Assembly: GCF_001632775.1 (NCBI RefSeq)
Contig: NZ_CP015249.1
Coordinates: 2,646,686-2,710,685, forward strand
Direction: 5' to 3'
Source: Dokdonella koreensis DS-123
Lineage (GTDB): Bacteria > Pseudomonadota > Gammaproteobacteria > Xanthomonadales > Rhodanobacteraceae
DNA: 64,000 nt
Part shown: positions 1-64,000 of the stretch, piece by piece
Layout: every line of letters starts with the position of its first letter
How positions within the stretch are numbered: position 1 is the stretch's first letter
Notes under the pieces: generated by a model
Database searches by the model: none
Seen by the model: the letters and a program-made list of their open reading frames with translations, nothing else
What the model was told of the DNA's origin: nothing
Made by a program: the position numbers and the translations under genes

Positions 1-480
1 CGAGGCACCAGCACCTACGACGGCCTCGCGCTGGCGCAGGCCTGCGCGACCCACCTGGCGACCGTCAACCGCGCCTTCACGCTGTTCGCGACCCACTACT
101 TCGAGCTGACCCAGCTTCCGGCGCAGCACGAGGCGATCGCCAACGTCCACCTCGACGCGGTCGAGTACGGCGAGCAGCTGGTCTTCATGCACGCCGTCAA
201 GGAGGGGCCCGCCAACCGCAGCTTCGGCCTGCAGGTGGCGGCACTGGCCGGCCTGCCGAAGGCCGTCATCGCCGACGCGCGGCGCGTGCTGCTCGGCCTG
301 GAGGCGGGCGGCCACCCGGCGCCGGCCGCCATCCCGGCACAGGCGGCGGCGTCGCAGCTGGGCCTGTTCGCCCCGCCGCTGCCGTCGCCGATCGAGGAGA
401 CGCTGCGCGCGGTCGACGCCGACGAGCTGACGCCGCGTGCGGCACTCGACCTGGTCTACCGCCTGCGCAAGATGCTCTGA
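1..480 (+). CDS. mutS: DNA mismatch repair protein MutS, C-terminal part
   Basis: This is the last ~159 residues of MutS, the ATPase that recognises base mismatches and starts methyl-directed repair; the rest of the gene lies upstream of the window. The reading frame is open from base 1 and begins inside the ABC-ATPase core with GTSTYDG, which directly follows Walker B in MutS. It continues with the switch histidine motif FATHYFEL and the [17 protein letters not shown] segment. The C-terminus ends with the helical [17 protein letters not shown], typical of the MutS dimerisation tail. The next gene starts 1 bp after the stop. Identity is secure; only the N-terminus is missing. Confidence 0.96.
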
Positions 481-481
481 C

Positions 482-1756
482 ATGACCGCGCAGAGCGAGC
501 GCGTGGCCGCCGCCCTGGCGGCCAAGGACAGCCGGCGGCTCGACGGCGTGGACCTGCTGCGCGGGCTGTCGATCCTGCTGGTCGTCGTCCATCACCTGGC
601 GCTGCGCATTCCGCTGCGCGACGGCTGGCTCGAGACGGTCCTGCCGCGACGCTTCCTCGGCACGCTGATGTACAACGGCTACGAGGGCGTGTTCGTGTTC
701 TTCGTGATCTCCGGCTTCCTGATCGCCGGCAATGCGATCGCGCGCTGGGGCAGCCTCGCGCGCATCGATCCGGGAACGTTCTACGCCCTGCGCGCCGCGC
801 GCATCCTGCCTTCGCTGGTGCTGGTGGTGGCGGTCCTGAGCGTGCTGCACCTGGCGGGCGTGCCGTTCCACGTCATCGACCGCGAGGGGCAGTCGCTCGG
901 CCGCGCGATCCTCGCCGTGGCGGGCCTGCACCTGAACTGGTACGAAGGCCGCACCGGCTATCTTCCCGGCGGCTGGGACGTGCTGTGGTCGCTGTCGATC
1001 GAGGAGGCGTTCTACCTCGCTTTTCCGGTGGTCTGCCTGCTGCTGCGCCGGCAAGCGTTGCTGGTCGCGGTGCTGGCGGTGCTGGCACTGTCGCTACCCT
1101 GGACGCGTGCCGCACTGGTCGGCAACGAGATCTGGCAGGAAAAGGCCTACCTGCCGGGCATGGCGGCGATCGCGGCGGGCGTCCTCGCCGCGCTGGCCGC
1201 GGCCCGCTGGCCGCGGGTGCCGCGGGCGCTGATGATCGCGCTGGCCCTGCTCGGCAGCGTGGGACTGGCTGCCACGCTGCTGTTCGGCTACCTGCTCTGG
1301 CCGCTGCTGCGGGACGGCACCGTGCTGGTGCTGACGCTCTCGACCGCGAGCCTGGTGCTGGCGCTTTCCTGGGAGGCACGCACCGGCGGCGCGCGGCCCC
1401 CGCGCGGGCTCGGCTGGCTGCGGGCGATGGGCCGGCGCAGCTACGAGATCTACCTCACCCACATGTTCGTCGTGTTCGGCGTGGTCGCCGTATTCCAGGC
1501 GACCGGTGCCGGGACGTACTGGGGCTTCCTGTGGCACCTGCCGACCTTGCTGCTGGCCTGGGCGCTGGGCGAGCTACTGGCATGCGCCTGGTCCGATCCG
1601 CTCAACACGCTGCTGCGGGCGCGCTGGCGGGCACGCAACGCCACCGGGGTGCCGGGCCCGGCGGCCACCGGCGAAGCGGCAGCTGGAAGCGGACCGAGCA
1701 GTAATGGGATCATCGCCGCTTCGCCCGTTCCGGAACCCGCAGGCCCCCGCGCATGA
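482..1756 (+). CDS. Acyltransferase 3 (OafA/YrhL family) membrane protein
   Basis: The 424-residue integral membrane protein belongs to the acyltransferase-3 family, which moves acetyl or other acyl groups onto surface polysaccharides, peptidoglycan or lipids. It opens with the family hallmark LDGVDLLRGLSILLVVVHHL (the paired His are the proposed catalytic residues) and has FVFFVISGFLIAGNAIARW about 55 residues later, then about ten hydrophobic segments. The acidic WSLSIEEAFYL motif of the family is present. No SGNH domain is attached, unlike the next gene. I chose the ATG at 482, 1 bp after the mutS stop, because homology starts shortly after it. The substrate cannot be told from sequence. 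Confidence 0.9.
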   Translation: MTAQSERVAAALAAKDSRRLDGVDLLRGLSILLVVVHHLALRIPLRDGWLETVLPRRFLGTLMYNGYEGVFVFFVISGFLIAGNAIARWGSLARIDPGTFYALRAARILPSLVLVVAVLSVLHLAGVPFHVIDREGQSLGRAILAVAGLHLNWYEGRTGYLPGGWDVLWSLSIEEAFYLAFPVVCLLLRRQALLVAVLAVLALSLPWTRAALVGNEIWQEKAYLPGMAAIAAGVLAALAAARWPRVPRALMIALALLGSVGLAATLLFGYLLWPLLRDGTVLVLTLSTASLVLALSWEARTGGARPPRGLGWLRAMGRRSYEIYLTHMFVVFGVVAVFQATGAGTYWGFLWHLPTLLLAWALGELLACAWSDPLNTLLRARWRARNATGVPGPAATGEAAAGSGPSSNGIIAASPVPEPAGPRA

Positions 1757-1852
1757 CCCTACGCGATACCCACAGCCCGGCCATCGGGAAGAGGCCGCGC
1801 CGGCCGATCGGGCTCCCCGTCCGCGCCCCGTCTCCCGTGCAGGGCCTCTGAC

Positions 1853-3976
1853 GTGCGTGCCGACATCCTGGCTTCCGCACCGGCATCGTCTCACCGCTCG
1901 GAAATAGGCTCGGCCTACATTCCGCACATCGACGGCCTGCGTGCGGTCGCCGTGCTCAGCGTCATCGTCTACCACCTGCAGAAGACATGGCTGCCCGGCG
2001 GCTTCGCCGGCGTGGACGTCTTCTTCGTGATCTCCGGCTTCGTCGTCAGCGCGTCGGTCAGCCATTGGAGCGGCGGGTTCGGCGGGTTTCTCGCCTACTT
2101 CTATGCGCGGCGCCTGCAGCGGATCGCGCCGGCGCTGATCGCCTGCCTGCTCGTGACGGGCTTCCTCTGCGTCCTGTTCGTACCCACGGCCTGGCTCAGC
2201 ACCGCCGTCGAAACGACCGGCCTGCGCGCGTTCTTCGGCATCAGCAACCTGTTCCTCGCGAGCCACAACGAGAACTACTTCTCCACGATCTCCGAGTACA
2301 ACCCCTATACCCACACCTGGTCGCTCGGCGTCGAAGAACAGTTCTACCTGCTGTTTCCGCTGCTGTTCTTCGCCTGGACCCGCGCCGGGCGCTGGCGCGC
2401 GGCCTGCACCGGCGTGTTCGCACTGGCGGCGCTGGCCTCGGTCCTCCATGCGCGTCACCTGGCCACCGCCGACCCGGCCGCCGGGTTCTATCTGACCACC
2501 ACGCGCTTCTGGGAACTGGCCGCCGGCGTGCTGCTGTTCCAGTGCCTGCACCGGACGCCCTCGACGGCACCGGTGTCGACGCTCGTCCGGCACGCGACGA
2601 CGCTCGGCGCCTGGCTGTCGCTCGGCCTCCTGATCGCAGGCCTGGTGGTATCCAAACCGGCTACGTTTCCATTCCCGGGCGCGATGCTGCCGGTGGCGGC
2701 GACACTCGGCCTGCTCGGCTGCCTGCACGTCGCCGGCGGCAGCTCGCCGCTGCGCCGCCTGCTGGCGAGCGCACCGATGGTCTACATCGGCAAGCGTTCC
2801 TACTCGCTCTATCTGTGGCATTGGCCGATCTTCGTGCTGCTGCGCTGGACCTTGGGCCTGGAAACGCCCAACCAGCTGATGGCGGCGATCGTCGCGACCT
2901 TCGTGGCCGCCGAGGTCTCCTACCGGGTGATCGAACGCCCGTTCCGCTACGCCGCCTGGCTGCGCCGCTGGCCGCGGCCGGGCATCATCGCGGCCGGCCT
3001 GACGATGATCGTCTCGGCCTGGTGGCTGTCCGATCGCGTCACCAGCCTGCGGCCGCAGCTGTCGCTGAGCACGGTCAGCCGCCACGCGGAGGACTGGTAC
3101 ACCGGCTACACCTGGGCGGTCCCCGAGCTGCCCGGCTGCGTGCTCGACCTCAAGGACGACAACAACCGGCCGGCACCGGTGTGGATCCTCACGCGCCGCG
3201 ACTGCCCGGACCAGCCGGTGTCCGGCCGCACGGTCTTCGCGATCGGCGATTCGCACGCGATCTCCTACTCGGCGATGCTGAGCGAATACGTGCTGCGCAC
3301 CGGCTCCACCGTCCTGCTCTACCCCAACGTCGGCTGCACGTTCGCCAGCCTGCAGCCGCATCGGGAAGCCGGCGCCTGCCCGGCCCAGGGCAAGACCGCG
3401 GTCGAGGACATCCTCGCCCGCGCCAAGCCGGGCGACGTGCTGTTTCTGGCGGCGCTGCGCATCACCCGGCTGAGTACGCCGCTCGGACTCCAGAACGAGC
3501 AGGAAGCCTGGCAGACCATGCTCGGCGCCGACTACCTGCAGCGGCGGCGTGACGCCGAGCAGGACCTGGTGGCCCTGCTCGAGCCGGTCATCGCGCGCGG
3601 TGTCCAGGTCGTGCTCGAAGCCCCGAAACCGCTCCTGAGGGTGTCGCCGTTCCGCTGCGCCGATTTCTTCAATGCCGGCAACCCGGTCTGCCGTCCCGGC
3701 ATGGCCGAGCCGCGCGAGCGGCTCGAGCGCTATCGGCAGCCGGTGCTCGACAGCTATGCGCGCATCACCGCCCGCCTGCCGTCGGTGATCGTCTGGGATC
3801 CGTTCCCCCTGCTGTGCGAAGCGACGATGTGCCCGGCCCTGCGCGACGGCCGGCCGCTGTTCTTCGACGGCGACCACCCCAGCGCCTACGCCAATCACAT
3901 GCTCTACCCGTCGTTCGAGGAGAGGATTCGCCAGCCGCCGGCACCGGCCGAGCCGACGGAGGGCGAACGAGGATGA
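1853..3976 (+). CDS. Acyltransferase 3 with fused C-terminal SGNH domain
   Basis: The 707-residue protein has an acyltransferase-3 membrane domain (about residues 20-380) and a periplasmic SGNH-hydrolase-like domain (about 430-690), the architecture of O-antigen and peptidoglycan O-acetylases. The membrane part shows YIPHIDGLRAVAVLSVIVYH, VDVFFVISGFVVS and WSLGVEEQFYLLFPLL. The soluble part has block I as AIGDSHAISYS (nucleophile Ser) and the catalytic Asp/His as FFDGDHPSAYA. GTG at 1853 is the start that leaves a short N-tail before the family motif. The gene overlaps the downstream AAA+ gene by 4 bp (ATGA), so the two are translationally coupled. It is probably a cell-envelope glycan acylase; the acceptor is unknown. 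Confidence 0.92.
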   Translation: MRADILASAPASSHRSEIGSAYIPHIDGLRAVAVLSVIVYHLQKTWLPGGFAGVDVFFVISGFVVSASVSHWSGGFGGFLAYFYARRLQRIAPALIACLLVTGFLCVLFVPTAWLSTAVETTGLRAFFGISNLFLASHNENYFSTISEYNPYTHTWSLGVEEQFYLLFPLLFFAWTRAGRWRAACTGVFALAALASVLHARHLATADPAAGFYLTTTRFWELAAGVLLFQCLHRTPSTAPVSTLVRHATTLGAWLSLGLLIAGLVVSKPATFPFPGAMLPVAATLGLLGCLHVAGGSSPLRRLLASAPMVYIGKRSYSLYLWHWPIFVLLRWTLGLETPNQLMAAIVATFVAAEVSYRVIERPFRYAAWLRRWPRPGIIAAGLTMIVSAWWLSDRVTSLRPQLSLSTVSRHAEDWYTGYTWAVPELPGCVLDLKDDNNRPAPVWILTRRDCPDQPVSGRTVFAIGDSHAISYSAMLSEYVLRTGSTVLLYPNVGCTFASLQPHREAGACPAQGKTAVEDILARAKPGDVLFLAALRITRLSTPLGLQNEQEAWQTMLGADYLQRRRDAEQDLVALLEPVIARGVQVVLEAPKPLLRVSPFRCADFFNAGNPVCRPGMAEPRERLERYRQPVLDSYARITARLPSVIVWDPFPLLCEATMCPALRDGRPLFFDGDHPSAYANHMLYPSFEERIRQPPAPAEPTEGERG

Positions 3977-6900
3977 GCATCGCCGCGTTCGTCGCCGGCC
4001 TGGCACTGGGCCTGATGCTGATGCATCTGGCGCAGCTGCGAGGACGACGACGACCGGCAGCGGTTCCGGCGACCGCACCGCCGGCGCTCGAAACACCGGC
4101 GTCTCCGGTGCAGGTCACCGAGTCCTCGTCGCGGGACCGCCTGTTCGAGCTCAAGCGCCTGATCGATGCGCAGGACGAGCGCATCCAGCGTCCGCAGCAT
4201 CTGCATGCGCTGCCCGAGTTCCGCGAAGCGGCCGCGCTGATGGCCTCACCCGAACTGGCACGCAGCGAATGGCTCTCGCACCTGGGCAGCGAGGGCTACG
4301 TCCTGGGCTGTGCGGCCGCGGCCGCCCTGCCCCAACGCGAGGACGTCGATCCGGAGTGGTTGCTGGGCGCGATGCCGCAACTGGGCGGCTATGTCCTGCA
4401 TTTCGTGCTGGACTACCTGCAGACCCGTGCCGATGCGGCCAGCCTGCCGGCCCTGCTGCTGCACGCCCGCGACTACTGGTGGGACTACGCGCTGTTCCGG
4501 TCACGGTTCCGCGAATACCTGCAATGGGCGGCCCGCCACGCCCCGGGGCGCTTCGAGGACAACAGGCTCGACGAGATCGACGAGACCGCGCTTGCCACGA
4601 TCGAGGCGGTGCTGGAGAAGTTTCGCGAACCGGCGCTGGCCGACCCGCTCGCGCAGATCGCCGCCGCGCGCGTTCGTCATCGCGAAAAGCGCATCCTCGG
4701 TGGTTTCGGCCGCATCGCCGGCGCGGCCACGGCGCCGACCCTGCACGCGGCGCTGCGGACATTGCAGACGCAGACCTGCGAGAAGCTGCTGGCAGGGCGT
4801 TCGATCGTCGCCACCGGCGAACACGGCGTCGGCAAGACCGCAATGGTGGATGCGGTGGTCGCGCGATTGCGCGAGGCCGGCTGGCTGGTCTTCGAGGCCA
4901 GCGCCGCGGACATCCTGTCCGGCCAGAAGTACGTCGGCGAGCTGGAAGGCCGCGTCAAGGAAATGCTTTCGCTGCTGAATCGCCCCAAGGCCCTGTGGCG
5001 CACGCACGACCTGCTGGACCTGGTGCTCAAGGGGGCGACCACGCAGGACCCGCGCGGCATCCTCGATCTGGTGCTGCCCGCGCTCGAACGCGGGCAGTTG
5101 CTGATGATCGCCGAGGCGCCGCCCCGCGGGCTCACGCAGGCACTGCTGGCCAGACCCGCCTTGCGCCGGCATCTGGACATCGTCCCGGTGGCGGCGCCGG
5201 ATGCCGATGCGCTGCAGGCGCTGGCGATGACCTGGGCGCAGGAGAAGGCCGACCTGCTGGGCCAGCCGGTCGCGGACGCTGCCACGCTGGCCGAGGCGGC
5301 CCGGATGGTGGCGCAGTACTTTCCCGACACCCAGGAGCCCGGCCGCCTGCTGCGGGTGCTCGCCGACGCGCTGCAGCACAGCCTGGAGCGGACACCGCCC
5401 ACCCTGCCCCTGTCGCGGGAAACCCTGCTGGCGGCGATCGCCGGCCGCAGCGGCGTGCCGCTGGACATACTCGACGATGATCGCCCGCTGGACCTGGAAA
5501 GCGTACGCGCATTCTTCTCGGCCCGCGTGCTCGGCCAGGACGAAGCGGTCGAGCGGCTGGTCGACCGGATCGCGATGCTCAAGGCGGGCCTGATCGACCC
5601 GGGGCGCCCGATCGGTGTCTTCCTGTTCGCAGGGCCCACCGGCACCGGCAAGACCGAGCTGGCCAAGGCGCTCGGTGAGCTGCTGTTCGGCGGCGCCGAT
5701 CGCCTGCTGCGGCTGGACATGAGCGAGTACGCATCCGAGGATTCCGCGTGGCGTCTGATCGCGGAAGACGACGCCCGCGGCGGCGTCCGCTCCCTCACGG
5801 CCCGAATCCGCGAACAGCCCTTCTCGGTGGTCCTGCTCGACGAGTTCGAAAAGGCCCATCCCAAGATCTGGGACCTGTTCCTGCAGGTGTTCGACGACGG
5901 TCGCCTGACCGACCGCGGCGGCAATACCGTCGACTTTCGCCATGCCCTGATCATCCTGACGTCCAACGTCGGCTCGACGCTCTCGAGAGGAACCGGACCG
6001 GGCTTCGTGGCGCGCGCCGGCGAGTATTCCCGGGGCATGGTCGAGAAGGCGGTCTACGAGACCTTCCGCCGGGAGTTCCTCAACCGGCTCGACCACATCG
6101 TGCTCTTCAAGCCACTCGACCGGACGCTGATGCGCGGCATCCTGCACAAGGAGCTCGACCGCGCGCTGACCCGGCGCGGCCTGCGCAATCGCGATTGGGC
6201 GGTGGAATGGGAGCCGTCGGCGATCGAGTTCCTGCTCGATCGCGGCTTCACGCCCGACCTGGGCGCCCGCCCGCTCAGGCGCGCGATCGAGCAGTACCTG
6301 CTCGCGCCGCTGTCGCGCAGCATCGTCGAGCAGCGAACGCCCCAGGGCGACCAGTTCCTGTTCGTGAGCAGCAAGGGCGACCACCTCGATGTCCGGTTCA
6401 TCGACCCGGATGCGCCCGCCGCCGAGCCCGGACCGCAGGCCGATCCGGGCGAGACGCCGGATCTGCGCCGATTGGCCGCAAGAGCCGGCGAATTCGCCGA
6501 TGCGCCCCGGCATCTGCGCGAGCACCACGCGCGCATGCTGGCGCGGGCCGCTGGCGCGGCCTGGGTCGAGGCGCGCGAGGGCGACTACGCCCGCATGGCC
6601 GATGCCGGCTTCTGGAGTTCGCCCGAGCGCTTCGAGGTCCTCGACAGGATCGAGCGGCGCGACCGCGTGGAGAGCGCGCTGGCGAGCACCGGCCGGCTGG
6701 TGGAGCGGCTGGCGACGACGACCCGTGCGGAGCACGCGGAGCGGCTCGCGCAGGGATTGTTCCTGGCCGACATGGCGATGGACGATCTGGAAGAACAGCG
6801 GCCGCAGGACGCACTCGTGGAGATCTTCGCCGGCGACGGCGAGCGGATGCGCGATGCGGTCGCGATCCGCTCGTGGTGGCGCACGCTGCTGGCGATGTAC

Positions 6901-7263
6901 GTCAGCTGGGCCGAACGCCGGAACCTGCGGATCGAAGTGCTCGCGCAGGATGCCGACCGGCCGTACGCCTGGCTCGCGATCACGGGTTTCGGCGCGCTGC
7001 GCACGCTCGAAGCGGAGAGCGGACTGCACGTGCTCGAGTACGAGCAGGACGGCGAGACGACCTCGCGCCTGCCGCTCCACGTGGTCGTCCGGCCGGACCG
7101 CCCCGGACACCGCCGCCACGCACCGGCAGCGGTCGCCGACGGCCAGCGCGTCGTCAGGCGCTATCGCCAATCCCCGTCCGCGCTGGTCCGCGACTCGATC
7201 CGGGGCTGGCGCACCGGCCGGCTGGATCGTGTCCTGGCGGGTGATTTCGACCTGATCGACTGA
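3973..7263 (+). CDS. Membrane-anchored ClpA/ClpB-like AAA+ protein with release-factor-like C-terminal domain
   Basis: This 1096-residue protein has four visible parts. (1) An N-terminal hydrophobic anchor, AFVAGLALGLMLMHLA. (2) A helical region with no family I recognise (to ~240). (3) Two Clp-type AAA+ modules. D1 has Walker A GEHGVGKT (282-289) and pore-loop residues KYVGE, but ALWRTHDLL stands where a DE-type Walker B is expected. D2 has Walker A GPTGTGKT (554-561), intact Walker B VVLLDEFEKAH (D623/E624) and Arg finger FLNRLD, but lacks the usual GYVG pore loop. (4) A tail (about 845-1096) resembling RF2: FWSSPERFEVLDRI, MYVSWAERRNLRIEVL, ESGLHVL and RDSIRGWRTGRLDRVL, without SPF or GGQ. 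No IGF/L ClpP-docking loop is seen. The start is the ATG overlapping the acyltransferase stop. It is probably an inner-membrane remodelling ATPase that may contact ribosomes; that role is inferred. Confidence 0.85.
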   Translation: MSIAAFVAGLALGLMLMHLAQLRGRRRPAAVPATAPPALETPASPVQVTESSSRDRLFELKRLIDAQDERIQRPQHLHALPEFREAAALMASPELARSEWLSHLGSEGYVLGCAAAAALPQREDVDPEWLLGAMPQLGGYVLHFVLDYLQTRADAASLPALLLHARDYWWDYALFRSRFREYLQWAARHAPGRFEDNRLDEIDETALATIEAVLEKFREPALADPLAQIAAARVRHREKRILGGFGRIAGAATAPTLHAALRTLQTQTCEKLLAGRSIVATGEHGVGKTAMVDAVVARLREAGWLVFEASAADILSGQKYVGELEGRVKEMLSLLNRPKALWRTHDLLDLVLKGATTQDPRGILDLVLPALERGQLLMIAEAPPRGLTQALLARPALRRHLDIVPVAAPDADALQALAMTWAQEKADLLGQPVADAATLAEAARMVAQYFPDTQEPGRLLRVLADALQHSLERTPPTLPLSRETLLAAIAGRSGVPLDILDDDRPLDLESVRAFFSARVLGQDEAVERLVDRIAMLKAGLIDPGRPIGVFLFAGPTGTGKTELAKALGELLFGGADRLLRLDMSEYASEDSAWRLIAEDDARGGVRSLTARIREQPFSVVLLDEFEKAHPKIWDLFLQVFDDGRLTDRGGNTVDFRHALIILTSNVGSTLSRGTGPGFVARAGEYSRGMVEKAVYETFRREFLNRLDHIVLFKPLDRTLMRGILHKELDRALTRRGLRNRDWAVEWEPSAIEFLLDRGFTPDLGARPLRRAIEQYLLAPLSRSIVEQRTPQGDQFLFVSSKGDHLDVRFIDPDAPAAEPGPQADPGETPDLRRLAARAGEFADAPRHLREHHARMLARAAGAAWVEAREGDYARMADAGFWSSPERFEVLDRIERRDRVESALASTGRLVERLATTTRAEHAERLAQGLFLADMAMDDLEEQRPQDALVEIFAGDGERMRDAVAIRSWWRTLLAMYVSWAERRNLRIEVLAQDADRPYAWLAITGFGALRTLEAESGLHVLEYEQDGETTSRLPLHVVVRPDRPGHRRHAPAAVADGQRVVRRYRQSPSALVRDSIRGWRTGRLDRVLAGDFDLID

Positions 7264-7353
7264 GCGCCCGCGCGCTGCGCGGATGACCTCACCTGACCGC
7301 GGCGCCGGTGCGCAGGCGGCGCTGACCCGTGCGACCCTTGCGATCGACAGTGT

Positions 7354-7372
7354 CTATCGATCGATTCAATAG
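7354..7372. promoter_or_regulatory. Possible OxyR-type operator upstream of katA
   Basis: An inverted repeat CTAT-N11-ATAG (CTATCGATCGATTCAATAG) lies about 70 bp upstream of the catalase ATG, in an AT-richer island within otherwise very GC-rich DNA. LysR-type regulators such as OxyR bind T-N11-A dyads built of ATAG/CTAT elements, and catalase genes are classic OxyR targets. Only two of the four OxyR tetranucleotides are at usable spacing, so this is a candidate only. Confidence 0.33.
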
Positions 7373-7440
7373 AAACAACTTCACGCTATCGCGGCACCCT
7401 CGTACAGTTCGTCGCGTCCCCGCCCGCCCGAGAGCACGCC

Positions 7441-8904
7441 ATGACGAAAACGACACTGACCACCGCCGCCGGCCGCCCGGTGGCCGACAACCAGAACAGC
7501 GAAACCGCCGGCCGCCGCGGCCCGGTCGTCGTGCAGGACTTCTGGCTGATCGAGAAACTCGCCCATTTCGACCGCGAGCGCATCCCCGAGCGCGTGGTCC
7601 ACGCCAAGGGCTCGGCCGCCTACGGCACGCTGACGATCACCCACGACATCACGCGCTACACCAAGGCCGCGCTGTTCGCCGGCATCGGCAAGAAGACGCC
7701 GCTGTTCCTGCGCTTCTCGACCGTGGCCGGCGAGCGCGGCGCGGCGGACGCCGAGCGCGACGTGCGCGGCTTCGCGATCAAGTTCTACACCGAGGACGGC
7801 AACTGGGACCTGGTCGGCAACAACACACCGGTGTTCTTCATCCGCGATCCGCTCAAGTTCCCGGACTTCATCCACACGCAGAAGCGCGACCCGCGCACGA
7901 ACCTGCGCAACCCGACCGCCGCCTGGGACTTCTGGTCGCTGCACCCGGAGTCCCTGCACCAGGTGACGATCCTGATGAGCGACCGCGGCATCCCGGCCAA
8001 CCTGCGCCAGCAGCACGGCTTCGGCTCCCACACCTTCAGCTTCCTCAACGCCGCGGGCGAGCGCTTCTGGGTCAAGTTCCACTTCAAGTCGCTGCAGGGC
8101 ATCGCCAACCTGACCGATGCCGAGGCCGCGCAGGTCGTCGCGACCGACCGCGAGAGCTCGCAGCGCGATCTCTACGCGGCGATCGAGCGTGGCGACCATC
8201 CGCGCTGGCGCATGGCCGTGCAGGTCATGCCCGAGGCCGACGCGACGACCTACCGCTTCAACCCGTTCGACCTGACCAAGGTGTGGCCGCACGGCGACTA
8301 CCCGCTGATCGACGTCGGCATCCTCGAACTCGACCGCAATCCGGACAACTACTTCGCCGAGGTCGAGCAGAGCGCGTTCAATCCGGCCAACGTCGTGCCC
8401 GGCATCGGCTACTCGCCGGACCGCATGCTGCAGGGCCGCCTGTTCTCGTACGGCGACACCCATCGCTATCGCCTGGGGATCAACCACGACCAGTTGCCGG
8501 TGAACCGGCCGCACTGCCCGTACCACACGCCGCACCGCGACGGCTCGATGCGCGGCGACGACAACGGCGGCCTGCTGCCCGGCGGCGCGGCGGTGCCGAA
8601 CTACCAGCCCAATTCGTTCGGCGGCCCGGTCGACGCCCCGGCCGTCGCCGAGCCGCCGCTGGCCGAGGCGTTCGGCGGCACCGTGGCGCGCTACGACCAC
8701 CGCGAGGACGAGGACTACTACAGCCAGCCCGGCGCGCTGTTCCGGTTGTTCACCGCCGACGAGAAGGCGCGGCTGTTCGCGAACATCGCCGCCTCGATCG
8801 GCAGCGTGCCCGAGGCGATCCAGCGCCGGCAGATCGCCCACTTCACGAAGGCCGACCCGGCCTACGGTGCCGGCGTGGCGCAGGCGCTCGGCCTCGCGAT
8901 CTGA
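7441..8904 (+). CDS. katA: Monofunctional haem catalase
   Basis: The 487-residue small-subunit catalase converts hydrogen peroxide to water and oxygen. The catalytic His sits in [12 protein letters not shown], the distal Asn in [20 protein letters not shown], and the proximal haem-ligand Tyr in [14 protein letters not shown]. No C-terminal flavodoxin-like extension is present, so this is a clade-3 type enzyme of usual length. There is no signal peptide, so it is cytoplasmic. The ATG at 7441 follows a 177-bp gap carrying a CTAT-N11-ATAG dyad that may be an OxyR site. A structured repeat with a terminal hairpin follows the gene and probably separates it from the next operon. Confidence 0.96.
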
Positions 8905-8956
8905 TCCGCTCGGACGCGCGGCGGTTCGGCTTGGCCGCATCCGCTGCCGGCCGGTC

Positions 8957-9103
8957 GTCGAGAAACGACCTGGCGCGATCCATGGACGGATCGCTCGCGG
9001 AGCGACGACGCAAGCCGTCGCTCCGCGCAGTGGGTGGCGCGACTCTGCCGCGGCCGTGCGGGTCGAAAAAGGACAGGAGCGCCCTTTTTCGACATCCTGC
9101 TAG
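8957..9103 (+). repeat. Structured intergenic repeat R2, copy 1
   Basis: This ~147-bp element is shared with 56441-56589 in the same orientation. Conserved blocks in order are TCGAGAAAC, GCGATCC, a stem with loop CGCAAG, TGCCGCGG, a terminal hairpin and a final CTAG. Here the central stem is GGAGCGACG (8999-9007) with CGTCGCTCC (9016-9024). The terminal hairpin is GTCGAAAAAGG (9062-9072) with CCTTTTTCGAC (9083-9093). The second copy keeps both stems with compensatory changes. Confidence 0.75.
9062..9093 (+). terminator. Hairpin after katA, possible terminator
   Basis: An 11-bp perfect stem encloses ten bases and ends in a run of five T within the right arm. It is the 3' part of repeat R2 and lies between katA and the DUF969 gene, where a terminator is expected. 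The T run is inside the stem, so termination efficiency is uncertain. Confidence 0.45.
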
Positions 9104-9133
9104 GATGCCGCGACCACCCGCCGGGAGCCCCGC

Positions 9134-9850
9134 GTGATCCCATCGACCGCCGTCAACTACTGGCCGCTGCTGGGGGTCGCGATCGTGGTGGCCGGCTTCG
9201 CGCTGCGCCGCAACCCGGTGCTGGTCGTCATCGTCGCCGGCCTGGTCAGCGGCCTGGCCGCCGGCTTCGGCCCCGGCGAGCTGCTGGCGCTCCTGGGCAC
9301 CGCCTTCATCGAGAACCGCGCGCTGCTGATGTTCCTGCTGACGCTTCCGGCCGTCGGGCTGCTGGAGCGGTACGGCCTGCGCGAGCGCGCGCGCGACTGG
9401 ATCGCCGGCTTCCGCCGCATGAACCTGGCGCGCTTCCAGATCGCCTACCTGGCGGTGCGCCAGCTCACCAGCATGGCCGGCCTGACCCATGTGGCCGGGC
9501 ACGCGCAGACCGTGCGGCCGCTGGCCGCCCCGATGAGCGAGGCGGCCGCCGAGCGCGAACTCGGCCCGCTGTCGCCCGCCGAACGCGACCGCGTGCGCGC
9601 CACCACTGCGGCCACCGACAACATCGGCCTGTTCTTCGGCGAGGACGTGTTCGTCGCGATCGGCGCGGTGCTGTTGATCCAGGGGTTCTTCGCGCGCAAC
9701 GGCATCGTGTTGGAGCCGTTGACGATCGCGCTGTGGGCGCTGCCGACGGCGCTGGCCGCCTTCGCGATCCACGCGCTGCGGCTGTGGCTGTTCCGGCGTG
9801 CGCTGCTCCGCAGCCGCAACACCCAGGCGGCGGCCGATGCTGCGGATTGA
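9134..9850 (+). CDS. DUF969 membrane protein, probable 5-oxoproline transporter subunit
   Basis: The 238-residue polytopic membrane protein is of the DUF969 type. Several hydrophobic segments are evident (YWPLLGVAIVVAGFAL, ALLMFLLTLPAVGLL, AVLLIQGFFA) and a polar loop reads TSMAGLTHVAGHAQTVRPL. In other bacteria this family is encoded next to DUF979 and to pyroglutamate-handling enzymes, and the pair has been assigned as a two-part 5-oxoproline transporter; exactly that order occurs here (DUF969, DUF979, pcp). Start is GTG at 9134, preceded by GGGAG at 7-11 bp. The gene overlaps DUF979 by 14 bp, consistent with translational coupling. The transport role is from genomic context, not from a recognisable transporter motif. 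Confidence 0.85.
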   Translation: MIPSTAVNYWPLLGVAIVVAGFALRRNPVLVVIVAGLVSGLAAGFGPGELLALLGTAFIENRALLMFLLTLPAVGLLERYGLRERARDWIAGFRRMNLARFQIAYLAVRQLTSMAGLTHVAGHAQTVRPLAAPMSEAAAERELGPLSPAERDRVRATTAATDNIGLFFGEDVFVAIGAVLLIQGFFARNGIVLEPLTIALWALPTALAAFAIHALRLWLFRRALLRSRNTQAAADAAD

Positions 9851-10808
9851 GTATCTCTACGCGCTGATCGCGGCGCTGCTCGCCTGCACGGCGCTTTTCA
9901 ACCTGCGCGAGCGCCGGTTCGCGATGGCCGCGTTCTGGGTGATCCTGGCGGCGCCGTTCGCGCTCGGCGACACGATCCTGGCCGCCGCGCGCGACGGCTT
10001 GGCGTGGCCGTCCCAGGCGGCCGGCATCGGCGTCATCGCGCTGGGGCTGCTGGCGGCCGGCGGCCGCCTGGGGAGCGAGCCCGACACGGCCGAAGCCGCG
10101 GCCGAACGCCGCGCCGCCGCGCGACGCCTGGGCAACCGGCTGTTCTGGCCGGCGCTGTCGATCCCGGTGCTGACGCTGGCGCTGTTCTTCGGCGGCGGCC
10201 ACCTGGGCTGGAACGGCCGACCCCTGCTCGATCCGAAGGCCCTCACGCTGAGCGCGCTGGCGCTCGCCAGCCTGATCGCACTCGGCGCCGCCCTGCGCGT
10301 CACGCGCGCACCGCCGTTGCAGGCGCTGGGCGAGGGCCGCCGGCTGGTCGACGCCCTCGGCTGGGCGATCCTGCTGCCGATGGTGCTGGCGACGCTCGGC
10401 GGCGTGTTCGCGGCGACCGGCGTCGGCGAAGCGGTCGCCGAGCTGATCGGGATGGTGATTCCCACCGGCAACCGAATCGCCTGCCTGCTCGCCTTCGCGT
10501 TCGGCATGGTGTTCTTCACGGTCATCATGGGCAACGCCTTCGCGGCATTTCCGGTCATGATGGCGGGCATCGGCCTGCCGCTGCTGATCCGCCAGCACGG
10601 CGCCGACCCGGCCCTGCTCGGCGCGGTCGGCATGCTGACCGGCTACTGCGGCACCTTGCTGACGCCGATGGCCGCCAACTTCAACATCGTGCCGGCGGTG
10701 CTGCTGGAACTGCCGGACCAGCACGCCGTCATCCGCGCCCAGATCGGGACCGCGCTGCCGCTGCTGGCCTTCAACATCGCGCTGATGGCCTGGCTGGTGT
10801 TCCGCTGA
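9837..10808 (+). CDS. DUF979 membrane protein, probable 5-oxoproline transporter subunit
   Basis: The 323-residue polytopic membrane protein is the constant partner of DUF969. It has eight or nine hydrophobic stretches and the conserved-looking segments GVFAATGVGEAVAELI, FFTVIMGNAFAAFPVMMAG and GYCGTLLTPMAANFN. The last two, rich in small residues plus Asn/Thr, look like a substrate pathway. Start ATG at 9837 lies inside the end of DUF969, and the stop overlaps the pcp start as TGATG, so all three genes form one tightly coupled operon. It is inferred to import pyroglutamate or pyroglutamyl peptides for the downstream peptidase. Confidence 0.85.
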   Translation: MLRIEYLYALIAALLACTALFNLRERRFAMAAFWVILAAPFALGDTILAAARDGLAWPSQAAGIGVIALGLLAAGGRLGSEPDTAEAAAERRAAARRLGNRLFWPALSIPVLTLALFFGGGHLGWNGRPLLDPKALTLSALALASLIALGAALRVTRAPPLQALGEGRRLVDALGWAILLPMVLATLGGVFAATGVGEAVAELIGMVIPTGNRIACLLAFAFGMVFFTVIMGNAFAAFPVMMAGIGLPLLIRQHGADPALLGAVGMLTGYCGTLLTPMAANFNIVPAVLLELPDQHAVIRAQIGTALPLLAFNIALMAWLVFR

Positions 10809-11494
10809 TGGCGCCGCGCCAGGCCAAGGCACGCACGCCGGTCCGGCAGCCACGCGTGCTGCTGACCGGCTTCGAACCGTTCGACGGGGAGCACGCCAAT
10901 CCGTCGCAGCAGATCGTCGAGCAGCTGGACGGCCGGACGATCGCCGGCCACCGGATCGTCGGCGCGGTCCTGCCGGTCACCTTCGCGCAGACGCAGCCGC
11001 TGCTGCAGCAGTTGCTGGAGCGTCACCGGCCGCGCCTGGCGATCGCGCTCGGGCAGGCCGGCGGCCGTGCCGAACTCTCGCTGGAGCGTGTCGCGATCAA
11101 CCTCGTCGACGCGCGCATCGCCGACAACGGCGGCGCGCAGCCGGTCGACCAGCCGGTGATCGCCGGCGCGCCGCCGGCGTACTTCTCGAGCCTGCCGGTC
11201 AAGGCGATCCTCGCTGCGCTGCGCGATCGCGCGATTCCCGCCGCGCTCTCGCTGAGCGCCGGCAGCTACGTCTGCAACCAGGTGTTCTACCTCCTGGCGC
11301 ACCTGCTGGCGACCGCCCATCCGGACACGCGCGGCGGCTTCATCCATGTGCCCTGGCTGCCCGCCCAGGTCGCTGCCCGCCCCGGCCAGCCGAGCATGGC
11401 GCTGGCGACGATGACCGACGGTGTCGCCACCGCGATCGCCTGCGCGCTGGCGACCGAGCAGGACCTGCACGTCCCGGGCGGCAGCACGCACTGA
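10808..11494 (+). CDS. pcp: Pyroglutamyl-peptidase I
   Basis: The 228-residue cytoplasmic cysteine peptidase (family C15) removes N-terminal pyroglutamate from peptides. The N-terminal VLLTGFEPFDGEHANPSQ is the family signature. Catalytic residues are visible as Glu in SLERVAINLVDARIADN, Cys in SAGSYVCNQVFY and His in GGFIHVPWLP. The start ATG shares one base with the DUF979 stop (TGATG). The 15-residue basic tail before the first strand is a little longer than in family members from Bacillus. With DUF969/DUF979 it forms a unit for pyroglutamate salvage. No pxpABC oxoprolinase genes lie within the window. Confidence 0.94.
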   Translation: MAPRQAKARTPVRQPRVLLTGFEPFDGEHANPSQQIVEQLDGRTIAGHRIVGAVLPVTFAQTQPLLQQLLERHRPRLAIALGQAGGRAELSLERVAINLVDARIADNGGAQPVDQPVIAGAPPAYFSSLPVKAILAALRDRAIPAALSLSAGSYVCNQVFYLLAHLLATAHPDTRGGFIHVPWLPAQVAARPGQPSMALATMTDGVATAIACALATEQDLHVPGGSTH

Positions 11495-11554
11495 GCGGCG
11501 GCGGCGTGGCGGGAGGAATGGCCGCCGCGGGGCGGCCCGATCCGCCGGCGCGGA

Positions 11555-12874
11555 TCAGTCGAAGCCGCCCTTCATGATCTCCTGCGAACTGATCCGGTAG
11601 ATCGCGTCGCCCGCGGTGTGCGCCACGTAGAGGTTGCCGGCCTCGTCCTCGCCGAAGCCCGAATAGGTCCCGTAGCCGTCGGCATCGTCGCGCCAGACCG
11701 ACACGTCCCAGGCGTCGCCGGCACCGGGCTTGGCGAACAGGATCTCGCTGGAGCACGAGTCGGCGAACAGGTACATGCCCTGCAGCGCGCGCACCGGACC
11801 GCGGAAACGGAATCCGCCGGTGATCGCGCAGCGGGCTCCGGCACGCGCGTAGTCGATCACCGGGAGCACGTTGGGCGGCAGCGGCGGCTGGCAGATGTTG
11901 GCGGTGTTGAACACGCTGGTGCCTTCCATGCAGCGCCAGCCATAGAACAAGGGCTCCACCGAACCGGCCCGGCGCAGGTCGATCTCCTCGCGTACGAACT
12001 GGCCGACGTCGCCGATCCACAGGTCGCCGGTGGCGCGATCGAAGCTGAAGCGCCACGGATTGCGGAAACCGTGCAACCAGATCTCGTCGCAGGTGCCGGC
12101 GCTACCCACATGCGGGTTGTCGGCCGGGATCGCGTACTCGGCGGCCGCGCCGGCGACGCTACCGCACATTTCGGCGGTGGCCGTCGCACCCCGCCGGTCG
12201 ACGTCGATGCGCAGCATCTTGCCGCGCAGGAAATACTGCGGCGTGGCGCTGCTGCTGCCGCAGCTGGCCGGATTGGCATCGGCCGGCTTCTTCCAGAGGC
12301 ATTCGGCGAAGCCGTGCGTGCCGTTCTGCTGCCCGCCGTCGCCGGTCGACATCACCAGCATGCCGTCCGGGGCGAAATGCAGGTCGCCGCCGAAGTGCGC
12401 GGCGCCGTTGCTGGCCAGCCGCAGCACCAGGGTCGACGCGGGATCGGCGACGTCCGGATCGGACGAGACGCGGTAGCGCAGCAGGACCTCGTCCGGCGAG
12501 GTTCCCAGCCGCGGATCGGACGCCGGCCGTACCGCGGCGACGTAGAACTCGTCGTTGTGCGCCAGCCCGGGCCGGCCGAAGTTCGGATGGAATGCCAGCC
12601 CCAGCAGGCCGCTGATGCTGTCGAAGCTGACCGGGACACTGACGAACGGCGTCGGCGCCACCGACCCGTCATGCCGCACCACGTGCACGCTGCCGCGCTG
12701 GCTGACGACGAACAATCGGCCACTGCCGTCATGCGGCGCGCGCACCGCGACCGGATCGGGGATGGTGCCGCCGACGCGGACCAGATCCAGGTCGGCCGGC
12801 GCCGTCTGCGCCGGAACCGCCACCGGGCAGGCCGCCACGGCAGCCAGAATGATCCACCTTGCCACTTTCGCCAT
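11555..12874 (-). CDS. Secreted PQQ-dependent sugar dehydrogenase-like beta-propeller
   Basis: The 439-residue exported protein has signal peptide WIILAAVAACPVAVPAQT and belongs to the soluble glucose dehydrogenase/YliI superfamily. These are six-bladed propellers that oxidise aldose sugars with PQQ. Recognisable segments are GLLGLAFHPNFG, the putative catalytic His in NGAAHFGGDLHFAPDGML, MSTGDGGQ, GKMLRIDVD, HGFRNPWRFSFD and GDVGQFVREEIDL. The product would act in the periplasm or outside the cell. It has eight or more Cys, so it is probably disulfide-stabilised. It converges on pcp with a 60-bp gap. Whether it holds PQQ or is a catalytically inert relative cannot be settled here. Confidence 0.85.
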   Translation of the reverse strand: MAKVARWIILAAVAACPVAVPAQTAPADLDLVRVGGTIPDPVAVRAPHDGSGRLFVVSQRGSVHVVRHDGSVAPTPFVSVPVSFDSISGLLGLAFHPNFGRPGLAHNDEFYVAAVRPASDPRLGTSPDEVLLRYRVSSDPDVADPASTLVLRLASNGAAHFGGDLHFAPDGMLVMSTGDGGQQNGTHGFAECLWKKPADANPASCGSSSATPQYFLRGKMLRIDVDRRGATATAEMCGSVAGAAAEYAIPADNPHVGSAGTCDEIWLHGFRNPWRFSFDRATGDLWIGDVGQFVREEIDLRRAGSVEPLFYGWRCMEGTSVFNTANICQPPLPPNVLPVIDYARAGARCAITGGFRFRGPVRALQGMYLFADSCSSEILFAKPGAGDAWDVSVWRDDADGYGTYSGFGEDEAGNLYVAHTAGDAIYRISSQEIMKGGFD

Positions 12875-12983
12875 GGGCTGTCCTCCCCTGCCGCCGTAGC
12901 CGGCGGCCCGGGCCGATGCTACGCCCGTCCGCGGCGGTCCGCGCGACCGGCCGGCCGGCGGCTGTACGGAACGTGCGCCGCGA

Positions 12984-13652
12984 TCAGCAGCCCTGGTCGG
13001 CCGCGGGCTGCTCGCTGAGCTCGACGACCAGCTCGCCGGTCGCGGCGTACGGCAGCTTCACCTTCATCGGATCGGTCGAGTAGTAGAACTTCCCCTTGCT
13101 GGGCGCGCTGAGCTTGCCGCGCGCCGTCGCGTCGAAGGAGGTCCCGACGGCCTTGGGTGTCGTCGCGATGGCCAGGCGGCGCACCTTTTCGAGGTTCACG
13201 CAGGCCAGCAGGCGCGTCGGCTTGAACGGGCGGATGTCGATGTAGAGCGGATCGACGTCCTTGGTCTCCAGCACCTTGTCGCGATCGTCGAGCAGGTAGA
13301 GGACCGGCTTGAACACGGTGTTGCCGCGGCCACGGTCGTTGGGAACCGCACGCACGCGGATGCGCAGGGTCGCGTGCGCCACCTGGCGCGGCAGCTCGAC
13401 CACGCGATAGCGGCTCTTGCCTTCGGGAAAGTCGCGCTCGAACGACGCCTCGTCGATCCGGAAACGTTCCGGCCGGTCGAAATCCAGCTCGATCGCCTCG
13501 TGCGGCGCCGTCGCCGACAACGGCGTGTCGTCGGCCTTGGCCCCGAACAGCCGGTCGCGCCACTCGACGAACGGGTTGGCCGCGCAGGCAGCGGCGCCGA
13601 TCGTGAAACCGGCCAGGGCGAAAGCAAGAACGAGGACTCGACGCAGGTGCAC
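12984..13652 (-). CDS. MalM-like exported protein
   Basis: The 222-residue protein starts with a signal sequence (MHLRRVLVLAFALAGFTIG, with AAACA as a possible lipobox). The mature part has VFKPVLYLLDDRDKVLETKD, DIRPFKPTRLLACVNL and ATTPKAVGTSF. These match in order the beta-sandwich pattern of MalM, the periplasmic protein of maltose operons, though identity is low and no maltose genes are near. The GTG at 13652 is the first start that places the signal peptide at the N-terminus. It follows two small exported genes on the same strand at a 212-bp distance. It could simply be a generic envelope beta-sandwich protein. Confidence 0.6.
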   Translation of the reverse strand: MHLRRVLVLAFALAGFTIGAAACAANPFVEWRDRLFGAKADDTPLSATAPHEAIELDFDRPERFRIDEASFERDFPEGKSRYRVVELPRQVAHATLRIRVRAVPNDRGRGNTVFKPVLYLLDDRDKVLETKDVDPLYIDIRPFKPTRLLACVNLEKVRRLAIATTPKAVGTSFDATARGKLSAPSKGKFYYSTDPMKVKLPYAATGELVVELSEQPAADQGC

Positions 13653-13864
13653 GGCGGTATCGAAGAAAACGTGACGGACGACGATGGGTTCCACCGCCGG
13701 GCGGTGATTCCGGGGTGTCGGCACTGCAACGGTGGCCGTGCGCGACAGATCCACGGAGGCCTGGCGGCCGATGCGGGCAGCCGCCACGAAGCCGGCAGGG
13801 TAGCCGCGCAGACCCCGCGACAGGCTGAACGAGCGGCGGACGACCGCGACGCGGAACAGCGCGA

Positions 13865-14200
13865 CTAGGGCTGGGCGCCCTGCTGGCGCAGATCCACGCC
13901 GTCCGTGTCGACCGCCTCGATCTCCAGCGCACGCGCGATCGAGCCCAGCGCGCGAAGCTGCGCCTCGCTGGCCTTCTTGCTGCGCTTGAGCACGATCGTG
14001 CGCAGGCCTTCGCTGCTCTTGAGTTCGCTGAGGTAGCCGTACAGCTCGGCCTTGCCCATCGTGAAGCCGCTGACCGAGAACCTGTCGTCCCGGGCCGGTT
14101 CCACCGACAGCTTGCCGTCGCGGACATCCTTCGCCAGCACCGGCAGCGCCAGCAGCAGCGCGGCCATGACCACCAGTACCTTGCGTACGAAGCGTTTCAT
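13865..14200 (-). CDS. Small exported protein with ExbD/TolR-like fold
   Basis: This 111-residue product has a signal peptide (VRKVLVVMAALLLALPVLAKD). The mature part, DRFSVSGFTMGKAELYGYLS followed by GLRTIVLKRSKKASEAQLRA and ALEIEAV, follows the strand-helix-strand-helix-strand pattern of the periplasmic domain of ExbD/TolR. It is clearly similar in pattern to the gene just upstream (14218-14616), so the pair is probably a tandem duplication. ATG at 14200 is preferred because AAGGGG precedes it by 6 bp. A GTG at 14221 overlapping the upstream stop is the alternative. Function is unknown. Confidence 0.65.
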   Translation of the reverse strand: MKRFVRKVLVVMAALLLALPVLAKDVRDGKLSVEPARDDRFSVSGFTMGKAELYGYLSELKSSEGLRTIVLKRSKKASEAQLRALGSIARALEIEAVDTDGVDLRQQGAQP

Positions 14201-14217
14201 CTCGATCCCCTTGAGGT

Positions 14218-14616
14218 TCACTTCGACCGGCTCTGGACGCGGATCTCGCCGGTTTCACCCTTCTGCTCGACCCAGGCGCGGAAACCGAGCTCGTGGGCGA
14301 CGCGCATCAGGGCCAGGATATGCGCATCGGTGACCTTCTGCTTCTCGCCGCGCTTGAGCAGCACCGACTGCAGCGACAAGGCTTCCTCCTTGCGGTAGCG
14401 CATCGCGTCGCGGAGCGCCTCGGCGGTCAACGGCACGCCGCTGTAGTCGAACTGGCTGTCCTTCTCGGCCAGCAGGACCACGTCGAATTCGGCCGGGATA
14501 TCCTCGCTGCGCACCAGTTCCTCGTTGCGGGCGCCGCCCAGGCAGGCGGCCAGCGACAACAGGAGCAACGCGAGCGGAACGAAGCGCCAGCGGCGCAGGG
14601 CAACGACTGAGGACAT
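14218..14616 (-). CDS. Small lipoprotein with ExbD/TolR-like fold
   Basis: The 132-residue predicted lipoprotein has signal FVPLALLLLSLAACLGG with lipobox LAAC. The mature part contains FDYSGVPLTAEALRDAM, LQSVLLKRGEKQKVTDAHIL and LMRVAHELGFRAWVEQKG. This is the pattern of ExbD/TolR periplasmic domains (paired strand-helix units ending in an aG-hydrophobic strand), but without the N-terminal transmembrane helix that would pair with ExbB/TolQ. The next gene downstream encodes a similar domain 17 bp away, so they are likely co-transcribed. It sits 50 bp downstream of dcd. The family assignment is pattern-based and tentative. Confidence 0.65.
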   Translation of the reverse strand: MSSVVALRRWRFVPLALLLLSLAACLGGARNEELVRSEDIPAEFDVVLLAEKDSQFDYSGVPLTAEALRDAMRYRKEEALSLQSVLLKRGEKQKVTDAHILALMRVAHELGFRAWVEQKGETGEIRVQSRSK

Positions 14617-14666
14617 TTCGCGGATCTCGGGCACGGCGGGCGGGAACCGGAAGCCTACCACCGGAA

Positions 14667-15236
14667 TCAGGTTCGCGGCAGGGTCACCCCGCGCTGCCCC
14701 TGGTACTTGCCGCCGCGATCGCGGTAACTGGTCTGGCAGACCTCGTCGGATTGGAAGAACAGCATCTGGGCGACGCCTTCGTTGGCGTAGATGCGTGCCG
14801 GCAGCGGCGTGGTGTTGGAGAACTCCAGCGTGACGTGCCCTTCCCACTCCGGCTCCAGCGGCGTCACGTTGACGATGATCCCGCAGCGGGCATAGGTGCT
14901 CTTGCCGAGGCACACCACCAGCACGTCGCGCGGAATCCTGAAGTATTCCACCGTCCGCGCCAAGGCGAAGCTGTTGGGCGGGATGATGCACTCGTCCGCT
15001 TCGATGTCCACGAAGCTCTTCGGGTCGAAGTGCTTCGGATCGACGATCGTCGAGTTGATGTTGGTGAACACCTTGAATTCGCGCGAGCAGCGCACGTCGT
15101 AGCCGTAGCTGGACGTGCCGTAGCTGACGATGCGCTGTCCGTCCCCGTCCTGCTTGACCTGGCCCGCCTCGAACGGCTCGATCATGCCGTTCTGCTCGGC
15201 CTGGCGGCGAATCCACTGATCGGACTTGATGCTCAC
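14667..15236 (-). CDS. dcd: dCTP deaminase
   Basis: The 189-residue trimeric enzyme deaminates dCTP to dUTP, feeding thymidylate synthesis. Motifs include the N-terminal [62 protein letters not shown], the catalytic-loop [18 protein letters not shown], and the C-terminal [10 protein letters not shown] lid. GTG at 15236 is the start that gives the standard N-terminus, and GGAGC lies about 8 bp before it. Length matches the shorter (about 189-193 residue) proteobacterial enzymes. Upstream is a short gap, then the LpqC-like gene on the same strand. Confidence 0.96.
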
Positions 15237-15302
15237 GTTCGCTCCGGCGGGGACAAAGGCCGGCAATGGTACGGCATGCCCGCCTTTCGCAACCAACCGG
15301 CT

Positions 15303-16223
15303 TCAGGGGTCGCGGCGAAACGGGCAGAGGAAGGTCCAGGCCGCGGCGATGCCGGCCGCGTCGTAGACGTGCCCGCCTGCGAACTCGGCATAGGCCAGCG
15401 TATCGCCGGCGGTCCAGCCGGCCGCGAGGAAGGCCGTGCGATCGGCCTGGGCGTACGGCAACAGGCTGTCGGACTGCCCGATGCGGATCGCGACCGGCAC
15501 CCGGACCGGCGCCGTGGCCGGATCGCAGTACGGACCGATGTAGTCCACGCACTGGATGCGTGCCGCCGCGGCCACCGCGTAGGCGGAGAACGCCTGGTAG
15601 TGCCGGTTGATCGGCGTGAGATTGAGGTCGTGCATGACCGCGCCGCCGGCCGAGTAGCCCCAGCCGTACACACGCAGGAGGTCGATGTTGTAGGCAGCCG
15701 CCGCATCCGCGATCGCCGCGGCGACGACGTCGTAGTCCGACGGGCCGCTGCCGTCCACGTCCGGCGCGAGCCATCCGCCCTGGCTGCCGCCGGCCACGGG
15801 CGCCAGCACGACCACCTGCCCGGCATCGGCTGCCGGCGCCCAGGCCATCGCCAGGGCGGTGGCCGCGGCCGCCGCATTGCCGGGACCGGCGGCGCCGTGC
15901 AGCGCCACCACCAGCGGGAACGCGTGGCCAGGCCGGTAGGCGGCAGGCAGGTACAAGCGATAGCTGCGGCTGCCGACGCCGGGCACCGATACCGTGCGCG
16001 TGACGGCGCCGGGATAGCTGCCGCCGGAACCGCCGGAGGGTTGGCGCAGGACCGCCGGCACCGCGTCCAGGCCGTCGACGAACAGCGCATCGGGGTGCGT
16101 GCAGATCCAGCCGGGCAACCGCGCCGCCGCAAGCGGCCCGGCGGCGAGCGCGATCGCGACCGGCAGCGCCAGCGCAGGCAGGCGCGGCAGGGCGCAGCCG
16201 GAGCGGTCGGTCCTGGCAGCCAC
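15303..16223 (-). CDS. Exported alpha/beta-hydrolase, LpqC/PHB depolymerase-like
   Basis: The 306-residue protein has an N-terminal signal-like stretch (PALALPVAIALAAGPLAA) and an esterase fold. The segment YRLYLPAAYRPGHAFPLVVA leads to the oxyanion motif LHGAAGPG. The nucleophile elbow is GWGYSAGGAVMH, and the probable catalytic His is in FAGGHVYDAAG. This pattern is that of the PHB depolymerase/LpqC esterases that hydrolyse short esters or feruloyl groups outside the cytoplasm. Six or so Cys suggest an oxidised periplasmic product. It lies between dcd and an enoyl-CoA isomerase-like gene on the same strand, 27 bp from the latter. The natural substrate is unknown. Confidence 0.8.
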   Translation of the reverse strand: MAARTDRSGCALPRLPALALPVAIALAAGPLAAARLPGWICTHPDALFVDGLDAVPAVLRQPSGGSGGSYPGAVTRTVSVPGVGSRSYRLYLPAAYRPGHAFPLVVALHGAAGPGNAAAAATALAMAWAPAADAGQVVVLAPVAGGSQGGWLAPDVDGSGPSDYDVVAAAIADAAAAYNIDLLRVYGWGYSAGGAVMHDLNLTPINRHYQAFSAYAVAAAARIQCVDYIGPYCDPATAPVRVPVAIRIGQSDSLLPYAQADRTAFLAAGWTAGDTLAYAEFAGGHVYDAAGIAAAWTFLCPFRRDP

Positions 16224-16250
16224 GACCGGATCGCGCCCCGGCGCCGTCGA

Positions 16251-17009
16251 TCAGCGCGACTTGCTGCGCAAGCGCGCGACCAGCGCCTGCAGCGTGCCCT
16301 GCGACTCGTCGGAGAACCAGCCGTCGACGAATGCCTCCACCGGAAACGCCGCCAGGTCCGCGAAGGCGGCGACCAGGTCGGCACGCGCCAGCCGGCGGGT
16401 CTCGGCCATCGCGCGCGGCGGCAGCTGCAGCAGCTCGCCGAGCCAGACCAGCGCCCGCGGCACGACGTGGTCGACGTCGACCAGTTCGTCGACGAAACCG
16501 ATCGCCTGCGCCTGCTCGGCCTCCAGCATCGTCCCGGAGACCATCAGGCGCTCGGCGCGATAGGTGCCGACCAGCCGGCGCAAGCCGACCTGGATGCAGT
16601 CGGGCACCGACAGGCCGACCTGGACCTCGTTGAGGCCGATGCGGTACGGACCACGCGCCATGACGCGGTAGTCGCAGAACATCGCCAGCACGGCGCCGCC
16701 GGCCGGACTGTGTCCGGTCAGCGCGGCCACGCTCGGGATCGGCGAGCGGGCGATCGCCGCGCACAGGGCGAAGAACTCGGTCCAGAACGCGTGCATCGCC
16801 GCCCGGTCCAGTGCCAGCAGGGCTGGAACGTCCAACCCGGCCGAGAACATGCCGGGCGCGCCGGACAACAGCAGCCCGCGCGCACCGGACGCGGGCGCCG
16901 CCTCGATCGCTTCGCGCAAGCGGCCGACCAGGGCCGGATCGAGTGCGTTTACCGGCGGACGGGCGAGGCGAAGTTCACGGACGGAGGGGTGGTCGACGAT
17001 ATCGAGCAT
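16251..17009 (-). CDS. Enoyl-CoA hydratase/isomerase, Delta3-Delta2-enoyl-CoA isomerase-like
   Basis: The 252-residue crotonase-fold enzyme has oxyanion-hole segments GAPGMFSAGLDVPALLAL and GHSPAGGAVLAMFCDYRVMA. The segment PYRIGLNEVQVGLSVPDCIQ places a Glu as in mitochondrial Delta3,Delta2-enoyl-CoA isomerases (LNETQLG type) and lacks the second Glu expected of true hydratases. This suggests double-bond isomerisation in beta-oxidation of unsaturated fatty acids. ATG at 17009 gives a standard-length N-terminus (MLDIVDHPSV). It begins 10 bp downstream of the DUF4139 gene stop, so the two may share a transcript. Exact substrate range is uncertain. Confidence 0.85.
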   Translation of the reverse strand: MLDIVDHPSVRELRLARPPVNALDPALVGRLREAIEAAPASGARGLLLSGAPGMFSAGLDVPALLALDRAAMHAFWTEFFALCAAIARSPIPSVAALTGHSPAGGAVLAMFCDYRVMARGPYRIGLNEVQVGLSVPDCIQVGLRRLVGTYRAERLMVSGTMLEAEQAQAIGFVDELVDVDHVVPRALVWLGELLQLPPRAMAETRRLARADLVAAFADLAAFPVEAFVDGWFSDESQGTLQALVARLRSKSR

Positions 17010-17019
17010 GGCGGTGCGT

Positions 17020-18450
17020 TCATTCCTCGGTGGGCGTCCAACTGTAGCGCAGCGCGTAGTCCAGCGTCGCCTTGCCACCCTTGGGAACCTCCACCGCGAA
17101 CTCGAGCTGATTGACCGTCTGCCGCGCCGGCTTCTGGCTGGAACTGACCAGGCTCCAGGTCCGCCAGCGGTTGGGGTACGCACGCACCGTCACCGTTCGC
17201 GCGACGTCGCCGCTGTTGGTCAGCGTGACGCGGAACCCCTCGTCCATCGTGCGTCCGCCGCGATCGACGCTGAACGCCGTGCGCTCGCGCTGGCCGGACA
17301 GGTCGAAGGCATTGCCGAGCGTGATCGTGGCCGGCAACCCCTTGGCGGTGTCGTCCAGGCGCGCCTCGGCGAGCAGCTCCAGGCTGCCGTCGCGATCGCG
17401 CGTCAGCACGCGCAGCGTGCCGGCCGGCAGGTTCTCGTCGGCGACGAAGCGCAGGCTGCTGACGACGCGCGACGCCACCGGCGCGCCCTCGTAGTCCGCG
17501 GTCAGCAGCGGCTTGGCCGGGAACCAGGCATTGCCGACGTCGAACAGCCAGCTGCGCTGGCAGTTGAGCGTGCGCGGCGCGTACAGCGGCACCTGGGTGA
17601 CGCTGGCGTCGGGAAGGTCGAGTGCACCGTCGATGACGTAGCTGCGGTAGTCACCGAGCGCAGCCTGCTCGGGCAGCGATTCGGGTGCCGAGTCGCGCGC
17701 CATCATCGCCTTCATCGCGAACGGCTGGGGACCGCCGCCGCTGGCGATGTTCGGCTCGCCGGCGATCAGCTTGAGGCGTGCGCCCTGGTAGTCGCGGCCG
17801 CTGCGGTTGGCGATGCTGGCGAGCGCCTCGAGATTGAGACTGCAGCCGCTGCCGTCGGCCAGCGTCGCCGCATAGGCCGCACGCCAGCCGAGGCCCGAGG
17901 TCGGATACGTCAGCGCAGCCAGGGTGTTGCCGGCACTGCCGTCCACCACCAGCTGCAGCGTGCTGCCGGGCTGGCCGGTGCGATCCAGGAAGCGCACGGC
18001 GGCGTACTCGCGTAGGTAGCGCATGTCGCCGCTGTCGTCGCGCACCGTCAGGCCGTTGCCGTCCACCCCGACCAGCACGCCGGTGACGATCGCGCTGCCG
18101 TCGGCGCGCTGGATCTGCACGCGCTCGCCGCGGTGCGCCGCCAGCGTGCCGCCGTCGCCGGCCGAGAGCACGCGCTGGGCCAGCACGCGGCTGCGGCCGA
18201 GGTCGAGCGCGACCGCTTCCGGATCCAGCGTCGTCGGCAGGCCGCCGAGCGACAGCGACTCGCGGCCGCCGCTCAACGAAATGCTGCGGCGCTCGTGCAC
18301 GACCGCGTAGCCGTCGGCGACGGGAGAACCGCCCCCCTCGAACAGCGCACCGCCGCTGTTGCGGTAGATCGTCAGCCCGACGCTGTCGGCGGCGGCCGCC
18401 GGAACCACGGCGGCAAGGGTCAATCCAGTGGCGAGCAACGTGCGGTGCAT
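17020..18450 (-). CDS. Exported DUF4139 domain protein
   Basis: The 476-residue secreted protein has signal peptide LLATGLTLAAVVPAAAAD. It shows the DUF4139 pattern: an N-terminal beta domain (SVGLTIYRNSGGALF, SLGGLPTTLDPEAVALDL) and a C-terminal region with GLGWRAAYAATLADG, ASIANRSGRDYQGARLKLIA, LTNSGDVARTVTVRAYPNRW and the closing VPKGGKATLDYALRYSW. Members occur in many Gram-negative bacteria. The C-terminal part resembles a mucoidy-inhibitor A-like beta barrel and no enzymatic function is established. It is divergent from the PCu(A)C gene (62-bp gap). It is probably an envelope protein; no more can be inferred. Confidence 0.85.
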   Translation of the reverse strand: MHRTLLATGLTLAAVVPAAAADSVGLTIYRNSGGALFEGGGSPVADGYAVVHERRSISLSGGRESLSLGGLPTTLDPEAVALDLGRSRVLAQRVLSAGDGGTLAAHRGERVQIQRADGSAIVTGVLVGVDGNGLTVRDDSGDMRYLREYAAVRFLDRTGQPGSTLQLVVDGSAGNTLAALTYPTSGLGWRAAYAATLADGSGCSLNLEALASIANRSGRDYQGARLKLIAGEPNIASGGGPQPFAMKAMMARDSAPESLPEQAALGDYRSYVIDGALDLPDASVTQVPLYAPRTLNCQRSWLFDVGNAWFPAKPLLTADYEGAPVASRVVSSLRFVADENLPAGTLRVLTRDRDGSLELLAEARLDDTAKGLPATITLGNAFDLSGQRERTAFSVDRGGRTMDEGFRVTLTNSGDVARTVTVRAYPNRWRTWSLVSSSQKPARQTVNQLEFAVEVPKGGKATLDYALRYSWTPTEE

Positions 18451-18512
18451 GGTCGCGTTTCCTTGGGGGCTGCGTCAGGCGGGCTATGATACGGGGCGCT
18501 CAGGAGATACCG

Positions 18513-19004
18513 ATGAATCGATTGCAACAATGCATGACGGCCGTCGCGGCGCTATCGTCGCTGTTCGCCGGCAGCGCCTGGGGCGCCGGCCGGCTCGACG
18601 TCGAGGCGGGCTGGATTCGTCCCGCGCCGCCGGGGGTTTCGATGCTGGCCGGCTACGCGCGGCTGCACAACGGCGGTGATGCGCCGCTGCGCGTGACCGC
18701 CGTCGAAAGCACGGCGTTCGGCGCGGTGTCGATCCACGAAACCACGCTCGTCGACGGCGTCTCGCGCATGCGCGAGCTGGCCGGACTGTCGATCGACGCC
18801 GGCGCAAGCGCGACGCTGGAACCGGGTGGCAAGCACCTGATGCTGATGGAACCGGCGCAGGCGATCGAAGCCGGCGGCAGCGTCCGGATCGTGTTCGTGC
18901 TCGACGACGGCAGCCGCGTCCCGGCCGAGTTCACGGTCGCCGATCGCGCGCCGGCGACGGGCCACGGTCACGCCGACCACGACCACGCCGGCCACGCACA
19001 CTAG
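18513..19004 (+). CDS. Periplasmic copper(I) chaperone PCu(A)C
   Basis: The 163-residue exported protein (signal MTAVAALSSLFAGSAWGAG) carries the full PCu(A)C copper motif H-x10-M-x21-H-x-M: His in SIHETTLVDGVSRM, the Met ending that segment, then GGKHLMLM. The family delivers Cu(I) to the CuA site of cytochrome c oxidase or stores periplasmic copper. A His-rich tail (GHGHADHDHAGHAH) ends the protein and probably adds a second metal site that can hold Cu(II). ATG at 18513 follows CAGGAG at 9-14 bp. The usual partner (SCO/SenC or DUF461 neighbours) is not adjacent. Confidence 0.92.
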   Translation: MNRLQQCMTAVAALSSLFAGSAWGAGRLDVEAGWIRPAPPGVSMLAGYARLHNGGDAPLRVTAVESTAFGAVSIHETTLVDGVSRMRELAGLSIDAGASATLEPGGKHLMLMEPAQAIEAGGSVRIVFVLDDGSRVPAEFTVADRAPATGHGHADHDHAGHAH

Positions 19005-19070
19005 GACGCGTCTTCCGGCCCGGCGCCCGGGCCCGGTAACCGCACGAGAACCGCCCGCGCGCCGCGGGCT

Positions 19071-19579
19071 TCAGCCGTCGCGGCCGGCGTGCTCGCAGGC
19101 CGTGAGGATCGCCGCCGGCAACGGCGTCGACCGCCCGTCGGCCGGATCGATCCAGACCACGACGACATGGCCGTCGACGTACAGCGTATGGTCCGTGCGC
19201 GCCACGATCCGGTGGCCGATCGTCAGCGAGGAGCGGCCGACGCGCTCGCAGTACAGCTCGACGTCGATCTCCGCCGGCCAACCCAGCTGGCGCCGGTAGT
19301 TGACCTGGATCGCGGCCACCACCGGCATGCTGTGCTCGTCGAACCACGGCCCCTCCACCCCCGACAGCCAGCGCAGCCGCGCTTCCTCGAGAAAGGTCAG
19401 GAAATTGCCGTTGTTGACGTGATTGAAGGCGTCGAGGTCGCGCCAACGCAACGCGATTGGAAATGCGCCGAGGCAGGTACCGCCCTCGCCGCCCGTCTCC
19501 GCACGGCCGGCGGGTACCGGCACGGTTTCCGGCGGGGGCGGCTCCGCCGGCGCCGCGGCCGGCTTCTTGCGGGATCGAT

Positions 19580-19583
<4 letters not shown>
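19071..19583 (-). CDS. Acyl-CoA thioesterase, hotdog fold (YbgC/FcbC type)
   Basis: The 170-residue protein has a Pro/Lys-rich N-terminal tail of ~35 residues, then a hotdog domain: [20 protein letters not shown] carries the catalytic Asp of 4-hydroxybenzoyl-CoA-type thioesterases, followed by [13 protein letters not shown]. It would hydrolyse acyl-CoA esters in the cytoplasm. Its ATG overlaps the uvrA stop by 4 bp (ATGA), so it is translated from the uvrA message. This is an unexpected pairing with no obvious functional link. The charged tail ([17 protein letters not shown]) is low-complexity and could be a later addition. Substrate is unknown. Confidence 0.88.
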
Positions 19584-22474
<2,891 letters not shown>

Positions 22475-22613
22475 GGCCGGCTCGGGGGGAAGGCGAACTG
22501 GGCACTATAGCGCGCAGGCGGAGGCGACGAACCCCGTGACGGACGGCCCGATATCAAGGGCCGGCGCCCCGATCACGCCCGGTTGTTCAGCTTGAGGACG
22601 CACCTGCGACGGC

Positions 22614-22642
22614 TTGACGCGACCGCCCGCTCCGGCTATAGT
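22614..22642 (+). promoter_or_regulatory. Sigma-70 promoter of rplU-rpmA
   Basis: TTGACG (22614-22619) and TATAGT (22637-22642) are separated by exactly 17 bp, a near-consensus housekeeping promoter. It would start transcription near 22649 and leave a ~65-nt leader before the L21 start. It faces away from uvrA, which is divergently transcribed. Confidence 0.8.
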
Positions 22643-22715
22643 CGGCGGCCGATTTTTACCGGCGCTTCGCGCGTCGGCGGGCAGAAGTCAGAATAACTAC
22701 AGAGGCATTGCCAGC

Positions 22716-23030
22716 ATGTACGCAGTCATCGTTACCGGCGGTAAGCAGTACCGCGTGGCGCAGGGCGAGACCCTGCGCGTCGAGAAGCTCGTCGCCGACG
22801 TCGACAGCACCGTCGAGTTCGACCAGGTGCTCCTGATCGGCGAAGGCGAGTCGATCACGATCGGGGCCCCGCTAATCAGCGGCGCCAAGGTCGCGGCCAA
22901 GATCCGTTCGCACGGCCGCGCCGACAAGATCCGCATCGTCAAGTTCCGTCGCCGCAAGCACCATCGCAAGGAGATGGGCCACCGGCAGCACTACACCGAA
23001 ATCGAAATCACCGGCATCACCGGCGCCTGA
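22716..23030 (+). CDS. rplU: 50S ribosomal protein L21
   Basis: The 104-residue L21 binds 23S rRNA with L20. It starts [20 protein letters not shown] and has the characteristic [20 protein letters not shown] basic stretch near the C-terminus. ATG at 22716 has an AGAGG motif 11-15 bp upstream and gives the standard N-terminus. It is followed after 13 bp by rpmA, the conserved bacterial L21-L27 operon. A strong sigma-70 promoter lies about 75 bp upstream. Confidence 0.98.
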
Positions 23031-23043
23031 GGAGAGTCTAGTC

Positions 23044-23304
23044 ATGGCACACAAGAAAGCTGGCGGCTCTACCCGCAACGGCCGCGATTCCAATCCGAAG
23101 TACCTCGGCGTCAAGATCTACGGCGGCCAGGCCGTCAACGCCGGCAACATCATCATTCGCCAGCGCGGCACCAAGTTCCACCCGGGCACCGGTGTGGGCC
23201 TGGGCCGTGACCATACGCTGTTCGCGCTGGTCGACGGCGTGGTCGAGTTCAAGGTCAAGGGCGCCGAGAAGCGCAAGACCGTCAACATCGTCCCGTCCGC
23301 CTGA
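23044..23304 (+). CDS. rpmA: 50S ribosomal protein L27
   Basis: The 86-residue L27 reaches the peptidyl-transferase centre with its N-terminal tail. The sequence [19 protein letters not shown] is the standard Gram-negative start, without the cleavable leader known from Firmicutes. [19 protein letters not shown] is the family signature. GAGGAG lies about 10 bp upstream. The gene is followed by a UACG-loop terminator and then obgE. Confidence 0.98.
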
Positions 23305-24486
<1,182 letters not shown>

Positions 24487-24521
24487 CGGACGGACGCATC
24501 CGCCCCCGCGCGGCGCACAAC

Positions 24522-24550
24522 AAAAAAAGCCGGCTTTCGCCGGCTTTTTC
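24522..24550. terminator. Bidirectional terminator between obgE and rpsT
   Basis: A symmetric stem AAAAAGCCGG / CCGGCTTTTT encloses the loop CTTTCG, with an A run on the left and a T run on the right. It can end transcription of obgE on the plus strand and rpsT on the minus strand. Confidence 0.88.
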
Positions 24551-24570
24551 GTTGCTGCTTCGTCCCGGAC

Positions 24571-24834
24571 TCAGCCCAGCGCGCGGATGTGCGCGGTCAG
24601 GCGGCTCTTGTGGCGAGCGGCCTTGTTCTGGTGGATCAGGCCGCGCGCGGCATAGCGATCCATGATCGGCTCGGCGACGCGGAACGCCGCTTCGGCGCCG
24701 GCCTTGTCCTTGGCGTCGAGCGCCTTGACGACCTTCTTGATAGCGGTACGCACCATCGAACGGGCGCTGGCGTTGCGCTGACGCGCCTGCTCGGACTGAC
24801 GCGCACGCTTCTTGGCGGACTTGATGTTGGCCAC
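24571..24834 (-). CDS. rpsT: 30S ribosomal protein S20
   Basis: The 87-residue S20 binds 16S rRNA early in 30S assembly. [20 protein letters not shown] is the family N-terminus and [11 protein letters not shown] the C-terminal signature; the protein is an all-helical, Lys/Arg/Ala-rich bundle as expected. It is monocistronic, with a good promoter upstream and a bidirectional terminator shared with obgE. GGAGT lies about 14 bp before the ATG. The adjacent divergent gene is murJ, the common gammaproteobacterial order. Confidence 0.97.
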
Positions 24835-24875
24835 GGATGGTACTCCAGGAATCGGGGCAAGAAAAAAGGCGTGGG

Positions 24876-24904
24876 ATTATGAAGCCGCTGGCCGCAACGG
24901 TCAA
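24876..24904 (-). promoter_or_regulatory. Sigma-70 promoter of rpsT
   Basis: On the minus strand TTGACC (24904-24899) and CATAAT (24881-24876) are 17 bp apart. Transcription would start near 24869, giving a ~35-nt leader before the rpsT ATG at 24834. Confidence 0.72.
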
Positions 24905-25071
24905 GTCGCAGGCCGGAGACGGCCGCGGGGGATTGGGGACGCGCAGGTAAAAGCCCGATACTAGCCGCTTGGTTTTCGCCTCCCGGGCCGGGGATCGCCC
25001 GGCCATCCGCCGACACTGTACCCGTTCCCGTCGGCAGCGGCCGGCCTTCATTTTCCATTCGCGTAGCGCCG

Positions 25072-26682
25072 ATGCCTCCAACTCCCAGCCTCCTGCGGTC
25101 GATGCTGAGCTTCAGCGGCGGCACCTTCGTCTCCCGCGTCCTCGGCCTGGTCCGCGAAATGGTCATCGCCTGGACCTTCGGCGCCAATGCGACCACCGAC
25201 GCGTTCTGGGTCGCGTTCCGGATCCCCAACTTCATGCGCCGCCTGTTCGCCGAGGGTTCGTTCGCGGCGGCGTTCGTGCCGGTGCTGACCGAGGTCAAGG
25301 AGCGCGACAGCGCCGAGGCGCTGCGCGAGCTGATCGCGCGCACGGCCGGCACGCTGGGCGGCATCCTGCTGGTCGTCACCGCACTGGGCATCGCCTGCGC
25401 CGAGGGCGTGACGCGTGTCTTCGCACCCGGCTCGATCGACGATCCGGCCAAGCTGGCGCTGACCGCCGACCTGCTGCGGCTGACGTTCCCGTACCTGCTG
25501 TTCGTCTCGCTGACGGCACTGGCCGGCAGTGTGCTCAACAGCTTCCACCGCTTCGCGCTGCCGGCGCTCACGCCGGTGATCTTCAACCTGTGCATGATCG
25601 CCGGCGCGCTGTGGCTGGCGCCGCGGATGGACGTGCCGATCATGGCGCTGGGCTGGGCGATCCTGGCCGCCGGCGTGCTGCAGTTGCTGTTCCAGCTGCC
25701 GGCGCTGCGCCGGCTGAACCTGCTGACGCTGCCGCGCTGGGGCTGGCGCCACCCGCAGGTGCAGCGCATCCTGAAGCTGATGGTGCCGACCCTGTTCGGC
25801 TCGTCGGTGGCACAGGTCAACCTGCTGCTCGACACGCTGATCGCCTCGTTCCTGATCACCGGCTCGCAGACCTGGCTGTCGCAGACCGACCGGCTGCTGG
25901 AATTTCCATTGGGTCTGTTCGGCGTCGCGCTGGGCACGGTGATCCTGCCCTCGCTTTCGCGCCACCATGTCGGCGACGACCCGCTCGGCTATTCCAAGGC
26001 GCTGGACTGGGGCCTGCGCACCGCGCTGCTGATCGCGCTGCCGGCGATGCTCGGCCTGGTGCTGCTGGCCGGCCCGATCGTCTCGACGCTGTTCCAGCAC
26101 GGCCGTTTCGACGCCCACGACGTGCGCATGGCGTCCCTGTCGCTGTCGGCGCTGAGCTTCGGCCTGCCGGCCTTCGTGCTGGTGAAGGTCCTGGCACCGG
26201 CGTTCTATGCGCGCCAGGACACACGCACGCCGGTTCGCGCCGGTGTGGCGGCGATGGTCGCCAGCATGCTGCTCAACGTCGTCTTCGTCGGCCTGCTGCT
26301 GGCGCTGTGGCATGCGCCCGGCGACCTGTCCGACGGCTGGCTCGCGGCGCTGGAGCGCGTACCCGGCCTGCACGTGGGGCTCGCGCTCGCCAGCGCGCTC
26401 GCCAGCTATCTCAACCTGGCCCTGCTCTGGCGCGCGCTGCGCCGCGAAGGCCTCTATCGCCGCCAACCTGGCTGGGGCCGGCACCTGCTGCGACTGGGCC
26501 TAGCCTGCGCCGCGCTGGTCGCCGTGCTCGTCGGCGGGCTCGTCGTCTGGAACGACTGGACCGCCTGGCCGGCGGCGACCCGACTGCTGCGTCTTTCGAT
26601 CCTGATCGTCGCGGCAGGCACGGCCTTCGTCGCGACGCTGTTGGCGCTCGGCCTGCGCGTCCGCGACCTGCGCGCACACTAG
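25072..26682 (+). CDS. murJ: Lipid II flippase MurJ
   Basis: The 536-residue MOP-superfamily inner-membrane protein flips lipid-linked peptidoglycan precursor. The N-terminal SFSGGTFVSRVLGLVREMVI, the TDAFWVAFRIPNFMRRLFAEG motif and the LVKVLAPAFYARQDTRTPVR segment are family signatures, and about 14 hydrophobic segments follow. It starts with ATG at 25072, giving MPPTPSLLRSML. The TAG stop is part of the CTAG that begins the left terminal inverted repeat of element R1, so the last codons abut the insertion. RibF follows about 430 bp downstream. Confidence 0.97.
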   Translation: MPPTPSLLRSMLSFSGGTFVSRVLGLVREMVIAWTFGANATTDAFWVAFRIPNFMRRLFAEGSFAAAFVPVLTEVKERDSAEALRELIARTAGTLGGILLVVTALGIACAEGVTRVFAPGSIDDPAKLALTADLLRLTFPYLLFVSLTALAGSVLNSFHRFALPALTPVIFNLCMIAGALWLAPRMDVPIMALGWAILAAGVLQLLFQLPALRRLNLLTLPRWGWRHPQVQRILKLMVPTLFGSSVAQVNLLLDTLIASFLITGSQTWLSQTDRLLEFPLGLFGVALGTVILPSLSRHHVGDDPLGYSKALDWGLRTALLIALPAMLGLVLLAGPIVSTLFQHGRFDAHDVRMASLSLSALSFGLPAFVLVKVLAPAFYARQDTRTPVRAGVAAMVASMLLNVVFVGLLLALWHAPGDLSDGWLAALERVPGLHVGLALASALASYLNLALLWRALRREGLYRRQPGWGRHLLRLGLACAALVAVLVGGLVVWNDWTAWPAATRLLRLSILIVAAGTAFVATLLALGLRVRDLRAH

Positions 26683-26949
26683 GGCGTGTCATCAATCCCC
26701 CGGTAGGCCGCGCCGTTCTTGCGTGCGTCCGGGACAAGGAAGAGGGAGGAAGTGGACGTGGGTCCACGCCCGAGCGATGACGCAGTCCCGGGCGCACGCA
26801 AGAGCGGCCCTACGGGTTGGCCCTGGAAAGCCGCCAGCGTGCGTTGCGCGGCTTGACCTGACGGCCAGTCAGGCGCGGCGCCACACAACACCCCCTGACG
26901 ACTTTCCAGGGCCAACGCGACCTGCCGGGGGATTGATGACACGCCCTAG
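26679..26949. repeat. 271-bp structured element R1 with terminal inverted repeats
   Basis: A 29-bp terminal inverted repeat (26679-26707 and 26921-26949, 28 of 29 matching) begins CTAGGGCGTGTCATC and ends in the mirrored CTAG. Inside are two more perfect or near-perfect arms: 26717-26735 with 26785-26803, itself capped by GTGGAC/GTCCAC, and GTTGGCCCTGGAAAG (26816-26830) with 26902-26916. The whole would fold as a three-arm structure. No open frame of note lies inside. It may be a MITE-like or REP-like element. It fills most of the murJ-ribF gap. Confidence 0.8.
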
Positions 26950-26950
26950 A

Positions 26951-26987
26951 GCGGTCCGCGGCCGTTCGCGGACCGCGGCGAACGGCC
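26951..26987 (+). other. Two overlapping, mutually exclusive hairpins
   Basis: GCGGTCCGCG (26951-26960) pairs with CGCGGACCGC (26967-26976). GGCCGTTCGC (26960-26969) pairs with GCGAACGGCC (26978-26987). The two 10-bp stems share bases and cannot form together. They lie between element R1 and the ribF promoter. No leader peptide or T run is attached, so the meaning is unknown. Confidence 0.5.
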
Positions 26988-27100
26988 GGCTTGCGGAACG
27001 GCCCGACCGGCTCGACCGTGAGCGCCGGAGCCGGTGATGCAGGCGGTGCGATGACCGTGCCGCCGGGCGGTTCGGCACGACGGCATTGCCACCGGCTCGC

Positions 27101-27106
27101 TATAAT
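27101..27106 (+). promoter_or_regulatory. Consensus -10 hexamer of ribF
   Basis: TATAAT ends only 6 bp before the ribF ATG at 27113, and no convincing -35 is seen at 17 bp. If it is used, transcription would begin at or within 1 bp of the start codon, giving a leaderless message. No Shine-Dalgarno sequence precedes the ATG. Confidence 0.55.
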
Positions 27107-27112
27107 CGCGCG

Positions 27113-28072
27113 ATGATCCAGGTATTCCACGATGCCGCGGGCCCGCCCTTGGCCCCGGGCGGCAGTGTTCTGTGCGTCGGCGCGTTCGACGGCGTCCATC
27201 GCGGCCACCGCGCCCTGCTCGACCAGGTCCGCCGGCGCGCCGACGCGCTCGGCCTGCCGGCGGCCGTGGTCAGCTTCGAGCCGATCCCGCGTGAGTTCTT
27301 TGCGCGCACCACGCCGCTGCTGCGCCTGTCGGACCTGCACGACAAGATCGAGCAGTTCGAGGCCGCCGGTATCGACATCCTGCTGTCGCTGAACTTCGAT
27401 GCCGAGCTGGCCCACTGGGAGGCCGAGCGCTTCATCGCGTGCGTGCTGGTGGACCGGCTGCAGGCCCGCGAGGTCTTCGTCGGCGCCGACTTCCGCTTCG
27501 GCCACGGCCGCAAGGGCGACGTCGCGCTGCTGCGCGCGGCCGGCGCCGATGCCGGTTTCCGCGTCGAGGTCTTCCCGGACTTCGCGGTGGACGGCGCGCG
27601 CGTGCGCTCCAGCCACATCCGCGAGCTGCTGGCGGCCGGCGATTTCGACGGCGCCGCGGCGCTGCTCGGCCGCCGCTTCCGGATCGGCGGCACCGTGGTG
27701 CACGGCCAGCAGCTGGGCCGGCGGCTCGGCTATCCGACCGCGAACATCGCCCTGGGCAGCCGCATCTCGCCGGTCAACGGCATCTTCGCGGTGCGCGTGC
27801 ACGGCCTGGCCGGCGAGCCGCACCCGGGCGTGGCCAGCCTCGGCGTACGGCCGACCGTCGACGGCAGCGAACCGCTGCTGGAGGCGCACCTGTTCGATTT
27901 CGACGGCGACCTGTACGGCCGCCGCCTCGACGTGGAGTTCGTCGCCAAGCTGCGCGACGAGGAAAAATTCGCCGATCTCGACGCCCTGGTCCGCCAGATG
28001 GACCTCGACGCCGCCGCGGCGCGCACGATTCTGGGCCTTCCGCAGGCTGCCAAAGCCGGAGTGACCGCGTGA
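27113..28072 (+). CDS. ribF: Bifunctional riboflavin kinase/FAD synthetase
   Basis: The 319-residue enzyme makes FMN and then FAD. The N-terminal adenylyltransferase half has [20 protein letters not shown] and [19 protein letters not shown]. The C-terminal flavokinase half has [26 protein letters not shown] and [18 protein letters not shown]. The ATG at 27113 sits directly downstream of a TATAAT box and lacks an SD. The stop overlaps the ileS GTG by 4 bp (GTGA), the conserved ribF-ileS coupling. Confidence 0.97.
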
Positions 28073-30954
28073 CCAAGGACTACAAGAGCACCATCAACCT
28101 GCCGAAGACCGACTTCGCGATGAAGGCGGACCTGGCCAAGCGCGAGCCGGCGATGCTGGCCGAGTGGTACGCGAGCGAGCGCTACCAGGCAATCCAGCGC
28201 CACACGGCCGGGCGCGAGCGGGCCTTCATCCTGCACGACGGCCCGCCGTACGCGAACGGCGTGATCCACATCGGCCACGCCGTCAACAAGGTGCTCAAGG
28301 ACGTCGTCGTCAAGTCCAAGCTGATGGCGGGCTACCGGTCGCCGTACGTCCCGGGCTGGGACTGCCACGGCCTGCCGATCGAGATCGCCGTGGAGAAGGA
28401 GGTCGGCAAGGTCGGCCAGAAGGTGGACGCGGCAACGTTCCGCCAGAAGTGCCGCGAGTACGCCGCCAAGCAGATCGACCTGCAGCGCGCGGACTTCAAG
28501 CGGCTGGGCATCCTCGGCGACTGGGACCATCCGTATCGCACGATGGATGCGCGCTTCGAGGCCGACATGCTGCGCGCCCTGGCCAGGATCTACGCCAACG
28601 GCCACGTCACGCGCGGCTTCAAGCCGGTGCATTGGTGCTTCGACTGCGGCTCGGCGCTGGCGGAGGCCGAGATCGAGTATGCCGACAAGACCTCTCCGGC
28701 GATCGACGTCGCCTACGACGCGGTCGATCCGCAGGCGCTCGCGAAACGGTTCGGCGTGACGGTCGACGAAGCGACCCTCGTCGCCGTGCCGATCTGGACC
28801 ACGACGCCGTGGACACTGCCGGCCAGCCTGGCCGTTTCGCTCGGCCCCGAGCTCGAGTACGTGCTGGTCGAGGGGCCGGCGCGCGAGGGCAAGCGCGTGC
28901 TGCTGGTGATCGCCGCCGCCCTCGCGGAAAAGGCGCTCGCGCGCTATGGGATCGACGGCGTCGCACTGCCGGCAGGCAGCCGCACGGCGATCGGCGCGGA
29001 CCTGGAGCTGACCGCCCTGCACCACCCGTTCTACGACCGGCAGGTGCCGATCCTGGTCGGCGCTCACGTCAGCGCCGAGGACGGCACCGGCGCGGTCCAC
29101 ACCGCGCCCGGCCACGGCGTCGAGGACTTCGCGGTCGGGCAGGCCTACGGCCTGATCGACCGCTACAGCGCAGCGGAACTCAATCCGGTCGGCGGCAACG
29201 GCGTCTACCTGCCCGGCACGCCGCTGTTCGAGGGGCAGTTCATCTGGAAGGCGAACGACGCGATCGTCGAGCTGCTGCGCGGCAACGGCCACCTGCTCGC
29301 GTTCGCCAGGTTCGAGCACAGCTACCCGCACTGCTGGCGCCACAAGACGCCGGTCGCGTTCCGCGCGACGCCGCAGTGGTTCATGAGCATGGAGAAGGAA
29401 GGCCTGCGCGCCACCGCCCTGGAGGCGATCAAGGCGGTGCGCTGGATCCCGGCCTGGGGCGAGGAGCGCATCACCGGCATGATCGCCGGCCGGCCCGACT
29501 GGTGCATCTCGCGCCAGCGCACCTGGGGCGTGCCGATCGCGCTGTTCGTCGAGAAGAGCACGCAGCTGCCGCATCCGCGCAGCGTCGAGCTGTTCGAGCA
29601 GGTCGCGCAGCGCGTCGAGAAGGACGGCATCGACGCCTGGGCCGCGCTCGATGCCCGCGAGCTCCTCGGCGAGGACGCCGAGCGCTACGAGAAGGTCGGC
29701 GACGTCCTGGACGTGTGGTTCGACTCGGGCGTGACGCACTACGCCGTGCTCGACCAGCGTCCCGAGCTGGCGCACGGCCCCGACGACCGCATCATGTACC
29801 TGGAAGGCTCGGACCAGCACCGCGGCTGGTTCCACTCCTCGCTGCTGACGGCATCGGCGATGCACGGTCGCGCGCCGTACGACGAGGTGCTGACGCACGG
29901 CTTCACGGTCGACCAGCACGGCCGCAAGATGTCCAAGTCGCTCGGCAACGTGATCGCGCCGCAGAAGGTCGTCGATACGCTCGGCGCCGACGTGCTGCGC
30001 CTGTGGGTGGCTTCGACCGACTACCGCAACGAGATCGCCGTCTCCGACGAGATCCTGAAGCGCGTTTCCGATGCCTATCGCCGCATCCGCAACACCGCCC
30101 GCTTCCTGCTCGGCAACCTCGACGGCTTCGATCCGGCCCGGCACCTGCTGCCGGTGGAAGGCTGCCTGCTGCTGGACCAGTGGGCGGTGCAGCAGGCGCA
30201 CGACGTGCAGACCGCCGTGATCGCCGCCTACGAGCGCTACGACTATCCGGAGATCGTGCAGCGCGTGCAGAACTTCTGCACGAACGAGCTGGGTTCGCTG
30301 TACCTGGACATCACCAAGGACCGGCTCTACACGATGCCGACCGACAGCCACGGCCGGCGCAGCGCGCAGAGCGCGATGTTCCGCATCCTCGAGGCACTGG
30401 TGCGCTGGCTCGCCCCGCTGACCAGCTTCACCGCCGAGGAGATCTGGCAGCACCTGCCGGCCGCTGCCGGCGGCAGCGCGCGCGGCGCGTCGGTGTTCTT
30501 CGAGACCTGGTACGAAGGCCTCGCGCCGATGCAGGCCTCGCCGGAGCGCCGCCGTTTCTGGGCCGACCTGCTGGCGATCCGCGGCACCGTCTCCAAGGTG
30601 CTGGAGGGCATGCGCAACGACGGCGCGATCGGCGCCTCGCTGCAGGCCGAGGTGACGCTGCACCTCGACGCCGCGACGCGCGCCCGCTACGCCGACACGG
30701 CCGCCGAGCTGCGCTTCTTCTTCATCACCTCGGAACTGGTCCTGGCCGACCTGGATACCCGGCCCGCCGACGCGGTGCGCGTGGAGATCGACGAGGGCGA
30801 GGCCTGGGTCGTCGCCCGGCCGAGCGCAGCGGCCAAGTGCGTGCGCTGCTGGCACTACCGGGCGGACGTGGGCGGCACGGCCGACGATCCGGAGCTGTGC
30901 GGGCGCTGCGTCGAGAACGTCGCCGGTGCCGGCGAGGTACGGCAGTGGTTCTGA
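28069..30954 (+). CDS. ileS: Isoleucyl-tRNA synthetase
   Basis: The 961-residue class I synthetase charges tRNA-Ile with editing of Val. Class I motifs are HIGH in [15 protein letters not shown] and KMSKS in [15 protein letters not shown]. The CP1 editing domain contains [12 protein letters not shown] and [16 protein letters not shown]. The C-terminal zinc module is [12 protein letters not shown]...CGRC. Start is the GTG overlapping the ribF stop, giving [16 protein letters not shown], the family N-terminus. Length is slightly above the E. coli protein (938). No mupirocin-resistant (eukaryote-like) features are seen. Confidence 0.98.
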
Positions 30955-31035
30955 AGCCCGGGCGCCGCCGACCGGCCGTCGGCGGTACCGGCGGCGGACG
31001 CCGGCATCCACCGGCAATCCGGCGCGACGACGGTG

Positions 31036-31064
31036 TTGTCCACGGCACGCCGAGTGTCTATACT
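31036..31064 (+). promoter_or_regulatory. Promoter of the tRNA-Thr/tRNA-Val operon
   Basis: TTGTCC (31036-31041) and TATACT (31059-31064) are 17 bp apart. They are followed by a GC-rich discriminator (GCGCGG), as expected for a stringently controlled stable-RNA promoter. The mature tRNA-Thr begins 14 bp after the -10. Confidence 0.75.
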
Positions 31065-31078
31065 GCGCGGCCCCGCGG

Positions 31079-31154
<76 letters not shown>

Positions 31155-31155
31155 T

Positions 31156-31230
31156 GGGCGGTTAGCTCAGCGGTAGAGCACTGCCTTCACACGGCAGGTG
31201 TCGCAGGTTCGATCCCTGCACCGCCCACCA
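31156..31230 (+). tRNA. tRNA-Val (anticodon CAC)
   Basis: The acceptor GGGCGGT pairs with ACCGCCC and encoded ACCA follows. The anticodon loop TTCACAC on the stem CTGCC/GGCAG gives anticodon CAC for codon GTG. The T loop is TTCGATC. It is 75 nt long. A strong terminator lies 41 bp downstream. A CAC isoacceptor suits this GC-rich codon usage. Confidence 0.97.
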
Positions 31231-31271
31231 TCCAATCAAGCACTTAGCGATTCGGATAGATGCGCGTACGG

Positions 31272-31305
31272 AAAACCGCCCTGGGCAACCGGGCGGTTTT
31301 TTCGT
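31272..31305 (+). terminator. Terminator of the tRNA operon
   Basis: The stem AAAACCGCCC / GGGCGGTTTT encloses a nine-base loop and ends in six T. It lies about 40 bp after tRNA-Val. Confidence 0.9.
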
Positions 31306-31860
31306 TTCTGCCATCGAGCCGCCCCGCAGGCGGCAGCGCCATCCGTTCGCGCTGACGAATGACCCGCGTGCATTCACCGCCTCACGCGCGGCTCCCTCGG
31401 TGCCCCACGGGCATCGTGGGCCACGCGACACATGGTCGGCGCAGTGCGATCGACGGACGCACGGCGCGCAGAATCGGCATGCGACCAGCCAGCCGTGATC
31501 TGGCGCTCTTCTCCGGACGCTCGGACGCGATTGACCCTCGCAAACCGGGATACGCGAAGACGAGGACGACGTCGGAGGCAAGCAACGGCCCGCCGTTCGG
31601 AGCAAGACCGACCCGGTCGACGCGCTCCCGCGACCCGACCACGTTCCGCTTCGGCGCCTGCCGATTGAATCGCGCCGTGCGGGAGGCGTCGAGCTCATTG
31701 CTCACGATGCCCGCATGGTCCCCGTGGCGAGATCCGCCACGGCATCCTCGGGCTCACGCCGGGGACGCAGGCGAAATTGCGACGAGACCGACGATCCGGC
31801 GAACTGTGGGAAAATCAAACGCATCGGCCGAGAGGCCGCCCATAGCGCGAAAACGGGAGC
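31306..31860. other. 555-bp intergenic stretch with no gene recognised
   Basis: Between the tRNA terminator and the regulator gene no open frame has family-like sequence or codon use. Frames that are open here give Arg/Pro-rich translations without homology signals, as expected by chance at this GC content. The last 60 bp before 31861 are AT-richer (GGGAAAATCAAAC) and probably hold the regulator promoter, but no clear -35/-10 pair was found. Confidence 0.6.
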
Positions 31861-34335
31861 ATGGCACAGGCGTTCAGGCACTATCGTTTCGGCCGGTTCA
31901 TGCTGAATCCGCAAGCCCGCCAACTGTTCGAGGACGGGCATCTGGTGACCTTGGCTCCCAAGGTTCTCGATGTCCTGCTGTGGTTGTTCGAACATCGCGA
32001 ACGCGCGGTCGGCCGTGACGAGCTCGGCGCGGCGATCTGGGGCAAGGCGGATTTCACCGACGGGCAGCTCGACCAGCTGATCTGGGGATTGCGACGCGCA
32101 CTCGGCGACAGCGAGCGTGCCGTGATCCGCACGGTGCCGCGTTTCGGCTATCACTGGGTCGCCGATGTCGAGCCGGTGAAGCCGCCCGGCGACGCGGACA
32201 CGGCCCTGGCCGCGTCCGAAGCCGCGGACGTCGACGAGGAGTCTCCCGCCGCTCCTGCGGCGGAGGCGGCCAAGATCCCGGCGGCCGCGAGCGCGACGCG
32301 CCGACTCCCGCGATTCGCGCTCGGCGTTCTCGCGCTGCTGGCGGTGGCCGCAGGTGCGTGGGCGCTGCATTCATGGCATCGCGCGACGCCGCTGGACGCG
32401 GCGACGGCCAAACCGTCCGCAGCGCCCGCGACGGCAGCCTTGGTGGCGGTGCTCCCGGTCGCGATGGATGTCGAGTCGGACAGCCAGTGGGCGTGGCTGC
32501 GCCTGGGCCTGATGGACCTGCTCGCCGCGCGCCTGATCGAAGGCGGTGTCCACGTGGTACCGGCGCAGAACATCGTGGCCCTGATGGGGGGACAGGGCGA
32601 AGCCCTTCCGAGTGCGGAAAAGATTCGCGAGGTCACCGGGGCGACGATCGTCATCGCACCGTCGATCCATCGCGGCAGCGACGGCTGGCTGTTGCGGCTG
32701 GAGCTCGGCGGCCTGGAAGGAGCCCGCGAGATCGAGGTCCGCCAGGCCGAGCCGACCGCTACGGCGCGCCAGGCAGCCGATCGCGTGCTGGTGATGATGA
32801 ACCGTGCGCCGGTCGCCGGGCGACTCGGCGACGAGCGCGCCGGCGAGGAAGAAGCCGCGCTGCTCATCGATGCAGCCGTCGCCAGCGAGCGCTTCGACGT
32901 CGCGCAGCGGCTCCTGGACGAGGTTCCGCCGGCCCTGCGCGGTGCGCCGCGGGTACGCTTCATGGGCGTCCACGTGCTGCTCGCGCAGGGCAGGACGGCG
33001 GAGGCGCTGGCCGAACTGGAAGCGCTGACCGGGCCCGATTCGGACACGATGGAGGACGTCGAGCTGCGTTCGTCGACCCTGCAGGCCTTGGGCGCGGTGC
33101 TCGTCCGCAGCGGACGTCCCGTGGAGGCGCTGAAGCCCCTCGACGGTGCCGTCGAGGCCGCCCGCAACGGGCATTCCGCGGGCAACTACGGCTCCGCGCT
33201 GCAAAACCGGGCGGCGATGAACGTCCTGCTCGGGCGCTGGCCCGAGGCGGATGCCGACTTCGCCCAGGCGCGCATCACGATGGAGATGATCGGCGACAGC
33301 CTCGGCCTGGCGGAGCTGGATGCGAACGAAGCCGGCGCCCTCATCAAACGGCAGCGCTATGCCGAAGCCACGACGCTGCAGGCCCGGGCGATCGAGCGCC
33401 TCGAGCGTTTTCCGGTCGGGGAGGCTCTGCGAGTGGCCTATGGCAACCAGATCGCCATGGAACTGGACCTGCTCGACACGCAGTCCGCACGCGCAACGGC
33501 GTCCAAGGCCCTGAAAAGCATGGAAGAAGCCACGGACCAGCGGGCCATGTCCTGGCTCGCCGTGCAGGTCAGCCGGGCGGATGCCGCGGCCGGACGCCTG
33601 GGTGAGGCGGAACGACGGCTTCTCGCCGTCAGGGCAGCACTCGACCCGGCGGCACCGGCGGATCGCTATTCGAATGCGCAGCTGGTGCTCGGACAACTGG
33701 CGCTCGGGCGCGGAGACGCCGCCGAAGCGGCACGCCTGGCTGCCTCGGCCGAGGAACTGCGCCCGATGCCGGCTCCGACCGCCGCGCATTTCGCGAAAGT
33801 GCGGTCCGCGGCAGCGCTTCTTCGCGTCCGCGCGCTGCTGGCGCTGCGGAAGTCCGCGGAGGCGAAGGCAGCGTCGCGGGCGTTCTCCCAGTGGGCGGAC
33901 GGGTCCACCCAACCCGACGTCATCACCCATCTCCGGTTGGCGGAGGCGCTGGTGAGCGCTCAGGAAGACGCCCCCGAGGTCGCCGGCCGGCACTTCGACG
34001 CGGCCCTGGACGCCGCTGCGACGGCGGCGCCGGCGAGTCTCGCCGACGTCGCGGTCGCCTACGGCACGCAGTTGCTCGACGCGCATGAGCTCGGACCGGC
34101 GACGCGCGTCATCGGGCGCGTCGCCCGCTGGGCGGAACAGGACTTCGACTGCGCCTTGCTGCAGACCAGGCTCTACCACGCGCTGGGCCAGCCGGAACCG
34201 TGGCGGCGCGCGCTGGCCGCCGCCAAACGACTGGCCGGCGAGCGCGGCATCCCGCCGGCGCTGGCAGTCGCGCCGGCTCCGATCCCGGCGCGCGGGATCG
34301 ACACGTCGATTTCCGGCCGCGCTTCTCCGCGCTGA
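31861..34335 (+). CDS. CadC/ToxR-like membrane transcription regulator with TPR-type C-terminus
   Basis: The 824-residue protein begins with an OmpR-type winged-helix domain (about 5-105: YRFGRFMLNPQARQLFEDG, VLDVLLWLFEHRERAVGRDE, the recognition-helix region QLDQLIWGLRRALGD, and TVPRFGYHW). An Ala/Glu-rich linker and one transmembrane helix (FALGVLALLAVAAGAWALHSW) follow. The outer part starts with a FlgO/TolB-N-like domain (VAVLPVAMDVES, VVPAQNIVALMGG, VTGATIVIAPSI) and ends in ~450 residues of TPR-like helices. This architecture binds DNA in the cytoplasm and senses the periplasm. Two secreted-protein genes follow after 187 bp on the same strand and are candidate targets. Confidence 0.88.
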   Translation: MAQAFRHYRFGRFMLNPQARQLFEDGHLVTLAPKVLDVLLWLFEHRERAVGRDELGAAIWGKADFTDGQLDQLIWGLRRALGDSERAVIRTVPRFGYHWVADVEPVKPPGDADTALAASEAADVDEESPAAPAAEAAKIPAAASATRRLPRFALGVLALLAVAAGAWALHSWHRATPLDAATAKPSAAPATAALVAVLPVAMDVESDSQWAWLRLGLMDLLAARLIEGGVHVVPAQNIVALMGGQGEALPSAEKIREVTGATIVIAPSIHRGSDGWLLRLELGGLEGAREIEVRQAEPTATARQAADRVLVMMNRAPVAGRLGDERAGEEEAALLIDAAVASERFDVAQRLLDEVPPALRGAPRVRFMGVHVLLAQGRTAEALAELEALTGPDSDTMEDVELRSSTLQALGAVLVRSGRPVEALKPLDGAVEAARNGHSAGNYGSALQNRAAMNVLLGRWPEADADFAQARITMEMIGDSLGLAELDANEAGALIKRQRYAEATTLQARAIERLERFPVGEALRVAYGNQIAMELDLLDTQSARATASKALKSMEEATDQRAMSWLAVQVSRADAAAGRLGEAERRLLAVRAALDPAAPADRYSNAQLVLGQLALGRGDAAEAARLAASAEELRPMPAPTAAHFAKVRSAAALLRVRALLALRKSAEAKAASRAFSQWADGSTQPDVITHLRLAEALVSAQEDAPEVAGRHFDAALDAAATAAPASLADVAVAYGTQLLDAHELGPATRVIGRVARWAEQDFDCALLQTRLYHALGQPEPWRRALAAAKRLAGERGIPPALAVAPAPIPARGIDTSISGRASPR

Positions 34336-34522
34336 CCGGCCGCGCCACCGTCGCCCGGATCCGGGCTCCTGGCGGGGCTCATGAGCCTCCCATAAGGCAG
34401 GCCTAAGCCTCCCGATAGGCAGGGCGAATGCGCATGTCGCCCGCTCCCACCATGTTCGTCCCCTGCATCCACCGGACGTCGTGGCTGGCGTCCTCTTTTT
34501 CAGTGTTTCGGGGAATCCTGCA

Positions 34523-36883
34523 ATGAAGCGATTCGTCATACCCCTGCTGGCGGCTTGGGCCGGGCTGGGTCTCCACCCAGCCCGCGCGGCCATCCCGGCC
34601 GTCGACGCAACCGAGGGCGGTGTTCCCGCATCGGCCACCTCCGCCGTCGCTGACTCACCCCTGGCCTGGACGGCCCAGCGCATGCCGACGCCCGGCGACG
34701 GAAGCGAGCTGCGCAACGGCATCGCGATGACGGACGCGGTGGCCATGGTCGGCGACCTCCGCAGGGTCCACGTCTACCGCAAGGAGGACGGCCGCTGGGT
34801 CGAGCGCCAGGTCCTCGATCCCAGCCTCGCCGTCCCACCGGAGGCCTTCTTCTCCTTCGGAGCCGCCATCGCCATTCGCGGTTCGCAAGCCGTGATCGGC
34901 CACGCCCGCGGAAACAACGGCATTGATTTCGCCCCGCCGGATCCGGCCGAGGCGGCCGGGACCGAATCGCAGCCCGCGGCCTACGTCTTCGAGGAGCGCG
35001 CCGGCTCCTGGATCGAAACGGCCCGCCTGACGCCGGACGACGGCGCTCCCGGCTCGTGGGGGCAACGCGGCAACTCGTTCGCGACCAGCCTGGCGATCGA
35101 CGGGACGACCGTCGCGGTCGGCGCGTATTCGCACACCCCCGACACCGATCGCGCCAACCAGGGCGCCGTCTACCTGTTCAGCGACGACGGCAACGGCTGG
35201 CGGCAGACGCAGAAGCTCGTCCCCGACGACGGTCGCGCCGGCGACCAGTTCGGCAATGCCATCGCGTTGCAGGGAGATACCTTGCTTATCGGTGCACGCG
35301 GCGCGACGCGCAACCGCGATTTCCCCTGGCATGGCCTGGTCTACGTGTTCGAGCGCCAGAACGGGGTCTGGACGCAGCGCCAGAAGCTGTATCCGTCGCC
35401 GCTGTCGGCGGCGATCCGGTTCGGCCAGTCGCTGGGGCTGGACGGCGACACCGCGATCGTCGGCGCGCCGCGCGGATTGAGTGGCTACCTGGAATACGGC
35501 GACGCACGCGGTGGCGTCTTCATGCTGCAGCGCAGCCATGGCCTCTGGTCGGTGGCGCAGGCGCTGCCGTCGCTGAACGACAAGGACTACGCGGACTCGC
35601 TCGGCGAGAGTGTCGCCATCGCCGGCGATCTCGCGATCGCCGGCGCCTACCAGACCTTCTACACCGGCGGCCTGACGCAACAGGGCACCGCCTTCGCCTA
35701 TGAGAGGGACGGCGATCGCTGGGTCCGACGCGGCCGGCTGACCTCGCCGGAAGGCATCGACTACGGCTACTTCGGTGTCTGGTTCGCCCTGTCCGGACGA
35801 TCGGCGATCATCGGATCCTTCCCTCCCGGCAGCGTCTTCGCCTTCGAGGCACACAAGCCCGCGACCGCGCACGTGCAGCCCGGCTCGATCTACGCGACCG
35901 TGCCACCAGGCACCAGCGCGCGGCGATCGCTGCGGATCGACAATCCCGGTGACCAGACGCTGCAGTTCGAACTGAACGCAGCGGCAGGTGCGCACGCGGT
36001 GTCGATGCAGCCGCGCGCCCGTTCGGGTTCCGGTCATTCCACGCCATCGGGCGCGACGACGGGCGACGCGCTCGACTTCGCGCTCGACGATGGCGGATAC
36101 GAAGCCAAGCAGTCGTTCAACTTCCAGTACACCGAGCAAGCCGCCATCTGGCTCAATCGCTTCGCGGCGCCGTCCGGCACCGGTGCCTTCACCGTCGACA
36201 GCATCTCGATACTGGTCCCTGCCGAGAACGGCGGATCGCTGGTCGGCCGCCCGATCACCCTGGTCGCTTACTACGACGCGGACGCCGATGGCGACCCGGG
36301 CAACGCCGTGCGGCTCGGCACCGACCACCCGGCAACGATCACCGCCGAGGGGCAGTTCATCACGTTCCCGACCGATTTCCGCGTGCCCGGCGACGGCGCC
36401 GTCTACGTCGGCTTCGAGTCGACCTACGCGCGCGGCGGCATCGCGGAACGGTTCCCGATCGCGCTGGATACGACGGCGCCCGTGCTCGAACACTCCTGGC
36501 TCGCCTCGATGGAAGACGGCGCGCCCAATCTCGAGGACCTCTCCGCCAATCGCGTGCAGATGTACCTCGAGGACTACTCGCGGGAAGTGCGTGCCGGCAA
36601 CGCGATGATCCGCGCGACCGGCAAGGATCCGGCGAACGACTGCATCGATCCCGCCGGCGCGCCGTGGTTCACGCTGACCCCGGCGGCCGGCTCGGTCCCC
36701 GCGGGCGGCTCGGCGACGATCGCGCTGGAACTCGATGGCACCGGACTGGCCGAGGGAACGCACATCGCGCAGCTGTGCGTGGCCAGCAACGATTCCGCGC
36801 GCGCGATGCAGCGCGTGCCGGTCGTGCTGTCGGTCCTGCCCGACGGCGCGATCTTCCGCGACGGTTTCGAGGGCACGCCATGA
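34523..36883 (+). CDS. Secreted FG-GAP-type repeat protein with C-terminal anchor-like motif
   Basis: The 786-residue secreted protein has signal VIPLLAAWAGLGLHPARA. Residues ~60-450 hold about six to seven FG-GAP-like repeats (e.g. FGNAIALQGDTLLIGARG, GLVYVFERQNGVWTQRQKL), which form a beta propeller. A beta-sandwich segment RRSLRIDNPGDQTLQFEL follows, then a module with YDADADGDPGNAVRLG that recurs in the next gene, and an HYDIN/BACON-like segment (AGGSATIALELDGTGLAEGT). It ends IFRDGFEGTP, like other secreted proteins in the window. ATG at 34523 fits the signal peptide. The stop overlaps an ATG of the next frame (ATGA). Function is unknown; it is probably surface or extracellular. Confidence 0.8.
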   Translation: MKRFVIPLLAAWAGLGLHPARAAIPAVDATEGGVPASATSAVADSPLAWTAQRMPTPGDGSELRNGIAMTDAVAMVGDLRRVHVYRKEDGRWVERQVLDPSLAVPPEAFFSFGAAIAIRGSQAVIGHARGNNGIDFAPPDPAEAAGTESQPAAYVFEERAGSWIETARLTPDDGAPGSWGQRGNSFATSLAIDGTTVAVGAYSHTPDTDRANQGAVYLFSDDGNGWRQTQKLVPDDGRAGDQFGNAIALQGDTLLIGARGATRNRDFPWHGLVYVFERQNGVWTQRQKLYPSPLSAAIRFGQSLGLDGDTAIVGAPRGLSGYLEYGDARGGVFMLQRSHGLWSVAQALPSLNDKDYADSLGESVAIAGDLAIAGAYQTFYTGGLTQQGTAFAYERDGDRWVRRGRLTSPEGIDYGYFGVWFALSGRSAIIGSFPPGSVFAFEAHKPATAHVQPGSIYATVPPGTSARRSLRIDNPGDQTLQFELNAAAGAHAVSMQPRARSGSGHSTPSGATTGDALDFALDDGGYEAKQSFNFQYTEQAAIWLNRFAAPSGTGAFTVDSISILVPAENGGSLVGRPITLVAYYDADADGDPGNAVRLGTDHPATITAEGQFITFPTDFRVPGDGAVYVGFESTYARGGIAERFPIALDTTAPVLEHSWLASMEDGAPNLEDLSANRVQMYLEDYSREVRAGNAMIRATGKDPANDCIDPAGAPWFTLTPAAGSVPAGGSATIALELDGTGLAEGTHIAQLCVASNDSARAMQRVPVVLSVLPDGAIFRDGFEGTP

Positions 36884-36960
36884 ACACACCGCGCCACGAC
36901 CTCTCCATGCACTCACGCACGCCGGAACGGCGTGCGGTCATCGCCTGCGGAACATCGCCC

Positions 36961-39900
36961 ATGAAGATCCTTTCCTTGTCCCTTGCCGGCCTGCTCGTCG
37001 CCGGCACCGCGGGTGCTGCATCACTGCAGCGCGCTCCGGCCGCCGGACGTGTCCCCTCCCCGGCGGTCGTGCTGGGCGCTCGCGCCCTCGCGCAGATGGA
37101 CGACAACACACCGACCGAGCAGGGCGGCCTGTCGTGCACCGACGCACAGACCAACTACACGTCCAGCCAGAGCTATTGGCGGCGCTTCTACCTGGCCGAG
37201 CACGGCGCTCCGTCGTCCGTGCGCATCGAGAGCGTGACGATCGGCGCCGAGACCGGATCCGCACCGGTCACGATCCGGCTGCATGCACTCGCGCGCACGA
37301 CGCCGGTCGACACGATTCCAGTCGACCTGCTGCGCCCGATCGGGTCCTCCGCGGAAGTCCTGGTGCACGGGCAACTGGACACCACCACGATTCCCGTGGC
37401 CGGCCTGCTTGCGGACGCCGCAACCGACGACCTGGTGGTCGAGTACCACGTCGGCGAGGCATTCGGCTCCCTGTTCTACGGCGGCGGCAACCCGACCGCC
37501 GAGACCCATCCGTCCTTCATCAGTGCGCCCGACTGCGGAGTGCTCGAGCCGACGCCCGTCGGCGGCGCCGGCTTCCCCAACGCGCACATGATCGTGGTCG
37601 CCAACACGGCTGCGCCGGGGGTCGGCCTGCTGCCGTCGTTCACGCCCGCGACGATTGCTTCGGGAGGGATTTCGCGGTTCGAGATCACACTGGCCAATCC
37701 GCTGCCGTCGGCGGCGGCATTGACCTCGACCTTCACCGTAACGCTGCCGGCCGGCCTGTCCGTGGCCGCCGTGCCGAATGCCGTCACCACCTGTGGCGGC
37801 AGCCTGACGGCGCCGGCCGCGGGCAGCGGTGTGAGCCTCTCCGGCGCCACGATCGCGGCACAGGGCTCGTGCACGCTCGGCGTCGACGTGACCTCGGTCG
37901 GCGGCACGTTCGATGTCGCGATTCCCGCCGGGGCGCTGCTCACCAGCCAGGGCAGCAACACGCAAGCGTCCTCCGCCCGGCTCGTCGTGGTGCCCGCCGG
38001 CGGGAACGGGCTGATCCGGTCGGGATCGATCAACCGCACGCTGGCGATCAACGCCGCCGGCACATCCTATGACATGGTCGGCAACGCCTTGAACTACACC
38101 GGCCTGCTCGGGCCCAGATGGGACCTGAAGGTCGGCATGCTGATGAACTTCGGCCTGCCCGCCGTCACCGTCTTCGGCTTCGCTTCCATACCCGACGTCG
38201 AATTCGCCCTCAACGGCAATGGCGAGATCGCCCTGCTCGGCGACGGTGCGGTCGTCGGGCCGGCCACCGGGTTCGGCAACAGCCCCGGCCTGGGCGTCGA
38301 CGTGGGCTGGTACGCCGGTGCCGATGCCGCGATCGGCGTCCGCTTCCGCTGCGCCGGGCGCCTGGCGTTTCCGGTTGCCGGCGGCGACTACTGTTTCGGC
38401 TACGTCCGCCTGGCGACCACCGCGCCGAGCGGTATTCCGGTCCGGCTGGTCGAATCGGCGTTCGACGGCGACGGCAATCCCGTGACGGTGCAGCTGCCGC
38501 CGCCGATCAACCCGCCGGCGGCCAGCGTCACGCCGGTGTCGCTCTCGCTCAGCGTAGCCGCCAACGCGGTGTCGCACCAGGAGCTGTCTCTTGCCAATGC
38601 CGTCGGCAGCGCACCGCTGCGCTATTCGCCGAGCGGCCGCGGCATCGCGTTGGCCGCACAGCCGGGCATCGAGGATCTGGTGCGCCAAGGCGGCACCGCG
38701 CAAGCAATGGCGTCGCTGCCCGTGCCACCGGTTGCCTCGCCCCTGCGCCAGGCGCAGGTGCACGGTTTCGATGCCACACCGTGGAACGCGGCCGGAGGCT
38801 TCCTCTACGCGCTCGACGACGGCGCCTATGAGCAGATCGTCGGCATGGGCAGCCCTATCGCGGGTATCTGGCTGAACCGCTATTCGGTCCTGGAGGCGCA
38901 GACGATCAACTCGATCTCCGTGATGTGGCCGAAGCAGGCGATCGGCAACCCCGACGCCTTGCTCGGCCTGCCCGTAAACCTCGTGGCCTACTACGATGCC
39001 GACGGCGACGGCGATCCGAAGAATGCGGTGCGCCTGGGTGGCGACCGCATCGTGGCGATCGACGCGATCGACCGCTTCCAGACCTATGCGACGCAGTTCG
39101 AGGTTCCGGGACCGGGCGACATCTACGTCGGCTTCGTCGAGCACTGGCCGATGGACGGTTCAACGGAGGTCCTGTACGGGGCCGCCTTCGACTCGACCAC
39201 GTACGGTGGCGCCTCCTACGCGTCCCTGAACTTCGGTGGGCCACCCGACATCGACGATCTGGGCGCGAATCCGTTCACCGCCGTGACCGGCGCGCTGGGT
39301 GCTGCCGGCAACTTCACGTTCCGCGCGACCGGCAGCGGCGTCTCCTGCGGCGGCGCCGAAGTGTCCTGGCTGCGCGTCGACGGCAATGCCGATGTCGTGG
39401 CCGGCGGGTCGTCCAAGCGGCTGCGCGTCGAGGTCGATCCGGCCGCGGGTCAACTCGACCCCGGCAGCCACCAGGCCGAGCTGTGCATCGTCACCAACGA
39501 CCCGGCGCAGCGCACGCTGTCGGTGCCGATCACGGTGCAGGTGACCGCGCCGCTGGTGCACCACGCCTGCGCCAGCAACGGCGACGGCGTGTTCTGTTCC
39601 GGTTTCGATGACGGCGAAAGCGATGCCGTCGTCGACAGCGGCCTGCTCAGCGTCAACCTGCCGCCCACCGCGTACGGCCTGTCGTTCAATTTCCTGCGCG
39701 GCGAGTGGAGTGACCTTCCGTTCCCCGGCGACGACTTCGCGTCCTACTTCGGGGGACCGTTCGCGCCCTACGCCCTTTTCTACTGGGGCAGCGACACGAG
39801 CCCCGGTCGCGGCGGCGGTGTCGCCGATACGACATTCGGCCCGTACCGGGTATTGCGGAGCGGCGACACGATCGGCCCGGATTCGGTCTTCAGCGAGGTC

Positions 39901-40098
39901 TCCAGCGGCCGCTACGCGGAGACCCGGCGTTTCCTCGAAGGCGTGAACGGCTATCTCGGCTTCCGCTTCTACAACGAGGAAACGCGCCAGATCAACTACG
40001 GCTACGTCCACCTGCAGACGACCTGGCCGACCGGCTATCCGGCCAAGGTGATCGGCTACGCCTACGACCGCACCGGCGCGCCCATCACGATTCCCTGA
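36961..40098 (+). CDS. Large secreted multi-domain protein with module shared by the preceding gene
   Basis: The 1045-residue protein has signal MKILSLSLAGLLVAGTAGAAS. Visible parts: an N-terminal region of unknown fold; a DUF11-like beta domain (ITLANPLPSAAALTSTFTVT, TLPAGLSVAAVPNAVT); a region with FCFGYVRLA-type motifs repeated near the C-terminus (NYGYVHLQTTWPTGYPAKVI); the YDADGDGDPKNAVRLG module shared with the gene before it; an HYDIN/BACON-like segment; and VFCSGFDDGES resembling the DGFE motif. ATG at 36961 is chosen for the signal peptide. An ATG at 36880 overlapping the previous stop would add 27 residues. A terminator follows. Role is unknown. Confidence 0.78.
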   Translation: MKILSLSLAGLLVAGTAGAASLQRAPAAGRVPSPAVVLGARALAQMDDNTPTEQGGLSCTDAQTNYTSSQSYWRRFYLAEHGAPSSVRIESVTIGAETGSAPVTIRLHALARTTPVDTIPVDLLRPIGSSAEVLVHGQLDTTTIPVAGLLADAATDDLVVEYHVGEAFGSLFYGGGNPTAETHPSFISAPDCGVLEPTPVGGAGFPNAHMIVVANTAAPGVGLLPSFTPATIASGGISRFEITLANPLPSAAALTSTFTVTLPAGLSVAAVPNAVTTCGGSLTAPAAGSGVSLSGATIAAQGSCTLGVDVTSVGGTFDVAIPAGALLTSQGSNTQASSARLVVVPAGGNGLIRSGSINRTLAINAAGTSYDMVGNALNYTGLLGPRWDLKVGMLMNFGLPAVTVFGFASIPDVEFALNGNGEIALLGDGAVVGPATGFGNSPGLGVDVGWYAGADAAIGVRFRCAGRLAFPVAGGDYCFGYVRLATTAPSGIPVRLVESAFDGDGNPVTVQLPPPINPPAASVTPVSLSLSVAANAVSHQELSLANAVGSAPLRYSPSGRGIALAAQPGIEDLVRQGGTAQAMASLPVPPVASPLRQAQVHGFDATPWNAAGGFLYALDDGAYEQIVGMGSPIAGIWLNRYSVLEAQTINSISVMWPKQAIGNPDALLGLPVNLVAYYDADGDGDPKNAVRLGGDRIVAIDAIDRFQTYATQFEVPGPGDIYVGFVEHWPMDGSTEVLYGAAFDSTTYGGASYASLNFGGPPDIDDLGANPFTAVTGALGAAGNFTFRATGSGVSCGGAEVSWLRVDGNADVVAGGSSKRLRVEVDPAAGQLDPGSHQAELCIVTNDPAQRTLSVPITVQVTAPLVHHACASNGDGVFCSGFDDGESDAVVDSGLLSVNLPPTAYGLSFNFLRGEWSDLPFPGDDFASYFGGPFAPYALFYWGSDTSPGRGGGVADTTFGPYRVLRSGDTIGPDSVFSEVSSGRYAETRRFLEGVNGYLGFRFYNEETRQINYGYVHLQTTWPTGYPAKVIGYAYDRTGAPITIP

Positions 40099-40123
40099 CG
40101 AGGGCACTTGCTCCTTTTCCACA

Positions 40124-40154
40124 GGCGTCGCCGGCAACGGCGGCGCCTTTTTTT
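40124..40154 (+). terminator. Terminator after the secreted-protein pair
   Basis: The stem GGCGTCGCCG / CGGCGGCGCC (one mismatch) encloses GCAA and is followed by seven T. It lies 26 bp after the stop at 40098. Confidence 0.88.
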
Positions 40155-40520
40155 CATCCCGGCGGAGGTGGGCTCGCGGATCGGCACCGTCGACGCGTGC
40201 GGCGCGAGGGTTCGTCGTCATGGCCTCGACCGAGGGTCAGGTTCATACCGGGTCATTGAGCGGTAGCCAGACCGCCGCAAGCGCCCCCCGGATCTCGCGG
40301 GAACCTCGGAACAGGAAACCCGCAGAGCGGCTCGAGCCGACCGTCACCGCCGTTCGCCTCCCAGGTCCGGAGGCATTCCGGGCGACTTCCCGCCGATCGG
40401 GCCCCCGTCGCATCCGGCATTCTTCGGAACGCATCCGAACCGCGCCGCTCGACGGGACCGCCCCTCGTCCGGCTGGCACCAGAAATGCATTTGTGTACGA
40501 CGGACGCGACGGTAGCGAGC
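40155..40520. other. 366-bp intergenic stretch with no gene recognised
   Basis: The DNA between the terminator and the small gene at 40521 holds no convincing frame, RNA gene or repeat. Open translations here are Arg/Pro/Ala-rich chance frames. The promoter of the downstream gene is presumably in the last 100 bp, but no clear hexamers were seen. Confidence 0.55.
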
Positions 40521-40910
40521 ATGCACACGACCAACGACAAGGCCACGATCGCCCATTGGAACAAACTGGTCGGGGAGATCCGGTCGCGCGGGAATGGCGT
40601 GATCGAGCTGAAAACGTCGAACGGCCCGGTCGTCGGACGCCTCAAGACCGACCGGCTGCCGCACCTGCTGCCGCTCGACGGCAGCTTCTGCCGGGCGCCG
40701 GTCATCCACGTGATCGTGTCGACGAAAGAGACGCAAATTGTCAGCTTCTCGACAATCCTCGGCATTGCGCCGCCGCGCCGCCCCGATCCGATCGGCCCGC
40801 GTCGCACGCGGAGCCGCAGGCCCGAGTCGCCGGCCGTGCCGGAAATCCCGGCCGTGGCCGACGAGGACGAGGAAGGCCATCCGATCCAGGCGCGCGACCG
40901 CGCCGCCTGA
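40521..40910 (+). CDS. Hypothetical protein, 129 residues
   Basis: I do not recognise this gene. The N-terminal ~80 residues (TIAHWNKLVGEIRSRGNGVI, LDGSFCRAPVIHVIVSTKET) look like a compact alpha/beta fold with alternating hydrophobic strands. The C-terminal ~45 residues are low-complexity, rich in Arg, Pro and then acidic residues, and likely unstructured. No signal peptide or membrane segment is present. Third-position GC is high enough to be coding, but lower than in the flanking genes, and there is no strong ribosome-binding site. It is flanked by a terminator and by the convergent fadE. It could be a lineage-specific gene or an overpredicted frame. Confidence 0.5.
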   Translation: MHTTNDKATIAHWNKLVGEIRSRGNGVIELKTSNGPVVGRLKTDRLPHLLPLDGSFCRAPVIHVIVSTKETQIVSFSTILGIAPPRRPDPIGPRRTRSRRPESPAVPEIPAVADEDEEGHPIQARDRAA

Positions 40911-40955
40911 GGGCGGCGCGAAGACGCCTGCCGCCGCCGTACGGCGGCGTCCGGT

Positions 40956-43427
40956 TCAGGCTACCGAGCGCAGCTGCCGGGATTCGTCCGTGCGGGCGCC
41001 GGCGGCGAGGTCGGCCGGGTCGAAATCGTCGACCGAGATGAACTCGAAGCTGGCCGTGCGCACGCGCTCGAGCAAGGCCCGCTCGGCGCCGGTCAGGATG
41101 CCGCGCGCCTCCGCATCGGCGACCTGGGCCGCGAAGTCGTAGCCGGCCAGTTCGCCGGACTTGAGCGCCTTGAGGAACTTGCGCTCGACCGGCTCGGCGG
41201 CGATGACCTCCGGCAGCAGCGCGTTCATGCGGCCGATCGTGTTGTTGGCGGTCGGCGTCAGGTACGTCCATTCCAGCAGTCGCGTGCGCGCCTCGTTCGG
41301 CGCGGTCAGCAGCGCGGCGACGCGACGGCCGAGGCGATCCGACGGCGGCACCTCGCGGCGCCCCAGCGGGAACACCAGCGCCCGCAGCAGCCAGGCGACC
41401 GGACGCACCGGGAAGTTGCGCAGCACGCCGTCGAGCGCCATCTGCATGCGCCAGACGCACTCGTGGAACGCCCAGGCGAGGAACGGCCGGTCGGCGACCG
41501 GGCGGCCCTGGTCCTCGTAGCGCTTGAGCAGGCTGGAGGCGATGTAGAGGTACGACAGCACGTCGCCGAGGCGGCCGGAGAGCTTTTCCTTGAACTTGAG
41601 CTTGCCGCCCAGCACCAGCATCGAGGTATCGGCCACCAGCGCGAGCGCGGCGGAGTACCGGTTGAGCTTGCGGTAGAAGCGCCGCGTATAGGCGTCGCCC
41701 GGCACCGCGCCGATGTGCGCGTGGGTCAGGCCCAGGACGAAGCTGCGCGCGGCATTGGAGAAGCCGAAGCCGATGTGCTGGAACAGCACCTCGTCGAAGG
41801 CGCGCAGGCGCTCGCCGTAGTCGGGCAGCGCCGCCGCCTGCATCTCCTTGAGCACGTACGGGTGACAGCGGATCGCACCCTGGCCGAAGATCATCAGGCA
41901 GCGCGTCATGATGTTGGCGCCTTCGACCGTGATCGCGATCGGCACGCTCTGGTAGCCGCGTCCCAGGTAGTTCTTCGGGCCGAGGATCACGCCCTTGCCG
42001 CCGTGGATGTCCATCGCGTCGGCGGAGATCGCGCGCGCCCATTCGGTGGCGTGATACTTGGCGATCGCCGAGGGCACCGCCGGCTTCTCGCCGCGATCCA
42101 CGGCGGCGGCGGTGGCGCGCGACAGCGCGGTCATCGCATAGGCATGGCCGCCGATCCGCGCCAGCGCTTCCTCCACGCCTTCGAAGCGGCCGATCGCCAG
42201 GCCGAACTGCTTGCGGATGCGCGCATAGGCGCCGGTGGCCGCCACGGCGGCACGCCCCGCGCCGCTGGAATTGGACGGCAGCGAGATCGCACGGCCGACC
42301 GACAGGCACTCCACCAGCATGCGCCAGCCCTGCCCCGCCATCTCCGGCCCGCCGATCAGCTGGGCCAGCGGCACGAACAGGTCCTTGCCGCGGACCGGAC
42401 CGTTCTGGAACGGGATGTTCAGCGGGAAGTGGCGGCGGCCGATCTCCAGGCCGCGCGTGTCGCGCGGAATCAGCGCCAGCGTGATGCCGAGGTCCTTCTC
42501 GTCACCGAGCAGGCCGTCCGGATCGTGCATGCGGAACGCCAGGCCGACGAGCGTCGCCACCGGCGCCAGCGTGATGTAGCGCTTGTCGAAGGTCAGCCGC
42601 ACGCCGAGCACGTTGGCACCGTTCCACTCGCCCTTGCAGACCACGCCGTAGTCCGGCAGCGAGGTGGCGTCCGAGCCGGCGTACGGGCCGGTCAGCGCGA
42701 AGCACGGGATCTCGCGGCCGTCGGCCAGGCGCGGCAGGTAGTAGTCCTTCTGCTGGGTGGTGCCGTAGTGCAGCAGCAGCTCGCCCGGTCCCAGCGAATT
42801 GGGCACCGCGACGGTCGACGCCAGCGTCGCCGACATGCTCGAGAGCTTCTGCAACACCGCCGAATGCGCCAGCGCCGAGAAGCCCAGGCCGCCGTAGGTC
42901 TTCGGGATGATCATGCCGAAGAACTTGTGCTTCTTGACGAATTCCCAGATCTCCGGCGGCAGGTCGGCCAGCTCGTGGGTGATCTGCCAGTCGTCGACCA
43001 TCGCGCAGAGCTGCTCGACCGGGCCGTCCATGAAGGCCTGCTCCTCGACCGTCAGCTCCGGCCGCGGCTGGCCCAGCAGCTGCGACCAGTCCGGCTTGCC
43101 GGTGAACAGCTCGCCCTCGAAGCCGACCGTGCCGGCCTCCAGCGCGGTCTGCTCGGTGTCCGACAGCTGCGGCAGCACCTTGCCGAAGATCGCCAGCAGC
43201 GGCGCACTCAACTTCCTGCGGCGAAAGTCCGGCAGGTTCAACGGCACCGCGATGGCGGCGAAGACGATCAGCGTCAGCGCGGTCGCCAGCCCGTGCGCGC
43301 CGGCCAGCCAGCCGGCCGCGAGGATCGCCACGGCGACGGCGACGGTCCAGACCCGCAGCGAGACGCGCAGGTAGGCGGCGACGATCGAAACGAAGATCGC
43401 GGCGATCAGGGGAAGCAGATGGATCAT
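40956..43427 (-). CDS. fadE: Acyl-CoA dehydrogenase FadE
   Basis: The 823-residue membrane-associated acyl-CoA dehydrogenase catalyses the first step of beta-oxidation. Two N-terminal hydrophobic segments (IHLLPLIAAIFVSIVAAYL, VWTVAVAVAILAAGWLAG) are as in E. coli FadE. The catalytic domain shows KHKFFGMIIPKTYGGLGFSA, CFALTGPYAGSDATSLPDYG and MDIHGGKGVILGPKNYLGRG, and it ends in the family-specific C-terminal extension. The ATG at 43427 lies 24 bp after the stop of the alpha/beta-hydrolase gene, so the two are one transcript. Control is probably by the adjacent TetR via the palindromes at 44363-44418. Confidence 0.96.
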   Translation of the reverse strand: MIHLLPLIAAIFVSIVAAYLRVSLRVWTVAVAVAILAAGWLAGAHGLATALTLIVFAAIAVPLNLPDFRRRKLSAPLLAIFGKVLPQLSDTEQTALEAGTVGFEGELFTGKPDWSQLLGQPRPELTVEEQAFMDGPVEQLCAMVDDWQITHELADLPPEIWEFVKKHKFFGMIIPKTYGGLGFSALAHSAVLQKLSSMSATLASTVAVPNSLGPGELLLHYGTTQQKDYYLPRLADGREIPCFALTGPYAGSDATSLPDYGVVCKGEWNGANVLGVRLTFDKRYITLAPVATLVGLAFRMHDPDGLLGDEKDLGITLALIPRDTRGLEIGRRHFPLNIPFQNGPVRGKDLFVPLAQLIGGPEMAGQGWRMLVECLSVGRAISLPSNSSGAGRAAVAATGAYARIRKQFGLAIGRFEGVEEALARIGGHAYAMTALSRATAAAVDRGEKPAVPSAIAKYHATEWARAISADAMDIHGGKGVILGPKNYLGRGYQSVPIAITVEGANIMTRCLMIFGQGAIRCHPYVLKEMQAAALPDYGERLRAFDEVLFQHIGFGFSNAARSFVLGLTHAHIGAVPGDAYTRRFYRKLNRYSAALALVADTSMLVLGGKLKFKEKLSGRLGDVLSYLYIASSLLKRYEDQGRPVADRPFLAWAFHECVWRMQMALDGVLRNFPVRPVAWLLRALVFPLGRREVPPSDRLGRRVAALLTAPNEARTRLLEWTYLTPTANNTIGRMNALLPEVIAAEPVERKFLKALKSGELAGYDFAAQVADAEARGILTGAERALLERVRTASFEFISVDDFDPADLAAGARTDESRQLRSVA

Positions 43428-43451
43428 GACGGCACTCCTCGGCGCAAGGCC

Positions 43452-44372
43452 TCAAGCCGGGCTCGGGACGGCGCGACCCGCCGGCGCCGGGCCGGACCTC
43501 GGCGCGGGCGGCAGCGTTCGCAGGAACTCTTCCACATGGTGCGTGAAGCTGTCGTTGCGGTCGCCGACCACCATGTGCGTGGCGTCGGCCACCGCGACGT
43601 GGCGCGCATGCGGCACCAGCGCCAGAAATTCATCGATCGTTTCCGGCGAGACGACATCGCTCGCGCCGCCGCTCAACAACAAGGTCGGCACCCGGATCGA
43701 TCGCGCCGCCGCGAACAGGCGCGGCTGATGGCGCTCGCCCTCGCTGGCGACCGGACCGAGCATGCGCGGATCCCAGTGCCAGCGCAAACGGCCGTCGGCA
43801 TGCGGCACCAGCAGACTGCGCAGACGACCGGACGACTTGCGCTCGCTGCGGTGCGGCAGGAACGCCGCGATCGCCGCGGCCGCCTCGTCCAGGTCGGCGA
43901 AGCCCTGCGGATGGGCCTGCATGAAGGCCAGGATGCGGGCGACGCCCTGCGGCTCCCAGCGCGGCGTGCAGTCGACCAGCACCAGGGCGGCGAACAGCGG
44001 TGCCTGCTCGCCTTCGACCAGCAGTCCCAGCAGGCCGCCCATCGACGCACCGACCAGCACCGGCGGCCGTGCGAAGGTCCGTGCCACCCCGGCCAGGTCG
44101 TCGGCGAACTGCTGCAGGTGGTAGTCGCCATCGGCGAGATGGCCGCTTTCGCCGTGGCCGCGTGCATCGAAGCTCACGCACTGCCAGCCGGCAGCGGCCA
44201 GGCGTGCGGCGGTCGTCCGCCAGGCGTGGCGCGTCTGGCCGAAGCCATGGGCGAACAGCACCGGCGGTGCGTCCGCATCACCGAACCGCTCCCCGGCGAG
44301 CACGAGCCCTCCGTGACCGGCGAACAGGCAGCGGGTAGCGACGGGAGCGGAGGCAGGCGAATCCATACGCAT
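43452..44372 (-). CDS. Alpha/beta-hydrolase
   Basis: The 306-residue cytoplasmic alpha/beta-hydrolase has oxyanion segment FAHGFGQTRHAW, the strand FDARGHGESG, the nucleophile elbow LVGASMGGLLG, and the likely catalytic His in VADATHMVVGDRND. It resembles esterases and epoxide-hydrolase-like proteins; the substrate is not evident, but a lipid or acyl ester fits its operon with fadE (24-bp gap). I chose ATG at 44372 (AGGTG ten bases before it); ATG at 44366 is an alternative. A perfect 18-bp palindrome overlaps the start region, so a bound repressor would block transcription or initiation. Confidence 0.88.
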   Translation of the reverse strand: MRMDSPASAPVATRCLFAGHGGLVLAGERFGDADAPPVLFAHGFGQTRHAWRTTAARLAAAGWQCVSFDARGHGESGHLADGDYHLQQFADDLAGVARTFARPPVLVGASMGGLLGLLVEGEQAPLFAALVLVDCTPRWEPQGVARILAFMQAHPQGFADLDEAAAAIAAFLPHRSERKSSGRLRSLLVPHADGRLRWHWDPRMLGPVASEGERHQPRLFAAARSIRVPTLLLSGGASDVVSPETIDEFLALVPHARHVAVADATHMVVGDRNDSFTHHVEEFLRTLPPAPRSGPAPAGRAVPSPA

Positions 44373-44380
44373 TAGTATGG
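44363..44380. promoter_or_regulatory. TetR-type operator palindrome 1
   Basis: CCATAC-N6-GTATGG is a perfect 18-bp inverted repeat lying over the start of the hydrolase gene, in the divergent region with tetR. A nearly identical dyad follows 20 bp further on. Size and symmetry suit a TetR-family dimer. Confidence 0.68.
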
Positions 44381-44400
44381 TTCACCTGGGCTGAACTTTT

Positions 44401-44418
44401 CAATACGTGCCGGTATGG
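44401..44418. promoter_or_regulatory. TetR-type operator palindrome 2
   Basis: CAATAC-N6-GTATGG repeats the first dyad with one change in one arm. The two centres are 38 bp apart, close to 3.6 helical turns. It lies 91 bp upstream of the tetR start, so it could serve in autoregulation. Confidence 0.68.
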
Positions 44419-44508
44419 TGCAATGCGGCAATTCAATCAACCGCTTGCGCCCCGTCGCCGCAACCGCGCCCCTATGCCTGGCGGCGCCCGCTGGTGCACA
44501 CTCCGCGG

Positions 44509-45126
44509 ATGTCATCGCCTACCGAAAAAATCCTCCCCGAGCGCGCCGCTGGCGACAAGGGCGAGAACCGCAGCCGCCTCTCGGCGGCCGACTGGGAACG
44601 CGCCGCGCTCGACGCGATCGCCGAATACGGGCTCGCCGGTATCGCCGTGGAGCCGCTGGCACGCCGTCTCGGCGTCACCAAGGGCAGCTTCTACTGGCAC
44701 TTCCCGACCCGCGAAGCGCTGCTGAAGGCGGCGCTGGAGCGCTGGGAGCGCCAGGACGAAGAGGACATCTTCGACCCGCTCGAACCGATCGTCGATCCGC
44801 GCGCGCGGCTGCGCGAGCTGTTCCACCGCGTCGCCAACGACATGCCCTCGCACGTGATCTTCGCGGCGCTGCTCAAGGCGCTCGATCACCCGCTGGTGCA
44901 GCCGGTCATCGAGCGCGTATCTCAGCGCCGGCTCGACTTCCTGACCGTCGCCTACCGCCAGGCCGGCCTCGACAAGGTCTCGGCGGCGCAGCGGGCGCGC
45001 CTGGCGTACACGGCCTACGCCGGCTTCCTGCAGCTGGCCTGGGCCGGCCTGCCGCGGCTGACGCACGAGGAGTTCGAGCAGTACATGGAGCACGTCATGG
45101 CGACGCTGCTGCCGGCCGCAAATTGA
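44509..45126 (+). CDS. TetR-family transcription regulator
   Basis: The 205-residue regulator has an N-terminal helix-turn-helix (about 35-75: LAGIAVEPLARRLGVTKGSF followed by YWHFPTREALLKAAL). The C-terminal ligand domain has HRVANDMPSHVIFAALLKAL and RLAYTAYAGFLQLAWAGLPR. The start ATG at 44509 leaves a ~20-residue charged tail before the first helix. It is divergent from the hydrolase-fadE operon with two matching palindromes between, the classic layout of a local TetR repressor; an acyl-CoA or fatty acid is a plausible ligand by context only. Confidence 0.92.
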   Translation: MSSPTEKILPERAAGDKGENRSRLSAADWERAALDAIAEYGLAGIAVEPLARRLGVTKGSFYWHFPTREALLKAALERWERQDEEDIFDPLEPIVDPRARLRELFHRVANDMPSHVIFAALLKALDHPLVQPVIERVSQRRLDFLTVAYRQAGLDKVSAAQRARLAYTAYAGFLQLAWAGLPRLTHEEFEQYMEHVMATLLPAAN

Positions 45127-45251
45127 GCCATTCCGTCACGCCATTGATTGCTTCGCTGCAACATCGTATTTCCTTGCAATGACCCTATCGCGCCGCTAAC
45201 GTCGGTCGCATCCGCTCATTGTCCGTGCGCCGCGTGCGCGCCGAGGAAATC

Positions 45252-47033
45252 ATGTCCAGTACGCTGGAAACCCTGAACCGATGGGTCGACGATGTCGCCC
45301 GCCTGACCCGTCCTGACGCGATCCACTGGTGCGACGGCTCTGACGCCGAAAGCCAGATGCTGACCGAGCTGATGCTCGCGCGCGGCGACCTGCTGGCGCT
45401 GAACCAGGAGACCCACCCGGGCTGCCACCTGCACCGTTCGCACCCGTCCGACGTCGCCCGCGTCGAGCACCTGACCCTGGTCTGCACGCGCAACCGCGAG
45501 GATGCCGGTCCGAACAACCACTGGCTGGCGCCGGAGGAGGCCCACGCCAAGATCGACGCGCTGTTCGACGGCTGCATGCAGGGCCGTACGCTCTACGTGG
45601 TGCCGTACTGCATGGGACCGATCGATTCGCCGCTGTCGCGCTGCGGCGTGGAGATCACCGACTCGCCCTACGTAGTCGCCAACATGCGCGTGATGACGCG
45701 CATGGGCGCCGCCGCCCTCGCCCGCATCGAGCGCGAGGGACACTTCGTCAAGGGCCTGCACTCGACCGGCGACCTCGACCCGGACCGCCGCTACATCATG
45801 CATTTCCCCGAGGAGCTCTCGATCAAGTCGATCGGCTCGGGCTACGGCGGCAACGCGCTGCTCGGCAAGAAGTGCCATGCCCTGCGCATCGCCTCCTGGC
45901 AGGCCCGCGACGAGGGCTGGCTGGCCGAGCACATGCTGATCGTCGGCATCGAGAACCCGCAGGGCCAGACGCACTACGTCGCCGCCGCCTTCCCTTCGGC
46001 CTGCGGCAAGACCAATCTGGCGATGCTGATCCCGCCGGAAGGCTACCGCCGCGACGGCTGGAAGGTCTGGACGGTCGGCGACGACATCTGCTGGATGAAG
46101 CCCGGCCCCGACGGCCGGCTGTGGGCGATCAACCCGGAAGCGGGTTTCTTCGGCGTCGCGCCCGGCACCAGCCAGGCGACCAACCCCAACGCGCTGGCGA
46201 CGGTCCAGCGCGACACGATCTTCACCAACGTCGCGATCACCGCCGACGGCCAGCCCTGGTGGGAAGGCCTGCCCGGCGCGCCGACGGTGGACTGGCAGGG
46301 GCGCCCCTACGATCCGGCGAACGGTCCGGCCGCGCATCCCAATTCGCGCTTCACGGTCAGCGCGCGCCAGGCGCCGAGCTGGTCGCCCGAGGCCGAAGCG
46401 GCACAGGGCGTGCCGATCTCGGCGATCATCTTCGGCGGCCGCCGGCCGTCGCTGGTACCGCTGGTGTTCGAGGCGCACGACTGGACGCACGGCGTGCTGG
46501 TCGGCGCGGCGATGGGTTCGGAGACCACGGCGGCGGCAACCGGAGCGGTCGGCGTGCTGCGCCGCGACTCGATGGCGATGAAGCCGTTCTGCGGCTACAA
46601 CTACGGCGACTATTTCGCGCATTGGCTGAGCTTCGACCGGCCCGGCGCGCAGTTGCCGAAGATCTTCCACGTCAACTGGTTCCGCAAGGGCGCCGACGGC
46701 CGTTTCCTGTGGCCCGGCTACGGCGACAACCTGCGCGTGCTGGAATGGATACTCGGCCGCTGCGAGGGCCGTGCCGAGGCGCGCGACACGCCGATCGGCT
46801 TCGTTCCGCGCCCCGGCGACCTCAATCTGGCCGGCCTGGACCTGCCGCGCGCGGCGATCGCCGAGCTGCTCGACGTCGACGCCGCCGGCTGGCTGCCCGA
46901 GATGGAAGCGATCGGCGAGTACCTGGCCACGTTCGGCGACCGCACGCCGGACCGCCTCGAGACCGAGCAGCGCCGCATCCTGGCCGCGCTGGCCGCCGCG
47001 GCGCCGGCACCGGCGCGCGCTGCCGCCGGCTGA
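45252..47033 (+). CDS. pckG: Phosphoenolpyruvate carboxykinase (GTP)
   Basis: The 593-residue enzyme converts oxaloacetate and GTP to PEP in gluconeogenesis. The kinase loop with its reactive Cys is AAAFPSACGKTNLAML. Other motifs are SIKSIGSGYGGNALLGKKCH, GDDICWMKPGPDG, INPEAGFFGVAPGTS and the GTP-side FCGYNYGDYFAHWL. ATG at 45252 has GAGGAAA just upstream. GTP-type PEPCK (rather than ATP-type) is characteristic of Xanthomonadales among Gammaproteobacteria. The upstream 120 bp are unusually AT-rich for this window and probably hold the promoter. A strong hairpin follows the gene. Confidence 0.97.
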   Translation: MSSTLETLNRWVDDVARLTRPDAIHWCDGSDAESQMLTELMLARGDLLALNQETHPGCHLHRSHPSDVARVEHLTLVCTRNREDAGPNNHWLAPEEAHAKIDALFDGCMQGRTLYVVPYCMGPIDSPLSRCGVEITDSPYVVANMRVMTRMGAAALARIEREGHFVKGLHSTGDLDPDRRYIMHFPEELSIKSIGSGYGGNALLGKKCHALRIASWQARDEGWLAEHMLIVGIENPQGQTHYVAAAFPSACGKTNLAMLIPPEGYRRDGWKVWTVGDDICWMKPGPDGRLWAINPEAGFFGVAPGTSQATNPNALATVQRDTIFTNVAITADGQPWWEGLPGAPTVDWQGRPYDPANGPAAHPNSRFTVSARQAPSWSPEAEAAQGVPISAIIFGGRRPSLVPLVFEAHDWTHGVLVGAAMGSETTAAATGAVGVLRRDSMAMKPFCGYNYGDYFAHWLSFDRPGAQLPKIFHVNWFRKGADGRFLWPGYGDNLRVLEWILGRCEGRAEARDTPIGFVPRPGDLNLAGLDLPRAAIAELLDVDAAGWLPEMEAIGEYLATFGDRTPDRLETEQRRILAALAAAAPAPARAAAG

Positions 47034-47045
47034 AACCTCCGCCAC

Positions 47046-47072
47046 GCAGCCGTCCCTGCACGGGACGGCTGC
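47046..47072 (+). terminator. Hairpin after pckG, possible terminator
   Basis: A perfect 11-bp stem GCAGCCGTCCC / GGGACGGCTGC with loop TGCAC lies 12 bp after the pckG stop. There is no T run, so it may stabilise the 3' end or act with Rho rather than terminate by itself. Confidence 0.45.
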
Positions 47073-47136
47073 ATCCGGCGCGCGCTGGCGGGCCGCTCTA
47101 AACCCTTCGTGGCGCCTCGGCATCCCATGCGCCATC

Positions 47137-47721
47137 ATGAGCACCGCCTGCCTCGCCATGCCCCTGCCGTCGATGGACGCTCCACGGACCGAGCCCGAGG
47201 ATGCCGATCTGGTGCGCCGTTCCACCGCCGGCGACGTGCGGGCGTTCGAAATGCTGTACCGGCGGCATGCCGCGCGCGTGCACGGCGCGGTCTGGCGGCT
47301 GTCGGGCATGAACGCCGCGCGCGCCGAGGAGCTGACCCAGGAGGCCTTCGTGCGGGCCTGGCAGAAGCTCGACAGCTTCCGTTTCGAAAGCGCGTTCACC
47401 ACCTGGCTGCATCGCCTGGCCGTCAATGTCGCGCTGATGGAGCTGCGCAGCCGCGACCCGGAAGAAGCCCACGAGGCGGACGTGCTCGAAGCCGCCGCCG
47501 AGCCGGTGCGGCCGTTCTGCGCGGGCGAGCGCGGCGACCTGGAACAGGCCGTCGCGCGCCTGCCGCCGCGTGCACGCGCGGTGCTGATCCTGCACGATAT
47601 CGAGGGCTGGAAGCACGAGGAGATCGGCCGCGAGCTCGGCATGGCGGTCGGCTCCTCGAAGGCACAACTGCACCGTGCGCGCGGACTGCTGCGACGCATG
47701 CTGGGAGACGACCATGACTGA
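47137..47721 (+). CDS. ECF RNA polymerase sigma factor (RpoE-like)
   Basis: The 194-residue sigma-70-family ECF factor has region 2 as DLVRRSTAGDVRAFEMLYRR and LTQEAFVRAWQKLDSFRFES plus FTTWLHRLAVNVALMELRSR. Region 4 is AVARLPPRARAVLILHDIEG and GWKHEEIGRELGMAVGSSKA. No extra domains are present. Three in-frame ATGs (47137, 47158, 47173) are possible and none has a clear ribosome-binding site; I give the most upstream. The gene overlaps the next one, a membrane anti-sigma candidate, by 8 bp. The signal it answers is unknown but envelope stress is likely given the membrane partner. Confidence 0.93.
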   Translation: MSTACLAMPLPSMDAPRTEPEDADLVRRSTAGDVRAFEMLYRRHAARVHGAVWRLSGMNAARAEELTQEAFVRAWQKLDSFRFESAFTTWLHRLAVNVALMELRSRDPEEAHEADVLEAAAEPVRPFCAGERGDLEQAVARLPPRARAVLILHDIEGWKHEEIGRELGMAVGSSKAQLHRARGLLRRMLGDDHD

Positions 47722-48175
47722 TTTCGAGATCCAGCGCCGGCTGCGCGACCTGCGGCTTCCGGTGGAGCCCTCGCACGACCTGTGGCCCGGGATCGCCACG
47801 CGCATCCTCGCCGCCGAGGCGGTCGCGCCGGTGCCGGCCGTGCGCCGGCGGCGCCTGCCGCTGGCGCTGGCGGCCGGCGTGGCCGTCGCGGCGGTGGCCG
47901 GTGTGCTGTCGGTCGCGCTGCAGCGGCAGCCGGACCCGCAGCCGCTGGTCCACGGCGAGGCGACCGGCCTGCCCGGCATCCGCGGCGTCGAGCTCGACCG
48001 GATACCGGGCAACGACCCGCGCCTGGCCGGTGCGACCCTGGTCATCGACAGCGCCCAGCAGCAGCTCGAGCAGGCCCTCGAACAGCAGCCGGAGGCCGTG
48101 TTCCTCGTCGGCCTGCTCAATCGCACCCATGCCCAGCGCATGAAACTCGAGCGCATCGGCGCTCAGGCCGGATAA
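47714..48175 (+). CDS. Putative membrane anti-sigma factor
   Basis: The 153-residue single-pass protein has a short cytoplasmic N-terminus (DFEIQRRLRDLRLPVEPSHD, about 55 residues), one transmembrane helix (LPLALAAGVAVAAVAGVLSVAL) and a periplasmic C-terminal part ending in coiled-coil-like SAQQQLEQALEQQPEAVFL and a Leu/Arg-rich end. It has no zinc-binding HxxxCxxC motif. Its start lies inside the sigma-factor gene (8-bp overlap), the arrangement of sigma/anti-sigma pairs, which is the main evidence for its role. Sequence alone would leave it hypothetical. Confidence 0.75.
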   Translation: MTDFEIQRRLRDLRLPVEPSHDLWPGIATRILAAEAVAPVPAVRRRRLPLALAAGVAVAAVAGVLSVALQRQPDPQPLVHGEATGLPGIRGVELDRIPGNDPRLAGATLVIDSAQQQLEQALEQQPEAVFLVGLLNRTHAQRMKLERIGAQAG

Positions 48176-48191
48176 CGCAGGACACCTTCCG

Positions 48192-49100
48192 ATGAAAACC
48201 CCCGTTCTGTCCCTGCTGGTCCCCACCGCGCTGGTCCTGCTCGCGGCGGCGGCCCATGCCGCGCAGCCGATCGACCAGACCCGCGCGGTCGACGCCGATG
48301 CGCGCATCGAGATATCCAACATCAAGGGCAGCGTCACGGTCGTGGGCTGGGACCGCGACGAGGTCGCGATCTCCGGCAGCCTCGGCGACGGCAGCAAGGG
48401 CCTGACCGTCGAGGGCAGCGGCTCGCGGCTGACGGTCCGTGTCGAGCCGCCGGAGAAGTCCGGCTGGTTCAGCTGGGGCGCCGATTCCCGGATGGGCGAG
48501 ACGACGCTGCGGTTGTCGGTGCCGCGCCGCGCCGAACTGGATATCGACGTCGTCAGCGCGAACGTCGATGTCGACGGTGTCGGCGGCCGGCGGCTGGCGG
48601 TCGAGAGCGTCAGCGGCAAGCTGCGCCTGACCACCTCGGCCACCGACTGCGAGCTGAGCACCGTCAGCGGCAGCATCGAGATCAACGGGTGCAGCCGGAG
48701 CCTGGACGTCGAGTCGGTCTCCGGCAACGTGCGCGGCCGCGGCGCCGGCGGCGACCTCGGGTTCGAGACCGTTTCCGGCAACGTCGACGTCGAAGCCGGC
48801 CGCTACCGCAAGCTCACCGCCGGCACCGTTTCCGGCGGCATCACGATCCGGGGCGGCATCGAGCCCGATGCGCGGGTCGAGATCGAGAGCATGAGCGGCG
48901 AGGTCTCGCTGCAGGTCGGCGCCGATGTCTCGGCCGACCTGCACGCGGAAACCTTCAGCGGCAACATCCGCAGCGATTTCGGCACCGTGGTCAGCGAAGA
49001 ACGCGGGCCGGGCCGCCACCTGCAGACCCGGATCGGCGGCGGTGCGGCGCGCATCCGCATCGAGACCTTCAGCGGCAGCATCCGCATCGTCAGCCGCTGA
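48192..49100 (+). CDS. DUF4097-type beta-repeat protein
   Basis: The 302-residue exported protein (signal LLVPTALVLLAAAAHAAQP) is built of repeated beta strands with the recurring turn SVSG/TVSG/SMSG/TFSG, for example VESVSGKLRL, LSTVSGSIEI, VESVSGNVRG, ETVSGNVDVE, GTVSGGITIR and ETFSGNIRSD. This is the DUF4097 (adhesin-like) pattern, a right-handed beta-solenoid-like fold. It follows the anti-sigma gene by 16 bp and is probably in the same operon, as DUF4097 proteins are often co-encoded with ECF systems. It may be the sensor or an output of the system; function is not established. Confidence 0.85.
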   Translation: MKTPVLSLLVPTALVLLAAAAHAAQPIDQTRAVDADARIEISNIKGSVTVVGWDRDEVAISGSLGDGSKGLTVEGSGSRLTVRVEPPEKSGWFSWGADSRMGETTLRLSVPRRAELDIDVVSANVDVDGVGGRRLAVESVSGKLRLTTSATDCELSTVSGSIEINGCSRSLDVESVSGNVRGRGAGGDLGFETVSGNVDVEAGRYRKLTAGTVSGGITIRGGIEPDARVEIESMSGEVSLQVGADVSADLHAETFSGNIRSDFGTVVSEERGPGRHLQTRIGGGAARIRIETFSGSIRIVSR

Positions 49101-49272
49101 CCGGCCCCGGCCGGCCGTGCGCCTGCCGCTGCGGCCGATACCGCAGCCTCGCTCCCGGCCACGGCGCGGGCCCGCCGTCCCGGCGCAGCCGCCTGAAGAA
49201 CCCGCCGGCCTCGCGTAGAATGCGCGCCCCCGGGCGGCCCCAGCGGCACCGCCCCCATCCAGACCGCAGCCC

Positions 49273-50880
<1,608 letters not shown>

Positions 50881-50884
50881 CGCC

Positions 50885-52132
50885 ATGCCGACCCGCCGCT
50901 CTCCCGCCCCGGGCCGCGCGCCCCGGACACCGGCCTCCCCGCCCGCCGGGCCGATCGAGGTCGACGCGAGCCGGCGCGAGCCGCTCGGCATGCCGGCGGC
51001 GCGTTTCCTGCGCGACTACTGGCAGCAGCACCCCCTGCTGATCCGGCGCGCCTTCCCCGATTTCGTCAGCCCGATCGCCGCCGATGATCTCGGCGGCCTC
51101 GCCTGCGAGGAAATGGCGCTGTCGCGCCTGGTCGTCCACGATCGCGCCCGCGACCACTGGACCACGCGCAGCGGCCCGTTCACGGAGCAGGACTTCGCGA
51201 CGCTGCCGACGGCGGACTGGACGCTGCTGGTCCAGGACGTGGACAAGTGGGATGCCGATGTCGCGGCCCTGCTGGACGCCTTCGATTTCCTTCCGGCCTG
51301 GCGCATCGACGACGTGATGGTCAGCTATGCGGTCGACGGCGGTTCGGTCGGCGCCCACGTCGACCAGTACGACGTCTTCCTGCTGCAGGGCATCGGCCGC
51401 CGGCGCTGGCGCATCAGCACCGATCCGCAGGCGCCGCAGGCGGTGCGCGACGACGTCGAGCTCAAGCTGCTGCGCTGCTTCGAGGCCACCCACGAATGGC
51501 TGCTCGAGCCGGGCGACATGCTCTACCTGCCGCCCGGCGTCCCGCACCACGGTATCGCCGAAGGCGAGTGCCTGACGCTGTCGGTCGGCATGCGCGCGCC
51601 GTCGCGGGCCGAGCTGATCGTGGACCATGCCGAGTTCGTCGCCGAACGCCTCGCCGAGACCGATCGCTACGGCGACGCCGGCATGGCGCCGGCGCAGCGC
51701 GCCGGCGAGATCGACGGCGCCGTGATCGACCGGCTGGCCGGCCTGCTCGGCGTGCCGGACCGCCGCGGCCCGGATGGCCTCGCGGCCTGGTTCGTCGGTT
51801 TCATCACGCGCTACCGCAGTGCGCAATGGGTGGCGCCGCGACCGCGGCCGCTGACCGCCGGCGCGCTGGAAAGCCGGCTCGCACGCGGCGCGAGCCTGGT
51901 GCGCAATCCATGGTCGCGCTGCGCCTGGACCGCCGAGGGCCGCGGCGCGCTGCTGGGTATCGGCGGGGCCAGCCATCGCTGTTCGCGCGCGCTGGCCGAG
52001 CGCCTCTGCGCCGCGCCGGAGATCGCCGCCGCCGAGGTGCTGGCGCTCGCTGCCGAGGAGCGGGAACTGGTGCGGGCACTGGTCAATGCCGGACACTATG
52101 GGCTGGCCGGAGGCCGCAGGAGCACGCGATGA
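50885..52132 (+). CDS. roxA: Ribosomal oxygenase, YcfD/RoxA family (JmjC-type cupin)
   Basis: The 415-residue 2-oxoglutarate/Fe(II) dioxygenase is of the YcfD type, which hydroxylates an arginine of ribosomal protein L16. The iron triad is visible as HVDQYDVFLLQGIG (His and Asp) and the His of VPHHGIAEGECLTLSVGMR. YWQQHPLLIRRAFPDF is the family N-terminal motif. The C-terminal ~150 residues form the winged-helix-like dimerisation part. A Pro/Ala-rich N-tail of ~28 residues precedes the domain. It lies between prfC and a GNAT gene with which it overlaps by 4 bp. Confidence 0.9.
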   Translation: MPTRRSPAPGRAPRTPASPPAGPIEVDASRREPLGMPAARFLRDYWQQHPLLIRRAFPDFVSPIAADDLGGLACEEMALSRLVVHDRARDHWTTRSGPFTEQDFATLPTADWTLLVQDVDKWDADVAALLDAFDFLPAWRIDDVMVSYAVDGGSVGAHVDQYDVFLLQGIGRRRWRISTDPQAPQAVRDDVELKLLRCFEATHEWLLEPGDMLYLPPGVPHHGIAEGECLTLSVGMRAPSRAELIVDHAEFVAERLAETDRYGDAGMAPAQRAGEIDGAVIDRLAGLLGVPDRRGPDGLAAWFVGFITRYRSAQWVAPRPRPLTAGALESRLARGASLVRNPWSRCAWTAEGRGALLGIGGASHRCSRALAERLCAAPEIAAAEVLALAAEERELVRALVNAGHYGLAGGRRSTR

Positions 52133-53085
52133 TCGACAGCCGTTTCCGCGTCGAGCCCGCCGCATGGCGGTACGACCAGGACGCGCTGCGCGCCGTGCGC
52201 GAACAGGTCTTCATCGTCGAGCAACGCGTGCCGGCCGAGGAAGAATGGGATGCGCTCGACCCGCTTTCCTACCACGTGCTCGCGCGTGATGCGCAGGACC
52301 GGCCGGTCGGTACCGGGCGGTTGACGCCGGACCGCCACATCGGCCGGATCGCCGTCCTGTCCGAATGGCGCGGCCGCGGCGTCGGCCTGGCGATCATGCG
52401 CGCGCTGCTCGATCGCGCCGCCGAGCGTGGCGACGAAACGGTGGAGCTGCACGCCCAGGACCATGCCATCGCGTTCTACGAGGCACTCGGCTTCGCGATC
52501 GAGGGCGAGGGCTTCGAGGAATGCGGCATTCCGCATCACCGCATGTGGCGGACCCTGGCGCCGCCGGCGCACCGGCCGGCCGTGGCCGCGCCGGCCCCTC
52601 CACCGCCCAGGATCTACGACTGCCGCGAGCGCGGCGACACGCTCGCCGCCGTCCGCGACCTGATCGGGTCGGCACGGCACGAGCTGGCGATCCTGACGCG
52701 CGACCTCGATCCGGCGCTGTTCGACCAGCCGGACGTGCTGGAGCAGATCAAGCGGATCGCCCTGTCGGGGCCGCGTGCGCGGATCCGCATCGCGATCCAG
52801 GACCCGGCCGTCGCGATGGCGGACGGCCATCGGCTGGTCGCCCTGGCGCAGCGCCTGCCCAGCGCGATCGCGCTGCGCACGCCGGTCGAGGACATCGACC
52901 GCCAGCTGGCCGCGGCCTTCCTGCTCACCGACGGGCGCGGCTTCCTGTATCGGCCGCTGGCGAGCCGCTTCGAAGCCGAGGGCGCCAGCTATGCGCCGGG
53001 CCGGCACGCGCAGCTGTGGGCCCGCTTCGATACGCTCTGGGAGCGCTGCGCGCCGGCCGACGAGCTGCGCCGCCTCTCGCTCTAG
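52129..53085 (+). CDS. GNAT acetyltransferase with C-terminal phospholipase-D-like-helix domain (DUF7931 type)
   Basis: The 318-residue protein has an N-terminal GNAT fold (about 1-145; motif A IGRIAVLSEWRGRGVGLAIM, HAQDHAIAFYEALGF, and ECGIPHHRMWR as in ElaA-like enzymes). A Pro/Ala linker is followed by a ~150-residue domain (SARHELAILTRDLDPALFDQ, RARIRIAIQDPAVAMADGHR, GFLYRPLASRFEAEGASYAP) of the kind found C-terminal to such GNATs in Xanthomonadales. The acetyl acceptor is unknown. Its ATG overlaps the roxA stop (ATGA), giving a prfC-roxA-GNAT operon. The TAG stop is part of the CTAG of a repeat half-element. Confidence 0.85.
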   Translation: MIDSRFRVEPAAWRYDQDALRAVREQVFIVEQRVPAEEEWDALDPLSYHVLARDAQDRPVGTGRLTPDRHIGRIAVLSEWRGRGVGLAIMRALLDRAAERGDETVELHAQDHAIAFYEALGFAIEGEGFEECGIPHHRMWRTLAPPAHRPAVAAPAPPPPRIYDCRERGDTLAAVRDLIGSARHELAILTRDLDPALFDQPDVLEQIKRIALSGPRARIRIAIQDPAVAMADGHRLVALAQRLPSAIALRTPVEDIDRQLAAAFLLTDGRGFLYRPLASRFEAEGASYAPGRHAQLWARFDTLWERCAPADELRRLSL

Positions 53086-53121
53086 GGTGTGTCATCCCTC
53101 CGCGGCAGGGCACGCCCTGCC
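53082..53121 (+). repeat. R1-like half element with adjoining palindrome
   Basis: CTAGGGTGTGTCATC matches the first 15 bp of the R1 terminal repeat with one difference. It sits over the TAG stop of the GNAT gene exactly as in murJ. It is followed by the perfect dyad GGCAGGGC-AC-GCCCTGCC (53104-53121). No right-hand end is seen, so it is a degraded or solo copy. Confidence 0.55.
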
Positions 53122-53213
53122 TGCGCGCGCCCGCGGCCGGCAGACGGAGCGCGCCGGCGGACGACGCGCCCTGGGCGGCCGGCGTAGCGGCCGCCTCGCC
53201 GATGCCAGCCGGG

Positions 53214-56200
53214 CTACAGGCAGGTCGGATTCACCTCGAAATCGTCTGCGAACAGGCGGTCGGCCGGTGCGCCGGCCACGGTGACGGTGACGGTCGAGCT
53301 GTTGTTCGCCGGCGTGCTGTCCGGCTGTGCCGAGGCGATCGTCGCGGTGTTGGCGATCGGGCCGGCCGTGTCCGGCGCCAGCACCGATAGCGTGATCGGC
53401 CCGGGCGCACGTTGCAGGGGCTCGCATTCGAGTACGCCGGCATCGATGCGGCAGTCCCAATCGGCAGCGGCGATCGCGGTCACGCACAGGCCCGCCGGCA
53501 ATGCGTCGGCGACGACGACGGCGGTGGCCGAGGCGATCGCGCCGCCGGCCACGATCCGGTAGTCGAAGGCCGCGCCGGCCTGGACCGTCGCCACGCTCGC
53601 GGTCTTCGTCACCGAAAGATCGACCGGCGCCAGGACCGCGACTTCGACGCTCGCCACGTTGTCCGACGGATTGGGGTCGAGCTCGGCGGCCGTGACGCTG
53701 GCGGCGTTGACGATCGTCGTCGCCGTGGCCGGTGCGACGGCGGTGATCGCGATCGGATTGGCCTCGGTACCAGCCGTCAGCGGCGTGCCGAGCGCACAGC
53801 TCACGGTCTGCCCGACGATCTGGCAGCTCCAGCCGATACCGGTCGCACTCGCCGGCACGACCCCTGCCGGCAGGCTGTCGATGACGGTCACCGCGCTGGC
53901 GGCGGCCGGTCCCGCGTTGAAGGTCATCAGGTTCCAGACGATCGTCCCGCCGGCCGGAACGCTGGGAGGGGCGGTCTTGCGCAAGGCCAGGTTGGCGCCG
54001 CCGCCGGCCGGTGCCTGCAGCGCGCCGGCGGCGACCAGGGCATAGGGCTGGCTGCCGCCCATCGCGACGTCGATGCCGCGCACGCGCACCGTGTAGCTGC
54101 CCGCCACCGGCGCGGCGAAGGTGATCTGGTGGACGACGTTGCGGTCGTCGTAGCCGGTGGTCGTCGTGCTCTGGGTCGGATTCGGCGTGCCGCTGGCCGG
54201 CAGCTTCTGCGTCCAGATCTCGCCCGTGGGCGTCTCCACTTCCAGGCGCAGCCGGTTGACGATGTGCGGATTGGCGTTGACGGCCGCCGGGTAGTCGCCC
54301 CAGACCAGGGTGATCTTCAGCGGCTCGCCGGTCGTGACCGTCAGCGCATAGGTGTCGGTGTCGCCGGTGACGAGGCCGGCCGGCGCGTCGGCCAGCCACA
54401 GCCGGCGCGTGTCGCCGCTGAAGTACAGCACGTCGTCCAGGTGCATGCGCCCCCAGCCCTCGGTGATGTTCGGCGTCGCCACCGCCGCGCTGGTGCCGGT
54501 CATGTCGCGCGCGCCGTTGATCGCCATCGCCTTGACCAGCGCGGCCGAAGGCGTCGCGATCGCATCGGCGGCGTTGGCCTGGCCTCCCGGGTAGAAGCCG
54601 CGCCCGAGGTACTCGCGGATCAGCGCGATAAGGCCGGCCGCCGTCGGCGTCGCCATCGAGGTGCCGCTCATCGTGCAGGTGCCGCAGCTGGCCGAGGGCG
54701 GCGTACCGGCCGAGGCGGAGGAGACGATGCCGTCACCCTGGGCCATGATGTCCGGCTTGATGCGGCCGTCGATCGTCGGGCCGCGCGAGGAGAAGCCCGC
54801 CACGTTCTCGCCGGCGGTGCCCGCGCCGGACGCGCCGATGGTCAACGGGCTCTTGGCGAGGCCGGGCGTGCCGATCTGCTTGTTGGTGTTGGCGCAGCAT
54901 TGGCCGTCGTTGCCGGCGGCGATCGCCACGATCAGGTCCTTGTGGTCCCACGAGACGCGGTCGGCATCGCGTGCGAACTCGTCGTAGGGCTGGCTGCAGC
55001 CGGACTGGCACAGGAAGCCGAACAGGCAGCAGCTGCCGCCCCAGGAATTGGAATGGATGCGCGCGCCGTTGAGGTAGGCGGTCTCGGCGGCGTGGTAGAT
55101 CGTGCCGTTGAGCGAGTTGAGATAGTCCAGGTTCTCGCCCATCTCCTGCGCGATCAGCTTCGCGCCCGGCGCCGTGCCGTCCAGGTTGGTCGGCGTGCCG
55201 GCGAAGGTCCCCGCCGCGCAGTCCACCGTATTGGCGAAGTTGTTGCCGGTGATCGAGCCGGCCACGTGCGTGCCGTGCCCGACGCCGGTCGCGCTGCAGG
55301 TGCCGTCGCCGGCGGCGTCGCCGCTCGCCGACCACTTGTAGTACAGCGGCAGCTTGCGCTGGCCGAAGTCCGGTGTGCCGGGGGCGCAACCCTGGCCGCT
55401 GGCGCAGCTGCTGACCGGCGGCGTGCCGAGGGCAGGATCGCGGAACGCGCAATGCGCGTAGTCGACACCCGAGTCCAGCACGCCGATGACCTGGCCGCAG
55501 CCGAGCAGCCCGTGGTCGAACACCGGCCGCTGGTTCTGCGTGCCGCTCTGGTGCAGCCAGCCGGCACGGGCGTTGAAGTAGTTCATCTGCTTGCGCAGCG
55601 AGACCGCGGCGACGTCGGCGCGCGGCGCGATCGCGAGCACCACCGCCTCCAGCCGCGGGCCTTCCACGCTGAGCACGATGCGCCGGTCCGGCGCGCTGGT
55701 GACGGCGAAGGCGTGCGCGACGCCGTCGATCGCGGCGAGTTCCGCCAGCATCGCGTCGGCATCGGCTCCGGCATTGAGGCTGACGCTGATCGGCAACGCC
55801 GGCGGCCGGCTGGTGGCATCGGACAACCAGCCGGTGAGCATGGCGTCGACCTTCCACTGCGGCGCCATGGCGCCGGTCCACAGGACACCGGCGATACGGC
55901 CCTGCGGGGTCTGCCCGGCCGGCAGCCGGATGCGATAGGCATGGTGCGGCAGGTAGTCGAGCACGTCGGCGCCGATCGCCGCCAGCCGCGCCCGCTCGCT
56001 GCGGCTGGGTACCGTGGCGAACTTGACCACCCAATAGGACCAGGCACCGGCTTCGGTGCGGCCGGCCAGCGTCGACAGCGGCGTGGCCAATGTCGCGCCT
56101 CGGCCGGTGCAGACATCGAAGCGGCCGCTGTCGAACGACAGTTCGCAGCGTTCTTCGGCGTGGAGGGCGCCGGCGAACGCCAGCGTCGAGCAAAGCGTGG

Positions 56201-56225
56201 CTACACGGAACAAAGCCGATGACAT
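53214..56225 (-). CDS. Subtilisin-like secreted serine protease with DUF11 repeats
   Basis: The 1003-residue exported S8 peptidase has signal FRVATLCSTLAFAGALHAEE, a propeptide-like region (to ~220), and the catalytic domain with Asp in GVLDSGVDYAHCAF, His in GHGTHVAGSITG and Ser in MSGTSMATPTAAGLIALI. An insertion with Cys pairs (GGSCCLFGFLCQSGCSQPYD) lies between His and Ser. A jelly-roll domain (about 605-770) and two DUF11-type repeats (ANLALRKTAPPSVPAGG, VDLSVTKTASVATVQAG) follow, and the protein ends LFADDFEVNPTCL. Start ATG at 56225 has GGGGAG upstream. It is probably secreted through the type II system and processed. Substrate is unknown. Confidence 0.93.
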   Translation of the reverse strand: MSSALFRVATLCSTLAFAGALHAEERCELSFDSGRFDVCTGRGATLATPLSTLAGRTEAGAWSYWVVKFATVPSRSERARLAAIGADVLDYLPHHAYRIRLPAGQTPQGRIAGVLWTGAMAPQWKVDAMLTGWLSDATSRPPALPISVSLNAGADADAMLAELAAIDGVAHAFAVTSAPDRRIVLSVEGPRLEAVVLAIAPRADVAAVSLRKQMNYFNARAGWLHQSGTQNQRPVFDHGLLGCGQVIGVLDSGVDYAHCAFRDPALGTPPVSSCASGQGCAPGTPDFGQRKLPLYYKWSASGDAAGDGTCSATGVGHGTHVAGSITGNNFANTVDCAAGTFAGTPTNLDGTAPGAKLIAQEMGENLDYLNSLNGTIYHAAETAYLNGARIHSNSWGGSCCLFGFLCQSGCSQPYDEFARDADRVSWDHKDLIVAIAAGNDGQCCANTNKQIGTPGLAKSPLTIGASGAGTAGENVAGFSSRGPTIDGRIKPDIMAQGDGIVSSASAGTPPSASCGTCTMSGTSMATPTAAGLIALIREYLGRGFYPGGQANAADAIATPSAALVKAMAINGARDMTGTSAAVATPNITEGWGRMHLDDVLYFSGDTRRLWLADAPAGLVTGDTDTYALTVTTGEPLKITLVWGDYPAAVNANPHIVNRLRLEVETPTGEIWTQKLPASGTPNPTQSTTTTGYDDRNVVHQITFAAPVAGSYTVRVRGIDVAMGGSQPYALVAAGALQAPAGGGANLALRKTAPPSVPAGGTIVWNLMTFNAGPAAASAVTVIDSLPAGVVPASATGIGWSCQIVGQTVSCALGTPLTAGTEANPIAITAVAPATATTIVNAASVTAAELDPNPSDNVASVEVAVLAPVDLSVTKTASVATVQAGAAFDYRIVAGGAIASATAVVVADALPAGLCVTAIAAADWDCRIDAGVLECEPLQRAPGPITLSVLAPDTAGPIANTATIASAQPDSTPANNSSTVTVTVAGAPADRLFADDFEVNPTCL

Positions 56226-56440
56226 GCTGAAAACTCCCCGAACGGTCCCCGATGGCGCCCGGCGCGACGCCGGCAGCGGCGGCGCGGACGAGCGGCGTGC
56301 GAATCGGCCGCCTGCTCCTGTCCCCTGAGCGGCCGGCCCGGCGTCGATCCTAGCAAACGCGTGCTCGCCGGAGCGGCGCCGCGGCGGCCACTCGCCGTCA
56401 ATCGGTGAACGATCGGCATGCCCGATATGCCGGTGGGCTG
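56226..56440. other. Intergenic stretch upstream of the protease gene, nothing recognised
   Basis: This 215-bp stretch, together with repeat R2 copy 2 that follows, makes a 360-bp gap without a gene. It should hold the protease promoter on the minus strand, but no good hexamer pair was found. No RNA gene or open frame of substance is seen. Confidence 0.5.
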
Positions 56441-56589
56441 TCGAGAAACCGCCGGCGGACGCGATCCCGGGAGGCACCGCTCACGGATCGACGGCGCAAG
56501 CCGTCGATCCGCGAAACCGGTGCCGCGGCGCTGCTGCAAACGTGTGCGTCGAGAAAAGCCGGGACAGCCGTTTCTCGACGGCGTGCTAG
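56441..56589 (+). repeat. Structured intergenic repeat R2, copy 2
   Basis: This ~149-bp element matches 8957-9103 in the same orientation. It has TCGAGAAAC, GCGATCC, the stem GGATCGACGG (56485-56494) with CCGTCGATCC (56501-56510), TGCCGCGG, then GTCGAGAAA (56548-56556) with TTTCTCGAC (56571-56579), and CTAG at 56586-56589. Both stems differ from copy 1 by compensatory changes. The CTAG contains the TAG stop of the sulfotransferase gene on the minus strand. Confidence 0.75.
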
Positions 56590-57725
56590 AGGTATTCGGC
56601 GACGCGCGCGAAGACCGGCGCGGTGATCTCGCGCAGCCGCCCGGCCTCCTCCGCGGTGAACGGCGACGCGTAATCGGGCGGGCTCAGGCGCGGCGCATGC
56701 CGCTCGACCAGGGGATCGAGGTCCGCCGCGGCGAGACCGACGTGACGGCCGATGCGCCGCAGTCCCGCGGCCGGTTGCTCGCACAGGCGCTCGTAGCCGA
56801 TCCACAGGCAGGCTTCCCGCAACGACGCGTTGCAGTCCAGACGATCCAGTGCATGCCCGTACTGCGCCGCCCATTGCCGCGCGAAGCCTTCCGCCACCCG
56901 GCCACCGGCGAAGCAGTCGGCGATGACGCCCGCCGCCTGGGGATCGCCGAGGTTGAGCGCCTGCTTCTGCGGGCCGAACTCGAAATGACCGGCCCGCGCC
57001 AGGTGCCGCCCCACGTCCGGGTCCTCGGCGTCGAGGCGGCCGAACAGCCGATCCTGCGCGACCAGCGAGGCGATCTGCGCCACCGGGTCGCGTACCGGCA
57101 CCACGAAACGTGCCTGCGGGTACAGCCGCGCCAGGTATTCCAGCCGCGGCAGGTGCTCGTTGGCCTTGGCCAGGTAACGCCGTGCATGCCGGACCGCCAC
57201 CAGCTTGCGCATGTGCTCGTCGAGGAAGCGCTCGAAGGCCGGATTGCGGGTACCGGCGTCGAGCACCTGGTCCACCGCGGGATCGTGCCGACCCGGGAAG
57301 AAGTGCATCCAGAACACTTCCTCGAACGCTTCCGGGCTGCGCGGGCCGACCACCAGCCGATCGCGATGCGCGCGCTCGCGCAACGGCTGTCGTGCCAGCG
57401 GCAGGCGCTCGTAGAGATGGTTCCACCAGTACGGCGTCCACAGCCACGGATAGTCGCTGTAGCGATGCGTCGCGAACACCGGCGCATCGGCCAGGAATTC
57501 CAGCAGCACGGTGCTGCCGGCGCGGGCCATGCCGCAGATCCAGACCGGCCGGGACGTGTCCACGTCGGCGATCGCTTCGCGCAGCAGGCGCGTCTCGACA
57601 TCGGCCAGGCGCTGCATGCCGCGCGCGCCGCGTGCGATCCAGTCCGCCAGCCGGCGTTGCGAGAAAGGTACGTGGTGGACGCGCAAGATCGCCGAAGGCC
57701 GCGGATCGGAACGCAAGCATAGCAA
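56586..57725 (-). CDS. Sulfotransferase family protein
   Basis: The 379-residue PAPS-dependent sulfotransferase-like protein has the 5'-phosphosulfate-binding loop as VWICGMARAGSTVLLEFLAD and the 3'-phosphate motif as RFVVPVRDPVAQIASLVAQ. Conserved Trp-rich RYSDYPWLWTPYWWNHLYE follows the first loop. There is no signal peptide, so it is cytosolic. The start is unclear: TTG at 57725 gives the longest product, TTG at 57686 is possible, and there is no ATG before about residue 37. It may sulfate a lipid or glycan handled by the neighbouring AlkP-superfamily and sulfatase proteins, but that is inference. Confidence 0.82.
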   Translation of the reverse strand: MLCLRSDPRPSAILRVHHVPFSQRRLADWIARGARGMQRLADVETRLLREAIADVDTSRPVWICGMARAGSTVLLEFLADAPVFATHRYSDYPWLWTPYWWNHLYERLPLARQPLRERAHRDRLVVGPRSPEAFEEVFWMHFFPGRHDPAVDQVLDAGTRNPAFERFLDEHMRKLVAVRHARRYLAKANEHLPRLEYLARLYPQARFVVPVRDPVAQIASLVAQDRLFGRLDAEDPDVGRHLARAGHFEFGPQKQALNLGDPQAAGVIADCFAGGRVAEGFARQWAAQYGHALDRLDCNASLREACLWIGYERLCEQPAAGLRRIGRHVGLAAADLDPLVERHAPRLSPPDYASPFTAEEAGRLREITAPVFARVAEYL

Positions 57726-57814
57726 GCACCCCGGCCCGGCCCGCCGCCGCGGGCTGCGACGCGACGACGGGCCGGGCTAGAATCGACCGTTCCTTCGCGA
57801 GGTGATGTCCGCCG

Positions 57815-58090
57815 ATGATTCCCAAGCCGATCCCGCACACCCTGGCCCGCGCCGTCCGGCCGGCGTTTGCCGCGCTGATGCTGTTCGTCGTCGCGGCCGG
57901 CTGCCCGGAAGCCTGGGCCTACATCGGCCCCGGCGCGGGCGTGAGTTTCCTCGGCTCGCTCTGGGCGATTCTCGTCGGCATCGTGCTGGCGCTGGCCGCC
58001 ATCCTGTTCTGGCCGATCCGCTGGGCGCTGCGACGGCTGCGCAAGCCGCGCGACCCGCAGGCCGGACCCCGCGGCCGGCCGGGTGAGTAG
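57815..58090 (+). CDS. Small membrane protein with YIGPGAG motif
   Basis: The 91-residue protein has a signal-like N-terminus (AALMLFVVAAGCPEAWA), the motif AYIGPGAGVSFLGS, one transmembrane helix (LWAILVGIVLALAAILFWPI) and a basic C-tail. Short proteins with this motif are commonly found just upstream of AlkP-superfamily genes, as here. The next gene starts 8 bp inside its 3' end. It could be a partner subunit or assembly factor for that lipoprotein; no function is established. Confidence 0.75.
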   Translation: MIPKPIPHTLARAVRPAFAALMLFVVAAGCPEAWAYIGPGAGVSFLGSLWAILVGIVLALAAILFWPIRWALRRLRKPRDPQAGPRGRPGE

Positions 58091-60014
58091 CCGCCGCCCG
58101 CGGCCGCGGGCGCCGCGCATCGGACTGCTCGGGCTGGCCGCGCTGCTGGCGCTGGCCGCCTGCCAGCCGGCCACCGGACCCGCACCGCAGGCCCGCGCCC
58201 GCACCATCATCATCGGCCTGGACGGCTTCGATCCGGTCCTCGCCGAACGCGCCATGGCCGAGGGCCGGCTTCCGAACCTGTCCCGGTTGCGCGACGAAGG
58301 CCACTACCAGCGCCTCCAGACCACCAATCCGCCGCAGTCGCCGGTCGCCTGGGCGAGCTTCGCGACCGGGCACGCGCCGGGAGCTCACGGCATCTTCGAT
58401 TTCCTGCGCCGTACGCCGGGCTCGTACGCCATCGACTTCAGCATCGCCGAGCAGACGCCGCCGGCAGCGCTGTCGCTGTTCGGCTGGCGACTGCCGCTCG
58501 GCGACGGCACGCTGCGCAACCGCCGCGAAGGAATCCCGTTCTGGGTCGAGGCCGAAGCCGGCGGCCAGCGCGCCAGCGTGTTTCGCGTACCGGTGACCTA
58601 TCCGCCCGATCCGGTCCAGGCGATGATCGCCGGCATGGGCGTTCCGGACCTGCTCGGCACGCAGGGTACCTACACGCTGCTGGCGACCCGCCCGATGGCC
58701 GGTGCCGACAACGGCGGCCGCGTGCTGCTGGCACCGGTGGAGGAAGACGGCGCTGTCCGCGCCGCGCTGGAAGGTCCGGCCAATCCGCTCGACGCGGCCG
58801 GAAAACCGCTGTCGATCCCGCTGCGACTGCAGCCGGCCGGCGACGGCGCCCTGCTGACCCTCGGCTCGACCGAAACCCCGCTGGTGCGGGGCGCCTGGTC
58901 CGGCTGGATCCGCGTGCGCTTCGACCTGGGGCTGGCCGGTTCGATCACGGGCATGCTGCGCGCACGGCTCGCCGAGGGCTTCCCGCGACCGCTGCTGTAC
59001 CTGTCGCCGATCCAGGCCGATCCGCGCGACCCGGCACTGCCGATCAGCGCGCCGCCGGGCTACGCGGCTGCGCTGGCCGAGCGGATCGGCGACTTCCACA
59101 CCCTGGGCATGCCCGAGGAAACCTGGGCGCTCAATCAAGGGCACCTCGACGAGGCCGGCTGGCTCGACATGGTGGCCACGACGCTGGCCGAAGGCGAAGC
59201 GATGCTCTACGACGCGCTCGACCGCCGCGACAGCGAGCTGGTCGTCGAGGTCTTCGTGCAGCCCGACCGGGTGAGCCACATGTTCTGGCACGCGATCGAT
59301 CCCGGGCATCCGCGTCACGCAGACGCGAGCGAGCGGGCACGGCACGCGATCGCCGACATCTATGCCGAGTCGGACCGCATCGTCGGCGAGGTGCGCCGGC
59401 GCATGACGCCCGACGACCGCCTGATCGTGCTCTCCGACCACGGCTTCGCGAGCTTCCGCCGGGCGGTCCACCTCAATCGCTGGCTGGCCGACAACGGCTA
59501 CCTGGTGCTGCGCGACGGCGCCGATACGCAGCAGCCGCTGTTCGCCGCGGTGGACTGGGGCCGGACCCGCGCGTTCGCGCTGGGATTGAACGGTCTCTAC
59601 CTCAACGTAAGCGGTCGCGAACCGCAGGGCATCGTGCCGGCCGATGCCGTCGCGACGCTCAAGCACGAGCTGCAATCGGCCCTGCGCACGCTGCGGGATC
59701 CGCAGGGCGGCGCGCCGATGATCGCCGAGGTCTACGACGGTGCGCAGGTCTATGCCGGCGCCCATGCCGCGGAGGCGCCGGACCTCGTGATCGGTTACGC
59801 ACCGGGCTATCGCGCCTCCTGGCAGACCTCGCTCGGTGCCGTGGGCGACCCGTTGGTCGAGGACAACCAGCAGCACTGGAGCGGCGATCACTGCATCGAC
59901 CCGCCCGCAGTCCCGGGCGTGCTGTTCTCGTCGCATCCGCTGGACCGGCCGGTCGCCGCCATCGAGGATCTCGCCCGGCTCGCGCTCGACCGGCATGCGG
60001 CCGGGTCGCCATGA
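58083..60014 (+). CDS. AlkP-superfamily (type I phosphodiesterase) lipoprotein
   Basis: The 643-residue lipoprotein has signal GLLGLAALLALAACQPAT with lipobox LAAC, so it is anchored at the envelope. The catalytic domain follows the alkaline phosphatase/nucleotide pyrophosphatase pattern: metal ligand Asp in IIIGLDGFDP, nucleophile region NPPQSPVAWASFATG (Ser/Thr), then FVQPDRVSHMFWHAIDP and VLSDHGFASFRR. The start GTG at 58083 lies within the YIGPGAG gene. Its stop overlaps the next gene (ATGA), so the three are coupled. The likely substrate is a phosphodiester on a lipid or nucleotide; identity unknown. Confidence 0.88.
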   Translation: MSSRRPRPRAPRIGLLGLAALLALAACQPATGPAPQARARTIIIGLDGFDPVLAERAMAEGRLPNLSRLRDEGHYQRLQTTNPPQSPVAWASFATGHAPGAHGIFDFLRRTPGSYAIDFSIAEQTPPAALSLFGWRLPLGDGTLRNRREGIPFWVEAEAGGQRASVFRVPVTYPPDPVQAMIAGMGVPDLLGTQGTYTLLATRPMAGADNGGRVLLAPVEEDGAVRAALEGPANPLDAAGKPLSIPLRLQPAGDGALLTLGSTETPLVRGAWSGWIRVRFDLGLAGSITGMLRARLAEGFPRPLLYLSPIQADPRDPALPISAPPGYAAALAERIGDFHTLGMPEETWALNQGHLDEAGWLDMVATTLAEGEAMLYDALDRRDSELVVEVFVQPDRVSHMFWHAIDPGHPRHADASERARHAIADIYAESDRIVGEVRRRMTPDDRLIVLSDHGFASFRRAVHLNRWLADNGYLVLRDGADTQQPLFAAVDWGRTRAFALGLNGLYLNVSGREPQGIVPADAVATLKHELQSALRTLRDPQGGAPMIAEVYDGAQVYAGAHAAEAPDLVIGYAPGYRASWQTSLGAVGDPLVEDNQQHWSGDHCIDPPAVPGVLFSSHPLDRPVAAIEDLARLALDRHAAGSP

Positions 60015-60784
60015 CGCCCCTGGGCCTGCTCGACCTGCCGGCACCGCTGCTGGACCTGATCGACCAGGGACTGGCGTGGCTCGGCCTGCCGGCGCTGCTG
60101 CGCGTGCTGCTGGCCGGCAGCGTGGCCGGCGCGGCCGGTGCCTGGATCTACCGGCGCTGCTCGCCGCAGGCGCGTATCGCCGACCTGCGGCGGGAGCTGG
60201 CCGCCGTGCAGGCGCAGCTGCGCGGCTACGACGGCGCGTTCGCCGGCCTGCTGGACCTGATCCGGCGCCAGTTCGCGCTGAACCTGCGGCAGTTGCGGTT
60301 GACTGCCGTCGCAGCGCTGCTGGCCGGCCTGCCGGCCCTGCTGGTGCTGCCGTGGCTGTCCAACCGCTACGAGGCCACGTTCCCCGATGCCAGCACGCCG
60401 GTGCGCATCTGCGCGGAACCGGCCGCTGCCGCGATCGCGAGTTCGGCACCGGCGCTGCAGGCCGGTGCCGACGGCTGCCTGCAGCTGCCCTGGCCGCCAG
60501 CGGACCACCCGATCCCGTTGCACGCGGCCGGCCACGCCCTGGTGGCGCTGCCGCCGGCCCGGCCGGCGACGGTGATCCACCCGTACCGCTGGTTCAACCT
60601 GCTGGTCGGAAACCCGGCCGGCTACCTGCCCGACGGCACCGCCGTGAACCTCCTCCGCCTCGACCTACCGCGACAGGACCTGCTCGGCATCGGGCCGGGC
60701 TGGCTGCGCGGCTGGCCGGCTCCGTTCTTCGCCGCGGCGCTCGCCGTCTCGCTGCTGCTGCACCGGCGCTGGCGCCTGCACTGA
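60011..60784 (+). CDS. Hypothetical membrane protein
   Basis: I do not recognise this 257-residue protein. It has three or four hydrophobic segments (LLRVLLAGSVAGAAGAWIY, VAALLAGLPALLVLPWL, and APFFAAALAVSLLLHRRW near the end), a coiled-coil-like stretch after the first helix (RIADLRRELAAVQAQLRGYD), and a periplasmic-looking middle with two Cys (RICAEPAAAA, DGCLQLPWPP). The helix-coil-helix layout resembles DUF106/EMC3-type insertase relatives only loosely. Its ATG overlaps the stop of the AlkP-superfamily gene, so it probably works with it. Confidence 0.7.
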   Translation: MTPLGLLDLPAPLLDLIDQGLAWLGLPALLRVLLAGSVAGAAGAWIYRRCSPQARIADLRRELAAVQAQLRGYDGAFAGLLDLIRRQFALNLRQLRLTAVAALLAGLPALLVLPWLSNRYEATFPDASTPVRICAEPAAAAIASSAPALQAGADGCLQLPWPPADHPIPLHAAGHALVALPPARPATVIHPYRWFNLLVGNPAGYLPDGTAVNLLRLDLPRQDLLGIGPGWLRGWPAPFFAAALAVSLLLHRRWRLH

Positions 60785-60806
60785 CCCCGCGACGCCGTGC
60801 CGGCGG

Positions 60807-61040
60807 TCAGCCCGGCTGCAGGAATGCGCGCAGCGCCGCCACGTCGAACGGCCAGTCCAGTTCCCGGCCGCGGTGCCCGTCGTGCACGACCGGCACGCGC
60901 CAGCCGTAGGTGGTCTGCAGGGCGGGGACATCGTCGATGAACACACTCTGGAAGTCCGGGGCGCCGGCAGCGGCCATCAGCTCCAGCGCCTGGTCGCACA
61001 GCGAGCAGTCGTCGGTGACGTAGAGGACCAGCGCCGACAT
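60807..61040 (-). CDS. Glutaredoxin-like thiol protein
   Basis: The 77-residue protein of the glutaredoxin family (DUF836/GlrX2 type) has the active-site motif DCSLCDQALELM (CxxC), a central VFIDDVPALQTTYGWRVPVV with cis-Pro, and a short C-terminal helix. It would act as a cytosolic thiol-disulfide reductant. Its ATG shares one base with the upstream sulfatase stop (TGATG), so it is translated with the sulfatase. A link between the two is not obvious. It converges on the hypothetical membrane-protein gene. Confidence 0.85.
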   Translation of the reverse strand: MSALVLYVTDDCSLCDQALELMAAAGAPDFQSVFIDDVPALQTTYGWRVPVVHDGHRGRELDWPFDVAALRAFLQPG

Positions 61041-62800
61041 CACGAACCTCCGTTTCCGGCGGGCGCTGCATCCGGTGCATCGCGCTTCGCCGCAGCCAGG
61101 CGCTGGTACTCGACGCGTGCCGCCTGCGCGCGCTCGGGCTCGCCGGCCCGCTCGAGCGCCTCGGCCAGGTTGAACCAGGACTCCGCCCGCCGCGGCTGCA
61201 GCTCCGACAGGGCGGCCCACTGCTCGGCCGCGGCGAGGTAGTCGTGCTGGCGCATCAGCGCATCCCCCAGCGCGAAGCGCGCCTCGGCACGGTGCGGCTC
61301 GATCGCGACCGAGCGGCGCAGTACGTCGACCGCCTCGGTCGCACGCCCCAGCCGCAGCAGCGCGACGCCGGAACGCAGCAGCGCGTAGCGGTTGTCGGGC
61401 TCGCCGGCCAGCACGTCGGTGAGGATCGCCTGCGCATCGGCGAACCGCTGCTGGCGCAGCAGCGTCTCGGCGATCTGCAGCCGCTCCTTGATCTCGATCC
61501 GGTCCTTGGGGTCGGGACGTCCGTCGGGCGGTGCCTCGACCGGACCGCCGACGCCGACATAGCCGAGGCTGCGCAGCCGCTCGATCGCCTGCTGGTCGTC
61601 GCCGGTCGCGGCGACACGTGCCGGTGCGGCGGTGAAGCGCGTCAATGCCAGATGCAGCCGGTCGCCGGTCGCGACCTCGTCGGCGACCAGGTTGCGCGTC
61701 TCGCCCGGATCGTCCGCAAGGGCATACAGCTCCGGCGTCGGCGCGTCGATGAACTTCCAGCCCTGGTCGCGCCAGGCGCTCAGCGGCGCCCAGCCGTAGT
61801 AGGTCCAGGGCAGCCAGGTCTCGACCAGGGCCGGATGCACGGGCAACGGGCCGCCGGCGAGGCCGGGCGCGAGGCTGACGCCGTCGGTCGTGGGCAAGGC
61901 GTCCAGGCCGAGCAGGTCCAGGATCGTCGGCGCGACATCGATCAGCTGCACGGCCTCGTCGCCCTGGCCCGCCGGCACGCGGCCCGGCCAATGGAAGATC
62001 AGCGGCACCAGCATCGTCGAGTCGTAGACGAAATAGCCGTGCGTGACCTCGCGATGCTCGCCGAGCGCCTCGGCGTGGTCGGCCGTCAGGACCACCAGCA
62101 ACGGGCGCGTACCGCTCGCCTGCCGGGCCTGTTCCAGCAGGCGTCCCAGCCAGTAGTCGGTATACGCCACCTCGCCGTCGTAGGCGCCGCGCGGCCCCGG
62201 CTGCCAGAACTCGCGTGGCGGCTCGTAGGGGTCATGCGGATCGTAGAAGTGCACCCAGCCGAACCACGGGCGATCGGCAGCGGACTGGCCGATCCAGGCC
62301 GACGCCGCCGCCACGGTGTCCGCGGCCTTGCGCTCGACCCAGCCCTGCTCGCCCTGGTCCATGCGGTCGTCGTAGTGGTCGAAGCCCCGATCCAGGCCGA
62401 ACAGGGTCTGCAGCGGAAAGCCGCTGACGAAGGCGCCGGTGCGGTAGCCGTGGCTGCGCAGCACTTCCGGCAGCAGCGGCAGGTCCGCCGGTACGGTCTG
62501 GCCGTTGTCGCGCACGCCGTGGTGGCGCGGCAGCAGTCCCGAGAGGATCGAGGCATGCGCCGGCAGCGTCAGCGGAACCGGCGATACCGCGCCGCGGAAC
62601 GCCCGGCCGTCACGGGCCAGCGCGTCGATGGCGGGGGTATCGCCCCGGCCGTTGACGAAACCGAGCGCATCGGGACGCAAGGTGTCCACGGTGACCAGGA
62701 GCACGTTCGGCTGCGGCTCCCGGGTGCCGCAGCCGGCTGCGAAACCGAGTGCCAGTACGGCGGTAATGGCCGCAAGGGCCCTGCCGGGGGGAAACGTCAT
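61040..62800 (-). CDS. Sulfatase-family lipoprotein with C-terminal TPR repeats
   Basis: The 586-residue lipoprotein has signal AAITAVLALGFAAGCGTRE. The sulfatase-fold domain (about 30-375) carries the metal-binding NVLLVTVDTLRPDALG, the nucleophile region PLTLPAHASILSGLLPRHHG, HFYDPHDPYEPP and VLTADHAEALGEH. The formylglycine CxPxR motif is absent: Thr or Ser stands there. It is therefore unlikely to be a classic sulfatase and may transfer or hydrolyse phosphoesters. About 190 residues of TPR helices follow. A minus-strand TATACT (62835-62830) may be its -10. It is divergent from the PPC-domain gene. Confidence 0.85.
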   Translation of the reverse strand: MTFPPGRALAAITAVLALGFAAGCGTREPQPNVLLVTVDTLRPDALGFVNGRGDTPAIDALARDGRAFRGAVSPVPLTLPAHASILSGLLPRHHGVRDNGQTVPADLPLLPEVLRSHGYRTGAFVSGFPLQTLFGLDRGFDHYDDRMDQGEQGWVERKAADTVAAASAWIGQSAADRPWFGWVHFYDPHDPYEPPREFWQPGPRGAYDGEVAYTDYWLGRLLEQARQASGTRPLLVVLTADHAEALGEHREVTHGYFVYDSTMLVPLIFHWPGRVPAGQGDEAVQLIDVAPTILDLLGLDALPTTDGVSLAPGLAGGPLPVHPALVETWLPWTYYGWAPLSAWRDQGWKFIDAPTPELYALADDPGETRNLVADEVATGDRLHLALTRFTAAPARVAATGDDQQAIERLRSLGYVGVGGPVEAPPDGRPDPKDRIEIKERLQIAETLLRQQRFADAQAILTDVLAGEPDNRYALLRSGVALLRLGRATEAVDVLRRSVAIEPHRAEARFALGDALMRQHDYLAAAEQWAALSELQPRRAESWFNLAEALERAGEPERAQAARVEYQRLAAAKRDAPDAAPAGNGGS

Positions 62801-62874
62801 CGAAAAATCCGGGCGAAAATGGCCGGGCGAGTATAGGTCCCCGCCGCGAAATGAAGAAAATGCGACGTCCGAGG

Positions 62875-62903
62875 TTGACTTGGCCCGGTCGCGAGGCTAG
62901 TTT
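62875..62903 (+). promoter_or_regulatory. Promoter of the PPC-domain protein gene
   Basis: TTGACT (62875-62880) and TAGTTT (62898-62903) are 17 bp apart. Transcription would begin near 62910 and leave a ~70-nt leader. It lies in an AT-richer patch unlike the surrounding DNA. Confidence 0.6.
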
Positions 62904-62980
62904 GCCGCGAAGTCTTGCGTTTCGAACACCGGCCGGACGCCGGTCGTCAGACTCAATCCACCGCCCGGGGAAAATAACCA

Positions 62981-63604
62981 ATGAACAAGATCCTTGCTGT
63001 TGCCGTTTCCGCTGGACTCGGTCTGTGCTGCACGGCTGCCGTGGCCGCCAATCGCTCCGATGCCGGCTGGGTGCGTCCCAACCCCGCGGTCGAAGTGCCC
63101 GCCGGCGGTGGCAGCTGCGCCACGCCGACCTCGATCACCGCACTGCCGTTCAGCCAGGCCGGCAATACCTGCGGCGGCGCGAATAACATTTCCAACTACG
63201 GCGGCGGCATCTGCGACGCCTCGCTGGCCTTTCCGTACCCGGGTCCGGAAGACGTCTGGGCCATCACGGTCGGCACCGGCAATGCGATCACGGTCCAGGC
63301 CGACCTGAGCGGCAGCACCGGCGACCTGGCGCTGTTCTTCCTCAGCGAGTGCGGCGACGGTGACAGCTGCATGTTCACCTCGCAGGACGCGATCGGCCCC
63401 GGCGCCGGTCCGGAAGCGCTCAACAACACCGCGCCTCCCGGCTCGCCGCCGGTCCCCGGCGTCCTGACCGGCCTGTCGGCCGGCAGCACGTACTACGTCT
63501 ATGTCGACTCGTACTACGGCACCGGCTCGGCCAGCTGCGGCAGCTACACGCTGCAGGTCGCCGGCACGCTGCCGGTGTCGCTCGATTCGTACCGAATCGA
63601 CTGA
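62981..63604 (+). CDS. Secreted protein with PPC-like beta domain
   Basis: The 207-residue exported protein (signal MNKILAVAVSAGLGLCCTAAV) has one beta-sandwich domain resembling the bacterial pre-peptidase C-terminal (PPC) fold: PEDVWAITVGTGNAITVQAD, GDLALFFLSECGDGDSCMF, LSAGSTYYVYVDSYYGTG and SCGSYTLQVAG. Cys pairs are frequent. It ends LPVSLDSYRID, which resembles C-terminal tails of other secreted proteins in this lineage. It is monocistronic with its own promoter and a perfect terminator. No catalytic domain is attached, so it may be a small binding or matrix protein. Confidence 0.78.
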   Translation: MNKILAVAVSAGLGLCCTAAVAANRSDAGWVRPNPAVEVPAGGGSCATPTSITALPFSQAGNTCGGANNISNYGGGICDASLAFPYPGPEDVWAITVGTGNAITVQADLSGSTGDLALFFLSECGDGDSCMFTSQDAIGPGAGPEALNNTAPPGSPPVPGVLTGLSAGSTYYVYVDSYYGTGSASCGSYTLQVAGTLPVSLDSYRID

Positions 63605-63627
63605 AACCGCTTTCCAATGTGTTGAAC

Positions 63628-63660
63628 CCGAAACCCACCTCCGGTGGGTTTCGGCTTTTT
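63628..63660 (+). terminator. Terminator after the PPC-domain protein gene
   Basis: A perfect 12-bp stem (63628-63639 with 63643-63654) with a 3-base loop is followed by CTTTTT. It is the strongest terminator in the window. Confidence 0.93.
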
Positions 63661-63672
63661 AGGGTCCCGTTG

Positions 63673-64000
63673 ATGATCGCAAGACGCCTGTTCCTCCTCG
63701 CCGCCTCCCTGCTCCCGCTCGTCGCCTGGGCCGAGAGCCTCGTCATCGAACCCAAGCACGCCAAGTTCGACACCGCCACCGCATTCTCGACCGTGCAGCA
63801 GCGCTACACGGTCGTCAATAACAGCGACAAGCCGGTCCGGATCAAGGACTGGAAGGCGATCGCCGGCCATGGCGAGGTGAAGGGACTGCCCGAGGTGCTG
63901 GCGCCGGGAGAGCGCCGCGAGTTCGAGGTGGTGCTGGAACTGCCGGGCAAGCTCGGCTCGGCCCTGCATCGCTTCGCGATCTTCACCGACGAACCCGGCG
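63673..64000 (+). CDS. DUF1573-like exported protein, N-terminal part
   Basis: The frame is open from ATG at 63673 to the end of the window (109 residues visible). It has a signal peptide (RRLFLLAASLLPLVAWAES) and an Ig-like beta pattern: FSTVQQRYTVVNNSDKPVRI, KDWKAIAGHGEVKGLPEVLA, PGERREFEVVLELPGKLG. Here the phrase NNSDKPVRI and the terminal pattern (charged, PGE then strand) are typical of DUF1573/HYDIN-like domains in periplasmic proteins. The family Cys that usually follows the first strand is not visible. The 3' part lies outside the window, so function cannot be judged. Confidence 0.65.
   Translation, partial: MIARRLFLLAASLLPLVAWAESLVIEPKHAKFDTATAFSTVQQRYTVVNNSDKPVRIKDWKAIAGHGEVKGLPEVLAPGERREFEVVLELPGKLGSALHRFAIFTDEPG

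Follow-up and report, generated by a model that had tools for sequence, protein, structure and literature searches.

A 152-bp repeat of Dokdonella koreensis as a probable IS5-type MITE with a covarying five-hairpin interior and candidate CsrA/RsmA-type loops

The window analysed here, a 64,000-nucleotide stretch (C1:2646686-2710685) of the single-contig Dokdonella koreensis DS-123 genome, contains two copies of a short repeat, R2, about 47 kb apart, and raises the question of what kind of element this is and why its stems keep their pairing when their letters change. The first-pass annotation, made from the letters alone, had read these paired changes as selection for folding and had proposed a regulatory 3′ structure, a REP-type element or a small RNA. 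Both copies are real: in a BLAST search of the 4.45-Mb genome with copy 1, copy 2 comes up as 73% identical (E 7.1e-19), and the global identity of the two full-length copies is 0.725. Covariance model R1 (see below) places the full-length limits further to the left than first noted, at 8947-9103 for copy 1 (plus strand; 144.6 bits, E 2.5e-33) and 56430-56589 for copy 2 (plus strand; 134.6 bits, E 8.3e-31), target bases included. Copy 1 lies between a catalase gene (PF00199; 7441-8904, plus strand) and a DUF969 gene (PF06149; 9134-9850, plus strand), both assigned by Pfam. Copy 2 lies between a subtilase gene (PF00082; 53214-56213, minus strand) and a sulfotransferase-family gene (PF13469; 56586-57617, minus strand) whose stop it touches, these two being called with the gene finder and Pfam and having uncertain starts.

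R2 has an architecture of five hairpins and a non-coding interior. In copy 1, all on the plus strand, hairpin 1 includes the left terminal repeat (8950-8973; sequence, covariation and fold), hairpin 2 carries the loop CATGGACG, which is of the CANGGANG type (8975-8994; sequence, family copies and fold), hairpin 3 has a GCAA loop (8996-9027; sequence, covariation and fold), hairpin 4 has approximate limits (9032-9056; sequence and covariation) and hairpin 5 contains AGGA in its loop (9062-9093; sequence, covariation and family copies). They are enclosed by a left target that now reads CCGG, a decayed YTAR as judged from the sequence and the family consensus (8947-8950), and by a right target CTAG (9100-9103; sequence and CTAG count). 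In copy 2, hairpin 3, again with a GCAA loop, lies at 56482-56513 (plus strand; sequence, covariation and fold), and hairpin 5, with GGGA in the loop, at 56548-56579 (plus strand; sequence, covariation and family copies), the latter being absent from the minimum-energy fold. The complement of the right target CTAG of copy 2 (56586-56589; sequence and genes) contains the TAG stop of the adjoining sulfotransferase-family gene. The stem that had been described as central is hairpin 3, which reads GGAGCGACG/CGTCGCTCC in one copy and GGATCGACG/CGTCGATCC in the other, and the stem described as terminal is hairpin 5, in which A-T becomes G-C through changes in both arms; the compensatory character reported for each was confirmed.

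Each window copy folds better than all 200 of its dinucleotide shuffles (z -4.41 for copy 1 and -4.83 for copy 2). Most hairpins form in the single-sequence fold of copy 1; copy 2 at minimum energy departs from the five-hairpin structure, its two terminal repeats pairing together with hairpin 3 retained, and a copy from the relative G046 (L112) forms all five hairpins in a single fold (z -14.1). Covariation was counted on three alignments. The first, A1, holds 23 own-genome copies aligned with MAFFT, drawn from 25 places at E≤3.3e-4 (hand count) after two short partial matches (L015 and L047) were left out; BLAST of the genome with both window copies yielded 44 matches when E was allowed to reach 10. 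The RNAalifold consensus on A1 was poor (22 pairs), and the five-hairpin structure was named from copy L042 and then counted on A1, where 42 two-sided cells stand against a shuffled mean of 19.0, with none of 500 shuffles as high. There, 85.6% of cells are paired and two-sided change is seen in 26 of the 53 pairs, and pairing falls to 34-41% when the partners are slid. On A3, made from the 30 best of the 40 own-genome places (31 matches), 111 two-sided cells compare with 37.7 in shuffles, covariation being once more in excess. Alignment A2, in which 47 of 50 chosen loci supply 49 matches at E≤1e-6 (three of the rows come from L102), has 548 two-sided cells versus 141.1 shuffled and two-sided change in 52 of the 53 pairs; 91.8% of its cells pair, against 31-45% in slid controls, a figure inflated by the fitting of A2 to the covariance model, to which A1 was not so fitted. 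This covariation above shuffles in A1, A2 and A3 strongly supports the claim that the R2 stems are under selection for folding.

A further check took 20 of the 49 positive genomes of the class survey given below, with one copy per genome, 19 of these copies being the best listed match; 30 matches had been returned, of which ten were removed as reverse-strand or overlapping shadows. These 20 copies are outside the models' sequences but were found with model R2; three reach 0.90 identity to model sequences, one (L315) is in the genome that supplied L218 of A2, and 13 show less than 0.75 identity to any model sequence. Within them, 1006 of 1036 cells are paired. Among the mismatched or wobble cells of the stems, G-U outnumbers A-C by 95 v 50 in A1, 121 v 65 in A3, 79 v 37 in A2 and 26 v 12 in the 20 further copies, these being cell counts in which the cells are not independent; counted per pair, the excess is 28 v 18 in A1 (p 0.18, not significant) and 31 v 10 in A2 (p 0.0015).

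R2 had been presented as a two-copy repeat, yet the two window copies are just 2 of 40 places in the genome, obtained from 41 rows at E≤1e-4 with model R1, which was built from A1; one row is the reverse-strand shadow of copy 2. The same model is positive at E≤0.01 in 22 of 60 genomes (the own genome and 59 relatives), with 49 matches in G046, 46 in G055 and 41 in G048, whereas blastn of copy 2 gave no match at E≤0.001 in 19 relatives. Model R2, built from A2 and distinct from the repeat of that name, identified 49 positives at E≤1e-4 among 274 sampled Gammaproteobacteria genomes under strict filters, own genome included (18%), spread over 39 of the 222 genera and, by hand count, 35 families. 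In addition, the hairpin-1 pattern occurs in at least 119 stretches of named public genomes, and the matches listed include Lysobacterales, Chromatiales, Thioalkalivibrio denitrificans, Alcanivorax, Chitinilyticum and Deltaproteobacteria and Planctomycetota MAGs; model R1, run on 80 of these loci, matched at E≤1e-6 in 58 (hand count), and locus L228, of Tahibacter soli, scores 101 bits. Four Deltaproteobacteria loci (L172, L227, L175 and L221) score 55.5-59.7 bits with this model and the others of that group lower, and the five Planctomycetota loci searched merely 22.7-29.2 bits; contamination of MAGs possibly lies behind the distant matches. Two loci of a Planctomycetota MAG (L155 and L168) have the family hairpin 1 to the left of a different interior, which ends in another palindrome flanked by TTAG/CTAG. 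Three plasmid queries and one phage query returned no R2 match.

The ends of the element were defined on near-identical copies from G046 (20 fetched) and G048 (16 fetched), in which they are crisp, with terminal repeats CAGGYTGTTGARAAA at both ends. The length is exactly 152 bases in 123 of 173 deduplicated copies, and 82 of the 173 have identical 4-bp flanks, compared with a mean of 26.4 and a maximum of 40 in 1000 shuffles. This agreement sits in the first and last base of the flank (144 v 88.7 and 151 v 106.3 of the 173 copies); the middle TA equals the consensus with little excess (131 v 126.0 and 127 v 124.5). The target is a 4-bp YTAR, mostly CTAG. Across the 173 copies, the middle TA decays so that targets read CTGG or CCAG, and the left and right flanks do not agree in these changes, which very-short-patch repair at CTAG may have caused. 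Six junctions of G048 were compared with sister genomes. L144 corresponds to a clean empty site in G057, where 204 of 204 bases align at 93% identity across a single CTAG, L097 is likewise empty there but its junction shows mismatches and a 6-base gap, and L117 is occupied; the remaining three (L143, L141 and L139) gave no clear state, and G013 offered only partial matches to the G048 junctions. One CTAG is present at the empty site L306. As a candidate empty site for L173, L226 was rejected: the element is absent from it, yet about 22 unrelated bases are present.

A partner able to mobilise such ends was sought among the loci. Within the first 271, ten inverted pairs were found, and no transposase was seen by eye in L268, L201 or L258 as part of a larger autonomous element. 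L280 (G046:C11), which first surfaced as a single-ended match, combines an R2-type end, a 360-aa transposase and a matching right end with CTAG on both sides. The transposase belongs to the IS5 family by model NF033581 (transpos_IS5_4; 261.1 bits against a cut-off of 140), falls under the cut-off of the IS1182 model (204.9 bits against 270) and carries the Pfam domains DUF772 and DDE_Tnp_1. Its residues D146, D255 and E309 are invariant in all five aligned transposases, and by motif we take them to be the DDE catalytic triad. Relatives of this transposase were found in 11 of 60 genomes (15 loci returned). Both R2-type ends with equal flanks are present in L291 and L292 (CTAG), L295 (TTAA), L296 (TTAG) and L297 (ATAG); in L294 two ends with CTAG are separated by 1.7 kb, L293 and L298 carry both ends with flanks that differ, L305 and L297 are one and the same element, and the other transposase loci show one clear end or none. 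Since R2 has terminal repeats, a 4-bp target duplication, an empty site and, in relatives, IS5 elements with the same ends, these features together identify it, on sequence grounds, as a non-autonomous, non-coding IS5-type MITE of about 152 bp. An IS5-family transposase would move it in trans. The genome of D. koreensis has no such transposase at E≤1e-20, and the transposase occurs in 5 of the 22 genomes that have the element and in 6 of the 38 that lack it. With no matching transposase and with diverged copies, the family looks like a fossil in this host.

The same features bear on the REP-type label. It holds broadly, in that R2 is a small interspersed palindromic element, intergenic and multicopy, which is what an REP/BIME element of a RAYT (Y1) transposase would be; that origin is very improbable, however, for an element of 152 bp with terminal inverted repeats, a 4-bp target duplication and an IS5-family partner. 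RAYT-associated REPs are 20-40 bp palindromes with a GTAG or CGTC tag in the passages of PMC3733652 that describe them, and R2 is without a tag of that description.

We then considered where the copies lie, with genes called by a home-made finder seeded on window genes. In the own genome, all 30 best copies (of 40) are intergenic, 11 between convergent, 17 between unidirectional and 2 between divergent genes; at least one gene 3′ end is faced by 28 of these 30, and in 19 of them the TAG stop of a neighbour falls within the 4-bp target copy by hand count. Of 70 copies examined in four genomes, 68 lie between genes (+E- 22, +E+ 17, -E- 17, -E+ 11 and 1 undecided), and no orientation bias to genes is seen among these 68. 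CTAG is rare here, occurring 13 times in the window where base composition would predict 172; stops account for 5 of these, intergenic DNA for 7 and coding sequence for 1, two of the 13 belong to the R2 copies themselves, and 5 of the 7 called TAG stops in the window are CTAG. R2 is found at gene 3′ ends because its CTAG target hardly occurs outside stop codons and intergenic DNA, and copies would settle there harmlessly in this GC-rich genome. With placement explained by the target, the location of copies does not by itself argue for a regulatory 3′ structure; the earlier interpretation is partly supported, its selection for folding strongly. A bidirectional terminator or mRNA 3′-end stabiliser, tolerated or favoured between convergent genes, would fit the 28 of 30 own copies that face a gene 3′ end, 11 of them convergent, as well as the A-rich and T-rich flanks of hairpin 5 in several lineages. 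We consider it unlikely, as target specificity yields the same placement and the conserved GGA loops are left unexplained.

Across lineages, the loops remain constant as the stem letters change. In A2, hairpin 2 has CANGGANG in 39 of 49 rows and GGA in 45 of 49, hairpin 5 has GGA in 40 of 49 and hairpin 3 a GNRA-type loop in 22 of 49; information in the loop exceeds that in the stem for hairpin 2 (1.27 v 0.94 bits per column) and hairpin 3 (0.94 v 0.79). Among the 20 further copies, GGA is present in hairpin 2 of all 20, the complete CANGGANG in 17 and GGA in hairpin 5 in 19, and the 13 copies of lowest identity carry GGA in both hairpins throughout and CANGGANG in 12 (hand count). The pattern is reversed in the own genome, where mean column identity is 0.841 for stems and 0.669, 0.706 and 0.802 for the loops of hairpins 2, 3 and 5; the GGA columns alone stand at 0.91, 0.78 and 0.78 in loop 2 and at 0.91, 1.00 and 0.83 in loop 5, and GGA occurs in 17 and 19 of 23 copies in hairpins 2 and 5, the complete CANGGANG in just 4 of 23. 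For comparison, parts of PMC7652899 give the CsrA SELEX consensus as RUACARGGAUGU, the loop repeats of CsrB as CAGGA(U/A/C)G and ANGGAN as the hexaloop of RsmE complexes. As sequences, the R2 loops match the CsrA/RsmA consensus, and CANGGANG is the published hexaloop. R2 may have a small-RNA or protein-binding role, but neither the orientation of its copies nor the keeping of their loops shows a sense-strand effect in the host.

Taken as a whole, we favour with a probability of about three in four the explanation that R2 is an IS5-type MITE moved in trans, with a hairpin interior under constraint that is possibly a CsrA/RsmA-ligand RNA. The molecule under constraint might be a read-through plus-strand RNA in which hairpins 2 and 5 are candidate CsrA/RsmA sites, with selection acting on active source copies and not on each resident; we advance this part tentatively, as the less probable side of an open choice. 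The R2 loops are strand-specific, which we count together with the G-U excess for plus-strand RNA. A different role for the same loops would be that the host keeps resident copies as 3′-UTR sponges or regulators that bind CsrA. To this could be credited the loop type itself and a csrA gene in all 22 element-positive genomes, although csrA is also present in 35 of 38 negative genomes and therefore does not discriminate. We think this quite unlikely, given that copies are without orientation bias, that host copies keep GGA alike in sense (13 of 18 and 15 of 18) and other orientation (9 of 13 and 10 of 13), that host loops are less conserved than stems and that target choice explains the placement. 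For the first three of these reasons, CsrA binding is put forward only as a hypothesis about R2, and any importance of the RNA would seem to lie with the active element and not with each resident copy. The host csrA gene itself is at C1:2632969-2633124 (minus strand), 13.6 kb before the window start.

Two further explanations address the pairing without an RNA ligand. In the first, hairpins or cruciforms would act at the DNA level, being needed for transposition or for the binding of a DNA-binding protein. The left terminal repeat forms hairpin 1, in other end types the two change together, and the absence of orientation bias would also fit; yet the insertion sequence in L280 lacks the five-hairpin interior, DNA pairing does not predict the excess of G-U over A-C, and the loops are strand-specific. 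IS5-type transposases act on double-stranded ends, which we also count against this role, and we regard it as an outside chance. In the second, the covariation would arise without selection, through template-switch correction of quasi-palindromes that alters both arms together. The complementarity of hairpin-1 inner bases runs into target bases -1 to -4 (150 v 146.7, 94 v 86.7, 74 v 66.3 and 109 v 102.8 shuffled; n=153 copies), and the loops being the less conserved part in the host fits this too. The excess over within-genome shuffles is slight, however, and ends at -4; under template switching the loops should be free to vary, but in hairpin 2 the stem is the less conserved part across lineages; nor does template switching keep five stems in register across 35 families (hand count). 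It is accordingly improbable as a source of the covariation.

A constrained interior is also suggested by its occurrence between other ends. By eye, similar interiors are enclosed by GGAAGCTCTGAA (L326, L327 and L329) or GGAACCTCTGAT (L325), the YTAR flanks being equal in all four of these loci, and further end types are GAGGTTGTCGCAAAAG-like (L328 and L331, with L330 related), CAGCTTGCTGAAAAA (L323) or mixed (L322). The interiors of nine chosen cross-type pairs are 0.56-0.79 identical, where single-letter shuffles, a weak control, give means of 0.43-0.47 (maxima 0.51-0.54), over which the lowest pair, at 0.56, barely rises; hairpin 1 identity in the same pairs is 0.41-0.54. The R2 interior thus apparently swaps terminal repeats.

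The Rfam check advised earlier produced no family assignment. At gathering score, the window contains nothing except two tRNAs, the genes for tRNA-Thr(CGU) and tRNA-Val(CAC), which adjoin each other at 31079-31230; in 15 loci scanned against Rfam 15 at a permissive threshold, no family reaches gathering score over the R2 element. Hairpins 4-5 resemble gyrA RNA (RF01740), at 33 bits (E 3.2e-5) in L329:280-365 and 26.9 bits in L163:4776-4842(-), both below the gathering score of 45, and hairpins 1-2 of L329 resemble ivy-DE (RF02999) at 26.4 bits (E 0.25), below 41.4. Other sub-threshold matches are npcTB_6715 (26.7 bits, gathering 72, E 0.0015) and TD-2 (29.8 bits, gathering 48.7, E 0.42), both in L097, and the best match of CsrB/Rsm type is RsmV (15 bits, E 0.93). 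We take the gyrA RNA and ivy-DE likenesses as a lead and not as membership. More speculatively, and with the odds against it, the GGA-loop RNA module could be an IS5-type-MITE cargo that crosses Gammaproteobacteria and at least some Deltaproteobacteria, a repeat-swapping mobile CsrA ligand of which gyrA RNA and ivy-DE are perhaps domesticated descendants.

R2 can be set beside several known systems. IS5-family insertion sequences (NF033581) share its terminal repeats and YTAR targets in L291, L292, L295, L296 and L297, and differ in their length of about 1.3 kb, their transposase gene and the lack of a five-hairpin interior. Correia/NEMIS, ERIC and other MITEs presumably differ in both ends and interior. 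They resemble R2 in being small and non-coding, with terminal repeats, and in being able to act in mRNAs, as portions of PMC10969869 relate. Another such system is MITEPsy1 of Pseudomonas syringae, which sections of PMC3189936 portray as an IS5-related MITE of 100 nt, shown to transpose, with a 4-bp duplication at CTAG or YTAA, found mainly in the P. syringae complex and with 71%-identical sequences elsewhere. It is like R2 in its IS5 relationship and 4-bp CTAG duplication and unlike it in length, and its repeat GGAAGGTCTGAAAAAGCC, as given there (PMC3189936), resembles the GGAAGCTCTGAA ends (GGAA type) of L326, L327 and L329. The CsrB and RsmX/Y/Z sRNAs, in the extracts of PMC7652899 that treat them, likewise place GGA in hairpin loops with CAGGA(U/A/C)G and ANGGAN motifs, but R2 has GGA in only two of five loops and is mobile and multicopy. 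In a literature search partly run by sequence string, no title or abstract start described the R2 element. R2 would be a new family among MITEs, themselves a known kind of element, set apart by its conserved, apparently repeat-swapping interior.

MITEs are usually regarded as deletion products whose interior has little meaning. In R2, five hairpins, the length and the loop motifs are kept across many families, and an interior of similar kind recurs with different terminal repeats around it; without selection on the interior, this is difficult to account for. If CsrA binding is shown, R2 would be a mobile element that carries a ligand for a global regulator, and it would allow one to test how RNA domains come to be spread and fixed in untranslated regions. 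In practical terms, it is a repeat family present in 18% of sampled Gammaproteobacteria genomes and without an Rfam 15 match at threshold in the sequences scanned.

Finally, some arrangements of R2 with itself or with other repeats were observed. Two tandem copies with one common 4-bp target occur at G000:C1:3135820-3136130 (L090) and at L200:1168-1349, and look as though the CTAG edge of one copy had served as the insertion site of its neighbour. L102 (G014):1501-2180 holds three element matches with a regular 260-base period. Single-hairpin forms of 51 bases, with both terminal repeats and CTAG on each side, are found at L283:2501-2551 and L284:2501-2551. A second small repeat, whose end is TGTGGTGTCCC or near it, abuts the CTAG edge of R2 in L161, L166, L134, L135 and L283, which are loci of G046/G055 and their MAG records.
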